Shown here piece by piece: positions 1 to 51,495 of a stretch of 51,495 nucleotides of DNA. The stretch is from Microcoleus sp. GA_180221_E-2-1-MAG-45_12 (GTDB lineage: Bacteria > Cyanobacteriota > Cyanobacteriia > Cyanobacteriales > JAAUUE01), in the NCBI GenBank assembly GCA_020692245.1, contig JAIMKT010000017.1:13681-65175 (forward strand). The letters run 5' to 3'. Every line of letters starts with the position of its first letter. Positions within the stretch are counted from its first letter, which is position 1. Position numbers and translations under genes: made by a program. Under the pieces are notes generated by a model. That model was not told the origin of the DNA, did no database searches, and saw only the letters and a program-made list of their open reading frames with translations.

Positions 1-291
1 GTAATTGAGGGAACCAAACGGGCCGAACAAGCCAAACGAGCGCTAGAAGATATTATCCAAGTATCCAACCGCATTGATGCTCTGGTGCGATCGATCACCG
101 CCGATACCGTGGAGCAAACCCTCACCTCCCGCGCCGTGACCCAAGTTATGCAATCCGTAGAACTCACCGCCCAAGAAACTTCCCAAGAAGCTCAACGGGT
201 ATCTGGCTCTCTCCAAAGCCTCGTGAGTGTGGCAAGGGATCTCCTAACTTCTGTAGAAAGGTTCCGCATTGAAGCCCCCGATGGGAAGTAA
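1..291 (+). CDS. Methyl-accepting chemotaxis protein, C-terminal fragment (5' end outside window)
   Basis: The reading frame is open from base 1 and ends at a TAA at 289-291, so only the last 96 residues are visible. They form an uninterrupted amphipathic helix rich in Q, E, A and S, with the pattern of a chemoreceptor signalling domain (TVEQTLTSRAVTQVMQSV, then TAQETSQEAQRVSGSLQSL). In cyanobacteria such proteins (PilJ type) sit in the membrane and control type IV pilus motility through a CheA kinase. The last helix resembles the adaptation end of the coiled coil. Sensor domain and membrane segments lie upstream of the window. The MlaE-type permease follows in the same direction. The family call is fairly safe; which chemoreceptor it is cannot be told. 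Confidence 0.7.
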   Translation, partial: VIEGTKRAEQAKRALEDIIQVSNRIDALVRSITADTVEQTLTSRAVTQVMQSVELTAQETSQEAQRVSGSLQSLVSVARDLLTSVERFRIEAPDGK

Positions 292-350
292 GTTTGTGGA
301 CAAACAAGGTTTTCTCTACACAATCAAGCAAGCAAGTAAAATATCTAGTC

Positions 351-1244
351 ATGGAAAAAATAACTTCTGCGCTGCGTCTGTGTGTTGATTACCTGATAGA
401 CCTCATCGCCCACCTAGTAGATCTGGTCAACCGTTTGGGCGAGTTACAAAAATTTGTACCTTTTGATATTACTGACTTGAGTCGCTGGTTGAATCGTCTG
501 GTCAGTGCCATATTCTTGGGTGGACAGGTGATTATCCATCTCCTCCGGGGGAAAATACATCGCCGAAACGTCTTGGAGCAGATGAGTTCTGTGGGTCCTG
601 AATCTTTGACGATCGCCCTCGTGACAGCTATTTTTGTCGGCATGGTCTTCACTATCCAAGTAGCCAAGGAATTTATCAACTTTGGAGCTACAAATCTGGT
701 GGGGGGAGTGCTGGCGGTCGCGCTGACTAGGGAACTAACTCCGGTATTGACGGCTGTGATTTTAGCGGGGCGAGTGGGTTCAGCTTTTGCGGCAGAAATT
801 GGCACGATGAAGGTGACAGAGCAGATTGATGCCCTGATTATGCTGCGGACTGATCCCATTGATTATTTAGTAATTCCGAGGGTGTTGGGCTGTTGCCTGA
901 TGCTGCCCTTGTTGACGATTATCTCCCTAGCCGTTGGCATGTTTGGGGGAGCCTTTATTGCTACCATTCTCTATAATATTCCCGCCGACTTGTTTCGAGA
1001 CTCTATTAAAACTCTTCTTAAACCCGGTGATCTAGTTGCTGCCGCCATCAAAGCTGTGGTTTTTGGGAGCATGATCGCCGTGATTGGTTGTAGCTGGGGG
1101 CTGACGACCACGGGGGGCGCAAAAGGGGTGGGGCAATCGACTACGACCGCCGTTGTCACTTCTCTGCTGGCGATTTTTGTGGCTAATTTCTTTCTATCTT
1201 GGATTATGTTTCAAGGTTTAGGGAGTAAGTTCTTTGGTGGATAA
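351..1244 (+). CDS. MlaE-family ABC transporter permease (Ycf63-like)
   Basis: Integral membrane permease of the MlaE/Ycf63 family, which in cyanobacteria and plastids (TGD1) works with an MCE-domain substrate binder and an ATPase to move phospholipids between membranes. The family core is visible: SSVGPESLTIALVTAIFVGM, the conserved VLAVALTRELTPVLTAVILAGRVGSAFAAEIGTM region (written here as a pattern of adjacent motifs), then LRTDPIDYLVIPR and further hydrophobic helices to the C terminus. I chose the ATG at 351 (297 aa); the frame is open upstream to a TTG at 294, but that would add a non-family N-terminal stretch. No ATPase or MCE gene is adjacent, so the partners must be encoded elsewhere, as is common in cyanobacteria. 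Confidence 0.88.
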   Translation: MEKITSALRLCVDYLIDLIAHLVDLVNRLGELQKFVPFDITDLSRWLNRLVSAIFLGGQVIIHLLRGKIHRRNVLEQMSSVGPESLTIALVTAIFVGMVFTIQVAKEFINFGATNLVGGVLAVALTRELTPVLTAVILAGRVGSAFAAEIGTMKVTEQIDALIMLRTDPIDYLVIPRVLGCCLMLPLLTIISLAVGMFGGAFIATILYNIPADLFRDSIKTLLKPGDLVAAAIKAVVFGSMIAVIGCSWGLTTTGGAKGVGQSTTTAVVTSLLAIFVANFFLSWIMFQGLGSKFFGG

Positions 1245-1299
1245 TTTAATCGTATAATTAGATACATATAACCCCTGATAATTCCCCTAACAATTTCCC

Positions 1300-2178
1300 A
1301 TGAGCTATTACATTGCCCCCCGCTTTCTCCACAAATTAGCTGTACATATCACCAAAAATTTTATTCCCTTACCCCAAGTCCAGACCCCATTGATCTTAGG
1401 CATTCATGGCGGTAAAGGCGAAGGCAAGACTTTTCAGTGTGAATTGATCTTTAAGCAAATGGGGATCGAAGCAGTGCGGATGTCGGCGGGGGAAATGGAA
1501 AGCCCCGATGCTGGAGATCCTTCCCGATTAATTCGTCTCCGGTATCGAGAAGCGGCAGAGATGATCAAAGTCCGGGGGAAGATGTGTGTGATGTTGATCA
1601 ATGACCTTGATGCTGGGGTGGGGCGCATGGATGGCATGACTCAGTACACGGTTAATAATCAATTGATCCACGGGACGTTGATGAATATTGCCGACAACCC
1701 CACTAATGTTCAACTCCCCGGCAGTTATGATTCTACGCCTCTGCACCGAGTGCCGATTATTGTCACGGGGAATGATTTTTCCACCCTCTATGCGCCTTTG
1801 ATTCGGGATGGACGGATGGATAAGTTTTATTGGGAACCGAACCGGGACGATCGCCTAGCTATTGTGGAAGGGATTTTTGCGGAGGATGGCATCTCTAGGG
1901 CAGAAATTAGCCAATTTATCGATAAGTTTCCCCAACAATCTATTGATTTTTATAGTGCCTTGCGATCGAGAATTTATGACACCAAAATCCTTGAATTTAT
2001 TGAAGAAATCGGTCTAGAAAATATTGCTTCCCGGTTGGTGAATAGTTCTGAATCTATCCCCAAATTTACCAAGCCCTACATCAACCTCGCTCGTTTGGTG
2101 GAGTACGGCATGATGATTGTCGAAGAGCAGAAACTTATTAAAAAAGCTGGTTTAGCAAAGCAATATTTAGGTGTTTAA
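1300..2178 (+). CDS. rca: RuBisCO activase-like AAA+ ATPase, without SSUL domain
   Basis: AAA+ protein of the ribulose-bisphosphate carboxylase activase family, 292 aa. The Walker A motif GGKGEGKT is at residues 37-44 and a Walker B-like segment MLINDLDAG at about 98-106; the family stretches GDPSRLIRLRYREA and VPIIVTGNDFSTLYAPLIRDGRMDKFYW are clear. Activases use ATP to pull inhibitory sugar phosphates from RuBisCO. Many cyanobacterial activases carry a C-terminal small-subunit-like (SSUL) domain that tethers them in carboxysomes; here the protein stops right after the AAA+ helical part (KKAGLAKQYLGV), so that domain is absent. No RuBisCO genes are nearby. The family is clear; in vivo activase activity is inferred. 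Confidence 0.88.
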   Translation: MSYYIAPRFLHKLAVHITKNFIPLPQVQTPLILGIHGGKGEGKTFQCELIFKQMGIEAVRMSAGEMESPDAGDPSRLIRLRYREAAEMIKVRGKMCVMLINDLDAGVGRMDGMTQYTVNNQLIHGTLMNIADNPTNVQLPGSYDSTPLHRVPIIVTGNDFSTLYAPLIRDGRMDKFYWEPNRDDRLAIVEGIFAEDGISRAEISQFIDKFPQQSIDFYSALRSRIYDTKILEFIEEIGLENIASRLVNSSESIPKFTKPYINLARLVEYGMMIVEEQKLIKKAGLAKQYLGV

Positions 2179-2203
2179 ACTAGCGTCTAAAACTGGTGTC
2201 TAA

Positions 2204-2273
2204 ACTTTGTACTTTGTACTTTGTACTTTCTAGTTCAACCTATTTCAACAAGGTTTATCTATTTCAACAAGAC
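2204..2273 (+). repeat. Heptamer tandem repeat and 20-bp-spaced direct repeat
   Basis: Between the activase gene and the first SH3 gene lie three copies of ACTTTGT (2204-2224) followed by a decayed ACTTTCT. Next comes a direct repeat, CTATTTCAACAAG, at 2240 and again at 2260. Short tandem heptamers of this kind are typical of filamentous cyanobacterial genomes. The second repeat ends three bases before the next start codon. Confidence 0.7.
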
Positions 2274-2275
2274 CT

Positions 2276-2656
2276 ATGCAGCCCAGAACTATTTTCATTG
2301 CAATTGTAAGTACGATCGCATCTCTATTAACCTTCCTGCCCGGAGCTACCCCTGCTGCCACAGCCCAACAGGGAATCCAAGAGCAAGGCAATTTAGGAGT
2401 TTGTAGCTCTAGAGTTGTGGGTCAAGAACCGGGAACGCGGGTGAATATGCGATCGGAACCAGATATAAATGCGGATATTCAAGATTTTGTGCTAGTTGGT
2501 CAAACCGTGACGAATTTAGTTTTGGCAGCTACGGGGAACCTTATCAGTCGCCGAGATGATCAGGGTGATACATGGATGTATGTGGGGCATCGCCCTAGTA
2601 ATGCTGTCGGTTGGGTTAGGGCAGATTTTTTAAGCTCGATCGGTTGTCAGGCTTAA
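2276..2656 (+). CDS. Secreted SH3-domain protein (copy 1)
   Basis: Small exported protein of 126 aa. A signal peptide (MQPRTIFIAIVSTIASLLTFLPG...ATA) is followed by one bacterial SH3-type domain, marked by VVGQEPGTRVNMRSEPDIN, the local equivalent of the usual 'LNVRSGPS' motif. The domain ends with a GWVRADFL strand and two cysteines (CSS near its start, IGC at the end) that could form a disulfide. Such domains bind peptidoglycan or other envelope ligands. The next gene is a paralogue with the same layout, so the two arose by tandem duplication. No enzyme domain is present and the exact ligand is unknown. Confidence 0.78.
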   Translation: MQPRTIFIAIVSTIASLLTFLPGATPAATAQQGIQEQGNLGVCSSRVVGQEPGTRVNMRSEPDINADIQDFVLVGQTVTNLVLAATGNLISRRDDQGDTWMYVGHRPSNAVGWVRADFLSSIGCQA

Positions 2657-2751
2657 TTCATCAAGTAATTAGTCAAAATATAAATACTTCTGCTAATTGA
2701 TCTGAGGAAATTTTTTTGGAAACTTAATTTGGAAATTTAATCCAGAAACCT

Positions 2752-3138
2752 ATGAAACTTAAAAGAATTTTCATCGCCTCAGTAAGTTCGATCGCCGGAC
2801 TTTCCCTATCTCCAGTCATCCCCGCCGCTACCGCCGAAAACCTCAGACTAAGACCAGTACCTACCATTGTCCAGAGTGCTTGTTCTGCTCAGGTAGTAGG
2901 GCAGGAGCCGGGATCACGGGTGAATATGCGATCGGAACCCAGCACAAATTCTAATATTCGGAGTTATGTCTTAGTCGGTCAATACGTAACTTTTTTGAAT
3001 GCATCAACTAACTTTAATGTTCTCTACAATAGCCGAGATGCTCAGGATAATACTTGGTATTTTGTAGAGTATGAACCCACTCAGACTAGGGGTTGGATTC
3101 GGGAAGATTTCCTTGGAAGTGCTGATTGCTCTGTCTAA
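2752..3138 (+). CDS. Secreted SH3-domain protein (copy 2)
   Basis: 128 aa paralogue of the gene just upstream. It has a similar signal peptide (MKLKRIFIASVSSIAGLSLS, then an alanine-rich cleavage region) and the same SH3 core: VVGQEPGSRVNMRSEPSTN, a VLVGQYV strand, WYFVEY and GWIREDFLGSADC. The two conserved cysteines are kept. The identity between the copies is concentrated in the SH3 core, while signal peptides and linkers have diverged, so both are probably under selection. Periplasmic or outer-envelope location is inferred from the signal peptide. Confidence 0.78.
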   Translation: MKLKRIFIASVSSIAGLSLSPVIPAATAENLRLRPVPTIVQSACSAQVVGQEPGSRVNMRSEPSTNSNIRSYVLVGQYVTFLNASTNFNVLYNSRDAQDNTWYFVEYEPTQTRGWIREDFLGSADCSV

Positions 3139-3214
3139 GAACTCAGCCAATTTGCTATTATGGGAATTAGATTTTCTATATTTTCTTGCTGTATTTGCTA
3201 AATGGAGGTTGGTT

Positions 3215-3535
3215 ATGGCTATTAAACAGGAATTTTCTAGCTTCACAGATTTGATCTCCCAATCCGAGACTCCGGTGCTGGTAGATTTTTATGCTACTTG
3301 GTGTGGTCCTTGTCAGATGATGGCTGGGATTTTAGAACAACTCAAGGGAGAAATGGGCGATCGAGTCAAAATCGTCAAAATTGATAGTGATAAGTACCCA
3401 GAATTAGCCACAGAACACCACGTTTATGCCCTGCCGACCCTAATTCTATTCAAGGATGGTAAGCAAGTAGAAAAAATGGAAGGTGTGCTACCCCTCGATC
3501 GCCTCACAGCAAAACTAGTAGGGCTAGGCATCTAA
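3215..3535 (+). CDS. trxA: Thioredoxin
   Basis: Cytoplasmic thiol-disulfide oxidoreductase of 106 aa. The active site WCGPC is at residues 29-33, preceded by VLVDFYATW and followed by the conserved cis-proline region VYALPTLILFKDGK. The frame is open further upstream, but the ATG at 3215 has a good Shine-Dalgarno sequence (GGAGG at 3204-3208) and gives the standard thioredoxin length. It reduces target disulfides using electrons from a thioredoxin reductase. It converges with thf1, with only 70 bp between the stop codons. Confidence 0.93.
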   Translation: MAIKQEFSSFTDLISQSETPVLVDFYATWCGPCQMMAGILEQLKGEMGDRVKIVKIDSDKYPELATEHHVYALPTLILFKDGKQVEKMEGVLPLDRLTAKLVGLGI

Positions 3536-3605
3536 CCCCACTGGAATGATTAAGCTGCAACTTAAATAATCACTGCTGAAAATTTACTAACTCTGGGAAA
3601 AAGAC

Positions 3606-4298
3606 CTACTCTAGGGTGGGTTGAATTTTTCCTTCCTTGAGTTCTTCTCGTTTCTTGCGATCGGCCTTCAGGGTATCTTGGATTACCTCTAGGACTTGGG
3701 ACATTTTTTCGAGGTTACTGCGATATAAATCGAGGTCTTTTTGGAGCTTGTCTACCGAGAGATGGAGTTGTTCGCTAATCTTCTCGATGGCTGCCTTGAG
3801 GCGATCGCTGCTCTTGACCAGTTCAGGATCAGTAATTTCGAGTAAGCGATAAGTCCCCGTGGCAAAGAGGCGACTGTACTTAAATTTGGCGTTGGTAGCG
3901 ATCGCTGTGGCTAAATTATGAATCTCTTGACCAGCAGGAATGGAACCATCAAAGGTAAAACAGGCTAACAATTCTTCTGGGGTCAGTTGTCCAGCAATCT
4001 CAGTAAACCTTGCTGCATCTTGACGGTATGTTTCTGGGTTGCCACCTACACACTGGCAGAGGGCAGAGAAAATAGTGGCGCGATCGTTTTCTGGACTATA
4101 ACCCGCCATGAAGGTATCAAAGGTATTGACCACACCCAAGGCATAGATTGGGTCGTAGCGAAAGTCAGAGTTCACCGACAGCAGATGCATTTCCACCATC
4201 AATTCTTCCACTACCCGCCGATAAATCGAATTGATCGGGCGAGTATGGTATTTATAAAATTCACGCTTGGTATCAGAAACGGTACGAAGATTATTCAC
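3606..4298 (-). CDS. thf1: Photosystem II biogenesis protein Thf1/Psp29
   Basis: 230 aa. The N-terminal half matches the Thf1/Psb29 family throughout: TVSDTKREFYKYHTRPINS, then FRYDPIYALGVVNTFD and the segment around YSPENDRATIFSALC. The C-terminal third (about residues 170-225) is a charged coiled coil (RLKAAIEKISEQLHLSVDKL). The protein helps photosystem II assembly and repair and, in cyanobacteria, stabilises FtsH protease complexes at the thylakoid. The gene stands alone, convergent with thioredoxin. Its last codons overlap a 14-base string, TAGGGTGGGTTGAA on the plus strand, that recurs at 4500. Confidence 0.93.
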   Translation of the reverse strand: MNNLRTVSDTKREFYKYHTRPINSIYRRVVEELMVEMHLLSVNSDFRYDPIYALGVVNTFDTFMAGYSPENDRATIFSALCQCVGGNPETYRQDAARFTEIAGQLTPEELLACFTFDGSIPAGQEIHNLATAIATNAKFKYSRLFATGTYRLLEITDPELVKSSDRLKAAIEKISEQLHLSVDKLQKDLDLYRSNLEKMSQVLEVIQDTLKADRKKREELKEGKIQPTLE

Positions 4299-4629
4299 AA
4301 AACCAGAGTATTAGTAACAATATTAACAATATCTTCTATTCTCGCACTGTCTGCCCTGCTTTGCACCAGTCCCCACCAAAAAAGTCTCTAGCTGGCAAGA
4401 AACTGGTTTGCTATATTCTGGGCAACCCACGGCGAGAATCTTGGCTGAGTTGAGCTGGGTCATGAAAATCGCCTTAAAACCTACTGGCGCAGTGGGATAT
4501 AGGGTGGGTTGAAGTAGGTACATAATCAACCAATTCTTCAAACAGGAAATTAAATTTACCCAGCTAATGGGTCAGTTGAGAGAAAAATGTAGCTACATCA
4601 AAGATTTCCTTTGGATATCAAACTCTAAT
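4299..4629. other. 331-bp gap between thf1 and the STAND ATPase gene
   Basis: I see no convincing gene here. A minus-strand frame at 4323-4541 could encode 72 residues, but it resembles no family I know and has no clear ribosome binding site. The stretch next to 4299 must hold the thf1 promoter. TAGGGTGGGTTGAA at 4500-4513 repeats a 14-mer found at the end of thf1 (3612-3625), which suggests a small dispersed repeat. Confidence 0.4.
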
Positions 4630-6189
4630 TTAGAGCGTATTTAACAAAACTTTTAAGTTGTCAATTGCATAACTATTCACCGTTGGATAGGCTTTTTCTA
4701 GAGTTTGTAATGCTTCCCCCAATCTTTTGCCCACAGGTCTGGCCCGGAAATAGTCCTGCAATAAGGATAAAAAGCGATGGTTATCTTGTCCCTTTTGCTG
4801 CCAAGGATAGGAGCCTAGAATACGGTTTACTTCTTCAATATTTGGCTCTTCCGCTTTGATCAGGTAAATAATACACTCTTCAATTATTTGAGTGAATCTC
4901 CCTACTGTATGTCGCCACACCATCGGCTGGAGACTAAACTCTGAGTTGTCTCTCTCAAGGAGCGATCGCCGTCTTAGGGAACCCATGTACATAATTAAGT
5001 CAGACCGGGGCAAATCTAACCAGTTATCATTAATGATTTGAGCAATACTAGCTTTCTGGAGAATTGCAAGGATAAACATTAATTCCTTTTCTTTTGGAGA
5101 TAGGCGATCAAACTGTGCATCTAGCAAAGTATGGAAACTATAATAAGCGGTAGCTTGGCTCCCTCTGAGGAAATCTTCTGCTTGACCGCCGTACAAATCT
5201 TGGATGATGGCGATCATAATTTTCAATGCCAAGGGATTGCTACCGTAATTAGTGGCGATGGCTTGCCAAGCCTGACTGTATTCCAAGCCTTGATTCTCTA
5301 AAATCCGTTGAGTAATCTCCCCAGAACCAGATACCTGCAAAGTATGCACCCGATTTCCTTCTAGCTCCGCAATATCAGCGACTTTCTCACGACTGACTAT
5401 GAGGACAGAGCTTTCATGATTTTCGGTAGCAATTCTCTTAATTAGCTCAGCATAAGGCTCATACTCTGGCAGATAGCGACCAGCAAAATTGTTGGGGTCA
5501 AAGATTGATTCCAATTCATCGAGAATTATTAGACAACGACGTTCTTTCAGAGAGTTGATTAATTTAGTAATACTTTCTTCGGCACTGAGCTTGGCGGTAG
5601 GAATATAACCGGGATTGATAACATCTTCGATACTTGCCATTAGTTTAGACAAACTGGGGGTCTGTTTGATCGATCGCCAGACCACAGCATCAAAGTCTTT
5701 CTCTAATTGCTTACCCGCCTTGACTGCAAGAAAAGTTTTCCCAATGCCACCCATCCCATAGAGGACAACTAGACGACTGCGATCTTCATCAGCAATCCAT
5801 CCTTTTAGTTGCTCCAATTCCGACTGTCTGCCGTAGAAAGGTTCTACATCGGGTGCAGAATCCCAATCTGGGACACAACTGGCAATCTCCCGATCTGGGA
5901 CAGCCACAAATTCTAGGTTTCGTTGTTCGAGGTGCAAACGTTGTTCTAGAGCCGATCGAATATTGTCTTTATTAACTGGCTCACCGAAGGCTGTTGAGAG
6001 GTATTTGCATAAACTAGCACTGACTTGTTTAACGTAACTATCGTTATAACGATGCACCTCAGTAATTTCCCTGAGTTTTTTACCTTCTATAATCCCTTGC
6101 AAAACAGATTTCTGAGAGTCTATTAAGGATTTTCCGGTTTTCGCCACGATCGATCTTTGAGCTAGTTCAAACGCCGCTTCTATATCCAT
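4630..6189 (-). CDS. STAND-class NTPase (NB-ARC) with vMAP-type N-terminal domain
   Basis: 519 aa signalling ATPase. Residues 1-90 form a helical domain with a helix-turn-helix feel (AKTGKSLIDSQKSVLQGIIEG, then REITEVHRYNDSYVKQV), typical of the N terminus of cyanobacterial vWA-MoxR-associated or WD40-bearing STAND proteins. An NB-ARC module follows: FYGRQSELEQL at 118-128, Walker A GMGGIGKT at 145-152, Walker B LIILDELES at 220-228, and a winged-helix part to about 420. The usual C-terminal WD40 or TPR sensor is missing; the protein ends in about 90 helical residues. STAND ATPases act as ligand-triggered switches in regulation or antiphage defence. A perfect hairpin sits just before the start codon. 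The gene is divergent from an NfeD-like gene. Confidence 0.8.
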   Translation of the reverse strand: MDIEAAFELAQRSIVAKTGKSLIDSQKSVLQGIIEGKKLREITEVHRYNDSYVKQVSASLCKYLSTAFGEPVNKDNIRSALEQRLHLEQRNLEFVAVPDREIASCVPDWDSAPDVEPFYGRQSELEQLKGWIADEDRSRLVVLYGMGGIGKTFLAVKAGKQLEKDFDAVVWRSIKQTPSLSKLMASIEDVINPGYIPTAKLSAEESITKLINSLKERRCLIILDELESIFDPNNFAGRYLPEYEPYAELIKRIATENHESSVLIVSREKVADIAELEGNRVHTLQVSGSGEITQRILENQGLEYSQAWQAIATNYGSNPLALKIMIAIIQDLYGGQAEDFLRGSQATAYYSFHTLLDAQFDRLSPKEKELMFILAILQKASIAQIINDNWLDLPRSDLIMYMGSLRRRSLLERDNSEFSLQPMVWRHTVGRFTQIIEECIIYLIKAEEPNIEEVNRILGSYPWQQKGQDNHRFLSLLQDYFRARPVGKRLGEALQTLEKAYPTVNSYAIDNLKVLLNTL

Positions 6190-6195
6190 AGCTTT

Positions 6196-6213
6196 AGCAA
6201 AAATACTTTTGCT
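6196..6213 (-). promoter_or_regulatory. Hairpin immediately upstream of the STAND ATPase start
   Basis: AGCAAAA (6196-6202) and TTTTGCT (6207-6213) form a perfect 7-bp stem with a 4-nt loop. It begins seven bases before the start codon at 6189, where a Shine-Dalgarno sequence would be expected and none is seen. It could limit translation of the ATPase; this is inference from position. Confidence 0.3.
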
Positions 6214-6248
6214 CTATTATCCTTCAGTTTTAGCTAATTGATCCCACC

Positions 6249-6302
6249 AAAACTAACCAAAACGAACCTTTTCTAACCTAACCCTAACCTAACCACCTAA
6301 CT
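6249..6302 (+). repeat. Short CTAACC-type tandem repeat
   Basis: The intergenic region between the divergent STAND and NfeD-like genes carries repeated CTAAC/CTAACC units interrupted by AACCAAAAC variants. The strand is strongly biased to A and C on the plus side. No gene or known element explains it. It may be slippage-prone DNA in the shared promoter region. Confidence 0.45.
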
Positions 6303-6400
6303 AAAAGCCCTCCCCAAAAGCGACTGACAGGTATTTAAGCCCCTGTTATTGTTTATTCATGGATTCGATAAACAGTATCAATCACCGGAAAGAAATATTT

Positions 6401-6643
6401 ATGTTCAACTTAAAATGCCTATTCTTACCTGCAAGAGAAAATGCTAAGACCGTCAAATTTCCCTATGACAACAAAGAAGGAGTTGTTGTAGAAACTATTT
6501 ACCCCGATCGCAATGGCTCTGTTTATTCTAATGGGATTTATTGGCAAGCTCGCTGTAGCGACAATAGTATTTTGGAACCCGGAGAAATTGTTTTTATAGA
6601 ACGGTTAGAGAATATTACTATTTGGGTTAAATCCATTTCTTAG
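6401..6643 (+). CDS. NfeD-like OB-fold mini-protein
   Basis: 80 aa from the ATG at 6401. An upstream in-frame ATG at 6359 would add 14 residues, but the 6401 start has GGAAAG eight bases ahead and the 6359 start has nothing comparable. The second half matches the soluble OB-fold domain of NfeD proteins: NGSVYSNGIYWQARC, then PGEIVFIERLENITIWVKS, as in 'GRV..G..W.A....I..G..V.V..V.G..L.V'. The membrane part and protease part of full NfeD proteins are absent. NfeD domains partner membrane stomatin-like proteins. Stand-alone versions near STAND ATPases occur in cyanobacteria, but a joint function is only inference. Confidence 0.62.
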   Translation: MFNLKCLFLPARENAKTVKFPYDNKEGVVVETIYPDRNGSVYSNGIYWQARCSDNSILEPGEIVFIERLENITIWVKSIS

Positions 6644-6769
6644 AAGAACTAAGTTGGCATAAATTCTGTTACTAATTTCAATAAGAATATCAAGAGAATT
6701 AAATTACTAGCAAATCTTTTCTCGCTTCAATTTTTCAGTAATTCCCATTAATTTTAAGAGGTAGAAACC

Positions 6770-6931
6770 ATGCGTTACAATCTTGTATTTGGATTGGCGG
6801 CTCTTTTAGCTGCGACTATTTTGGGCAGTGTTAATTCCCTTGTTTTTCCTGCATCATCTATGCTAGAGAATACGATCGCTACTAACGATCGAGGAGGGTG
6901 TGAACACAAAGATGGTTGCTTCCCTCTCTAG
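6770..6931 (+). CDS. Small secreted peptide, 53 aa, cysteine-containing
   Basis: A short gene with a good ribosome binding site (AAGAGG, 6756-6761) nine bases before the ATG. Residues 1-29 form a classic signal peptide or membrane anchor: basic start MRYN, a hydrophobic core FGLAALLAATILGSV, then a PASS cleavage region. The remaining mature part is about 24 residues and ends GGCEHKDGCFPL, with two cysteines six residues apart that could form a loop. I do not recognise a family. A second frame after the stop stays open to about 7020 (GSNGEEIDIDRK), so a frameshift in a longer ancestral gene is possible. Confidence 0.5.
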   Translation: MRYNLVFGLAALLAATILGSVNSLVFPASSMLENTIATNDRGGCEHKDGCFPL

Positions 6932-6981
6932 GCAGCAATGGCGAAGAGATAGATATCGATCGCAAAATCATCATTGATTAC

Positions 6982-7218
6982 TTAATGAGGTACATCTGTT
7001 TGTTGGAGGGCAGCCATTAAAATTGCACCAGTCCCAAAGGTATTGTAGGGAGTAGGTAGATCATAGATTTTGAAGGGTTCAAAGGGGGAAATATCCTCGA
7101 TTGTATCCAAGTTTTCAGCCAATTCTAGTTTTTTTATAATCATAGAAGCGATCGCATCCTGTTCAGTTGGGGACAGAGTTTTGAGTTTTGTAATTACCTG
7201 TTCAAGCAATTCAGTCAT
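6982..7218 (-). CDS. Antitoxin-like small protein, no toxin gene beside it
   Basis: 78 aa. The N-terminal half (MTELLEQVITKLKTLSPTEQ, then DAIASMIIKKLELAE) matches the short antitoxin-like proteins common in cyanobacteria that accompany RelE/ParE-type toxins: one amphipathic helix and a polar segment. A GAGGTG ribosome binding site lies before the ATG. The C-terminal half (IYDLPTPYNTFGTGAILMA) does not look like the usual tail and may come from a local rearrangement. No toxin gene lies on either side. Family assignment is by pattern only. Confidence 0.5.
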   Translation of the reverse strand: MTELLEQVITKLKTLSPTEQDAIASMIIKKLELAENLDTIEDISPFEPFKIYDLPTPYNTFGTGAILMAALQQTDVPH

Positions 7219-7258
7219 GGCTACACCTCAGTTACAGAAAAAACTAGAAATGATATAA

Positions 7259-7279
7259 GGGCAGATGTAAAACCTGCCC
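7259..7279 (-). terminator. Hairpin downstream of pntB
   Basis: GGGCAG (7259-7264) and CTGCCC (7274-7279) form a 6-bp GC-rich stem with a 9-nt loop, starting 16 bases past the pntB stop on the minus strand. The run after the stem in that direction is TTATAT rather than a T-tract, so it is either a weak terminator or a copy of a dispersed palindrome ending the pnt operon. Confidence 0.45.
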
Positions 7280-7294
7280 CTATTTTATAACTTC

Positions 7295-8701
7295 TTACAG
7301 TTGTTTAACTTCGCTGACTAATTGATTGACCACATCCTTGGCACTGCCGAAGAGCATCATGGTTTTGTCGTTGAAGAAGAGTTCATTTTCTACCCCAGCG
7401 AAACCCTTGCTCATACCCCGCTTGATCACGATCGTATGCTTTGCCTTATCAACTTCGAGAATGGGCATTCCATAGATGGGGCTACCCGCATCATGACGAG
7501 CCGCAGGATTCACCACATCGTTCGCCCCAATCACCAGTGCCACATCGGTTTGATCAAACTGGGGATTAATATCCTCCATATCGTACAACTGAGGATAGGG
7601 AACATTCGCTTCGGCGAGTAACACATTCATATGTCCCGGCATTCTCCCCGCCACCGGATGGATCGCATACTTCACTTCTACGCCTTTGCTTTCCAATTGG
7701 TCTGCCAATTCCCGGACAGCGTGCTGTGCTTGAGCTACTGCCATCCCATAACCGGGGACGATGACCACCGATCGAGCATAACCCAACATCATCGCCCCTT
7801 CTTCCGTATCAATGGATTTCACCGTTTGATCCCCGACAGTTCCCGTCGCTCCCCCAGCACTAGAACCACCCCCAGAACCAAAGGCAGCAAACAACACATT
7901 GCCGATCGAGCGATTCATGGCTTTACACATGATCTGGGTAAGAATGATCCCCGAAGCACCCACCAAGGCTCCAGAGATAATCAGCATATTGTTCATAACC
8001 ACGAAGCCCGCCGCCGCCGCCGCTAACCCAGAGTAGGAATTGAGCAGGGAAATCACCACGGGCATATCACCACCACCAATGGGCAGCACAAACAAGACCC
8101 CCAACAGGCAAGAGATGGCTGTGAGTCCCCAGAAAATATTCAGATTGTGGGGATCGAGAATTAAATAGCCACTGCCCACGAGGAAGGAGCCGAGGATTAG
8201 GAAATTAATTGGTTGTTGGAAGGGGAAAGTCACCGGAGAGCCACTAACTAAACCTTGCAACTTAGCAAAAGCCACAAAGCTACCTGTGAGGGTGATCCCA
8301 CCAATTAAGACGCTGAGAATAATTGTGACTAGGGCATCTACAGGGATGGGATTGTCGATCGCCAGCAACCGCCACAATTCGCCGATCGCCACCAACGCCG
8401 AAGCCGCCCCACCTAAACCATTAAGTATCCCCACCATTTGGGGCATAGCTGTCATCTCTACTTTATAGGCAGCAATAACTCCAAACACCGAGCCGATCGC
8501 AATCCCTCCAAAAATCATCGAGTAGTTTAATACTTCTTTTTCGAGGAGCGTAGCAATCACCGCTAAGAACATGCCGATCGCCGCCAACAGATTTCCATTC
8601 CGGGCGGTAGCGGGCGAACCCAATTTTTTCAAGCCGATAATAAACAAAGAAGCTGCAATAAGATAGGTAAGCTCGATACCCGTAGACAAAAAGTCATTCA
8701 T
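7295..8701 (-). CDS. pntB: NAD(P) transhydrogenase subunit beta
   Basis: Membrane-embedded beta subunit of the proton-translocating transhydrogenase, 468 aa. About 260 N-terminal residues are hydrophobic helices. The C-terminal NADP(H)-binding domain III follows: VVIVPGYGMAVAQAQHAVREL, then IHPVAGRMPGHMNVLLAEANVPY and ALVIGANDVVNPAA. The enzyme moves hydride between NADH and NADP+ coupled to proton transfer. Third gene of the pntAA-pntAB-pntB operon, 95 bp after pntAB. That spacer carries a small palindrome. The length is normal for the family. Confidence 0.97.
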   Translation of the reverse strand: MNDFLSTGIELTYLIAASLFIIGLKKLGSPATARNGNLLAAIGMFLAVIATLLEKEVLNYSMIFGGIAIGSVFGVIAAYKVEMTAMPQMVGILNGLGGAASALVAIGELWRLLAIDNPIPVDALVTIILSVLIGGITLTGSFVAFAKLQGLVSGSPVTFPFQQPINFLILGSFLVGSGYLILDPHNLNIFWGLTAISCLLGVLFVLPIGGGDMPVVISLLNSYSGLAAAAAGFVVMNNMLIISGALVGASGIILTQIMCKAMNRSIGNVLFAAFGSGGGSSAGGATGTVGDQTVKSIDTEEGAMMLGYARSVVIVPGYGMAVAQAQHAVRELADQLESKGVEVKYAIHPVAGRMPGHMNVLLAEANVPYPQLYDMEDINPQFDQTDVALVIGANDVVNPAARHDAGSPIYGMPILEVDKAKHTIVIKRGMSKGFAGVENELFFNDKTMMLFGSAKDVVNQLVSEVKQL

Positions 8702-8754
8702 AATTTATGAGTTATTTGGAGTTAGAAAGAAGAGTTCGGAAAAATTTTCTTATC

Positions 8755-8775
8755 CCCTCTACCTCTGGGAGAGGG
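8755..8775. repeat. Dispersed palindrome between pntAB and pntB
   Basis: CCCTCT (8755-8760) pairs with AGAGGG (8770-8775) around a 9-nt loop, and GCAAGGGTGAGGGT follows. This resembles a short dispersed element frequent in cyanobacterial intergenic DNA. It lies inside the operon and may affect the ratio of the subunits. Confidence 0.45.
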
Positions 8776-8796
8776 CAAGGGTGAGGGTCTTGAATG

Positions 8797-9075
8797 TTAT
8801 TTTTTAAACATTTGCAACATGCGATCGGTCACCAGAAACCCACCTACGACATTAACCGTGGCAAAAATAATGGCAATCAAACCAAAAGCAAGAGTTAACT
8901 TTTCATTACTTTCACCAGCAACTAAGATGGCTCCCACCACCGCAATTCCTGAAATCGCATTAGCTCCCGACATCAAAGGAGTATGCAGAGTCGGCGGCAC
9001 TTTATTAATTACTTCAAAGCCAATAAAAGAGGCTAAAACAAATACAACTAAGCCTGTCAACAGAGCAGTGGTCAT
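8797..9075 (-). CDS. pntAB: NAD(P) transhydrogenase subunit alpha, membrane part
   Basis: 92 aa, almost entirely hydrophobic, with the family landmarks LASFIGFEVINKVPPTLHTP, LMSGANAISGIAVVGA and a last helix ending TDRMLQMFKK. In organisms where the alpha subunit is split, this gene encodes its transmembrane segment, which assembles with PntAA (NAD-binding) and PntB to form the proton channel. It lies between pntAA (40 bp gap) and pntB on the same strand. Length and order are normal for cyanobacteria. Confidence 0.95.
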   Translation of the reverse strand: MTTALLTGLVVFVLASFIGFEVINKVPPTLHTPLMSGANAISGIAVVGAILVAGESNEKLTLAFGLIAIIFATVNVVGGFLVTDRMLQMFKK

Positions 9076-9115
9076 GGTTAATTATCCTTACAATTTTTTT
9101 GGAAAAAAGGCATTT

Positions 9116-10261
9116 CTAAATACTCGGCACTAACAGCGCATCTTTGACCCGTTGATTCAGGACTTCGCCATTGTGGGCAACACAGGTACTGCTGATAATG
9201 TCATCGGTGAAATCAAGGTTTAGCTGCCCATCTTTGACTAGGTATTGCAGGAAGGTAGCGATATTTTTGGAGTACATTTGGCTGGCATGAATCGGCATAT
9301 CGGCGGGTAAATTTACCGTGCCAATGATGGTGACATCGTGGAATTGGATCGACTTGCCTGCTTGCGTGCCTTCACAGTTGCCCCCTTGGTCGGCTGCCAT
9401 GTCTACAACTACGGATCCGGGTTTCATCTGGGCAATCATTGCTTCTGTCACCAAAATTGGGGCTTTTTTGCCGGGGACTTGAGCGGTCGTGATCACCACA
9501 TCGGAGTCTCGGACGTGCTGGGTGAGGACTTCTTGGGTTTTGGCTTTGGCTCGATCGGAGATTTCCTTGGCATAGCCCCCCGCCGCTACGGTTTCTTCCT
9601 CTAGGATAATCTCGACAAATTTTGCCCCCAAACTCTGGACTTCTTCCTTCACCGCCGGACGAATATCAAAGGCTTCCACTACCGCCCCCAAACGCCGAGA
9701 AGTAGCGATCGCTTGCAATCCGGCAACCCCAGCCCCTAGGACAAACACCTTTGCTGGTTTAATGGTTCCGGCGGCGGTGGTCAACATGGGGAAAAACTTG
9801 GGTAAAGCGGCAGCAGCAAGGAGTACAGCTTTGTAGCCAGCCACCCCAGCTTGGGAAGACAGGGCATCCATACTCTGGGCGCGACTGGTGCGAGGAATCA
9901 GTTCCATACTAAAAGCCGTCACCCCTTGATTTGCCAATTGCTGGATGAGTTGGGGATTCGCCAGAGGACTGAGGAAACTAATTAACGCTCCCCCAGAGTG
10001 GAGTTGGCTGATTTCATCGGCGGTGGGAATTCCGACCTTGAGAACAATTTCGGCGGTACTCCAGAGAGTTGATCGATCGGCAACTATCTTGGCTCCCGCT
10101 TGGACATAAGCATCATCCAGAAAAAATGCGCCCTCTCCGGCTCCCGGTTCTAGCCACACTTCAAAACCTTGCTTAACTAATCGAGCTACAGTATCGGGAA
10201 TTAGGGCTACTCGCCGTTCCTTTTCACCTGTTTCTTTGGCGATCGCTATTTTCATGGGCAT
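9116..10261 (-). CDS. pntAA: NAD(P) transhydrogenase subunit alpha, NAD-binding part
   Basis: 381 aa soluble domain I of the transhydrogenase. The N terminus is KIAIAKETGEKERRVALIPD, as in alanine dehydrogenase-like folds, followed by LSSQAGVAGYKAV, the Rossmann motif VLGAGVAGLQAIATSRRLGA and VVDMAADQGGNCEGTQ. It binds NAD(H) on the cytoplasmic face and passes hydride to PntB. First gene of the operon. Two in-frame ATGs (10261 and 10255) are possible starts; neither has a strong Shine-Dalgarno. It is divergent from the ferritin-like gene, with 141 bp between. Confidence 0.96.
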   Translation of the reverse strand: MPMKIAIAKETGEKERRVALIPDTVARLVKQGFEVWLEPGAGEGAFFLDDAYVQAGAKIVADRSTLWSTAEIVLKVGIPTADEISQLHSGGALISFLSPLANPQLIQQLANQGVTAFSMELIPRTSRAQSMDALSSQAGVAGYKAVLLAAAALPKFFPMLTTAAGTIKPAKVFVLGAGVAGLQAIATSRRLGAVVEAFDIRPAVKEEVQSLGAKFVEIILEEETVAAGGYAKEISDRAKAKTQEVLTQHVRDSDVVITTAQVPGKKAPILVTEAMIAQMKPGSVVVDMAADQGGNCEGTQAGKSIQFHDVTIIGTVNLPADMPIHASQMYSKNIATFLQYLVKDGQLNLDFTDDIISSTCVAHNGEVLNQRVKDALLVPSI

Positions 10262-10371
10262 AAATTTTTCTACATACTTAGTCCTTGCATCCTAGTTCCC
10301 TTCGTTACCAGACAAGAGCTATTTTCAGGTTGTCTTAAGCCCCGCCCAAAAAAATACGTTAAAATAGTCGA

Positions 10372-10377
10372 TATACT
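10372..10377 (+). promoter_or_regulatory. Candidate -10 box of the ferritin-like gene
   Basis: TATACT lies 26 bases before the ATG at 10403, in the divergent spacer shared with pntAA. No matching -35 hexamer at 16-18 bp is evident, so this would be a type-2 cyanobacterial promoter needing an activator. Call by pattern only. Confidence 0.3.
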
Positions 10378-10402
10378 TTACAAAACTCAATACTTTAAAC
10401 CT

Positions 10403-11320
10403 ATGACCGTCGCCTACCCCCGCAAACTCAACAACGCCATGAGCGCCCGTGATATCCTCACCCAAGTGGTGCAACAGCGAGAGATTCACATGATCACCTT
10501 GAACCGCTACCGCTACAGTGAACAGCGTAGTTGCAAGGATTTAACGAATATGATCGAACTCATGGATGGGAAATCTCCTGAACTAATCAAAGACCTATCT
10601 CATCACATTGCCGATGAAGCTCGTCATGCCATGTGGTTGACTGATTTACTCGTAGACCTAGAAGTCCCCGTGGGCAATCCTCCCGGCACTTCCTACATTG
10701 ATGAATTTGAAAGACTCCTTGATAGTGACACCATGACTCCCGAAAAATCTTGGGATGATTTTATGATTTCTTCCCTTGCTGCCATCAATGTCACGGAAAA
10801 GCGGGGTTGTGAATACTTTTCAGCCCATATCTACGCCCTGAAGCAAGCACCCCAGACCGAGGAGAATATTAGAATCAGAGAGACGATCGAGCGCATTCTC
10901 CCAGAAGAAACAGGGCATGTGCGTTGGGGAAATCGGTGGCTGGGGAAAATTGCTGACCAAAGCCCAGAACATCGTCGCAAGGTGGATCAGGCAAAAAGAA
11001 AATATGCCGCGATCGAGCAAGCCGCCTTTGAGTCGGGGATGGACATCATGGCTGGGGCAGAACTCCGCCGCTTAAATAATCTCCTCGCCGTAGCCAAGGA
11101 AATGCCCCTCTGGGAACAACCCCAATACCTCATGGAACGCCTCCCCGAAACCCTAATTTCTCCATCTCTGCAAATGACCAGAATCCAACTTGCCCAACGA
11201 GTGATCAAGGATGACCCCAAAATGCTCATCGAAAAATTCATCCCCATGTTTTTCAGCAACCTCAACGGCATCCAAAAACCCAAGGACAAGAACGCAAGTC
11301 AGATAAAAGAGACTGTTTAA
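10403..11320 (+). CDS. Ferritin-like domain protein (putative di-iron)
   Basis: 305 aa helical protein. Candidate di-iron ligands form two EXXH pairs: E72-A-R-H75 (in HHIADEARHAMW) and E169-T-G-H172 (in LPEETGHVRW), with E40 and E137 as possible bridging glutamates. This is the metal site pattern of ferritin-like oxygenases and oxidases. The fold covers about residues 15-210; the last 90 residues are a helical extension. The substrate is unknown. No signal peptide is seen. It is divergent from the pnt operon. A strong hairpin follows its stop codon. The di-iron call is good; a specific function cannot be given. Confidence 0.72.
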   Translation: MTVAYPRKLNNAMSARDILTQVVQQREIHMITLNRYRYSEQRSCKDLTNMIELMDGKSPELIKDLSHHIADEARHAMWLTDLLVDLEVPVGNPPGTSYIDEFERLLDSDTMTPEKSWDDFMISSLAAINVTEKRGCEYFSAHIYALKQAPQTEENIRIRETIERILPEETGHVRWGNRWLGKIADQSPEHRRKVDQAKRKYAAIEQAAFESGMDIMAGAELRRLNNLLAVAKEMPLWEQPQYLMERLPETLISPSLQMTRIQLAQRVIKDDPKMLIEKFIPMFFSNLNGIQKPKDKNASQIKETV

Positions 11321-11350
11321 GACTATTTAGGCTAGATCAGCTTTAGAAGA

Positions 11351-11384
11351 TTAACTGGCATGATGCAACAGTTGTGCTAGTTAA
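11351..11384. terminator. Bidirectional hairpin between convergent genes
   Basis: TTAACTGGCA (11351-11360) pairs with TGCTAGTTAA (11375-11384) in a 10-bp stem with one G-T wobble and a 14-nt loop. It lies between the stops of the ferritin-like gene and the DUF3828 gene, which face each other. There is no clear T-run, so termination strength is uncertain. Confidence 0.45.
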
Positions 11385-11463
11385 TTCTAGATAAAATTAG
11401 AAAAGATGAATTAGGTTAGAGTAAAGACTCTGGGATAGAATTTTGCCAACAATAGCTCCCTTT

Positions 11464-12027
11464 CTAGTTAGTTATTTCTCTCAAAATACTTAATAGATCA
11501 TTATCACCCCGACGTACACTATAAATAAGATTTTGAATCCGCCAGCGATCACCATCCTGGGTAACTAGAACCTTAATGGAGCGAGGACTTCCGGGTGGTC
11601 TAAGCCCAGAATAAACATTAATATTTACTTCGGTAAGAAGATTGTCATCAGGGTATTGTCTCACTGATTGCACAGCCATTCTGAAAGTACCAACTTGACA
11701 GTCGCAAAAGGGATCAAAATCTATTCCTTGTCGTCTTTGAAAGACTTGTGCTAAAAGCCGATAAAGTTCTGGAGTGAAAGCTGTTTCTTGTTCACTAATT
11801 CGCGCTGATGATCGAGAGTTATTCTGTATGTACCATCGATAAAACTGATTAACAACCAAATCTGGTGAATCAGTGGCAGAGACTATTATTTGAAAACAAA
11901 GAACAACTCCCAAAAATACAGAAATTAGTAAATATCTCCACCTAACCAAATTATTTCCTAAAAAATTCTTCACTCGGATACTGCCTCTATTAATAAGCTT
12001 GAGAATAACTGCATCTAAATAGTACAT
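11464..12027 (-). CDS. DUF3828-like exported or anchored protein
   Basis: 187 aa. Residues about 30-50 are a hydrophobic anchor or late signal (RYLLISVFLGVVLCFQIIVS). The outside domain starts VVNQFYRWYIQNN, the hallmark of the DUF3828 family, and ends DGDRWRIQNLIYS, a strand typical of NTF2-like folds. The pair CDC near residue 118 could be a disulfide or metal site. No function is established for the family. The N-terminal 25 residues before the anchor are basic, so an internal start near the anchor is also possible. Confidence 0.6.
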   Translation of the reverse strand: MYYLDAVILKLINRGSIRVKNFLGNNLVRWRYLLISVFLGVVLCFQIIVSATDSPDLVVNQFYRWYIQNNSRSSARISEQETAFTPELYRLLAQVFQRRQGIDFDPFCDCQVGTFRMAVQSVRQYPDDNLLTEVNINVYSGLRPPGSPRSIKVLVTQDGDRWRIQNLIYSVRRGDNDLLSILREITN

Positions 12028-12055
12028 TAGCTCAATTCAAAAAATCAATTAGTAT

Positions 12056-12280
12056 ATGAAAAAAGAAATTACTATTACTCTCGACAATGAAATTCTAGAC
12101 TTTGTAGACCAGCTAGCTAGTAATCGTAGCAGTTTCATCAATGAGATTCTCTGGAAAGAAAAAAAGAGAACATTTATCCAAGAGCTAGAAAATGCCTACA
12201 GAGAACAGGATCAAGATGTAGATTTTCAAGCAGAATTTACTGTTTGGGATATTACTGTAGGTGATGGTCTAGATGCCTAA
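12056..12280 (+). CDS. RHH (MazE/CopG-like) antitoxin, orphan
   Basis: 74 aa. The N terminus, KKEITITLDNEILDFVDQLA then RSSFINEIL, is a ribbon-helix-helix DNA-binding domain. The acidic C-terminal tail (about residues 45-74, including DQDVDFQ and WDITVGDGLDA) resembles the toxin-wrapping tails of MazE-type antitoxins. The stop codon overlaps an ATG at 12273, exactly where a mazF-type toxin gene would begin, but that frame stops after ten codons (12273-12305). So the toxin has been lost and the antitoxin remains. Confidence 0.72.
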   Translation: MKKEITITLDNEILDFVDQLASNRSSFINEILWKEKKRTFIQELENAYREQDQDVDFQAEFTVWDITVGDGLDA

Positions 12281-12305
12281 CGGAAAACTAGGTTATAAGT
12301 ATTGA
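12273..12305 (+). pseudogene. Vestigial start of a MazF-type toxin gene
   Basis: Ten codons (MPNGKLGYKY, then TGA) start at an ATG that overlaps the end of the antitoxin gene. MazF toxins of this class typically begin with a similar MPN tripeptide and translational overlap. Only this stub remains before the convergent epimerase gene. The identification rests on position and three residues. Confidence 0.3.
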
Positions 12306-12319
12306 ACTTGGTTTTAGTT

Positions 12320-13270
12320 CTATGTTTGAATCCCCTTAATTCCACTAGCTTTCAGAACTTCTGGCAGGGTAGCGCAATAGGTAGGTAAGCCAAAACTAGC
12401 TGGGGTTACGGGGTCTTTGTAGGTGAAGTGGCGGTACTCGATCGAGAAGGCATCCCAGTCTGCCACTTCAATACGAAATACAGCAATTAAAAGATTTGCC
12501 ATCCATACTTCCAAAGGAATCCGAAAATAGATTTTTTTGCCCAGATAAGCACACACTTCTTCCACCGCTTGGTTAGCAGTAATTACCGGAGTTCCCAACA
12601 CTACTTGGCGCTGATTTAGTTCTGGATGCTCCACCAAATAGCACACCACTTGGGCAATATCCTTGGCATGGAGAAAATGGAAACTAGCATCTGCTTTAAG
12701 CCATTTAATGAGATTAATATAATTTGCGACTTCCCCAATGCCACCGGAGATATGAGAATAGGGTTTTTTCTCTTCTCCACCAAATACGAGGGTCGGAAAT
12801 ACTGTGGTGATTTTGGGGGCGATCGCCAACTCTCCTAAACTTTGATAGCACTCATACTTAGTCCGAATATAGTTATGCCCCGTCTTCCCTGCTGCCTCTA
12901 GAAGTTGATTGTTTTTATCTAAAATACTTGCTGTCGAAAAATAAATTACCTGTTCACAAATCTCTAAATCTAAGAAATTCATCAACTGGTGAGTTTTTGT
13001 AACATTAATTTCTCTGGTTTCCTCAATGCCTCCCCAAGCCGCAGCAATCAAAATGGCAACATTTATCGTTTTTAATAAATCGGCATAGTTGGCAATTTGG
13101 AGTAAATCTCCCTGCAAAATATGAATCCCCTTACGGGCTTGATAATCAAACCCCAACTTCTCTGGATTTCTCACCAATAAATACAATTCATGGTCAGTAT
13201 TTTGGATTAAATTCTCAACAATATAGTGACCAATGCAACCACTTGCACCAGTAATAAAAATTTTTTTCAT
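12320..13270 (-). CDS. NAD-dependent epimerase/dehydratase (extended SDR)
   Basis: 316 aa cytoplasmic SDR enzyme. The Rossmann motif ITGASGCIGHYIVENL sits at residues 5-20, with GDLLQ and an AAAWGG segment after it. The catalytic YxxxK is probably YIRTK, preceded by the serine-containing strand YFSTAS. The C-terminal part (HFLHAKDIAQVVCYLVEHPE) is typical of nucleotide-sugar or lipid-linked epimerases. The substrate cannot be told. The gene stands alone on the minus strand, 49 bp after the next upstream gene. Confidence 0.82.
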   Translation of the reverse strand: MKKIFITGASGCIGHYIVENLIQNTDHELYLLVRNPEKLGFDYQARKGIHILQGDLLQIANYADLLKTINVAILIAAAWGGIEETREINVTKTHQLMNFLDLEICEQVIYFSTASILDKNNQLLEAAGKTGHNYIRTKYECYQSLGELAIAPKITTVFPTLVFGGEEKKPYSHISGGIGEVANYINLIKWLKADASFHFLHAKDIAQVVCYLVEHPELNQRQVVLGTPVITANQAVEEVCAYLGKKIYFRIPLEVWMANLLIAVFRIEVADWDAFSIEYRHFTYKDPVTPASFGLPTYCATLPEVLKASGIKGIQT

Positions 13271-13319
13271 AGGCTATTATTACTATGATTGCTGGGGTGT
13301 GTCAACTCCAATACCAGCC

Positions 13320-16274
13320 TTAATACGATCGTCGCCGATACCACCACATCAGAGCCACTGCCCCTAGAGAAATAAAGATAAATACCTTGGGTTCGGGGAC
13401 TGGGGTAACGGCAAAGGGATTATGGGGTTGGGTTAAATTTTCGGCTCCAGTTTCTACTTCTCGATCGAATCGATCGACCCTTGCTTCTGCTTCCTTGAGG
13501 GCTTCTCGTTGCTGATCATTGACCAAGACAATCATGGAAGAGTAGGGCGTAACAATCCCGTACTGTTTTGCCAAAGCCTGAATCCCATCGAGTTTTGCTA
13601 GTAGCTCACTGCCCTGAATATCTCTGCCCTTGGTTTCCTGACTTAGTGCTAGGGCTAATTGCCGTGCAGCTAGAGGGGCAAAATCTTGATTAGTTTGATT
13701 AGAATTTGGATTAGTAATTCCTTGGGATGGGCTATTTGGGGAATTATTCACTGGAGGATTGGGGATGCTTGAGCGATACCAGCCGTAACCATCAACTAAG
13801 CTAACTAGAGATTTATCTAATTTGCTAGTAGTAGCGATTCTCTGGATTACCTCTTGAGCATTGGTACTCACACCGCCGCCGCTATCCTGTACTGCCTTGA
13901 GGGTGACATCATCGTAGGCTGGAGGCAATCCCGCTAGATGCACCATCCACAGGGGAGCTTTGAGGGTGGGTAGCGTCACCTTATCTTGGGCGAGATCATA
14001 GCTGCCATCGTCGGTGAGTAATAATACTGCATCATAAATAGTATCCCCTTGGAGTTGGCTAAACTGCTGGAGCATTTCGGGGAATTGCAGAGAACCAAAA
14101 TAGGTTAATTGCTGGAGATCAAAGCTGTTTAGATCAGCAATACGCCGGGGTTCTGCCCCTAGGGTTCCCGTGAGGTAAAGGTGAATTTCGTTGTTTTTAG
14201 CTATATTCTGATTGAGCCAATCCCACGTTTTGGCAAGGGTTTGTTTTTGTGCTGCCATGCTCCGGGAAGTATCGATGATCACAGCAAAGCGCTGTCCTTG
14301 AGGCAAGATATAATCCGTCGCCGCTAGGGGTTGAGCCGAGATTACCTCTCCCTTGGGGAATGTCACCTGATGGGGTTGGAGGTTGAAGGGCTTAGTAGCT
14401 TCCACAAAGGCGGGGAGCCAATCATTGCTAGATATAGATTTGCCGTCGATCGTGCGTTGACTAAATCCTGTCCAATAAACATTCCGCTTTTCGCCTAAAT
14501 CTGGTAAAGCCCAGCCTTGGGGTTGCTGCATCACCTTGTAGGTTAGCCAGAGGTGCATGTGGGTAGGCAGAGAATTTGCAGGATTCTCGGTGGAATTTAG
14601 ATTTCTACTCAGGAGCTTGGCAGGGATCGGAAAGGCTCGGAGGCGGTATTGCCTTGTACCTACCTGTTCGAGGAGGGCGGGGTCTACCTGTTCTTGTACT
14701 TGGTCGTTATAAACCTGTTGGGCTGCGCCACGGGGGGAAACTTGGTAGGGAAAGCGTTTGGCTCGATCGTCCGTATCACCCAGCCATACACCCGTAATCA
14801 CTGCACTTTCGGGTAAGGAAAAGGAATAGTAAACTTCTTGCAAATTGGGAGTCTGGTTCTCGTACATTTCGTAGAGTTCTACCTCTGCCCAATCTCCTTG
14901 CTCCGTAACTTTAACCTCTTGTTTTTGCAGCCAGACTTTTTGTTGATTGATATTTAATAAGCCTGCCTTAGCTTCCTCCCGGTTCCAAGTAGATTGCACA
15001 GACTTACTAATTGTTGGGGCTTCGGCTTTTTGGATGTTGGTATCAAAGAACTGCCCGTAGAGTTTTTCCGCTTTCTCAATATCAGATCGATCGCCCTGAT
15101 ACAAAAATGGGGTGAGTAATTGATTGTAGGCAGCTTGGATTAGATTCGCCGTTTCATCGGGCAGATTAAATACACTTTTATGTAGGGCAGCAATATGATT
15201 ATTTTCGTCGACAGTGCTGAGATAACGGTAGGAAAGAAGATAGCTATTTAGTAAGCCTTGACGGATGGTATCGGATTTTTTCACCAACTCTTGTCGATCG
15301 CCGTCATTAACCCCCGGATTTTCTAGAAGACTAAAAGCCTTAATTTGCGGTTGTTGTTGGAGAGTAAAGAATAAAATTGACCAAGCAGTGAGGGTAGCGA
15401 TCGCCCCCAATCTTGCCTTATTTCTGCCATAACCTTTCTCAAAATCTTTCCACCCCAGCCGACCTGTGTAGGCATAGAGAAACCCATACACCGAGGGCAT
15501 GATCACAAATAAAGTCGAGGAAAATGCAATTAGCATCAAGAAGATACTTAGTTGCCAAATAATTGTTATAGGACTAGCAGAAATTATCGCCCAAAGATCA
15601 GCAACCCAAGTAAAAAGTAATAAGTAAACAACACCACTAAAAGCCAAGGGCAGGGCATAGAATAACAAAATAGTGGCAGCATAAAGCCCCACTAAGCTCA
15701 TTAAGCTATGGCTCCCCAACTGAACCCACGCCAAAGGCTCCCGTGGTAGCCGAAACTTCCCTACCCTCACCGTATTTCGATCAAAATTTTGAGCTAATTC
15801 TTGATTAACCCCTGAATTAACTCCATCACCAAACCCCGCCCTTCCCATATCCCCCGTCGCCCCTACTGGAACTTGCTCGATCGCCAGGGAACCAAAAAAT
15901 AAATGGTAGGCAAAAGCTGCCACTGCCAGAAAAACTGTTCCCACAACCAAACTACCTGCGGGGGTAAATTCCCTGACTAGAAACAGGCGCACTAGGCAGA
16001 GGATAAACAAAGGAGCTTCGACACCGTAGAACAAAGCTAGTAACTTCTGGGGTTGCTTGGTAAACTTTGTAATTGCCAAAACACAGCTAATTGTCGGGAC
16101 AAGGATGAGGCAACCAATGGTCAAGGATAAATCTAAGGGAACCGAACCTTCAATTGTTGCCAAGAACAAAGCTAACCCTACAAATGGCAGGATCACAAGG
16201 TAGGCAAGGGACAGAAAACAGAGATTCCACGACCAAAATACAAAGGGGATAATGGCAGAGAAGAAACTTTTCAT
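13320..16274 (-). CDS. PEP-CTERM family integral membrane protein with VIT and vWA domains
   Basis: 984 aa from the ATG at 16274; the frame is open to a TTG at 16331. About 340 residues of hydrophobic helices come first. A VIT domain follows around 430-580 (VWLQKQEVKVTEQGDWAEVE, later GTRQYRLRAFPIP), then a von Willebrand A domain whose metal site reads DTSRSM and whose later strand is VLLLTDDGSYD. The end is a textbook PEP-CTERM sorting signal: VPEP, one membrane helix, then RRR. This layout matches the large PEP-CTERM membrane protein family described as TIGR02921. PEP-CTERM proteins are processed by exosortase; no exosortase gene is in this window. Ligand and partners are unknown. Confidence 0.85.
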   Translation of the reverse strand: MKSFFSAIIPFVFWSWNLCFLSLAYLVILPFVGLALFLATIEGSVPLDLSLTIGCLILVPTISCVLAITKFTKQPQKLLALFYGVEAPLFILCLVRLFLVREFTPAGSLVVGTVFLAVAAFAYHLFFGSLAIEQVPVGATGDMGRAGFGDGVNSGVNQELAQNFDRNTVRVGKFRLPREPLAWVQLGSHSLMSLVGLYAATILLFYALPLAFSGVVYLLLFTWVADLWAIISASPITIIWQLSIFLMLIAFSSTLFVIMPSVYGFLYAYTGRLGWKDFEKGYGRNKARLGAIATLTAWSILFFTLQQQPQIKAFSLLENPGVNDGDRQELVKKSDTIRQGLLNSYLLSYRYLSTVDENNHIAALHKSVFNLPDETANLIQAAYNQLLTPFLYQGDRSDIEKAEKLYGQFFDTNIQKAEAPTISKSVQSTWNREEAKAGLLNINQQKVWLQKQEVKVTEQGDWAEVELYEMYENQTPNLQEVYYSFSLPESAVITGVWLGDTDDRAKRFPYQVSPRGAAQQVYNDQVQEQVDPALLEQVGTRQYRLRAFPIPAKLLSRNLNSTENPANSLPTHMHLWLTYKVMQQPQGWALPDLGEKRNVYWTGFSQRTIDGKSISSNDWLPAFVEATKPFNLQPHQVTFPKGEVISAQPLAATDYILPQGQRFAVIIDTSRSMAAQKQTLAKTWDWLNQNIAKNNEIHLYLTGTLGAEPRRIADLNSFDLQQLTYFGSLQFPEMLQQFSQLQGDTIYDAVLLLTDDGSYDLAQDKVTLPTLKAPLWMVHLAGLPPAYDDVTLKAVQDSGGGVSTNAQEVIQRIATTSKLDKSLVSLVDGYGWYRSSIPNPPVNNSPNSPSQGITNPNSNQTNQDFAPLAARQLALALSQETKGRDIQGSELLAKLDGIQALAKQYGIVTPYSSMIVLVNDQQREALKEAEARVDRFDREVETGAENLTQPHNPFAVTPVPEPKVFIFISLGAVALMWWYRRRSY

Positions 16275-16380
16275 AGGGGGGGCAAAGAGTAATCTAGGGG
16301 AAAGTTTATGCTCTAGGGTAAATCTCCTCAAGTCACGAAGACCAGAGGCTTTAATTACATCTATTTACACCTATTTACTC

Positions 16381-17670
16381 CTATATTACTGTTCGATCGG
16401 GAATCAGAGCATTTTTCATAATTACCACAATTCCACTGCGAATAAAGAACCCCTGATCTTCTCGACTGGCTTCACTTACCCGGTCTTTATTGATAATTTG
16501 TACCTTGCGACCAATCCGGGCATTTTTATCAACAATAGCCTTGCGAATCATGCTATCTGCCCCGATCCCTACCGGAACTGCGCCTTTTTCAGAATTGATG
16601 CTGCGCTCTGCAAAGGGTTCGTAGTAATCTGCCCCCATCAGGAGGGAATCTTCAATAATACACCCAGCTTCAATGCGGGTTCTAATCCCCAGTACCGAGT
16701 GATTGATCCGGCACTCTTTAACAATGCAACCCTCACCAATGATGGATTCGGTGATGTGGCAATCTAATAATTTGGTTGGGGGTAAGTAGCGGGGACGAGT
16801 ATAGATGGGAGCTTTTTCGTCGTAGAAACTGAAGGGGGGCTGGGGTTGTTGGGTAAGGGCAAGGTTGGCTTTATAAAAGGCTTCGATCGTCCCAATATCT
16901 TCCCAGTAACCCTCATGGAGATAGGCTTGAATATTGTAATCTTTAGACGCAGCCGGAATGATTTCTTTGCCGAAGTCTGTTTGATCGGGCAGTTCTTCGA
17001 GGAGTTTTTCTAGTACCGCTTTCTTAAATACATAAATACCCATGGAGGCAATGTAGGGAGTTTCCTTTGCTTGTTCTGGTGTTAGCCCCAACTTGGTGGT
17101 ATCTACCTGCATACTTTCTAGTTCTGCACCCTTGGGCTTTTCTTTGAAGGAAACAATTTTGCCGTTGTCATCCATTTTCATCAAACCAAAATCCGAAGCT
17201 CGACTGCCATCAATAGGAACTACAGAAAGGGTAATATCTGCATTGGTTTCCCGATGCCGCTTCACAAATTCACTATAATCCATCCGATAGAGATGATCCC
17301 CAGAAAGAATCAAATACTCATCCACATCCCAATCTTTCATGATCCATAGGTAGCGGCGGACGGCATCGGCTGTGCCTTGAAACCAGTTAGGATTTTCCGC
17401 TGTTTGTTGGGCTGCGAGGACTTCCACAAAACCTTCACTGAAACCAGAAAAATTGTAGGTACGGGAAATATGGCGGTTCAAGGAAGCTGAGTTGAACTGG
17501 GTTAGTACATAAATTTTTAAGATATCTGAGTTAATACAGTTACTCACAGGAATATCAATCAGTCGATATTTGCCAGCGAGGGGGACTGCTGGTTTTGCCC
17601 GTAGTTTTGTCAAAGGGTACAGCCGTGTACCTGCACCACCACCGAGAATAATACCTAATACTCTTTTCAC
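16381..17670 (-). CDS. glgC: Glucose-1-phosphate adenylyltransferase
   Basis: 429 aa enzyme making ADP-glucose for glycogen. The N-terminal signature [20 protein letters not shown] is followed by [14 protein letters not shown], the [14 protein letters not shown] substrate segment and a catalytic [12 protein letters not shown]. The C-terminal left-handed beta-helix ends with [18 protein letters not shown], the usual ending of cyanobacterial and plant enzymes. In this group 3-phosphoglycerate activates and phosphate inhibits. Length is normal. It stands alone, and the 208-bp region in front of its start carries T-rich direct repeats (TTTTGTCTTA) that probably include the promoter. Confidence 0.97.
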
Positions 17671-17878
17671 AACAACCTCATAAATTTTTTTGTCTTAAAT
17701 TTTGTCTTATACCTGATCTCCCAAGTTTAGTTTCTGATCCTAGGTGGCATTTGGCAAGGGGGATCAAGGATCGATTGACCCGTTTTTAGGAAAAAGACAA
17801 GGTAGGATGGTTAAAACTCTGGTCTGGAATCTAGTTAAATAATCTAGCCATAAACCTATTATAAAAATTCATAAAAAT

Positions 17879-19138
17879 ATGGTTAAAAAAGTAATTGTCC
17901 TCGGTGGCGGGGCGGCGGGTTTTTTTGGGGCGATTACTTGCGCTCAGAAGTATCCCGGTGTGCAGGTGGTTTTGGTGGAGGCGGGGCCGGAGGTGTTGGC
18001 GAAGGTGCGGATTTCTGGCGGGGGGCGGTGCAATGTCACCCATGCTTGTTTTGAGCCGGGACTGTTGGTGCAGAACTATCCTAGAGGATCGAAGGCTTTG
18101 CGGGGGGCGTTTACTCGGTTTCAACCCCAAGATACGATCGAGTGGTTTGCCTCTCAGGGTGTGGAACTTAAAACCGAAGCCGATGGCAGGATGTTTCCCA
18201 CTACAGATAATTCCGCAACGATTACCCATTGTTTGGAACAGGCAGCGATCGAGGCGGGGGTACAAATTTGGACAAAATCAGCAGCAGTGGGGGTCAGCCG
18301 GGAACAGGGGCAGTTTTTGGTGGAGCTACGGCGGGGCGAACAATTACGGGGCGATCGACTCCTTCTTGCTACAGGAAGCAATCCGCAAGGTTATAAAATT
18401 GCGGAAGCTCTGGGACATAGCCTCATTCCCCCAGTTCCTTCTTTGTTTACGTTTAACATTACAGATCCCCGCCTCTCAGAATTATCTGGGGTCAGCTTAG
18501 AGCAGGTCAAACTCCGCCTAATTCCTGAAGAGAAAAATCCCCATAAAACTCCTAGTAAAACCTCTAATAAAACTTCCCTAGAACAGACCGGAGCTTTTTT
18601 AATTACCCATTGGGGCGTGAGTGGGCCCGCCGTTCTCAAACTTTCGGCTTGGGCTGCGAGGGTGTTGCATGACCAGCAATATCAAGGGCAATTAATTATT
18701 AACTGGCTTCCGGCGTATAATCCCGAAGTTTTGCGGCAGCAGCTTACAGCCATAAAAGGGCAGTTACCTCAACGCTCGATCGCCTCTAGTTGTCCCTTTC
18801 CTGTCCCCAAACGCCTCTGGCAAAAACTGGTGAACTATTTGGGGGTAAGCGATGGTCAAAAATGGGCAGAATTATCAAAGAAAACTCTGAACCAGCTAAT
18901 CGAGGAGCTAACGCAGGGAAGCTATGCGATCGAAGGGAAGGGGGTATTCAAGGAAGAATTTGTTACCTGTGGCGGCGTGCCTCTGGGGGAAGTAGATTTT
19001 AAGACTATGGAATCAAAAATATGCCCCGGCTTGTATCTAGCGGGAGAGGTGCTAGACATTGACGGGGTGACGGGGGGGTTTAATTTCCAGAGTGCATGGA
19101 CAACGGGCTATTTAGCTGGATTGGGTTTGGGCAGCTAA
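17879..19138 (+). CDS. HI0933/YhiN-family flavoprotein oxidoreductase
   Basis: 419 aa FAD-dependent enzyme. The dinucleotide motif VLGGGAAGFFGAI starts at residue 8. The family signature KVRISGGGRCNVTHA follows, and GLYLAGEVLDIDGVTGGFN with QSAWTTGYLAG closes the FAD site. About residues 190-330 form the inserted beta domain. Members are annotated as aminoacetone oxidase-like flavoproteins, but the physiological substrate is not settled. The gene is convergent with ndhS, with nine bases between. Confidence 0.88.
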   Translation: MVKKVIVLGGGAAGFFGAITCAQKYPGVQVVLVEAGPEVLAKVRISGGGRCNVTHACFEPGLLVQNYPRGSKALRGAFTRFQPQDTIEWFASQGVELKTEADGRMFPTTDNSATITHCLEQAAIEAGVQIWTKSAAVGVSREQGQFLVELRRGEQLRGDRLLLATGSNPQGYKIAEALGHSLIPPVPSLFTFNITDPRLSELSGVSLEQVKLRLIPEEKNPHKTPSKTSNKTSLEQTGAFLITHWGVSGPAVLKLSAWAARVLHDQQYQGQLIINWLPAYNPEVLRQQLTAIKGQLPQRSIASSCPFPVPKRLWQKLVNYLGVSDGQKWAELSKKTLNQLIEELTQGSYAIEGKGVFKEEFVTCGGVPLGEVDFKTMESKICPGLYLAGEVLDIDGVTGGFNFQSAWTTGYLAGLGLGS

Positions 19139-19147
19139 TTATTTACC

Positions 19148-19339
19148 CTATTTGCCCTTCTTGGCAGTTTTTTCTACTGCCCCTAACTCTGAGAGGCGAA
19201 AGGTGACTAGTTTATCCCAGTTGCCGCCCTCAAATAGGACAGCCGCTTTGTTGCCATCAATACGTTGGACTAAACCTTCAAAGGCATAGTAGGTATCATC
19301 AACATTGGTAACACGGACGATCGATCCCGGAAGAATCAT
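19148..19339 (-). CDS. ndhS: NAD(P)H-quinone oxidoreductase subunit S
   Basis: 63 aa, standard length for cyanobacterial NdhS. It starts [20 protein letters not shown] and contains [20 protein letters not shown], an SH3-like beta barrel, with a lysine-rich tail. The subunit sits on the stromal or cytoplasmic arm of the NDH-1 complex and contributes to ferredoxin binding, so it supports cyclic electron flow around photosystem I. It is divergent from the restriction-modification gene, 83 bp away. Confidence 0.92.
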
Positions 19340-19422
19340 AGTTTTCTCGATTTGTGTGTTATTAAAAACTAATATAACTTTAGCAGGACTAGTATTTTAA
19401 AACCAAGTAGTCTTAGAAAACC

Positions 19423-22400
19423 ATGGCGAATCAAATCCAAGCCTATTTGCAAGAAGTTATTCAAATTTACCAAAGGGGAAATGCGACGGAGCATACCTAT
19501 CGTCCTGCTTTTCAGAAGTTGATGGAGTCTTTGGATAGTTCGATTCGGGCGGTGAATGAGCCAAAACGAGAAAAGTATGGGATGCCCGATTTTTTGATTA
19601 GTCAGGGAGAGTTGAAGATTGGACATATTGAGGCTAAAGATATTGGGATTCCGTTGAAGGGGCTGGAGAAAAAGGAGCAGATGAGGCGGTATTTTCATGC
19701 CTTGGGAAATTTGATCTTGACAGATTATTTGGAGTTTCGGTGGTATGTGGAAGGGGAGTTGCGCTTGTCGGCTTCGATCGCCACCTTGGATAAGCAGAAA
19801 AAAATTAAGCCTGATCCTGAGGGGATTGCCCAGGTTGATCAACTTTTGCGGCAGTTTTTGTTAACTAAGGTTGTGCAGGTGACGACTCCGAAGGCTTTGG
19901 CGAAAAGGATGGCAGCTTTGGCGCAGTTGATTCGGGATGCGATCACTATGGCTTTGAAAGATAGCGATCGAGGGGGGATGTTACGGCAGCAGTTGGAGTC
20001 GTTTCGCTTGGTGTTGATTCGAGACTTGACGGGGGAGCAGTTTGCAGATATGTATGCTCAGACGATCTGCTATGGTTTGTTTGCGGCGCGGTGCAATACG
20101 GATCAGGTGAGTTCTTTTTCACGGGAAACGGCGGGGTTTAGATTACCTAAAACGAATCCATTTTTACGGGGAATTTTTAATCAAGTTGCGGGTTCGGAAT
20201 TGGACGATCGCATTACTTGGGCGGTGGATACTTTGGCGAGTATTTTGCAGCAAACGGAGATGTCGGCAATTTTAAGGGATTTTGGTCAGCGAGATCGCCG
20301 GGAAGATCCTGTGGTGCATTTTTATGAGACTTTCTTGGCGGAATATGACCCGAAAATGCGGGAGTCACGGGGAGTGTACTATACGCCGGAGCCTGTGGTT
20401 GGGTATATTGTGCGGAGTGTGGATTATATTCTCAAGGAGAAGTTTGGGATTAAGAAGGGGTTGGCAGATAGTACGAAGATTACTGATATGCACAAGGTGC
20501 TAATTCTCGATCCGGCGGTGGGGACTGGGACGTTTATGCATCGGGTGATTGAGCATATTTATGAGGGGTTCAAGAAGCAAAAGGGAATGTGGTCGGGTTA
20601 TGTAAGTCAGCATCTTTTACCCCGTTTATTCGGGTTTGAGTTGCTGATGGCTCCCTATACGGTGGCACACATGAAACTGGGGTTACAGCTTAAAGAGTTG
20701 GGTTATGATTTTAGCTCTGAGGAACGTTTGCGGATTTATTTAACAAATACTCTACAAGAATCTTTTCAAATTGCAGATCAGGTAATTAATTTTGGTTCTC
20801 GAATTAAAGAAGAGGCTGAAGAAGCGAAAGATATTAAACAAGATCGTCCTGTAATGGTGATTATCGGCAATCCGCCTTATTCTGGACATTCGGTAAATAC
20901 AGGAGATTGGATTAAGGGTTTGCTCAATGGCAAGGATATTATCTCCAATACAAAGACTGATAATTATTTTGAGGTTGATGGGAAGCCCTTGGGAGAGAGA
21001 AATTCTAAGTGGTTAAATGATGATTATGTTAAGTTTATTCGTTTTAGTCAATGGCGCATCGATCAAACAGGTTACGGAATCTTAGCTTTTGTCACTAATC
21101 ACGGCTATTTAGACAATCCAACTTTTAGAGGGATGCGGCAAAGTTTATTAAAGACTTTTGATGAAATTTATATTTTAGATTTGCATGGCAATAGTAAGAA
21201 AAAAGAAACTTGTCCTGATGATTCTGTCGATCAAAATGTGTTTGATATTCAGCAGGGTGTAGCGATCGGGATTTTTATTAAATATCAAAATAGTCAGCAG
21301 GAATCAGCAACGGTTTATCATGCGGATTTATGGGGCAAGCGTGAGGTTTTTGAAAATAAGCAGCTTGTTGGTGGTAAGTATCACTGGTTAGATGAGACTG
21401 ATATTAGTTCAATGATTTCAGAGGAAAATAGAATATACCCAGATGCTCCATTTTATTTGTTTAAACCTCAGAATATTGATTTAAGAGTTGAATATGACAA
21501 GTTCTGGAAAATCACTGAGGTCATGAATACTAATGTTTTAGGATTTCAAACCCATCGAGATCACTTTGCTGTTGATTTTGAAGAGACTAATATTTTGAGA
21601 AGATTTCAAGAGATGAGAGACAAATACTTGTCTGATGATGAATATGTTAATAAGTATGAGATCAAAAATAATCGAGACTGGCAATTAGATAAATCTCGAA
21701 AAATTATTCGCTCAGATAATCAATGGAAAGATAAAATCACAAGTTGCTTATATCGTCCTTTTGACTGGCGCTACTGCTATTTTAGTTATGTAGCAATGGA
21801 TTATCCTAGACGTGAATTAACCGATCATGTTTTCAAGAGAGATAATTTATGTTTACTATCTTCAAGACAGCAAGCAAATTTAGGCTATAGACATTGTTGG
21901 GTATCTAAACAACCTGCTAATGATTGTGTCATCTCAACAACAAGTAGAGAAGCAAATCAGGTTTTCCCTCTTTATCTCTACCCAACCGATAAACCAACTT
22001 TATTTGAAACCGAACCAAACAATAATCCCCATAGTCGCCGCCCAAACTTAGCACCAGAATTTATTAACGAATTTTCCCAAAAACTTGGCTTAGAATTTTT
22101 GACCGATGGTAAAGGCGATCAGATTAAAACCTTCGCACCAGAAGACATTTTTCATTATATTTATGCCGTCTTTCATTCTCCAGAATATCGCCAACGCTAC
22201 GCCGAATTTCTGAAAATTGACTTTCCACGAGTTCCCCTCACCAGCAACAACCAACTATTTTGGGAACTGGTCAACCAAGGCGATCGACTCGTCCAACTCC
22301 ACCTGATGAAAGAAACAGGCGCAGAAATTAGTAACTATCCCATTGATGGCTCAAATCTTGTGGAACAAGTCAAATACAACCAAGCTCAACAACAAATCTG

Positions 22401-22629
22401 GATCAACGACCAGCAGTATTTTGCCAATGTCCCGCCCCACATTTGGAACTTCTACATCGGTGGCTATCAAGTTTGTCAGAAATGGCTCAAAGACCGCAAA
22501 GGAAGAGAACTCAGCTTTGATGATTTAGTGCATTATCAAAACATAATTTCCATCTTGGGCGAAACTATAGAAACCATGAACAATATTGACCAAATTATCA
22601 CTAACCACGGAGGATTCCCCTTTGGGTAA
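19423..22629 (+). CDS. Single-chain restriction-modification enzyme (PD-(D/E)XK nuclease + N6-adenine methylase + type ISP-like C terminus)
   Basis: 1068 aa. Residues 50-75 carry a PD-(D/E)XK nuclease signature (D56 in GMPDFLIS; E70-A-K72 in IGHIEAKD). The middle is an N6-adenine methyltransferase: motif I LDPAVGTGTF near 363-372 and catalytic GNPPY at 482-486. The C-terminal 350 residues look like the target-recognition region of type ISP enzymes (CLYRPFDWRYCYF; LFWELVNQGDRLVQLH). No helicase domain lies between nuclease and methylase, so the architecture is closer to type IIG. One chain would both methylate and cut DNA. An MntA/HepT toxin-antitoxin pair follows 12 bp later. I noticed no intact HIP1 octamer, consistent with horizontal origin. 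Confidence 0.85.
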   Translation: MANQIQAYLQEVIQIYQRGNATEHTYRPAFQKLMESLDSSIRAVNEPKREKYGMPDFLISQGELKIGHIEAKDIGIPLKGLEKKEQMRRYFHALGNLILTDYLEFRWYVEGELRLSASIATLDKQKKIKPDPEGIAQVDQLLRQFLLTKVVQVTTPKALAKRMAALAQLIRDAITMALKDSDRGGMLRQQLESFRLVLIRDLTGEQFADMYAQTICYGLFAARCNTDQVSSFSRETAGFRLPKTNPFLRGIFNQVAGSELDDRITWAVDTLASILQQTEMSAILRDFGQRDRREDPVVHFYETFLAEYDPKMRESRGVYYTPEPVVGYIVRSVDYILKEKFGIKKGLADSTKITDMHKVLILDPAVGTGTFMHRVIEHIYEGFKKQKGMWSGYVSQHLLPRLFGFELLMAPYTVAHMKLGLQLKELGYDFSSEERLRIYLTNTLQESFQIADQVINFGSRIKEEAEEAKDIKQDRPVMVIIGNPPYSGHSVNTGDWIKGLLNGKDIISNTKTDNYFEVDGKPLGERNSKWLNDDYVKFIRFSQWRIDQTGYGILAFVTNHGYLDNPTFRGMRQSLLKTFDEIYILDLHGNSKKKETCPDDSVDQNVFDIQQGVAIGIFIKYQNSQQESATVYHADLWGKREVFENKQLVGGKYHWLDETDISSMISEENRIYPDAPFYLFKPQNIDLRVEYDKFWKITEVMNTNVLGFQTHRDHFAVDFEETNILRRFQEMRDKYLSDDEYVNKYEIKNNRDWQLDKSRKIIRSDNQWKDKITSCLYRPFDWRYCYFSYVAMDYPRRELTDHVFKRDNLCLLSSRQQANLGYRHCWVSKQPANDCVISTTSREANQVFPLYLYPTDKPTLFETEPNNNPHSRRPNLAPEFINEFSQKLGLEFLTDGKGDQIKTFAPEDIFHYIYAVFHSPEYRQRYAEFLKIDFPRVPLTSNNQLFWELVNQGDRLVQLHLMKETGAEISNYPIDGSNLVEQVKYNQAQQQIWINDQQYFANVPPHIWNFYIGGYQVCQKWLKDRKGRELSFDDLVHYQNIISILGETIETMNNIDQIITNHGGFPFG

Positions 22630-22641
22630 GGATTAATTAAG

Positions 22642-22980
22642 ATGTATAGCCAAATATCAACCCCTAAAATCTATAGTCGCCTTGGTATTTCTAGTCAACA
22701 ACTTACTCAATTTTGTCAGAAATGGCAAGTTGCTGAATTAGCATTATTTGGCTCAATCTTGCGAGATGACTTTCGAGAAGATAGCGACATTGATTTATTA
22801 GTTTCCTATCAACCTCATGCTAAACGAGGTCTATTTGAAAAAATGACTATGAAAGAAGAACTCGAAATAATGTTAAACCGTAAAGTTGATCTAGTTAGCA
22901 AACAAGCCATTATCCAAAGCCATAACTGGCTACGGCGCAAAAATATTCTGGAATCTGCTGAGGTGATATATGTTGCGTGA
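22642..22980 (+). CDS. mntA: MntA-type nucleotidyltransferase antitoxin
   Basis: 112 aa minimal nucleotidyltransferase. The active site is the classic GS-x10-DxD (GSILRDDFREDSDID). In MntA/HepT systems this protein neutralises the HEPN toxin by adding AMP to a tyrosine of the toxin. It lies 12 bp after the restriction-modification gene and overlaps the toxin gene by 11 bp, so all three are probably one transcript. The tail (RRKNILESAEVIYVA) is usual for the family. Confidence 0.88.
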   Translation: MYSQISTPKIYSRLGISSQQLTQFCQKWQVAELALFGSILRDDFREDSDIDLLVSYQPHAKRGLFEKMTMKEELEIMLNRKVDLVSKQAIIQSHNWLRRKNILESAEVIYVA

Positions 22981-23293
22981 CCAAGAAGCAATTATTGATA
23001 TCATTGAGTCGATTAAATTAATCCTGCATTACGTTGAAGGAATAGATCAAGAAACTCTTGCCGTAAACATTGAAAAACAAGATGCCATTTTGCGGCGTAT
23101 TACCATTATTGGTGAAGCTACAAAGAGGCTAACTCCAGAATTTAGACAACAACATTCAGATATTCCTTGGCGAAAAATTGCAGGGATGAGAGATATAATT
23201 ACTCATGACTATGACGAAGTTGATCTCACAGAAATATGGACAGTCGTTAAAGAAAATCTTCCTGACCTGTTGACTTATATTGAAATCTTGTAA
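22970..23293 (+). CDS. hepT: HepT-type HEPN ribonuclease toxin
   Basis: 107 aa all-helical HEPN protein. The catalytic RX4HXY motif is intact: R74, H79 and Y81 in MRDIITHDYDEV. Y81 is the residue expected to be AMPylated by MntA. HepT toxins cleave RNA when released. The ATG at 22970 has a GAGGTGA ribosome binding site inside the antitoxin gene and overlaps it by 11 bp, the usual coupled order for this pair. A MITE-like element starts three bases after its stop. Confidence 0.88.
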   Translation: MLRDQEAIIDIIESIKLILHYVEGIDQETLAVNIEKQDAILRRITIIGEATKRLTPEFRQQHSDIPWRKIAGMRDIITHDYDEVDLTEIWTVVKENLPDLLTYIEIL

Positions 23294-23295
23294 TT

Positions 23296-23390
23296 TACAG
23301 CACTTTTCTGGTTTGTGGATGACAGGCAAGAGGCTTAAACCCCTTGTTATATGGGGAAAGTGTGTCTTCATCTAGCTGAAAAACGCTGTA
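23296..23390. mobile_element. MITE-like element, 95 bp, imperfect 13-bp inverted ends
   Basis: TACAGCACTTTTC (23296-23308) and GAAAAACGCTGTA (23378-23390) are inverted repeats matching at 11 of 13 positions. The 95-bp stretch contains no gene. It lies directly after the toxin gene stop. It looks like a non-autonomous element or the remnant ends of an insertion sequence. No clear target-site duplication is visible, so the call is tentative. Confidence 0.4.
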
Positions 23391-23466
23391 TTATGGGCTG
23401 CTCTCTACTATTCCAATTGCTGAAGATGATTTTCTTGTCGAGGTCTTACTATGCCTTGATATGACC

Positions 23467-24720
23467 CTAAAAGAACTTCTGATTTCGATAGTTAAATACC
23501 GATTCGACTAACCCCAAGCCGATGAGATTTGCTAAGAGGGACGATCGACCATAGCTCAACAAAGGTAAAGGAATCCCTGTAATCGGCGCCAGACCAATAT
23601 TCATACCAATGTTCACCACCACTTGAAACACCAGCATCGAGAGATAGCCGATCGCAATTAGGGAACCAAAGTTATCCTTAGCATTTTGAGCAATGATCAC
23701 CAACCGCAGACAAATTAGCCAAAAGACAAACAAAACACAGAGCGCTCCTACAAAGCCCAATTCTTCCCCAATGGCGGAAAAAATAAAATCTGTATGTTGC
23801 TCTGGAATAAAGTCCAACTGGGTTTGAGTCCCTTGATTTAAGCCCTTGCCCCAAACCCCCCCGGCGCCGATGGCAATCCTCGACTGGATCAAGTGATAGC
23901 CGCCCCCTAAAGGATCCTTATCAGGGTCAAGAAACATGAGGATCCGGTCTTTTTGGTAATCCTTCAGGACTCCCCAGAGCATACTGCCGAGGGTTCCCGA
24001 AATCAGGTTAATAATCATGGCTCCCAACCCCCCCAGCCAAGTCCAAGGCAGAGAAATCCAGCCAATGACAAACATAGCCGTTACCCACACCGCCCAAGCT
24101 GGCACCGAAACATTGAGGACGATCGCCGAAACAATGGGAGAGATGAGCAGAATTAGCCAGCCCGGATGAGCATTTGCCCAGTAGAGCATCCCGATCGTAA
24201 TCGCTCCAAATACCAAGGATGTTCCCAAATTCGGCTCTAGAAATACAAAAGCCCAAGGCACCGCAGTCACCGCCAGAGCTTTGATCATGTTGGGGATCGT
24301 ATTCGCAGTTTCTTCGTGGAGGAGAGCCGCTAGGGTGACAATGATCCCAATCTTCGCAAACTCTGAAGGCTGGACAAAGAATCCAGCAATATTAATCCAG
24401 CGCTGCGCCCCTAGTCCCTCAGTCCCCACAAATCGCACCGCAATTAGAGAGAAATTAATAAATCCATAGATCGCCCATCGCCAAGGCAGCAAATTTTCGT
24501 AGCGGAATCGAGAGATCCCCAGCGCGATCGCTAGACCCACCAATCCCGTGAGCCAATGTTGCCACCAATCCGTAAGACCTTTATGGAGTTCCGTACTCCG
24601 GATCATCAATCCCCCAAAGGTGGTCATCCCCACAACCAGAGTCAAGAGAGTCCAATCAATTTCTTGCCAAGGAGCAATGACGGAATTGAGGTTAAAGCGT
24701 TTAATAGATTTTTGAAACAT
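23467..24720 (-). CDS. rodA: Rod shape-determining protein RodA (SEDS glycosyltransferase)
   Basis: 417 aa polytopic membrane protein of the SEDS family (FtsW/RodA/SpoVE), the peptidoglycan polymerase that works with a class B PBP during elongation. Key segments: FVGTEGLGAQRWINIAGFFV, QPSEFAKIGIIVTLA, FIPEQHTDFIFSAIGEELGF and GIPLPLLSYGRSSLLANLIG. About ten membrane helices. The shorter C terminus and the absence of a long N-terminal extension favour RodA over FtsW. It is followed on the minus strand by no close partner; upstream is a heptamer repeat tract, then mrp. Confidence 0.92.
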   Translation of the reverse strand: MFQKSIKRFNLNSVIAPWQEIDWTLLTLVVGMTTFGGLMIRSTELHKGLTDWWQHWLTGLVGLAIALGISRFRYENLLPWRWAIYGFINFSLIAVRFVGTEGLGAQRWINIAGFFVQPSEFAKIGIIVTLAALLHEETANTIPNMIKALAVTAVPWAFVFLEPNLGTSLVFGAITIGMLYWANAHPGWLILLISPIVSAIVLNVSVPAWAVWVTAMFVIGWISLPWTWLGGLGAMIINLISGTLGSMLWGVLKDYQKDRILMFLDPDKDPLGGGYHLIQSRIAIGAGGVWGKGLNQGTQTQLDFIPEQHTDFIFSAIGEELGFVGALCVLFVFWLICLRLVIIAQNAKDNFGSLIAIGYLSMLVFQVVVNIGMNIGLAPITGIPLPLLSYGRSSLLANLIGLGLVESVFNYRNQKFF

Positions 24721-24729
24721 AATTTATTT

Positions 24730-24855
24730 CAGTTATCAGTTATCAGTGAACAGTTATCAGTTATTAGAGAAGGAGGTAAGGGAAGGTACAGGGAGGTAGA
24801 GGAGGTACAGTTATCAGTTATCAATCCTTGCTGTTCACTGTTCATTGTTCACTGT
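24730..24855. repeat. Heptamer repeat tract A (rodA-mrp spacer and mrp 3' end)
   Basis: Repeated CAGTTAT/CAGTGAA-type heptamers (equivalent to GATAACT/GTTCACT on the other strand) flank a purine-rich core of GGAGGTA units. The tract reaches into mrp and supplies its last five codons and stop. The same repeat types recur at 33303-33382, 34131-34180, 34340-34427 and 47062-47256. Confidence 0.8.
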
Positions 24856-25914
24856 TTTCAACGCTGCTACGGAAACTTTGGCGGCAACTTGTTTGGCGAT
24901 CGCCACCAGAGCTTTGGCAGAGGCAGATTCGGGTTCAGCGACGACGATCGGAATACCTTGATCGCCCCCGGTGCGGAGATTGATCTCTAGGGGAATCATC
25001 CCTAGTAAAGGAATCCCTAATTCTTGGGCTGTGCGATCGCCCCCTCCCGAACCAAAAATATCGTACTGGCGATCGGGCAGATCGGGGGGAATAAAATAAC
25101 TCATATTCTCGACAATTCCCAACACATTCACCCCCAACTGTTGGAACATTTTTAAGCCTTTCCGGGCATCCAATAACGCCACGGTTTGCGGGGTAGTGAC
25201 AATGACAGCTCCAGCCAGAGGGACAGCTTGAATCAGGGTTAATTGAGCATCCCCAGTACCGGGAGGCATATCCACAATCAGATAATCCAGCTCACCCCAC
25301 TGCACTTGATAGAGAAACTGGCGAATAATGCCATTGAGCATGGGCCCACGCCAGATCACTGGTTGATCCTTATCAATCAAAAAAGCCATGGATACCAACT
25401 TCACTCCATGATTAAAAGCTGGTTCCAGCACATCCTGACCATTTACCTGTTGTACCATCGCCTTCGCTGTGGATAAACCCAGCATATTTGGGGCATTGGG
25501 CCCGTAGATATCCGCATCAATCAGCCCCACTTTGGCTCCAGTTTGGGCGAGGGCGACGGCAATATTCACCGCCACAGTGCTTTTGCCCACACCACCTTTC
25601 CCACTAGAAACGGCAATAATATTTTTCACCCCATCAATCCCGGTTTTATCAGGCGTGGATTTTTGTTGGGGAGTCTCGGCGGTGACATCAATAATTACTT
25701 CAGTGATGCCGGGGAGTTGTTTGACTGCTTTTTGGCAATCTTCGACAATGAATTCCCGGAGCGGACAGGCTGGGGTGGTCAATACCAGGGTAAAGTTCAC
25801 CACTCCCTCCTGAATTTTCACATGCCGAATCATATTTAGCTCAACTAAACTTTTTTGGAGTTCGGGGTCTTGCACTGGGCGTAATACATTTAAGACGGCA
25901 CTAACATCAATCAT
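24835..25914 (-). CDS. Mrp/ApbC-family P-loop ATPase, iron-sulfur carrier
   Basis: 359 aa. Residues 1-75 are a MIP18/DUF59 domain (VLNVLRPVQDPELQKSLVEL). The P-loop ATPase follows: deviant Walker A SSGKGGVGKSTVAVNIA near 104-120, LIDADIYGPNAPNMLG and LIVDMPPGTGD. The family binds and transfers Fe-S clusters to apoproteins and is also called Mrp/NBP35. The C-terminal residues TVNNEQ are encoded by a dispersed heptamer repeat that also contains the stop codon, so the original C terminus was replaced or extended by the repeat. The ATPase core is complete before that point. Confidence 0.93.
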   Translation of the reverse strand: MIDVSAVLNVLRPVQDPELQKSLVELNMIRHVKIQEGVVNFTLVLTTPACPLREFIVEDCQKAVKQLPGITEVIIDVTAETPQQKSTPDKTGIDGVKNIIAVSSGKGGVGKSTVAVNIAVALAQTGAKVGLIDADIYGPNAPNMLGLSTAKAMVQQVNGQDVLEPAFNHGVKLVSMAFLIDKDQPVIWRGPMLNGIIRQFLYQVQWGELDYLIVDMPPGTGDAQLTLIQAVPLAGAVIVTTPQTVALLDARKGLKMFQQLGVNVLGIVENMSYFIPPDLPDRQYDIFGSGGGDRTAQELGIPLLGMIPLEINLRTGGDQGIPIVVAEPESASAKALVAIAKQVAAKVSVAALKTVNNEQ

Positions 25915-25985
25915 AGGATTTATAAAATATTAAACTTTTGTTGGCAATATTGATAATGTTGACAATATTTCACTGAATTAATTAA

Positions 25986-26163
25986 CTAGACAAAATTCAA
26001 GTGTAGCGGTAATAGTCCTATTTTAAAATTCTTCTGCAGTATGAGAATGCCCCACTGACTGAGCAGCAAGACGGAAGGCGTGGGTGGCTTGAGCCTAGCT
26101 CCAATTTCAAACAGAGGCGTTGCTGGCGGATTGTCAATCCTCTTAATTGATGACACACCCTAA
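25986..26163 (-). other. Possible decayed coding stretch or IS-end relic
   Basis: On the minus strand a frame without start codon stays open for about 55 codons from 26158 to a TAG at 25986-25988, including NPPATPLFEIGARLKP. The DNA in the middle is GC-rich and can fold. Text of this kind occurs at the ends of TnpB-type transposase genes in cyanobacteria, but I cannot confirm it by reading. It fills most of the 286-bp spacer between mrp and the protease-WD40 gene. Confidence 0.25.
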
Positions 26164-26200
26164 CAGATACTAATCTGTCTCCAGTAATTCCTCACTCTCT

Positions 26201-28378
26201 CTACTGTACTTGCCAAATAATCAGGGTTCGATCGTCACTCCCAGAAATTAAGTATTTGCCATCTGGTGTATAGACTAAAGCATTTACTTGGTCTCGATGA
26301 CCTGATAAATTCCCCAAAGACTGACCAGTTGTTGCTTCTTGTAAAAATATTCTGTTATCTCCAAGACCAAGAAGATTTGGGTTACTGAAGGCTAAATGAT
26401 TATTGCTGGCAACAGCAAGGCTTCTAATAACGTCATTGGATCGAGCAACTTCACTACATTCCTTAGTCCGCCAATTACAAGATTTAATAACATCATCTAA
26501 ACCAGCACTAATAATTTGATTACCATCAGCGCTAAAAGCTAAGTTGGGAATTGCTCTCTGGTGTGCTTGGTAAACATCCACCGGAGTAAGATCAGATGTA
26601 CTCCAGAGTTTCACCGTTCCATCTCCTCCACCACTAGCTAGTAAACGACCATCAGAACTCAGAGCTAGAGAGCTAATCCCTCGATCATTAGCGTTGGTAT
26701 TTGCAGCTAGAGTTTCACCACTCCTATTATTTACTAACCGGAGAGTCCCAGTACCACTACCAACAAAAAGAAAATTACCATTGTCACTAAAAACAACTGA
26801 AGGATTGCTTCCAGCAATGATTATATATCTTGATACACTTACATTGTTGATAGCAAATACCTTCACTTCCCCATCAACAGAAGCAACAGCAATTTCCTGA
26901 CCATCAGGGCTAAGGGCGATAGAGCTAATACTTCGATTAGTTGGACCCGAGCTAAAAGTTCCGACCTTACGTCTGTCCTGTAAGCTATAAACTGATGCAG
27001 TTCCATTCCGCATACCTACAGCGACAAATTGATTATCCTTACTAACAGCTATAGATGTGGCTCCGGACTCTAGATTAATAATGAGTTCTGTTAACCTATA
27101 TCTTCCAAGAGCAGAGGCAGGTACAGGCAAGTCACCACCTATTTCTGATAAGCAGTCTCTAATGACGATTTGCTGTAATCTGGGGACTATAATTGCGAGA
27201 AAAGGATCTTGTATTTGACCAGAAAGTCCGCTTGCAAGATCAAAAAAACGTCTTGCATCATTTCTTTCTCCAGTTTTTAGCCTTACACAACTCTGAGCAT
27301 AGTTTACAAAGGCATTATTTGATAATAAGTTAATTGCTTGTGACGAATTACGGTTAGCATCAACTAAAGATGTTTGATTTTGTGCTTGACTCAAACCTAA
27401 TATTGCTAGGGCATAGCCTCCTAAATTTCTACTGTCAAGCCTAGAGACATCATTGGCATTACTTATTGCATTGCTGTAATTACCTTCTATATAGTTAATA
27501 GCTCCTAGCAGTAAAGCAGCATTCGCATTACTTCCGCTAACTCTTCTTGCTTCTTCCCTAGCCCTAGATAGATTTCCTAATCCAAAATAAGCATAAGATA
27601 AGATTGCAGTACTTTCAGGAGTATCTATACCTAATCTTCTCCCTTGTTCGATACTTGATATCACCTGAGGAAAATTATCTGTTGTCAAATTATTTCTAGC
27701 TAATCCAGTAAAAGCAGATGGAGCTGATTCTTTGTACCTCTCAATAGGAATAGCTTCTCCAAATACGTTCTGAACGGTCTGTCCTATATGAATTCCTATA
27801 ACTTCACCTCCTGCTGTTAAGACTGGAGAACCACTCATACCTCCTACAGTAGGAGCAGTATGAAAAATCACTGGGCTACCTCCTGAAGTCGAGGGTTGTC
27901 GAGAACTAATATTGCCACCTAGAATCTGTGGGTCTCTAGAAACTCTGGAGCTAGAGCCTGTAGCAGGAAAACCTAACACAAATATGCTTGTAGCTGGTTG
28001 GATATCATTAGTATTATTTGCTATTTTCACTACAGGGTATTGCCTATTACTTATAAATTGTAGTAGTGCTAGGTCTACTCCGGGTAAAGGTACTGGTTCT
28101 GCTTCTATTATTTCTCCTGTATCAGTCCTAACTCGTAGTCGACTATTTGGAGGTTGCCTATCTCGAACAACATGACCAGCTGTGAGTACATAATAAGTAG
28201 CATTATCTTTACTGACAATAAAACCAGTTCCTTGACTAGCCCCTGCTTCATTTTGAATTACAACTACAGATTGCCTAGCTTGTTGATAAAGATTGGGAGC
28301 TTGAGCGATACTAATTTGGGCTACAAAAACCACGGCAGCAGCACCAATAAATGTAGCTAAATAGTAGTTAGGTTTCAT
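26201..28378 (-). CDS. Secreted trypsin-like serine protease with TPR-like middle and WD40 repeats
   Basis: 725 aa. A signal peptide (hydrophobic residues 8-25, ending SIAQA) leads into an S1-type protease with the full triad: H69 (LTAGHV), D102 (GVDLALL) and S182 (GGMSGSP). Residues about 230-400 are helical pairs of TPR or Sel1-like type. From about 435 to the end there are WD40 blades (SSIALSPDGQEIAVAS; LASGGGDGTVKLWS; YLISGSDDRTLIIWQ). The likely location is the periplasm. Proteases of this kind could sense a partner through the propeller and cut it. It is divergent from a COP23-domain gene. No intact HIP1 octamer was noticed, and the base composition is AT-rich compared with the flanks. 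Confidence 0.85.
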   Translation of the reverse strand: MKPNYYLATFIGAAAVVFVAQISIAQAPNLYQQARQSVVVIQNEAGASQGTGFIVSKDNATYYVLTAGHVVRDRQPPNSRLRVRTDTGEIIEAEPVPLPGVDLALLQFISNRQYPVVKIANNTNDIQPATSIFVLGFPATGSSSRVSRDPQILGGNISSRQPSTSGGSPVIFHTAPTVGGMSGSPVLTAGGEVIGIHIGQTVQNVFGEAIPIERYKESAPSAFTGLARNNLTTDNFPQVISSIEQGRRLGIDTPESTAILSYAYFGLGNLSRAREEARRVSGSNANAALLLGAINYIEGNYSNAISNANDVSRLDSRNLGGYALAILGLSQAQNQTSLVDANRNSSQAINLLSNNAFVNYAQSCVRLKTGERNDARRFFDLASGLSGQIQDPFLAIIVPRLQQIVIRDCLSEIGGDLPVPASALGRYRLTELIINLESGATSIAVSKDNQFVAVGMRNGTASVYSLQDRRKVGTFSSGPTNRSISSIALSPDGQEIAVASVDGEVKVFAINNVSVSRYIIIAGSNPSVVFSDNGNFLFVGSGTGTLRLVNNRSGETLAANTNANDRGISSLALSSDGRLLASGGGDGTVKLWSTSDLTPVDVYQAHQRAIPNLAFSADGNQIISAGLDDVIKSCNWRTKECSEVARSNDVIRSLAVASNNHLAFSNPNLLGLGDNRIFLQEATTGQSLGNLSGHRDQVNALVYTPDGKYLISGSDDRTLIIWQVQ

Positions 28379-28680
28379 AAGCCGATAAAGTTAATTATTC
28401 CCGTTGATTGCCAAGCAAAGTTATTCATTAAATAGCAATAGTATTGTCAATATTTATATATTCAACTTAGATTCTCAAGCTATACTTGAATTAATTAGGA
28501 ATATTTAATGAATTTATGTAGTTTGTCTTGCACATTTTATGTCAGATCGAATAATATAATATTACACGATGAATTGCTACAGAAATTGTTCCAGATATTC
28601 CAGAGTTTACAGCAGACGTAAGAAAATTATAATAACACAATAAGAATAAGATGATTTTGTCCTAGATTAGGTGTAACACA
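28379..28680. promoter_or_regulatory. AT-rich divergent intergenic region (302 bp)
   Basis: This stretch separates the divergent protease-WD40 and COP23 genes and must hold both promoters. It is very AT-rich. A frame from 28513 could encode 37 residues, but nothing supports it as a gene. I see no repeats or clear operators. Confidence 0.45.
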
Positions 28681-29181
28681 ATGAAAGCCAAACTATTGAA
28701 GTATTCTCTGCTAACTTTATCACTGTCCCTAGGTTTTCTCTTAACAAATAGCCAAGGTGCTAATAGTCAATCTATACAATCTATAAATTACTCCTGTGGT
28801 TCCTATCAACAAGGTTATGCAACCCTTGGCAGAGGTTCTTTGGGAGTCAGCCCGATCATATTTTGGAACAATAGACAGCCAGTATGTAATACAGTCTCAG
28901 CCAGATTTCAAATAGCTAGAGACAACGGTAATCTAAGATTTGTGATGAGAGAAAACAATCTAATTTGTGGTACTAATAGGCATGGTGGTGAATGCTTAAA
29001 TCTACTTTTCGCTACTGACACCCTAGGTAATGCCCAAGTTCTATGGGAAAGGTTAAGAAATAACAATGCTATTGAAGGAAGGTTCATTACTGAAAGTAGT
29101 AGTCGAGATTACTTTAACCTAGAACTTTACCTAGAAACTGTACCTCCCTCTGAACAAATTCCTCTTTTGATTTTTGATTGA
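28681..29181 (+). CDS. COP23-domain secreted protein
   Basis: 166 aa. A signal peptide (MKAKLLKYSLLTLSLSLGFL, then NSQGANS) precedes one COP23 domain. The domain is recognised by INYSCGSYQQGYATL, SPIIFWNN, CNTVSARFQIA, NLICGTN and GGECLNLLFATD, with four cysteines in the usual spacing. The family is named after a circadian-oscillating membrane protein of unicellular cyanobacteria; its function is not established. Here it sits beside a secreted protease and converges with a CHAT protease gene (17 bp between stops), suggesting it may be the substrate or inhibitor of one of them. That last point is inference. Confidence 0.75.
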   Translation: MKAKLLKYSLLTLSLSLGFLLTNSQGANSQSIQSINYSCGSYQQGYATLGRGSLGVSPIIFWNNRQPVCNTVSARFQIARDNGNLRFVMRENNLICGTNRHGGECLNLLFATDTLGNAQVLWERLRNNNAIEGRFITESSSRDYFNLELYLETVPPSEQIPLLIFD

Positions 29182-29198
29182 GGAAACCACCGTTTCAT

Positions 29199-30875
29199 CT
29201 AATTAGATAATTTCAGAGAATTGATTATCTCCCTAGCAGTAACTTCATGTTTATAAAATAAATCCTCTGGGGCTGAATAAATAACTGAATAGGCTTTGTT
29301 ATTTTTCAAGGCAGTAATGATAACTTTCTTGTAGATATTACCGTCCTGAGTTGTGGTAAAAACTATTTTATAACCCGGACGAAAAGCCAGAGTAGCTGGT
29401 GCTTCTTTAACCCTACTAAAATTCTCCATATATTTTTCTAAGTTACCAGTAAGATGATTCCGCCAACCTTCTAAACTTAAAGGTTTCGTAGTTAAATCTT
29501 GGATATTCAAGCTTAATCTAACCTCTTTATTCTCTACTAAAAATATATTAACCATATCTCCAGTAATCCCATCTAACTCTTCTTGTGCTTGCCAAGTCTG
29601 AGGATAAGTTAACTGAAAATATGGATCTTGGTAAGTTTTATTGAATGAAGTGCTGGCAAGCCCTAGAACATTATTTTTTAATTCCCTAATTTGAGAAACA
29701 AAAGCAACTGCTGGGATGTTATGTAAACCTAATAGTAGTAAGACAATTGAAGCAGCTAGTTTTGCTTGCAAAGGGTATTGTTGGGAGAGGATGGGTTGGG
29801 GAGAAGACCATTCCATTAGGGGTTGGGTGGGGTTGTAGTAGAGGACGGGGAGCCAACTAGCGTAGGGATATTCATATTCTTTGTCTTTCAGCTTGTTGCG
29901 AGTTTGTCGCAGAGCTTGGACTAAGGGAACTCCTTGAGAAAATTCTGTCAGAAAATCCTTGAGGAAGCGCTGGGCAATATCATCTGGCACGGCTTCTTTC
30001 ATCACGATCGCCTGAGGAATATGCAAATCTGCCAACTCTTCCCCCAACTCCAACCCATCACAGGAATTAAAAATTGCCAACTGTAAACCTTCTTGAATCC
30101 GCTTCTGGAGACCCGATCGCATCTCCTCAACCCCTAAAGTTTCCTTCCCGTTAATACAAATTCTGCCCCGATCTTGATCCTTCTTGCCATGCCCTGCAAA
30201 AAATAAAATATCTGTATTATCTGAATTCCATAAAACTTCCGTCACTTTATCCTTAGAAGGCTCTCCCAAAACTTCTAGATGATGTACACCCGGAAGGCTT
30301 TTGATAATTGTCGTATCTTCCCCAGTATTAATGCCTATGCTGTCCCCAATGATAGCGATGATATTGAGCTTCGATCGAGCAGCCCTACCCTTATCACTAA
30401 AATTATCCAGCCTACTAAAATTAGGTCTTAAGAGAGCATAGTCAGACTTGGGAAAATGCTCGAAAAAACTCCAAAGATGCCAAGGTGCATATTTCAAATC
30501 AGGATCATTGATATCAATTCCCACTAATATAACTTGACCGCGATTTAATCCTGCCATTAACTTATCTTTCGTAGGCAGAAATTCTGGAGAACTGAGCCAA
30601 TTATTCAAATTTTTCTTGAGCTTATCGGTTAGCTGAGGATGATTAATATCAGAAGAATTATGAACAATATTAGGGTTCTTTTCGAGCCGGAAACTCCGCA
30701 CATCGGCATGATAAGCAGCACGCCAATCTTTAATACTAGCGACTAGCTCTGGACAAGCAGGTAGGGAACCTTCACCACCTTCAATAACTTTGTGGGAGGA
30801 ATCTAGAATTTTGTAGCTGACAACAAAAAACTGATCCGGTTTACCTTGAAATTTAATTTCTACAAACTTGTCCAT
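29199..30875 (-). CDS. CHAT-domain protease with membrane anchor and PsbP-like tail
   Basis: 558 aa. Residues about 165-350 form a CHAT (caspase-HetF-associated) protease with both catalytic residues: H229 in FFAGHG and C272 in FNSCDG. The N-terminal 160 residues are the associated beta-alpha region found in cyanobacterial CHAT proteins. One membrane helix follows (about 373-394). The last 145 residues look like a PsbP/Mog1-type domain (DPYFQLTYPQTWQAQ, then RPGYKIVFTTTQ and AYSVIYSAPEDLF). With the CHAT part in the cytoplasm, the tail would be periplasmic or lumenal. It starts five bases after the sigma-like/DUF1822 gene, so the two are one operon. Confidence 0.85.
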   Translation of the reverse strand: MDKFVEIKFQGKPDQFFVVSYKILDSSHKVIEGGEGSLPACPELVASIKDWRAAYHADVRSFRLEKNPNIVHNSSDINHPQLTDKLKKNLNNWLSSPEFLPTKDKLMAGLNRGQVILVGIDINDPDLKYAPWHLWSFFEHFPKSDYALLRPNFSRLDNFSDKGRAARSKLNIIAIIGDSIGINTGEDTTIIKSLPGVHHLEVLGEPSKDKVTEVLWNSDNTDILFFAGHGKKDQDRGRICINGKETLGVEEMRSGLQKRIQEGLQLAIFNSCDGLELGEELADLHIPQAIVMKEAVPDDIAQRFLKDFLTEFSQGVPLVQALRQTRNKLKDKEYEYPYASWLPVLYYNPTQPLMEWSSPQPILSQQYPLQAKLAASIVLLLLGLHNIPAVAFVSQIRELKNNVLGLASTSFNKTYQDPYFQLTYPQTWQAQEELDGITGDMVNIFLVENKEVRLSLNIQDLTTKPLSLEGWRNHLTGNLEKYMENFSRVKEAPATLAFRPGYKIVFTTTQDGNIYKKVIITALKNNKAYSVIYSAPEDLFYKHEVTAREIINSLKLSN

Positions 30876-30880
30876 AACTG

Positions 30881-32797
30881 TTAAATTACAAATTTTTCAG
30901 TAATACTTCCTTGACCTAGTTGAATTTTTACTTGAAATTCTTCTTGAAATTCACCTCTAAATTCAACTTGAATCCAGTTATCACATTCTCTTGATGTAGC
31001 TTTTTCAAAAATGTTCCCTCTATTTTCTAATACTAATAGTTCTAGATTCTTTGGAAGATACTTTTGACCATTACTAGGATAAATCCTGACTTGAACGGAG
31101 TACTTATGTTTTTCCTCCTCTTCAAAACCTATTCGTAGCTCAAAAGAATAGTTATTGATTTGCAGGCTTAGATTAATTTTTCTAGACCAATGAAACCTAT
31201 ATTTAATCCCTCTGATTTTCTTCCACTCAGAAAAAGCAATTGAGATATCTTCCTCTGGAACCCATAGATTTGAAAATATTTGCTGGCTCAAGTTATTACG
31301 AGCTACTAGGGAAGCGTAGGGAGCATTAGCGAAAAATACATAAATTGTTTGCTCTAAATAGCTTTTGATTTTTTCTAGAAAATCTGCACTTAAATTGTAT
31401 TGATCGCTTAACCAATTAGATAAATAGATAACTCCCTCTCTAGTTAAGGCATTAACTATACTTAGTAACTCTTCCTCACTAATTTTCAACCTTAAAGCAA
31501 CTTCTCTCAGATTTTGAGTTAGCTTGTTTTTAGTATTACTAATCTGTTGAGTTAATTCCGATCGGGTTAACCCATAATCAAGGAGCCGCTCCGCCTCTTC
31601 TTGAGATAAGGTACTGAAATAGGCTGATAAAAAAGTTATGCTTAAGGAATTTGGGTACGATCGAATCCACTCTCCCAACTCCTCATGAATAAATTTGTGG
31701 CGATAGTACCAGATCATGAGAGACTTCATAAATTTCTTATTTGAAATATTTAAATCTAACTCAAAATCATCTGGAAAGCGATCGAGTAAATCTTGTTTTA
31801 ATTGCTTTTGTAAATCATCCCTAATTTTGTCTAGCTTCCGACTGATTGTAAACTGAGAGATTGGAATAGGAAAAACTGTCCCAATTAATTCTTGGTTAAT
31901 CCCCAAAAATCCATAACTTAGAATCAACAATATACTAGATTCAAGACTAGTAATTAATTCTGCTAAAACTTCTAAAAATACTCCTGAATATTCTGGAGAT
32001 TCTAAAATTTCATCAGGGTCAGGATAGGGTATCCGGTCTATAGGATCAGGCATTCCGGGCGGTGGTGGAGAAATTACCACAATTTGGTTAGAAAACTTTA
32101 GAGCTTTAATACAGCCTTGTAGAATATTTCTAACTTGATGAGAGCTAAAAGCATCTCCATACAAATCTTGGCAGTATTGACCTATCTTTTCTAACTGAGC
32201 TTGAGTAGGTTCTTGAATTACTTTCCCGCTTCTGGGCAACTCAGCACCAATCTTTCTAACTTCAATGGCAACTATCAAATGTTGTGCTAATTGAGTATCT
32301 CGAAAACCATAGGCTTTGAGGTTTTCTTCTAGACGCTTATTGGATACCGATAGTAACAATCCATAATCAGAAGGGTGGTTAACAAATCTCTCCTGAAGGC
32401 TAAATCCCAATTTTTTGTAAGCATAGATAAGGGGTTTCCCTAAACTAGGATCATAGGTTCGCCAAAAATCAACTATGTAGAAAATAATCAATCTCGCCTC
32501 TTGAAAGAAGTGATCAACTCTGTCTCTAAATAAAGTGTTTTCCAGCTTGTCCTGAACACGCTTGGCACACATAGTACAGATTTCTTCTAGGTAAGAGAGT
32601 AGATGTTTTTGAGCTAGAGGACAATTTTGTTCCCTGACTTGTCTCAAGAAGTAGTTAAACCAAAATATTTCATCTCGATCGGGGTACAAACCAGTAAGGT
32701 ATTGGAAATTAGCCTTGAGCTTTGGATCAATTTGCCACTGACCAAAATTAAGACCTGTAGTAAATTTTTCTTCTAAAGTAACTCTCTTCTTGAACAT
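30881..32797 (-). CDS. Degenerate sigma-70-like protein fused to a DUF1822 C-terminal domain
   Basis: 638 aa. Residues about 35-190 are helical and resemble sigma-factor-like proteins of filamentous cyanobacteria (RDEIFWFNYFLRQV; HFFQEARLIIFYIVDFWRTY). Around 290-340 lies a candidate region-4-type helix-turn-helix: LILSYGFLGINQELIG, then PISQFTISRKLDKIRDDL. From about 520 to the end it matches the C-terminal half of DUF1822: VRIYPSNGQKYLPKNLELLV, DNWIQVEFRGE and a final SITEKFVI. DUF1822 proteins are usually encoded by a separate gene near CHAT proteins; here it is fused. First gene of the operon with the CHAT protease. A role as regulator or adaptor is inferred. Confidence 0.62.
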   Translation of the reverse strand: MFKKRVTLEEKFTTGLNFGQWQIDPKLKANFQYLTGLYPDRDEIFWFNYFLRQVREQNCPLAQKHLLSYLEEICTMCAKRVQDKLENTLFRDRVDHFFQEARLIIFYIVDFWRTYDPSLGKPLIYAYKKLGFSLQERFVNHPSDYGLLLSVSNKRLEENLKAYGFRDTQLAQHLIVAIEVRKIGAELPRSGKVIQEPTQAQLEKIGQYCQDLYGDAFSSHQVRNILQGCIKALKFSNQIVVISPPPPGMPDPIDRIPYPDPDEILESPEYSGVFLEVLAELITSLESSILLILSYGFLGINQELIGTVFPIPISQFTISRKLDKIRDDLQKQLKQDLLDRFPDDFELDLNISNKKFMKSLMIWYYRHKFIHEELGEWIRSYPNSLSITFLSAYFSTLSQEEAERLLDYGLTRSELTQQISNTKNKLTQNLREVALRLKISEEELLSIVNALTREGVIYLSNWLSDQYNLSADFLEKIKSYLEQTIYVFFANAPYASLVARNNLSQQIFSNLWVPEEDISIAFSEWKKIRGIKYRFHWSRKINLSLQINNYSFELRIGFEEEEKHKYSVQVRIYPSNGQKYLPKNLELLVLENRGNIFEKATSRECDNWIQVEFRGEFQEEFQVKIQLGQGSITEKFVI

Positions 32798-33033
32798 AGT
32801 GGTAGTTTTCCTACTGATTGATGGGAAAGGTCATGGTAGCTCATAACATTAGTGCCAATTTTAGATAGATAAACCTGACTTTGAATAATCATCATGTTCC
32901 TTAGGGAAATTTATGCAGCAGATTTCGGAAAATAAAAAAATACCCGAAATTCTTGGTGAATCTTGGGGAGCTTATTTTTGATAAATTGTTTAGAAATTGT
33001 TTGAAAATTGCTGAAAAGTTAGAGCTAAATTAC

Positions 33034-33285
33034 TTAGCCGCCACTGACGGGGGGGATGAGGACGACTTCATCGCCGTTTTGGAGGATGGTATCGGCGGGG
33101 ACAAAATTGAGGTTGACGCCAAAGCGAGTGAGGTCACGCCATTGCTTTAACTGGGGATGGGTTTGAATTAAGCGATCGACCACTTCCCCCACCACACTCT
33201 GCTCCGGCAGTGACCACACCAACTCTGGCACACCCAAGACTTCCTGATAAACCGCAAACAACTTAACCGTCACCTCGATCGCCAT
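33034..33285 (-). CDS. moaD: MoaD/ThiS-family sulfur carrier protein
   Basis: 83 aa ubiquitin-fold protein. It begins AIEVTVKLFAVYQEVLGVPE and ends NGDEVVLIPPVSGG. The C-terminal Gly-Gly is adenylated and thiocarboxylated to donate sulfur for molybdopterin synthesis; the ELVWSLPE strand and VVLIPPVSGG end favour MoaD over ThiS. The ATG at 33285 has GGGAGGTG just ahead. The frame extends to a TTG at 33297, which lies inside that ribosome binding site. No other molybdenum cofactor genes are near. Confidence 0.87.
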   Translation of the reverse strand: MAIEVTVKLFAVYQEVLGVPELVWSLPEQSVVGEVVDRLIQTHPQLKQWRDLTRFGVNLNFVPADTILQNGDEVVLIPPVSGG

Positions 33286-33302
33286 CACACCTCCCAATAT
33301 TT

Positions 33303-33382
33303 TCTTATCTTCTTTTGCCTTCTATACCTCCCTGTACCTCCCCTTACCTCCTTTACCTTCCTATACTTCCTTTACCTCCTCA
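33303..33382. repeat. Heptamer repeat tract B (TACCTCC type)
   Basis: Repeated TACCTCC and TACCTTCC units fill the spacer between moaD and the MORN gene. They run up to the MORN stop codon, whose TGA is followed directly by GGAGGTA on the coding strand. They belong to the same family as the tracts near mrp, glmU and the P-type ATPase gene. Confidence 0.75.
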
Positions 33383-34126
33383 ACTAACTGGTCTCCCATT
33401 CCGAAACTGTCCACTAACAGTCCGTCCATTGCGATAAGTAATTGTGCCGACACCGTGGGGTCTGCTAGCTCGAAATTCTCCGGTGTAGCGATCGCCATTA
33501 GCAAAGGTACAATTGCCCCGACCACTGAGGTCACTGCCAAAAAATTCTCCTGTACAGCGATCGCCATTCACAAAGGTAAAAGTGCCATTACCCCGCACCT
33601 GCCCATTGGCAAAACTGCCAGTGTAGCGATCGCCATTGGCAAAAGTAAAAGTCCCCGCCCCATTTTGCAACCCATTGCGGACTTGTCCGGTGTAGCGATC
33701 GCCCGAATTATAGATAAATGTGCCAGAACCATTGGGGAATCCATTTTGGAACTGCCCTTCATAGCGGTCATCATTGGCAAAGACAAATAGCCCCCGCCCA
33801 CTGGGAACCCCGCCACTAAACTGTCCCTCGTAGCGATCGTTCGTGGGATACACCAGCACTCCCCGCCCACTAGGGATACCATTCACTAGCTGTCCACTGT
33901 AGTAGGTTCCTGTGGGAACTGTAGCCGCCGCTCCCGCTGCTCCGGGGAGAGTGTAGTAAGAACAAGTTCCCGTGAGGGTAGCTCGATTGCCACTAAAGTC
34001 GCCGATACAGGCAGAAACAGCCCCCTGCCCCAAGACGGGACTAGAAAAAACTAAAGGGAGACTAGCTGCCACTAAACAGGCTATACCTAAATTTCCGTAG
34101 TGGGTTGGGAGAGAAAATTTCCACAT
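33380..34126 (-). CDS. Secreted MORN-repeat protein
   Basis: 248 aa. A signal peptide (hydrophobic residues about 12-33, ending VLGQ) and a cysteine-containing linker precede about seven MORN repeats of 23 residues, each like GDRYTGQVRNGLQNGAGTFTF. MORN repeats form an elongated beta sheet that binds lipids or protein partners; here the location is likely periplasmic or outer membrane. In four consecutive repeats the GDR codons are written as the HIP1 octamer GCGATCGC spaced exactly 69 bp, and two more copies are decayed. The repeats thus arose by tandem duplication of a HIP1-bearing unit. Function unknown. Confidence 0.85.
   Translation of the reverse strand: MWKFSLPTHYGNLGIACLVAASLPLVFSSPVLGQGAVSACIGDFSGNRATLTGTCSYYTLPGAAGAAATVPTGTYYSGQLVNGIPSGRGVLVYPTNDRYEGQFSGGVPSGRGLFVFANDDRYEGQFQNGFPNGSGTFIYNSGDRYTGQVRNGLQNGAGTFTFANGDRYTGSFANGQVRGNGTFTFVNGDRCTGEFFGSDLSGRGNCTFANGDRYTGEFRASRPHGVGTITYRNGRTVSGQFRNGRPVS
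33488..33840 (-). repeat. 69-bp coding tandem repeat with HIP1 at fixed phase
   Basis: Intact GCGATCGC octamers start at 33488, 33557, 33626 and 33695. Decayed versions start at 33764 (GCGGTCAT) and 33833 (GCGATCGT). The period is exactly 69 bp, one MORN repeat. Confidence 0.92.
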
Positions 34127-34130
34127 AATT

Positions 34131-34180
34131 CAGTAAACAGTGAACAGTTATCAGTTATCAGTGAACAAGTTATCAGTTAG
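34131..34180. repeat. Heptamer repeat tract C (upstream of the MORN gene)
   Basis: CAGTAAA, CAGTGAA and CAGTTAT heptamers in tandem begin five bases upstream of the MORN gene start, so they occupy its 5' leader. Same family as the tract at 24730. Confidence 0.75.
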
Positions 34181-34339
34181 TTTAATGATAAATAGTTTCT
34201 TTTCTACAATAAGGATCAACGCCTCTTGGATTTCCTTAAACTATAGCAATAATTGGCGATATCTTTCTATATTTGCCTAGGTTCTAGTTCAAACTTTAGA
34301 CCTCGACTCCGCTCAGTGCAAGTAACTGCCCCACAATAA

Positions 34340-34427
34340 CTCTACCTCCCTATACCTCCCCTTACCTCCCTGTACCTCCTATTCCCTGATAACTGCTCAC
34401 TGTTCACTGTTCACTGATCTCAACCGC
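34340..34427. repeat. Heptamer repeat tract D (glmU 3' end)
   Basis: TACCTCC-type units followed by GATAACTGCTCACTGTTCAC-type units. The second block overlaps the end of glmU and encodes its last residues and stop. The preceding text CTCAGTGCAAGTAACTG resembles CTCAGTACAAGTAGCTG in tract E, so the copies share more than the heptamers. Confidence 0.8.
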
Positions 34428-35761
34428 CAGCCCTGTTTGACTACCTGCCTCGATCGAGCAATCACCAACGCATCATCATCCACATTCTCGGTAACTACGG
34501 AACCCGCTGCCACGGTGACATCTGCTCCTAGGGTGACGGGAGCCACCAGCACGCTATTTGCCCCAACTTTAGTTCGATCGCCCACCTCCGTCCGGTGTTT
34601 ATGCACCCCATCGTAGTTAGCCGTAATGGTTCCGGCGCCGATGTTTACTTTCTGCCCCAAGGTCGCATCCCCAAGGTAGGAAAGATGGGCAATATTGGTG
34701 CGATCGCCCACTTGAGCATTTTTGAGTTCTACAAAATTTCCCACCCGGCAGTTATTTCCCAGATCGGCATGACCCCGGAGATGGGCATAGGGCCCAACCC
34801 TCGTTTCTGCGCCCACTTGACTGTCGCTGACTACCGAATAGAGAACTGTGGAGCGATCGCCGATCGTACTATTTTCAATTAAGCTCCCAGGGCCTACCCG
34901 GCAGCCCGCTCCTAGAATTGTCTTGCCTCGGAGATGGGTTTGGGGTTCAATCACCACATCAGCAGCTAGTTCCACGGTGTCATCGATGGTAATACTTGCC
35001 GGATCAATTAAGGTCACTCCGGCGGTCATCCATTGGTCTTTGATTCTAGTTTGCAAAATATTGTAGGCGGCGGCTAATTGCTGGCGATCGTTAATCCCCG
35101 AAATTTCCTGCTCGTCAGCCACATCCACCGCCATGACTGGATGCAGAAGATTGGCGGTATCAGTTAAATAATATTCCCCCTGATCGTTGTTTGTCCCCAG
35201 CTTGGGGAGAATCTCCGCCAGTTTTTGCCAATTAAAACAATAGACCCCAGAATTAATCCGGCGATTTTGTTTCTGCTCTGGTGTACAGTCCCGGTCTTCG
35301 ATAATTTGCGTAATTAAATCTTGTTTGTCACAAAAAACCCGTCCGTAGCCTTGGGGATTGGCTAATTGAGCGGTGAGAATGCTGGCGGCATTGTTATGGG
35401 TTTGGTGGGTGTGGAGGAGATGGGCAAGGGTCGAGGAGCGCAGGAGGGGAACATCACCGTTTAAGACGAGTAAATCTCCGACAAAATCTTGAAGATGGGG
35501 TAACAATTGCTGGACAGCATGACCTGTACCAAGTTGCTGGGTTTGCTCCACAAATTCAATCTGGGGATAATGTCCCAATGCTTCCCGGACTCGATCGCCC
35601 TGATAGCCAATAATTACCAAAAGTCTTTCTACCACCAAATCCTGACAGGAAAGAATAGCCCGCTCCACCAGCGATCGTCCCCCCAATTCATGCAACACCT
35701 TGGGTAAATCGGACTTCATCCGTGTCCCTTTTCCCGCAGCCAAAATTGCCACAGCCACCAT
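34397..35761 (-). CDS. glmU: Bifunctional GlcNAc-1-P uridylyltransferase / GlcN-1-P acetyltransferase
   Basis: 454 aa. The N-terminal pyrophosphorylase starts [20 protein letters not shown] and has [10 protein letters not shown] and the LNGDVPLL metal site. The C-terminal left-handed beta-helix acetyltransferase has [30 protein letters not shown] and [13 protein letters not shown]. The enzyme makes UDP-GlcNAc for peptidoglycan and lipopolysaccharide. The C-terminal residues SVNSEQ are encoded by a heptamer repeat that also provides the stop. The same happens at the mrp gene. Catalytic parts are complete. Confidence 0.96.
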
Positions 35762-35818
35762 AAAAAAATCCTCCAGAAACTCTGGGTATTAAGTATAAAG
35801 TATTGGTAACTAACTTGA

Positions 35819-37147
35819 TCAACCACTTCTGAGGGCTTCGATCGGGTCAAGTTTAGCGGCTCTTTTGGCGGGAACTACGCCGAAAAATAGACCAATACCT
35901 CCAGAAACACTGACAGCGACGATAATGGCAACCGGGGAAACTGCCGCCTTAAAGGAAGTGAGGGTGCTAATTAAAACAATTCCACTCACACCCACGAGAG
36001 TCCCAATTACGCCCCCGGCTGCTGAGAGGATCACTGCCTCGATTAAAAACTGGAGGAGGATATCTTTTTCCCTTGCCCCGATCGCCTTCCTGAGTCCAAT
36101 TTCTTGGGTACGCTCTGTCACCGAAACTAGCATAATATTCATCACCCCGATCCCCCCCACAAACAGAGAAATTCCGGCGATCGCTGCCAGCATCAAGGTC
36201 AAGGCTCCGGTAATTGTGTTGGCAATGCTGAGGATATCTTCTTGGCTACTTACGACAAAATCATCATCAAGGGTAATTTTATGGCGCAACCTCAGGAGGT
36301 TCTCGATCTGGAACTTGGCAGCATCCATGGTCTGTTGATTTTTAGCCGACACAGCAATAAACGTCACCTCCAAGCCGTAGGGAGAAGTCCTGCCCACCAG
36401 GCGATTAGCGGCGGTAGTCAGGGGAATATACGCCACGTTGTCTTGGTTGTTCCCCAAAAAAGCTCCCTTGGCTTTCATCACGCCGATTACTTGAAAAGAG
36501 AGATTTTGAATCCGGACCTGCTGCCCGATCGGGTCACTCCCGGCAAAGAGTTCATCCACTAAATCTGGCCCCAGCACAACTACCTGATTACTCCGTTGCA
36601 GATCTAGATCATTGATGAATCTACCCCGCTCCACATCAAAGCTCCGCACAGGCAGAAATTCGGCAGTAGTTCCCACCACGAGGGCATTTTTATTGCGGTT
36701 CCGGTAGGTTAATAATTTATTGGTGTTGACTTGAGGAGCAACTTTATCCACGGAGGGGACTTGGGTGGCGATCGCCTGAGCATCAGCCAAGACTAGGGTT
36801 TTGGGGATTTCAAAAGTCCGGTTCCGGTTGCCACTGCCGGGAGAGACAAATAAAACATTGGGCCCAAGGGATTCAAACTGATCTGCCGCCAGACGTTGCG
36901 CCCCCTGCCCGATACCCACCATGGAAATCACTGAGGCGTTCCCAATCACAATCCCTAGCATCGTTAAACTACTACGGAGTTTGTTAGCGATCAGGGTCTT
37001 GGTTGCCATGCGGAGACTTTCCCCTAGGTCAATGGTCTGGCGTTTGCCGCCGATCGCTGGTTTAGATGGAGCGACGGTTGGGGAGGTTTTAGGCGGGGAA
37101 TTTTTCGGATTTTTCGGATTTTGCTGGTCTGGTTCTTTGATGATCAT
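35819..37147 (-). CDS. MacB-like ABC transporter permease (FtsX fold)
   Basis: 442 aa. After a proline- and lysine-rich cytoplasmic start come a first membrane helix (about residues 52-75: LRSSLTMLGIVIGNASVISMV), a large periplasmic MacB-type domain, and three C-terminal helices with the FtsX signature VTERTQEIGLRKAIGAREKDI. Such permeases work with an ABC ATPase and a periplasmic adaptor in tripartite export. The start overlaps the adaptor gene's stop by 4 bp (ATGA). No ATPase domain is present in this protein and no ATPase gene follows, since glmU is next. The ATPase must come from elsewhere. Confidence 0.9.
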   Translation of the reverse strand: MIIKEPDQQNPKNPKNSPPKTSPTVAPSKPAIGGKRQTIDLGESLRMATKTLIANKLRSSLTMLGIVIGNASVISMVGIGQGAQRLAADQFESLGPNVLFVSPGSGNRNRTFEIPKTLVLADAQAIATQVPSVDKVAPQVNTNKLLTYRNRNKNALVVGTTAEFLPVRSFDVERGRFINDLDLQRSNQVVVLGPDLVDELFAGSDPIGQQVRIQNLSFQVIGVMKAKGAFLGNNQDNVAYIPLTTAANRLVGRTSPYGLEVTFIAVSAKNQQTMDAAKFQIENLLRLRHKITLDDDFVVSSQEDILSIANTITGALTLMLAAIAGISLFVGGIGVMNIMLVSVTERTQEIGLRKAIGAREKDILLQFLIEAVILSAAGGVIGTLVGVSGIVLISTLTSFKAAVSPVAIIVAVSVSGGIGLFFGVVPAKRAAKLDPIEALRSG

Positions 37148-38589
37148 GGTTGCTGCTCCTCCCGTTTCACCCCTGGGGGCAGATTGATAAATACCCGTTC
37201 TTGGGGCGTTAATCCTTCGATGATTTGGGTTTTATCTTGGCTAGTCTGACCAATGGTCACGGGCTTGAAGGTTGGTTTGTTATTTTCACCGGGGATTAAT
37301 ACCCCTGTCTGTCCCTTTTCTGTGACGATCGCCACCGTCGGCACTACGAGGGCATTTTGCACCTGCTCTCCCAAAAAGCGAGTATCCACATTCATGTTCG
37401 ATCGTAACTTATCTTTGCCAGTTTCAAGGGTGATTCTGACTTGGAAAGATGTCACACTCTGCTCGACTACGGCTTCGGGAGCTACCAGATTGACTCGCCC
37501 CACAAACACTTCTCCCGGATAGGCATCGGCAATAATTTCTACCCTTTGCCCTTTGCTAATCCTGCCCACATCAACTTCTGGCACCGAGGCAAGAATTTCT
37601 AAACCCCTAGCGATCGCCAAGATAGAAGCCGAAGTCGCACTAGCTGTCGTTCCTGCGGATACCGTCGGGGTTACAAACGCCCCTTCATTGGCATACTTTT
37701 GGCTGACAATCCCATCAAAGGGAGCCGTAATCGTTGCATCATTTAATTGGAGTTCGATCGCTGCCACCTGCGCCCTTGCTACTCCTACTGCTGCCTCTGC
37801 TTGGTCAATTTGTTCAGGACGAGTCCCATTTTCCATCATCGCTACCGCTGCCCGGGCTTCTTGCACTGCCGCCGCCAGTTGAGCCGTATCTTCCGCCCTT
37901 GAGCCATTAAGAGCCTGTTGGAGTCTCTGCTCTGCTTGGCGCAAATTAGCTTCAGCATCCTGTTGGTCAGCACGGGATTGATTCAGGGTATCTTCGGAAA
38001 CTGCCCCTTGGGATTGGAGAGTTTGGTTTTGGCTGAGTCTGGTATTACTAAGTCGGAGGCGAGAATTAGCGGCAGAAACCTGAGCCTCGGCTTGAGCAAT
38101 TTCTTCTGGTCGACCACGCCCGGCGGCTGCCAGTCTTGCCTCTGCCTGAGCTAACCTAGCCCTCGCTTGGTCAATTTCTTCGTCTCTACTGCCCGCCACT
38201 ATCTCTGCCAACCTTGCCACGGCTTGGTCAAGATTCGCCTGAGTCCGCCGATAATCTGCTTGGAGGTCAGTGGTGTCCATTTGGGCAAGCCTTTGTCCCG
38301 CAGTTACTTGATCCCCCTGCTCTACAAATAATCTGGTGATTCTTCCGGCAGTTTTGGGGCTGATATTCACGCTCTGGATCGGAACCACCTTGCCGCTGGC
38401 TGTAATATTTGCCTCTAGGCTTTGGGAGGTAGCAGTAACTGTATATTGCTCAAGGTCAAAGGCGGGGGTACGACTTCTGACGATCGCCATCCCAATTCCT
38501 GCCGAGAGGATTACGCCCACAGCGATCGCCACAATTAATAAAGTTTTCGGATTTTTTGGTTTGCCCAAGGACGGAAGAGTAATACTCAT
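37144..38589 (-). CDS. MacA/HlyD-family periplasmic adaptor (membrane fusion protein)
   Basis: 481 aa. One N-terminal membrane anchor (about residues 14-36), a split lipoyl domain (LEANITASGKVVPIQSVNIS; ATITAPFDGIVSQKYANEGAF), a long alpha-helical hairpin of about 170 residues rich in A, Q, R and E with repeats of the type RPEEIAQAEAQV, then beta-barrel and membrane-proximal domains. The adaptor joins an inner-membrane permease to an outer-membrane channel. First gene of a two-gene operon with the MacB-like permease. The hairpin is long, and its repeated RPEQI/SRDEEI units look internally duplicated. The exported substrate is unknown. Confidence 0.9.
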   Translation of the reverse strand: MSITLPSLGKPKNPKTLLIVAIAVGVILSAGIGMAIVRSRTPAFDLEQYTVTATSQSLEANITASGKVVPIQSVNISPKTAGRITRLFVEQGDQVTAGQRLAQMDTTDLQADYRRTQANLDQAVARLAEIVAGSRDEEIDQARARLAQAEARLAAAGRGRPEEIAQAEAQVSAANSRLRLSNTRLSQNQTLQSQGAVSEDTLNQSRADQQDAEANLRQAEQRLQQALNGSRAEDTAQLAAAVQEARAAVAMMENGTRPEQIDQAEAAVGVARAQVAAIELQLNDATITAPFDGIVSQKYANEGAFVTPTVSAGTTASATSASILAIARGLEILASVPEVDVGRISKGQRVEIIADAYPGEVFVGRVNLVAPEAVVEQSVTSFQVRITLETGKDKLRSNMNVDTRFLGEQVQNALVVPTVAIVTEKGQTGVLIPGENNKPTFKPVTIGQTSQDKTQIIEGLTPQERVFINLPPGVKREEQQP

Positions 38590-38701
38590 GAAATTTGCCT
38601 GAAATTGGCTAAAACTGCCTATGAAAAAAGACTAATTCTTTTACTAGATTCTTTTATTATAGGTGGAGTTGCTAACAGTTCGTGAAGAAATATTAAGCGA
38701 T

Positions 38702-40990
38702 TCAGGACTTTGCGGCTGGCTCTGGAGATAAAACTAGGGGCAGATAAACGCTGAAAGTAGTTGCTTTGGGGACACTCCGCACCGAAATATTGCCGTCATG
38801 CTTGTCAATAATTTTTTTAACTATATTTAACCCCAAACCACTGCCTTCTCCCATGGGTTTAGTCGTAAAAAATGGTTCAAATATTTTGGGCAAAACATCT
38901 GGGGGAATACCCAATCCAGTATCAGTAATTTCTACACAAATATATTTTTTTTGTAATTGAATTGTCAGGGTCAAAACTCCCTTATTATGCATAGCTTGGA
39001 GAGCATTATAAATTAGGTTCGTCCACACTTGATTTAGTTCATCAGGATAGCAAAAAATCGAGGGTAATTCAGGGGGATAGTGACGGATAATCTCTATCCC
39101 TTGTTTGAGTTGACTTTGGTACAGAGTTAAAACAGTTTCGATATTCTCTAGGATATTGGCAAGGGATTTATTTCCCGATTGATTATAACGGGCATAACTT
39201 TTGAGGGCAAAAACAATCTTATTCGCCCGACTACTCGCCATTTTAATCGCATCACTGCTAGTTTTTAGAGTAGATAATTGGTATGCCATCTCTAGAATTT
39301 GCGGACAGTTGGGACTTTGAAAAATGGGTAAATAGGATTGGATTTCTTGACGGACTCCGATATCAACCAAGATATCTGCGATCGACTCACTATCATCAAT
39401 TTTTAAATCTTCTAGTTCTTGACTAAAAAGCCGCCGCATCTGCCGTTTTTCTTTGCTAGATAAGTTCTCATGGGGAAGTATAAATTGTTGGATCAAACTT
39501 GAGAATGCTTGTTGCTCTGGAGGCGAGAGAGATTGGCAGAAAAATGGTAATTCTTCTAGGGTTTTATTAAAGAAATTACCAATGTTATCTACGGAAGAAC
39601 TAATGGCTCCCAAGGGATTATTAATTTCGTGGGCAACTCCCGCTACCAATTGTCCCAGGGCTGCCATTTTCTCCGACTGAATTAATTCATCTTGAGTTCT
39701 TTCTAGCTGACTATTTACTGCTTTTAGTTCTAGAGATTTCTGTTCTAGTTCCCACTCTCGGTGCAGGGCTTGGGGAGCTTCCGAAAGCATGGCAATCACC
39801 ACGGGGACTACTGGTGAATCTAATTCATCAATTCCTAACCAAGGCTGGGGTTTAGTCAGGGTTTCCGTAAAAATTTCCTTGGTCGGGACGATGGCAAATT
39901 GACCATTGGGCAGGAGCTTACCGATGCGACTTTGTTTCCAGAGGTGGTGTTTTTCAACTTTGACTAAGCCTCCGGGGGCGGCAAAAGTTTGTTGGTGGGC
40001 GGCGGCTAAAACTTTTTGGACTGCAAAGGATTGGGCTTTTTCTACGGCTTGTTTCCAGAGGTAGACTTGGGTGTAGGCGGCTTCGATGGGGTCGCTGGTG
40101 ACTCGATCGCTCCCGTAGGCGGCTTGAAATCTCTGCACAAAATTTCTATTCTCTGGGGTATCAATACTCTGGAAATAGCTCCAACAGGCATAGTGTCCGG
40201 CGGCTGGCTCCCCAATTTTGGAAAATACTTCTTCGGCGATGCTAAAGGCAACCACAGGAATATCTTCGGCGGTAATTCCGGCTTGGGCGTATTGTTCATA
40301 GAAGGCAAGGTTACAATCCCCATTGAGAGTGCTGAATACGGCATCGGGTTTTGCTTGTTTAATACTCTCGATCGTAGCTGCAAAGTCCGTAGTTCCCATG
40401 GGTACGTATTCTGTCCCCACCACCGTCCCGCCCTGTCGAGTCAGTTCCGCCGTAATGATTTTATTGTAGGCGCGGGGAAACACGTAATCAGAGCCGAGGA
40501 GGTAGAGCTTTGGTCTTTGCTGATGCAAGATCCAAGCTACGGCGGGCATGATCTGTTGATTGGGGCAGCAGCCACTATAGAAAATATTGGGAGAACATTC
40601 TAGGGCTTCGTACTGGAGCGGATACCACAACAAAGAGTTATATTTTTCAAAGACGGGCATCATCGCTTTGCGACTACTGGAACTCCAACCTCCAAAGGCA
40701 GTGACAATGCGGTCTTCAAGGATGAGTTCTCTGGCTTTACTGGCATAGGTATAAGGATTGGAGGCTCCGTCTTCGATGATGGGCTGGATAATTTTGCCTA
40801 AGACTCCAGAGGTGGCATTAATTTCGGCGATCGCCATCAATTCAGCATCAATCAACGAGGCTTCCCCAAGTGCCATGGTTCCCGTCAGGGAGTGGATAAT
40901 CCCCACCCGCACCATAGATTCGTCAGCAGACAATTCTCCAGACAATTCCCCAGACAGCCCTCCAGACAATTCTCTGATCATCGTACTCAT
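38702..40990 (-). CDS. Histidine kinase fused to a urea/amide-type substrate-binding domain
   Basis: 762 aa. Residues 26-405 are a type I periplasmic-binding fold of the UrtA/AmiC group (VGIIHSLTGTMA; FGGWSSSSRKAMMPVFEKYN; YPLQYEALECSPNIFYSG). A short coiled coil (410-440) joins it to a HisKA domain with H454 in GVAHEINNPLGA, then a HATPase_c domain (NLIYNALQAM, DTGLGIPP, FEPFFTTKP, GSGLGLNIVKKI). No signal peptide or membrane helix is seen, so both parts would be cytoplasmic, unlike ordinary binding proteins. A role as an intracellular sensor of urea, amides or related nitrogen compounds is inferred. The first 22 residues come from a 12-bp tandem repeat. No response regulator is adjacent. 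Confidence 0.87.
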   Translation of the reverse strand: MSTMIRELSGGLSGELSGELSADESMVRVGIIHSLTGTMALGEASLIDAELMAIAEINATSGVLGKIIQPIIEDGASNPYTYASKARELILEDRIVTAFGGWSSSSRKAMMPVFEKYNSLLWYPLQYEALECSPNIFYSGCCPNQQIMPAVAWILHQQRPKLYLLGSDYVFPRAYNKIITAELTRQGGTVVGTEYVPMGTTDFAATIESIKQAKPDAVFSTLNGDCNLAFYEQYAQAGITAEDIPVVAFSIAEEVFSKIGEPAAGHYACWSYFQSIDTPENRNFVQRFQAAYGSDRVTSDPIEAAYTQVYLWKQAVEKAQSFAVQKVLAAAHQQTFAAPGGLVKVEKHHLWKQSRIGKLLPNGQFAIVPTKEIFTETLTKPQPWLGIDELDSPVVPVVIAMLSEAPQALHREWELEQKSLELKAVNSQLERTQDELIQSEKMAALGQLVAGVAHEINNPLGAISSSVDNIGNFFNKTLEELPFFCQSLSPPEQQAFSSLIQQFILPHENLSSKEKRQMRRLFSQELEDLKIDDSESIADILVDIGVRQEIQSYLPIFQSPNCPQILEMAYQLSTLKTSSDAIKMASSRANKIVFALKSYARYNQSGNKSLANILENIETVLTLYQSQLKQGIEIIRHYPPELPSIFCYPDELNQVWTNLIYNALQAMHNKGVLTLTIQLQKKYICVEITDTGLGIPPDVLPKIFEPFFTTKPMGEGSGLGLNIVKKIIDKHDGNISVRSVPKATTFSVYLPLVLSPEPAAKS
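40929..40976 (-). repeat. 12-bp tandem repeat, four copies, at the kinase N terminus
   Basis: Four units of the type GACAATTCTCCA (plus strand) at 40929, 40941, 40953 and 40965 encode the LSG(E/G) repeats at residues about 6-21. The next in-frame Met after the repeat is at about residue 26, just before the binding domain, so the repeat may lie in the leader or in a variable-length N terminus. Confidence 0.75.
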
Positions 40991-41235
40991 AAGGCTATTT
41001 CCTTAAAAATCTACTATGAAGATCTAAATTAATGCCCTAGAGTCAATATTCTTTTTTGCATTAATCTTCTAGACTATGGTAACTATTTTTTGGGAAATTC
41101 TTAATAAACCCTAGTCCCTTGATAGAGCGATCGAAGAAAGAGTAGTTTTATCTCTGGATTAATTACTTTTGAGGGTAACGATCAACTGAAATTTGGCAAT
41201 TGGCTGCGTGGAGATTACACCAAAAAATCTAGATG

Positions 41236-41667
41236 CTAAATATTACTCAAGAAGTTTTGGGCGGCGGCGAGAGCGGCAGGATTTAGCCCTGTGGCTCCCC
41301 TAGAGTTTAGGTAGTTCAGGGCGGCGGGAGCAAGAGATTTCCAAGCATTAACATTGGCGGGGGAGGTGGTGGCAAACCAATTGATTATCGCCCTGCTATT
41401 CAAGGTTCCTTTCTCGTAATCCTTGATTATCCGTTGGACAATTCTGTCAAGATTCGGAGTTCCGGCTAGGGTTCTGGCTGCCCATCGATCGAGAAATGCA
41501 GTATTTGTCCCCCCGGTGGTGGCTGCCATCGCTGCTTCATCAAGGTCAGTGAAAAGATTGAGGTTTGGATGGTCTGTCACTGGTTGTACTCCCAAGATTT
41601 TGAGTTGAATTTGTGTTGAAAAGTTAGTAGATATTTTGGTAGGCAATATATTGGTCGATCGTCTCAC
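41236..41667 (-). CDS. Hypothetical protein with a double-glycine-like leader
   Basis: 143 aa. I do not recognise the mature part. Residues 38-53 read NLFTDLDEAAMAATTGG: an acidic helix with hydrophobic residues followed by Gly-Gly, the pattern at the end of leader peptides cleaved by peptidase-containing ABC exporters (PCAT). The remaining 90 residues are helical and rich in A, N, R and L (FLDRWAARTLAG; NWFATTSPANVNAWKSLAPA). No PCAT exporter is near; the MacA/MacB pair 3 kb away is of a different type. A cytoplasmic protein of unknown function is the alternative. Confidence 0.45.
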   Translation of the reverse strand: MRRSTNILPTKISTNFSTQIQLKILGVQPVTDHPNLNLFTDLDEAAMAATTGGTNTAFLDRWAARTLAGTPNLDRIVQRIIKDYEKGTLNSRAIINWFATTSPANVNAWKSLAPAALNYLNSRGATGLNPAALAAAQNFLSNI

Positions 41668-41719
41668 AACCCTATTAATGATCCTAACGATATTTTTGAT
41701 TTTCTAGCGAAGTTTCTAA

Positions 41720-43693
41720 CTAAGTTTCTAGAGCTTGGACTGCCGCTTTTACCAGTTGATAGTAAGGCGGTTGAGTCACATCAATGGTGACAGATTGATC
41801 TCGCTGTAAACCCCATAATCCTTGACGTTCTCCCTTCTGGATAATGAGAGTCCGTCCTTGGGTATCTTGGATTCTCAATTCCCGGAGAGGTTCCCAGAGA
41901 CTACAGGTAAACACCTGCTCTTGATGATGAAATCTGGCAGTTTTATCGGCGGGGACGGCGGGGGGAATACTAGGGAGACGAATACCAACTAGCTCTAGCT
42001 CGATCGAGGTCTTGCCATTCCAAGTATTTTCCCGGAGTTTGTAGGCAATATCCACTCGGCTGGGCAGAGGCAAGTAGGGTTTACTATGCCAAGCGATCGC
42101 CTTTAGTTGTTTTTGATTTCCGGCTTGAATTAGGGTAAATTTGCCGTGGTCTTTGCCGATGGTTTGCTGCTCTAGAACTCGGACATTAGGAGTCCAAAAA
42201 ATTGGCTCTGGATTGCCGATGCCGCAGGGGTGAAAATGGTTGATTTGGCGAAATAGCTCCGTCGTTAGATCCGCAAAATCGGCTTGAACATCTACTTCAA
42301 TTAGGGGTTGGAGATGCTCTGGTTCTAGGCACTGGTGGGCAAAATCAACTAATCGCTCTTGGAACAGGTCAAGGTTAGCCGCAGGTAAAGAAAAACCTCC
42401 CGCCGCATGATGACCACCGTACTTCCCAAGGAGATCGTGGCAATATTTCAACCCCGCATAGACATCAAATTCAGGAATCCCCCTCGCTGAACCCCGTAAC
42501 TGCTCTGGGCTGTCTTCTTCGTAAGTGCCGATAAATACAGGAACGCCAAAACGCTCCACCAACCGAGAAGCCACGATGCCAATTACGCCATGATGCCAAC
42601 CCGGCTGGACTATCACTAAGACTCGATCGCTTTTGATCTCTTGTCGATGTTCACTGCACCACTCCCCCGCTTCTGCTTCAATCTGGCTACAGAGTCCTTG
42701 CCGATTTTGGTTAGCTTCTTCGCACTGCATCGCTTTTTCAAGGGCAATACCGGGATCATCGGTGGTTAAAAGCTCGATAACAATTTGGGGATCACCAATG
42801 CGGCCGATCGCATTAATCCGGGGGCCTAAACGAAAGCCAATATCTTCCGGTTTCAGGGATTGCTTGGTGTTCACCCCAGAGACTTGAATTAGGGCTTGAA
42901 CTCCCACCAGTTCTGAATTAGGCAACAGAGCCAGCCCCCGCCGCAGCCAGCGCCGATTTATGCCAGTCAGGGGAGCCAGATCAGCGATCGTGCCGAGGGT
43001 CAATAATTCCAGCAGAGGTCGAGTCAAACCCCGGTGCTTCCCTAATTTCTGAGCAAGGGTAATGGCAAGAATATAGGCAACGCCAACTCCAGCAATGCCT
43101 CGGTAGGGAGAGGTTTCAGCAATTAGCTTGGGGTTGAGAATGGCATCGGCAGGGGGTAATTTAGCGGGGACATCATGGTGATCAGTGATAATGACCGTCA
43201 GACCCAATTCCTTGGCGCGGGCGATCGCTCCGTAGGCGGCAATACCGTTATCCACCGTGAGGACAATTCCTGCCCCCTGAGCCGCAAATTCTTCTACCAA
43301 CCGGACATTAATCCCGTAGCCATCCTGCATCCGACTGGGAATTGCATAATCCACCTCTGCCCCCAACCAGCGCAACGCCCGTAGCAACAAAGCCGTACTG
43401 GTCATTCCATCGGCATCATAATCCCCACAGATCACAATTTTTTCGGAGTTAATAATGGACTGCTCCAATAATTCCAGAGCCTTGGGGAGGTCGGCAAACT
43501 CTGCGAGGGGCGGTGGCAAGTGGGCGGTGTCTGGTTCCAAATAAATTCCTGCCTCAAGAGGATTTCCCCAACCCCGATTGATGAGGACTTGGGCAAGGAG
43601 GGGAGAAAGCTGGTAGGTTTCTTGGAGTTGGGCAGCTAATTCTGGTTGGGGCGCAAAAAATTGCCAACGTTGCTCTGGTAGTTTATAACCCAT
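41720..43693 (-). CDS. recJ: Single-stranded-DNA-specific exonuclease RecJ
   Basis: 657 aa. DHH/DHHA1 phosphoesterase: motif I ICGDYDADGMTSTALL, motif III VIITDHHDVP, VLTVDNGIAA, and the DHHA1 end GKYGGHHAAGGFSLP. An OB-type domain follows (GIGNPEPIFWTPNVRV). RecJ degrades single-stranded DNA 5' to 3' in mismatch and recombination repair. The last 80 residues are an extension seen in cyanobacterial RecJ. The gene upstream on the same strand ends four bases before its start, so they may be co-transcribed. Confidence 0.95.
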   Translation of the reverse strand: MGYKLPEQRWQFFAPQPELAAQLQETYQLSPLLAQVLINRGWGNPLEAGIYLEPDTAHLPPPLAEFADLPKALELLEQSIINSEKIVICGDYDADGMTSTALLLRALRWLGAEVDYAIPSRMQDGYGINVRLVEEFAAQGAGIVLTVDNGIAAYGAIARAKELGLTVIITDHHDVPAKLPPADAILNPKLIAETSPYRGIAGVGVAYILAITLAQKLGKHRGLTRPLLELLTLGTIADLAPLTGINRRWLRRGLALLPNSELVGVQALIQVSGVNTKQSLKPEDIGFRLGPRINAIGRIGDPQIVIELLTTDDPGIALEKAMQCEEANQNRQGLCSQIEAEAGEWCSEHRQEIKSDRVLVIVQPGWHHGVIGIVASRLVERFGVPVFIGTYEEDSPEQLRGSARGIPEFDVYAGLKYCHDLLGKYGGHHAAGGFSLPAANLDLFQERLVDFAHQCLEPEHLQPLIEVDVQADFADLTTELFRQINHFHPCGIGNPEPIFWTPNVRVLEQQTIGKDHGKFTLIQAGNQKQLKAIAWHSKPYLPLPSRVDIAYKLRENTWNGKTSIELELVGIRLPSIPPAVPADKTARFHHQEQVFTCSLWEPLRELRIQDTQGRTLIIQKGERQGLWGLQRDQSVTIDVTQPPYYQLVKAAVQALET

Positions 43694-43697
43694 TTAT

Positions 43698-44255
43698 TTA
43701 CAATACCAAAACTCTGCCGTCATTTCGGAGGTATACCGTTCGATCGCCCGGCGGCGTATTGCCTGCCCGGACTTCTATTCTGAGGGTATTGTTGTCGACC
43801 TTGACGGGACGGAGGGTGAGAATGGAACCCCGGTTATCCCAGAGCAGCACCGACAAATTATTAATGGAGCCACCAGCAGTTACAAAAAAAGATATCTGCC
43901 CCGGAATCACATCAATGGGGGGTTCGCCTTGAACTTTTTCTGCATAAACCAAAGTCTGGGTAAGATTCAAGATTTCTACCCGAAGGCGCTGCCCCGGCAC
44001 AAATTCTACCCGTGGCGGTGGACAATTTACCCCCGCAGTACAAGTCTGCGCCCAAGCCGTTGCCCCCGGAGCATTTCCCCCTGCTTCTAGATTTTTTCCT
44101 GTAGGTATCCGCACCCAACCTAGAATTACCAAACTACTAAGAGCCATACTCAGGGAAGCAGTAAGAGCAGCCTTATGGTAGCCTCTCCCTTGGAGAATCG
44201 AGAATCTGCTAATTTGCCTTGTCAGCAGTCTTGACTGAAGTTTATTTTTTGCCAT
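43698..44255 (-). CDS. Hypothetical secreted or anchored protein upstream of recJ
   Basis: 185 aa. A basic N terminus and one hydrophobic segment (about residues 27-47: KAALTASLSMALSSLVILGW) suggest an anchor or signal peptide. The rest is beta-rich (RLRVEILNLTQTLVYAEKV; INNLSVLLWDNRGSILTLRP; RTVYLRNDGRVLVL) and contains a CTAGVNC disulfide candidate. I know no family for it. The four-base gap to recJ suggests one transcript, but a functional link to DNA repair is unlikely. Confidence 0.6.
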   Translation of the reverse strand: MAKNKLQSRLLTRQISRFSILQGRGYHKAALTASLSMALSSLVILGWVRIPTGKNLEAGGNAPGATAWAQTCTAGVNCPPPRVEFVPGQRLRVEILNLTQTLVYAEKVQGEPPIDVIPGQISFFVTAGGSINNLSVLLWDNRGSILTLRPVKVDNNTLRIEVRAGNTPPGDRTVYLRNDGRVLVL

Positions 44256-44582
44256 TATTTTTGTTCATCTTTATTCCCCAAATATATCCAAAATCTCTCC
44301 AGAATTTACGAGGAACATACCAGTAAATGCCACAATTAACACAGCGATCGTGCCTATTTTCCTACTGACCATCAAATCCCGCTTATCTCTAGACAAATGA
44401 TTTAGACTTGATCAAGAGCATTTATCAAGAGCATTTATCAAGAGTATTTATCAGGGGGCTGTGATTATTTGTACATAACTAATTTTATTAAACTTTATGA
44501 GCTAGGACTGAAAATTCTCAAGGGCTGGCAAAATAACCCCCAATTAAATGGTAACTTTCTGAGATCCGACGAAATTTAATAT
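44256..44582. other. 327-bp divergent gap with a 13-bp triple repeat
   Basis: No gene is supported here. ATCAAGAGCATTT occurs in tandem at 44411-44423 and 44424-44436, and a third copy, ATCAAGAGTATTT, at 44437-44449. The repeat lies about 135 bp before the P-type ATPase start and could be part of its control region or simply slippage DNA. Confidence 0.55.
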
Positions 44583-47063
44583 ATGACCAGAAGAGATGAC
44601 ACAAGGAAAGATCACCCCAATATAAACAAAATCGATATCTTGAAAGGTTTGAGCGAAGAGATGGCGAGTAATCTCCGAGCAGAGGGGCAGGGTAATAATG
44701 TCGAGTTGCGGACTGGTCGATCGTATCTCCAGATTTTGCAACAAAATTTATTTACCTTTATCAACACTGTATTTTTTGCCATTACCCTGATGATGATCCT
44801 CTTGGGTCGATCGGGGGATGCCTTTCTGGTGGTGGTGGTAATTTTTGGCAGTGTCGTGATTAGCATTTTCCAAGAAATTTGGGCTAAGAAAAAACTAGAT
44901 GAAATCGCCCTCTTGAAACGCCCTCAAGTCACTGTCCTCCGGGATGGGCAAGAAAAAGTCATTGATCAATCCGCCGTGGTGTTGGGAGATTTGCTGATTA
45001 TCCGACCGGGAGACCAGTTAGTGGTGGACGGTACGGTGGTGGGAACAGGCAGGATCGAAATGGATGAATCTCTTTTAACTGGGGAATCGGATCTAATTCC
45101 CAAAGTAGCCGGGGACGAGGTTTTTTCTGGGAGCTTTTGTGTCACCGGGACTGCCAAGTATAAAGCGGAGAAGGTGGGGACAGAAACCACTGCTTATCAA
45201 GTCATGGCTAGTGCCAAGGCTTTTCGACAAAACTATACACCCCTGCAACAGGAAATTAATACGATTATTCGGGTATTTTTACTAATTGCTTGCTTTTTGC
45301 TGATTTTGTTGTTGATTAGTATGTTCAGTCGATCGATCTCCTTTACAGATGTGATTTTAATTGCGGCGGTGATTCTGGGCTTAGTACCTGTGGGTTTATA
45401 CATTTCGATTACCCTTGCCTACGGGACAGGAGCCGTGCGGATGGCGGGGCAGAATGTCTTGATTCAGCAGGTCAACGCCGTGGAATCTCTCAGCAATGTG
45501 GATGTCTTGTGTATGGACAAAACTGGAACCCTGACTACTAATCAGATTAGCCTCCAAAGTATTGAGCCTCTGGGGTTAACTACCACCGAAGTTGAAGAAT
45601 ATTTAGGAGATTATGCAGCCAATACCCAAGCGGGAAACAAAACCAGTGAAGCGATCGCCCAAGCCTGTCCCGGAGAAATTAGACCTGTAAGTGCCGAAGT
45701 CCCTTTTTCCTCTGCTCGAAAGTGGAGTGCGATCGCCTTTGCGGGGGCAGGAACCTACGTCCTTGGCGCGCCAGAAGTCCTCGGTAGTGTGCTGAATATT
45801 ACCCCAGAACAGCAGGAATACATCCAAGCCCAAGCAGAGGAAGGCTTACGAGTAGTCTTATTTGCCCACACTAGCCATGAAATTGCACCACCCACACCCC
45901 AACAGCCGCCCAGTTTACCAGAGGGATTAGGAGCGATCGCCATTCTCAGCTTTAGTGATGAATTACGTCCCCTCGCACGGGAAACCCTCGAAAGTTTTGC
46001 TAGAGCCGGGATCAAGCTGAAAATCATTTCTGGAGACAATCCCCGCACCGTGGCTGCCCTAGCCAAACAAGCCGGGTTAGATGCCGGAACTATGGTAATT
46101 TCGGGAACCCAACTAGCCCAAATGGATGAAGCCCAATTTACCAACGCTGCTGTTAACAATACAATTTTCGGCAGGATCACCCCAGAACAAAAAGCCCAAC
46201 TAGTCAAGAAAATCCGTCAGCAGGGTTACTACGTGGCGATGACGGGGGATGGGGTAAATGATGTATTGTCCCTAAAGCAGGCGAACTTGGGGATAGCTAT
46301 GGAAAGCGGCAGTCAGGCAACTAGGGGGGTGGCGGATATTATTCTCCTGAATGATTCCTTTGGAGCTTTGCCCAAGGCATTTTTAGAGGGGCAGAAAATT
46401 CGCAATGCCCTACAGGATGCCCTTAAGTTATTTATTGTCCGGGGAGCCGTGTTTACCCTGTTGATCTTTTGTAGTGGGATGGTGACTCAGAGTTTTCCTT
46501 TGAATAATAAGCATAGTAGCCTCTTGGCTCTGTTGGGGGTGGGCATCCCGACCATGATTATTCCTCTGTGGGCAAAACCAGAACGGGTCAATCGAGGGAG
46601 CGTGGTTCGATCGCAACTCCATTTTGTCCTCTCTGCCACCCTGACCCTAACCCTAGTGTCGCTATTGGTTTATTTCATGTACATTGTCAAAGCCGTCCTT
46701 GATTTACCTCCCGATGGCGACCTCGTACAGCTAAATCTTGCCACGCCCCGTAGTGCCTTAGTGACGATCCTGTTTCTCTGCCAAATGTTGCTCATCTGTT
46801 TTCTGAAGCCGCCTGTGCGATCATTTACTGGGGGTGAACCCTACAGTGGCGATTGGCGCTACACAATCATGGCGCTGGGATTGGTAAGTATCTATATAGT
46901 GGTATTAGCTGTGCCGGAGCTAAGAGATTTCTTTGAACTGGTGCTACTCACGAAATTTGATTATTTATTTCTCTTTTTCGTTGCCCTAGAGTGGGGATTT
47001 ACTCTCCGGTGGTTTTGGCGAACCAGAACCTTCGATCGCTTCCTCGGCGTAAACCTTTCCTAA
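44583..47063 (+). CDS. Cation-translocating P-type ATPase
   Basis: 826 aa. All catalytic landmarks are present: LLTGESDLI in the actuator domain, phosphorylation site CMDKTGTLTTN, and hinge MTGDGVNDVLSLKQANLGIAM. About ten membrane helices. The TM4 motif, usually PEGL or PVGL-like in this superfamily, reads PVGLY. The sequence is closest in layout to the CtpE/type-2-like bacterial group, for which calcium transport has been reported; the ion here is not certain. It lacks N-terminal heavy-metal-binding domains, which argues against a copper or zinc exporter. The stop codon borders heptamer tract E. Confidence 0.9.
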   Translation: MTRRDDTRKDHPNINKIDILKGLSEEMASNLRAEGQGNNVELRTGRSYLQILQQNLFTFINTVFFAITLMMILLGRSGDAFLVVVVIFGSVVISIFQEIWAKKKLDEIALLKRPQVTVLRDGQEKVIDQSAVVLGDLLIIRPGDQLVVDGTVVGTGRIEMDESLLTGESDLIPKVAGDEVFSGSFCVTGTAKYKAEKVGTETTAYQVMASAKAFRQNYTPLQQEINTIIRVFLLIACFLLILLLISMFSRSISFTDVILIAAVILGLVPVGLYISITLAYGTGAVRMAGQNVLIQQVNAVESLSNVDVLCMDKTGTLTTNQISLQSIEPLGLTTTEVEEYLGDYAANTQAGNKTSEAIAQACPGEIRPVSAEVPFSSARKWSAIAFAGAGTYVLGAPEVLGSVLNITPEQQEYIQAQAEEGLRVVLFAHTSHEIAPPTPQQPPSLPEGLGAIAILSFSDELRPLARETLESFARAGIKLKIISGDNPRTVAALAKQAGLDAGTMVISGTQLAQMDEAQFTNAAVNNTIFGRITPEQKAQLVKKIRQQGYYVAMTGDGVNDVLSLKQANLGIAMESGSQATRGVADIILLNDSFGALPKAFLEGQKIRNALQDALKLFIVRGAVFTLLIFCSGMVTQSFPLNNKHSSLLALLGVGIPTMIIPLWAKPERVNRGSVVRSQLHFVLSATLTLTLVSLLVYFMYIVKAVLDLPPDGDLVQLNLATPRSALVTILFLCQMLLICFLKPPVRSFTGGEPYSGDWRYTIMALGLVSIYIVVLAVPELRDFFELVLLTKFDYLFLFFVALEWGFTLRWFWRTRTFDRFLGVNLS

Positions 47064-47256
47064 CAGTGAACAGTGAACAGTTAACAGTTAACATCAAGAG
47101 TTTATAACTGACACTTTGATTTCACTCAGTACAAGTAGCTGATAACTATACTTCCTGTACCTCCCCTTACCTCCTGTCCCCTGATAACTGATAACTGATA
47201 ACTGTACCTCCTCTACCTCCTATTCCCTGATAACTGATAACTGTTAACTGCTAACT
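47062..47256. repeat. Heptamer repeat tract E
   Basis: The longest tract: CAGTGAA units, then GATAACT units, TACCTCC units, and GATAACT/GTTAACT again. It starts at the P-type ATPase stop and ends six bases before the next ATG, so it makes up the whole 5' region of the following gene. Part of it (CTCAGTACAAGTAGCTG) is shared with tract D near glmU. Confidence 0.85.
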
Positions 47257-47261
47257 GACCT

Positions 47262-47870
47262 ATGGATGACTTAGAATCAAAACTCCCGAAAGAATATAAC
47301 AACAGTTTTGCAGAATTGATGTTGATCATTGGTGTGGCAGGAATGCTGTTTAGTGCTGGCTTGGTTAATGTGGGGATTCATGCGGCGAAGAATGCCTTCA
47401 ATTCTCAAAAAGCGGAGGCGATCGCTAAAAGCATGATGAGATACAAAATTCCCGGTGGCTCCCATGCCCAGATCGGTCTAAATATTGGGGCAATTCGGAT
47501 GGCGATCGTTACTAGCAAAACCAATCCTCCCAACGCCGGACTCCTGATTGCTCGTATCCCTGTCAACTCAGAAACCAACAGAAATCAACTCAAACAAGAC
47601 TTTACTACTTGGTACAAAAGCTGGATCGAACAAAGAATTAATTTTACTTCCAGCTATGAGCAAACCAAGACTCTCTGTGAAAGTGAAGTTTCGGTAACTA
47701 TCCAAGAAGGAGAACTCGCCCTCGAAAATCGTAGCTCTACCATTCCGATCACACAATACATCACCAGCGTCACTTCCCCCAACAGTGAACTAGCCGTAGT
47801 GATTTTCACCAACGGTCAAAATGCTCAAACAGAAGCAGCCAGTATTTTTGACTCGCTCCAGTGTGAATAG
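47262..47870 (+). CDS. Hypothetical membrane-anchored protein
   Basis: 202 aa. One membrane helix near the N terminus (about residues 17-40: AELMLIIGVAGMLFSAGLVNV) is followed by a soluble domain of unknown fold with two strands that contain RMAIVTS and LAVVIFTNGQNAQTEAA. Two cysteines (about 133 and 201) might pair. I do not recognise a family. No Shine-Dalgarno sequence is seen, because a heptamer repeat occupies the leader. It is convergent with the amidotransferase gene. Confidence 0.62.
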   Translation: MDDLESKLPKEYNNSFAELMLIIGVAGMLFSAGLVNVGIHAAKNAFNSQKAEAIAKSMMRYKIPGGSHAQIGLNIGAIRMAIVTSKTNPPNAGLLIARIPVNSETNRNQLKQDFTTWYKSWIEQRINFTSSYEQTKTLCESEVSVTIQEGELALENRSSTIPITQYITSVTSPNSELAVVIFTNGQNAQTEAASIFDSLQCE

Positions 47871-47882
47871 CTCTAGGGGGCA

Positions 47883-48692
47883 TCATCTCACTGGGGCAAA
47901 GCTTCCCTCTAGCCAAAAGGGGATAAATGCTTGGAGCCAATGCAGACAATCATCACCGTAGAGAGCGTGGTTTTTAATCTGTTCTTCTGGAGACTGAGCA
48001 CCCGGACGAGTCAACATTTCTACCCCTAGGGTCAGCCATTTTTTCATTAACTCCGTAGTCATTTCTGGATGAAACTGTACCCCGTAGGCATGACCACTGT
48101 AGCTAAAGGCTTGGGTGCTAAAAGTATCTCCAGTAGCTAGTTTCAGGGCAGTGCGGGGTAGCTCGATTCCTTCTTGATGCCAATGATAGACATGGCGGGG
48201 AGCATGAAAGTGTTGTCCCTCTGGAATGGTGGGGTTAAAAATTGGTTCGATGGGAAAGTAGCCAATTTCGGTCATGCCCTCAGCATGGGGTGTCACCCGA
48301 CCACCGAGAACTTTTGCCAACATTTGCGCCCCCAGACATACACCTAGAAAGGGTTTCTTTGTCTCTAGGACAGTGGGAATCCAGTTTAGTTCTTGACGAA
48401 TAAAATCTAGTTTGTCGTCATCATTGGCGCTCATAAATCCCCCAAAGACAACTACTGCCTCATGGTGTTCTAGGTTTGGGGGGAGATGATCACCTAGGGC
48501 TGGACACCGGACATCAAGATGGTAGCCCTGTTCCCGGAGGACATGCCCGATCGCCCCGGAACTGGAATGTTTCTGGTGAGTCACCACCAGGACTTGTTTT
48601 TGAGGTGGGGTTGTGAGTAATTGATGGGAATGTAATTGAGCTGAATTTGCGATCGAAGTTGGATTCTGGTTCATTTTTCGAGAGGGGAGCAT
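47883..48692 (-). CDS. Class I glutamine amidotransferase (GMP synthase-like)
   Basis: 269 aa. Catalytic triad visible: C119 in FLGVCLGAQMLA, H208 and E210 in GVQFHPEMT. The first 30 residues are a polar extension; another ATG at 48674 is possible. Stand-alone amidotransferases of this type resemble the glutaminase part of GMP synthase but lack the synthetase domain, and several act as gamma-glutamyl hydrolases. Substrate unknown. Last gene before a 152-bp spacer. Confidence 0.87.
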   Translation of the reverse strand: MLPSRKMNQNPTSIANSAQLHSHQLLTTPPQKQVLVVTHQKHSSSGAIGHVLREQGYHLDVRCPALGDHLPPNLEHHEAVVVFGGFMSANDDDKLDFIRQELNWIPTVLETKKPFLGVCLGAQMLAKVLGGRVTPHAEGMTEIGYFPIEPIFNPTIPEGQHFHAPRHVYHWHQEGIELPRTALKLATGDTFSTQAFSYSGHAYGVQFHPEMTTELMKKWLTLGVEMLTRPGAQSPEEQIKNHALYGDDCLHWLQAFIPFWLEGSFAPVR

Positions 48693-48844
48693 CAGTAGAG
48701 TAACATTGTTACAATTTTTTTCTCAGGGTATCTAGCAACTTTGCTACAAAAATAGCCAATAGAGCCTAAGTTTCATAATGTCTAGCTTTACAGATTAGCT
48801 TGAGAAATTTCAAGGACTTCATTAAAACTGGAATAATTTTTAGC

Positions 48845-49375
48845 CTAATACGCTTTGACCGCATCCTGCCAAGAAGCCAGAGTCAGTTTCGTAATTTTGC
48901 CTTCTTCGAGGATAAAAAGTTGTTCTAGACATTGCAAAAGAGATTGAGCATAATTTTCTAAGCCTAAAACCTGCAAGCTCCTGAGAATCCGACCAATGCG
49001 GAGATGGTTATGATTTCCCCAGTGTAGCCAACATTTTTTGCGGATTGGGAAGTTGACAGCCGGGACAATCTTAAAATTTTTCGGCTCTAGATACTGGCAG
49101 GATAATCCATAAAAATCGAGGATCACTTCCAAGGAAACTGTTAAGCGGGTATTCAAGCCAAAGCTATTTCTAAATCTGGTAATGTCTGCCTCGGTCAAAA
49201 TAGGGGCGTGGGGATGAAAGCGGCTCACCTCTGGAAGGGGAAATAGCCATTGAATATAGTCATGGGTGCGCTCCAATAACTCGTGATCCCATTGCCAAAT
49301 CTCCTCGATCGACCTACCCCGGTTATCCGTAGTTTTCCCCAGATAAAACTGGACAATTTTTGAATCTGTTGTCAT
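48845..49375 (-). CDS. OGFr-N domain protein
   Basis: 176 aa from the ATG at 49375; the frame is open to a TTG at 49411. The first 100 residues match the opioid growth factor receptor N-terminal domain found in bacteria: KIVQFYLGKTTDNRGRSIEE, IWQWDHELLERTHDYIQWLFPL and FGLNTRLTVSLEVILDFYGL. The rest is helical. The bacterial function of the domain is unknown; the name comes from the eukaryotic receptor and says nothing about its role here. Confidence 0.8.
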   Translation of the reverse strand: MTTDSKIVQFYLGKTTDNRGRSIEEIWQWDHELLERTHDYIQWLFPLPEVSRFHPHAPILTEADITRFRNSFGLNTRLTVSLEVILDFYGLSCQYLEPKNFKIVPAVNFPIRKKCWLHWGNHNHLRIGRILRSLQVLGLENYAQSLLQCLEQLFILEEGKITKLTLASWQDAVKAY

Positions 49376-49888
49376 GCCCTTAATCTGTAGGTCTTTCAAG
49401 GTATTTTGCAAATGGTTAGCGGTGATTATCCCAGTAATTACTAACTAGTCGATCTAGTTTTACTTTAGCTGTTTTCACAGGTAGGGGTGCGAATCTGTAT
49501 CAATTTACCTAGAGAGTTGATTTAGTTGTGTATCAATTTGCCTAGAGAGTTAATTCAGTATATTTATCTAGATATTTATCTAGACATTTATTTAAGCATT
49601 TATCTAGGTAATAATAGGAGAATTTGGGGAGATGATTTGGGCAAAATACTATAGCTAAACTAAGAGAAAATACCCTTGCTGCCTCAGTAGACGAAGTTCT
49701 ATTATGGGTATATCTTAAAAGCTACAAGTAATATTTGATATTTGTTTCCTAGCTTTTTGACAGTTCATTGACTAGTCTCTCAGGCTTTACTCAAGAGTTT
49801 TGTGAAGTTTCTCTAAAGCCTGTCTCAGGATCTTTACCAAAATTATCAAGACTAAAAAATCAAAGTAAAATTTCTTTGTAGGTATGCC
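49376..49888. other. 513-bp gap with tandem repeats before the kinase gene
   Basis: No gene is supported. A 31-bp direct repeat (period 33) starts with TGTATCAATTTACC at 49496 and TGTATCAATTTGCC at 49529. Then four 12-bp units of the type TATTTATCTAGA run from 49561 to 49608. The remainder is AT-rich and must hold the kinase promoter. I see no conserved RNA structure. Confidence 0.6.
49496..49608 (+). repeat. Tandem repeats: 33-bp x2 and 12-bp x4
   Basis: Copy 1 of the long unit is at 49496-49526 and copy 2 at 49529-49559, differing at a few positions. Four 12-bp units follow at 49561, 49573, 49585 and 49597; the third is diverged (CATTTATTTAAG). The units share the string TTTATCTAG. Confidence 0.85.
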
Positions 49889-51259
49889 ATGCGCCTCTGC
49901 ATAAACCCTAAATGTTCCTATCCAGACGATCCCAACAATAGCAATCAGGAGCTATGTCAACATTGTGGTTCCCAGTTACTACTAGAAAATCGGTATAGGG
50001 TCATAAATCTGGTTTCAGAAGAGGGATTTGGCAGAATTTATGAGGTGGACGATCGAGGTACTACCAAACTGATGAAGGTCTTGTTGATCAACGATGTCCA
50101 AGGTGTATCGATGTTTCAGCGAGAGGCAGCAGTCCTCAGCCAACTCTCCCATCCCGGTATTCCCAAGGTCGCTAGGGATGCTTATTTTACTTTCCTGCCC
50201 CATGGTCGCCCCTCTCCCCTCCATTGCCTTGTCCTCGAAAAAGTTGTGGGTGTTAGCCTCGAAGATTGGGTTCAGCATCAACTCCAACATCAATCCCAAC
50301 TCCTCAGCCAAGAGCAAGCCGTTAGTTGGCTAAAATATATTGTCGAAATTTTGGATCAAATTCACCATCATCTCTATTTTCATCGGGATATTCATCCCCG
50401 GAATATTCTCTTGACCCCAGAGGGGCGGCTAGTTCTGACCAATTTTGGCTGTGGGCGAGAGATTTTTCATAATTATCTAATCAAGGCAAGGAGTAATAAC
50501 TCTGGTAGTAGTTTTGATAATGGGTCTGACTATAATCCTCAGCAGGATCGAAGTTTTCTAGACAGGAATCAGCCGGGCAGTTCTGGGGTCAACTATGCTA
50601 GAAATCAAGAACAAGATTATGCCCTAGTTCCTGGTTATACGCCTCCGGAGCAAGTAAAGGGCAGGGCTGTGCCTCAGTCTGATTATTTTTCTTTGGGGCG
50701 GACTTTTGTGTATTTATTAACGGGGCGATCGCCGGAAGATTTCATGGAAGATCCCCGGACTGGAGAGCTACTCTGGCAACATCGATCGCATCATATTTCT
50801 CCCGCTTTCACCGATGTGATTGATTATCTCATGGCAACCCTGCCGGGCAATCGTCCCCATAATTCCCAGATGATTTTCCTCCGCCTTTCTACCCTTGACT
50901 ATGCCCCCCCAGAACCGATCCAGGAAGATATTTTAGTTCCACCAGAGAGCCAGTCCCATCCTTTTCCAGCAAAATATATTGCGGAAACGCCTGTGTCAGA
51001 GAATCGCTCCACAGAAAGAGCCTTGCTACGGGCGAGGGTGATCAAGCGGCGGCAACAGTTTAACTACGCTGACCTATGGCAGCAAAAGGAACGACGACGA
51101 AGACGGTTTAAAATGCCGAAACCAATCTTAACTTTCTTGCTGGGTGGTTTGATTGCGACTTCGACTATAGTACTTTTAGGTATAGTCACAGAGGTAATTA
51201 GCCCAGATTGGGTGTATCAAGTTGAACGTCAATTTATTTGGCAACGGGGTGGTGAATAG
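49889..51259 (+). CDS. Zinc-ribbon Ser/Thr protein kinase-like protein, probable pseudokinase
   Basis: 456 aa. A four-cysteine zinc ribbon comes first (C4, C9, C23, C26). The kinase fold covers about 36-345. The beta-3 lysine is K63 (LMKVL). The catalytic loop reads HRDIHPRN (165-172), with His in place of the usual Lys after HRDI. The DFG motif is NFG (N185, in TNFG), so the magnesium-binding Asp is lost. The activation segment carries a serine- and asparagine-rich insertion (about 200-235) before TPPEQ. One membrane helix lies near 410-432. The layout is the usual cyanobacterial zinc-ribbon STK, but reduced or no phosphotransfer is expected. The next gene starts two bases after it. Confidence 0.85.
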   Translation: MRLCINPKCSYPDDPNNSNQELCQHCGSQLLLENRYRVINLVSEEGFGRIYEVDDRGTTKLMKVLLINDVQGVSMFQREAAVLSQLSHPGIPKVARDAYFTFLPHGRPSPLHCLVLEKVVGVSLEDWVQHQLQHQSQLLSQEQAVSWLKYIVEILDQIHHHLYFHRDIHPRNILLTPEGRLVLTNFGCGREIFHNYLIKARSNNSGSSFDNGSDYNPQQDRSFLDRNQPGSSGVNYARNQEQDYALVPGYTPPEQVKGRAVPQSDYFSLGRTFVYLLTGRSPEDFMEDPRTGELLWQHRSHHISPAFTDVIDYLMATLPGNRPHNSQMIFLRLSTLDYAPPEPIQEDILVPPESQSHPFPAKYIAETPVSENRSTERALLRARVIKRRQQFNYADLWQQKERRRRRFKMPKPILTFLLGGLIATSTIVLLGIVTEVISPDWVYQVERQFIWQRGGE

Positions 51260-51261
51260 AA

Positions 51262-51489
51262 ATGCCGAAGAAAACAATTTTTACTGTGTTAATTCTTCTC
51301 GGAATGTTTTTTGTCGGGTGGGGTGATCAATTGGGGTTGCCGGAACCTGTGAGCGGAGCCAGCACTCAAGCAAGGAGTAGCATTAATGGTTTCTTTTTAT
51401 CTTTTTTCCCAGAACGTCGCCCTAAAGACCCGAACCAACGCACCGAGGAAGCGATCGAGAACCTCAATAATCCCTCTCCCAATAAATAA
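51262..51489 (+). CDS. Small exported or membrane-anchored protein downstream of the kinase
   Basis: 75 aa. A basic start and hydrophobic segment (MPKKTIFTVLILLGMFFVGW) suggest a signal peptide or anchor, followed by a polar, proline-rich tail (FFPERRPKDPNQRTEEAIEN). It starts two bases after the kinase-like gene, so the two are probably co-transcribed and might act together at the membrane. I know no family for it. Confidence 0.6.
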   Translation: MPKKTIFTVLILLGMFFVGWGDQLGLPEPVSGASTQARSSINGFFLSFFPERRPKDPNQRTEEAIENLNNPSPNK

Positions 51490-51495
51490 GATTCT

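Follow-up and report, generated by a model that had tools for sequence, protein, structure and literature searches.

A putative membrane-anchored CHAT protease encoded with a sigma-70-like/DUF1822 fusion in Microcoleus: a candidate envelope-sensing gene switch

Introduction

Cyanobacterial neighbourhoods that bring together an EACC2-caspase, an ECF sigma factor and DUF1822 (TRADD-N) were described by Kaur et al. (2021, eLife; PMC8195603), and EACC2/TRADD-N systems have been proposed to be conflict systems (PMC8195603). The cutting of an anti-sigma factor by a CHAT protease has a precedent in the Craspase of type III-E CRISPR, with Csx29, Csx30 and CASP-sigma (PMC10028731), and its cutting by a Lon protease has one in CalpL/CalpT/CalpS (PMC11417357). 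Regulated proteolysis of the RseA/RsiW type involves membrane anti-sigma factors and the proteases DegS/RseP (PMC10028731).

Here we analyze a locus in a 51,495-nucleotide stretch of Microcoleus sp. DNA, referred to as the window, in which a sequence-only reading had proposed an undescribed stress or defence switch. The set is not undescribed: Kaur et al. had already reported the sigma/DUF1822/EACC2-caspase neighbourhood (PMC8195603), and on sequence grounds the locus belongs to the neighbourhoods of that study. We consider it reasonably likely that it is a cassette variant of this cyanobacterial signalling family, with the envelope-to-sigma mechanism proposed below.

Results

The four open reading frames expected between 26201 and 32797 are all present. 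Three are on the minus strand: a trypsin-WD40 gene (26201-28378; 725 aa), an EACC2-CHAT-TM-PsbP gene (29199-30875; 558 aa) and a sigma-70-like/DUF1822 fusion gene (30881-32797; 638 aa; DUF1822 at 1.9e-19). The COP23 gene (28681-29181; 166 aa) is on the plus strand. The core of the locus is a two-gene operon in which the sigma-DUF1822 gene comes first and the CHAT gene follows after a gap of 5 bp. A four-gene operon is ruled out because COP23 lies on the opposite strand and is convergent with CHAT. The COP23 and trypsin genes are divergent from each other in the window, and a search of the stretch between them for a shared promoter motif, by alignment of three copies, gave nothing convincing.

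The earlier description of the block as AT-rich and free of intact HIP1 (GCGATCGC) is accurate. GC content is 37% in the cluster versus 45% for the rest, and GC3 is 0.21-0.34 versus 0.46-0.67 in flanking housekeeping genes. HIP1 is absent from 25033 to 33488, but this gap of 8.5 kb is weak evidence, since among 30 gaps it ranks second in size. The genes adjoining the cluster are rodA, mrp, thiS and MORN; with these neighbours and with zero CRISPR-like direct repeats in the window, a type III-E CRISPR Craspase was rejected and the description of the set as one without CRISPR stands within the window.

A type IIG restriction-modification (RM) gene and an MntA/HepT pair lie 3-7 kb from the cluster. 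Together with the fast evolution and foreign composition of the cluster genes, the proposed conflict role of EACC2/TRADD-N systems (PMC8195603), the TRADD-like_N domain in a related locus (L182) and the nSTAND NTPases of some relatives, they fit a conflict system (anti-invader or cell-death), in which CHAT would be an infection-triggered suicide caspase and the sigma-like protein an HTH or adaptor co-effector. However, the RM-rodA-mrp block is kept in a sister genome without the cluster, which has been relocated between the two genomes; the neighbourhood is therefore no evidence of a joint island, and a defence-island reading was rejected. Furthermore, zero PADLOC models match the CHAT or sigma-DUF1822 proteins, the cluster genes giving only generic trypsin or WD40 matches. 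The extracytoplasmic sensing domains, which are CHASE2-size C-termini plus DUF928 in relatives and PsbP and COP23 in the window, also argue against a conflict system, which we regard as unlikely; given this periplasmic sensing side, envelope signalling is at least as well indicated as defence.

The CHAT protein has four parts, all encoded on the minus strand. Residues 1-165 (30381-30875) form an N-terminal alpha+beta domain in the EACC2 position, delimited by alignment A1 and the structure model. Its AF2 model has pLDDT >90 over most of the domain, and N91, W93, F99, P131 and W132 are invariant in alignment A1; the EACC2 assignment rests on domain position and fold and was matched to Kaur et al. 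by description. The caspase-like CHAT domain (29802-30380) matches PF12770 at 1.6e-12 (47.9 bits versus a cut-off of 24), and Foldseek relates its fold to separase and SAVED-CHAT. Its predicted catalytic residues H229 and C272 were correctly recognized and are invariant in 28 homologues, and across 22 loci, which share 34-64% identity with the window protein, the N-domain and CHAT together are conserved along 370 residues (alignment A1). A predicted single transmembrane segment follows (29691-29762, about residues 372-395), with a hydropathy maximum of 2.07 at 375-393 and a model helix at 369-384. The C-terminal PsbP/DcrB-like domain (29202-29663) is expected to be periplasmic; PsbP_2 (6e-4) and DcrB (4e-4) both match it below the Pfam cut-off, and Foldseek finds cyanobacterial PsbP (2xb3, 5.7e-10). 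The whole model has a pLDDT of 80.6. Foldseek also aligned it with the anti-sigma factor DdvA (8rot; E 8e-6, TM 0.31), a match that carries no weight in our interpretation.

A single DUF1822 gene and a single EACC2-type CHAT gene occur in the genome, adjacent to each other. A group of ECF sigma, anti-sigma and CHAT genes elsewhere in the genome (C101) was considered as a second system and rejected, since the CHAT protein there is a HetF relative; in 13 other loci with a CHAT of that type, sigma and anti-sigma genes were absent beside the match within a reach of 1.5 kb past it.

What had been read as a single degenerate sigma-like protein is a complete, divergent sigma-70-like protein fused to the C-terminal third of DUF1822. 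The N-terminal part is homologous to stand-alone sigma-70-family proteins of 400-550 aa, in which regions 2 and 4 are recognizable at family level: in profile searches TIGR02937 matches 24 of 25 members (best 1e-33), Sigma70_r4 18/25 and Sigma70_r2 6/25, and the PDB profile matches are FliA/SigF. The window copy scores more weakly than the rest of its family, with only TIGR03001 (E 0.0017, at 397-452), and its regions were placed by alignment with a sister-genome copy (L046) and relatives. In this alignment (A3) a region 2-like segment spans about residues 60-140 (32378-32620, minus strand) and a region 4-like helix-turn-helix about residues 270-340 (31778-31990, minus strand). Because it has no Sigma70_r4 match and carries a 2-residue insertion in its first HTH, the window sigma part may be unable to bind promoters. 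It is of a longer, FliA/SigF-like sigma-70 type compared with the ECF sigma of the Kaur et al. set; hhalign of the long against the short sigma families was not significant, nor was the top Foldseek match of the low-confidence sigma model (pTM 0.35) to sigmaS (E 0.03). The DUF1822 portion, a C-terminal beta-sandwich domain (about residues 503-638; 30884-31291, minus strand), was delimited by alignment and by a match to PF08852 positions 270-370, and its model has a pLDDT of about 90 over most of residues 551-638. The linker between the two parts (residues 484-522; 31232-31348, minus strand) is of low confidence, with pLDDT <50 at 484-508 and 519-522, and is a candidate cleavage region.

The degenerate first HTH and the loss of two thirds of DUF1822 could indicate that the fusion is a decaying remnant in a degenerating locus, its sigma factor no longer able to act, and in three sister copies (C315, C220, C399) the CHAT or trypsin reading frame is split, which would fit such decay. 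We consider decay very unlikely, in that a second fused copy is open in the sister genome (L046; 549 aa at a contig edge, 53% identity, dN/dS about 0.29) and the CHAT dyad is intact, whereas the splits may be errors in a MAG that is 87% complete and in 450 contigs. The dN/dS between the window and L046 is about 0.29 for sigma-DUF1822, 0.31 for CHAT and 0.11 for COP23, values that are rough because dS is near saturation and unequal between genes (0.4 to 1.3), so that the copies may be recombined.

The four genes are not adjacent in this genome alone, as the sister genome carries several copies of the cluster. Two copies there share the order and orientation CHAT> <COP23 trypsin> and a third has CHAT> <COP23, with COP23 in the same convergent position in L046, L047 and L049. 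Since the window sigma-DUF1822 protein alone retrieved no related loci, the CHAT alignment was used as query, giving 78 CHAT loci outside the genus with denominators of 69, 64 or 78 by feature. Of these CHAT genes, 60/69 have DUF1822 no more than 500 bp upstream, 40/69 have a sigma gene as well, and 48/64 have DUF928 downstream, the usual order across cyanobacteria being sigma, DUF1822, EACC2-CHAT. An independent search from the sigma/DUF1822 side gave 35 loci outside the genus, and 28 of them carry the CHAT gene. The suggested pairing of CHAT with a sigma-like partner is thus conserved across cyanobacterial loci; the suggested wider co-occurrence holds outside the genus for sigma, DUF1822 and CHAT but not for COP23, which is near CHAT in 0/64 loci. 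PsbP is near CHAT in 0/78. The C-termini of the relatives are CHASE2, nSTAND1-GUN4, nSTAND1-WD40 or COP23-trypsin, compared with PsbP in the window, and most relatives have CHASE2-size C-termini and DUF928; one locus (L183) encodes a CHAT-nSTAND1-DUF1822 fusion.

The COP23 protein matches PF14218 (1.5e-10) and has a signal-like N-terminal segment and four cysteines, in keeping with its prediction as a secreted cysteine-rich protein. The trypsin-WD40 protein contains Trypsin_2 (PF13365, 1.4e-25) with the H69/D102/S182 triad already assigned to it, WD40 repeats, a TPR-like part between them and a hydrophobic, export-type N-terminus; homologues adjoin COP23 in L047 and L049, and another occurs in L048. 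Among the COP23 matches listed, 25/37 adjoin trypsin, and fusions occur with trypsin (L206) and with Ser/Thr kinases (L200, L201). From this recurrent trypsin pairing and presence on kinases, COP23 looks like an extracytoplasmic sensor domain.

COP23 is found in 187/196 genomes of the order, mostly in several copies, and COP23-trypsin runs also occur without CHAT. These observations, the missing COP23 near CHAT outside the genus and the strand layout in the window (COP23 and trypsin divergent, COP23 on the other strand from CHAT) fit a system of sigma-DUF1822 and CHAT alone, beside which COP23 and trypsin-WD40 landed in this genus as an independent periplasmic proteolysis module. Such an independent module is possible, if doubtful, given that CHAT and COP23 kept their arrangement in three sister copies, two of them with trypsin, though the cluster moved, and that in Oscillatoria princeps RMCB-10 (L182) EACC2-CHAT-COP23-trypsin (Trypsin_2) is a single 820-aa protein adjoining an HTH(sigma r4/GerE)-TRADD_N-DUF1822 protein. 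The grouping of COP23 and trypsin with CHAT is borne out by this recurrence and this polypeptide, and these comparisons support a functional link to the CHAT unit rather than a role as bystanders.

Discussion

Because a putative membrane CHAT protease and a sigma-DUF1822 fusion are combined here with COP23 and trypsin, which are joined to such a protease in another cyanobacterium, the cluster probably works as a protease-driven gene switch responding to conditions beyond the cell membrane. COP23, trypsin and the PsbP-like domain would provide extracytoplasmic input, and an envelope signal would cross the single transmembrane helix to activate CHAT in the cytoplasm. CHAT would then dock on the DUF1822 C-domain and cut the flexible sigma-DUF1822 linker at about residues 484-522, or, less likely, the proline-rich segment 237-259, and the freed sigma would redirect RNA polymerase. 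Where DUF1822 is a protein of its own, as in the usual multi-gene loci, it may serve as a cleavable anti-sigma factor or tether. The mechanism would be like that of Craspase/Csx30 or CalpL/T/S, operating at the membrane and without CRISPR.

A broader and distinctly more tentative idea is that COP23 is a general cyanobacterial extracytoplasmic sensor that works with trypsin-type proteases and is wired to kinases, to CHAT and here to sigma, and that sigma-DUF1822 is a self-contained sigma factor that a caspase-like enzyme keeps at the membrane and proteolysis releases, a CRISPR-free, envelope-sensing analogue of Craspase signalling. Proteins related to sigma-DUF1822 are widespread in the order, with a match in 165/196 genomes, yet the sigma/DUF1822/EACC2-CHAT set amounts to one paragraph of prediction in the literature found. 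With the fused, reduced version, two proteins suffice to test the predicted switch and a cleavage region is suggested, and the domain fusions tie COP23, a family long known but functionally obscure, to a signalling role.

In common with the Kaur et al. set, the locus has an N-terminal alpha+beta and a caspase-like domain with a variable C-terminus and an adjacent DUF1822 and putative sigma-type gene, as well as TRADD_N in the relative L182. It differs in that sigma and the DUF1822 C-domain are one protein, that TM-PsbP stands where relatives have CHASE2, and that COP23 and trypsin-WD40 take the place of DUF928; COP23 has 0 occurrences in the main text of that paper (PMC8195603). HetF (cell division, heterocysts) is likewise a cyanobacterial CHAT protein with weak NCBIfam similarity (1.3e-4), but the window CHAT scores 20.4 bits against the NF045509 cut-off of 1200 and was rejected as HetF; the genome has a separate HetF relative (C101; NF045509, 2.4e-213), and a PatU3-like neighbour is not seen at the window locus. 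With Craspase the locus shares a CHAT protease, a putative sigma factor and a protein sigma partner as possible substrate, whereas the window has no CRISPR array, an RNA guide is not seen, the protease is predicted to be membrane-anchored and DUF1822 has no demonstrated relation to Csx30. CalpL/CalpT/CalpS offers the same protease/anti-sigma/ECF-sigma logic, with a cA4-activated Lon-SAVED enzyme in contrast to a CHAT with an extracytoplasmic domain. The path from envelope signal through protease to sigma release that we propose resembles that of RseA/RsiW, where the anti-sigma factor is in the membrane, whereas here the protease itself would span it.

Gene organization and genomic setting

ORF and domain analysis recovered from the window all four open reading frames, the named domains and the catalytic residues that a sequence-only reading had assembled into a protease/sigma system. 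These are trypsin-WD40 (26201-28378, minus strand), COP23 (28681-29181, plus), CHAT (29199-30875, minus), which encodes a 558-aa EACC2-CHAT-TM-PsbP protein, and a 638-aa sigma-70-like/DUF1822 fusion, sigma-DUF1822 (30881-32797, minus). The CHAT and sigma-DUF1822 genes share a strand with 5 bp between them; COP23 runs convergently towards CHAT and divergently from trypsin-WD40. The source genome is cyanobacterial (4.2 Mb, 132 contigs), and GC3 is 0.21-0.34 in the four genes versus 0.46-0.67 in rodA, mrp, thiS, MORN, glmU and macB.

Nucleotide synteny with G001, a sister genome of the same genus, ends at 26036 and 34409, and in G001 mrp (97% identical) adjoins a ferrochelatase-like gene and glmU (95% identical) an era-like gene, both neighbours being named from ORF reading; the cluster is therefore absent from the corresponding position. 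A type IIG restriction-methylase gene followed by an MntA/HepT-type toxin-antitoxin pair occupies 19423-23293, and G001 keeps the restriction gene in this position, next to rodA and mrp. Within a MORN-repeat gene, four repeats spaced 69 bp apart (33473-33724) each contain a HIP1 site.

G001 carries several copies of the cluster (loci L046-L049). Identity between the two genomes is 95-97% for two compared housekeeping proteins, 53% for sigma-DUF1822, 60-79% for CHAT (79% to the copy on contig C220) and 92% for COP23 (C345 copy). The closest G001 copy differs from gene to gene, which tentatively suggests recombination among several cassettes, at one locus apparently in tandem (L048); the reading is tentative because G001 is an 87%-complete MAG in which some ORFs are split.

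Proposed origin and predicted structure of the fusion

Searched against 196 genomes of the order, the 638-aa protein gave two separate sets of matches (residues ~1-430 and ~538-638), usually on different, often neighbouring ORFs, and it is therefore a fusion. Its N-terminal part is homologous to stand-alone proteins of 400-550 aa; of the 25 aligned family sequences, 24 are recognised by TIGR02937, the sigma-70 superfamily model, and 18 by Sigma70_r4, and there are PDB profile matches to FliA and SigF. The C-terminal part corresponds to the last third of DUF1822. Since G001 holds both a second fused copy (L046; 53% identity across 525 aligned residues) and an unfused copy with complete DUF1822 (L049), the data suggest that the fusion arose within the genus through loss of the DUF1822 N-terminal part.

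The sigma-DUF1822 model has low overall confidence (pTM 0.35), with pLDDT <50 over much of residues 484-522 and a largely confident C-terminal beta-sandwich; its fold search returned nothing significant (top match sigmaS, E 0.03). In the CHAT protein model (pLDDT 80.6), an alpha+beta N-domain precedes the caspase-like domain, the hydrophobic segment forms a helix, and the C-domain is PsbP-like. Foldseek matched the protease part to separase and SAVED-CHAT and the C-domain to cyanobacterial PsbP (2xb3, 5.7e-10), a fold also common to DcrB and EagT6, so that no photosystem role is implied.

Conserved neighbourhoods and links to COP23 and trypsin

Outside the genus, 78 CHAT loci were surveyed: DUF1822 lies directly upstream of CHAT in 60/69, a sigma gene is present in 40/69, and DUF928 lies downstream in 48/64. 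Of the 35 loci found from the sigma/DUF1822 side outside the genus, 28 by our count carry a CHAT gene. In Nostoc (L107, L122) a sigma gene sits between two divergent DUF1822-CHAT units, and L183:9034-12180 (G120:C3) encodes a 1048-aa CHAT-nSTAND1-DUF1822 fusion. Elsewhere in the source genome (contig C101, L178:2929-7578), genes for an ECF sigma and a zf-HC2-like anti-sigma lie upstream of a HetF relative; neither of them was found beside the homologue of the HetF relative in 13 other loci compared.

COP23 occurs in 187/196 genomes of the order, so proximity to CHAT alone would mean little. It gains weight from three sources. The convergent CHAT-COP23 arrangement is repeated on three G001 contigs, with a trypsin gene, in the CHAT orientation, next on two. 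In Oscillatoria princeps RMCB-10, a single 820-aa protein (L182:6094-8556, G103:C50) has the architecture EACC2-CHAT-COP23-Trypsin_2 (COP23 4e-33, Trypsin_2 3e-19) and is preceded by a gene for a 627-aa HTH-TRADD_like_N-DUF1822 protein (L182:8586-10469); this is the only COP23 plus trypsin match next to CHAT among the matches listed from 391 order genomes. Finally, COP23 and trypsin pair recurrently: by our count, in the one family searched, 25 of 37 COP23 matches listed share their ORF with a trypsin match or have one within ~1.5 kb, the list omitting low-scoring matches, and COP23-trypsin-trypsin runs occur in at least nine fetched loci, a sample biased by selection of loci for having matches. 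Such runs recur in many cyanobacteria (L195-L199, L202-L205), and L206:5607-6890 is a COP23-trypsin fusion. COP23 is also the C-terminal domain of Ser/Thr protein kinases (L200:7580-9109, L201:4765-7641), one with an AAA-like N-terminus; its simplest reading is as an extracytoplasmic sensory domain. The literature searched yielded no joint mention of COP23 and trypsin, no description of their recurrent runs or fusion and, in one of the two papers there that mention DUF1822, no experimental work on that domain.

Proposed mechanism and relation to known systems

Csx29 cuts Csx30 (PMC10028731) and CalpL cuts CalpT (PMC11417357), and by analogy the CHAT protease would be expected to cut its sigma partner. 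The DUF1822 C-domain, fused to sigma in the window and to CHAT-nSTAND1 in L183, is the likely bridge. Input would come from outside the membrane, as suggested by a TM helix and PsbP-like domain in the CHAT protein and by COP23 and trypsin being exported proteins. The cluster is real and conserved, a variant of a predicted signalling family, and the associations described here provide new support for counting COP23 and trypsin among its members. Kaur et al. 2021 (PMC8195603) described EACC2 joined to a caspase with variable C-termini, found an ECF sigma gene and DUF1822 in most such neighbourhoods without TRADD-N, and proposed autoproteolytic activation with transcriptional output; the window locus fits this EACC2-caspase/ECF sigma/DUF1822 set.
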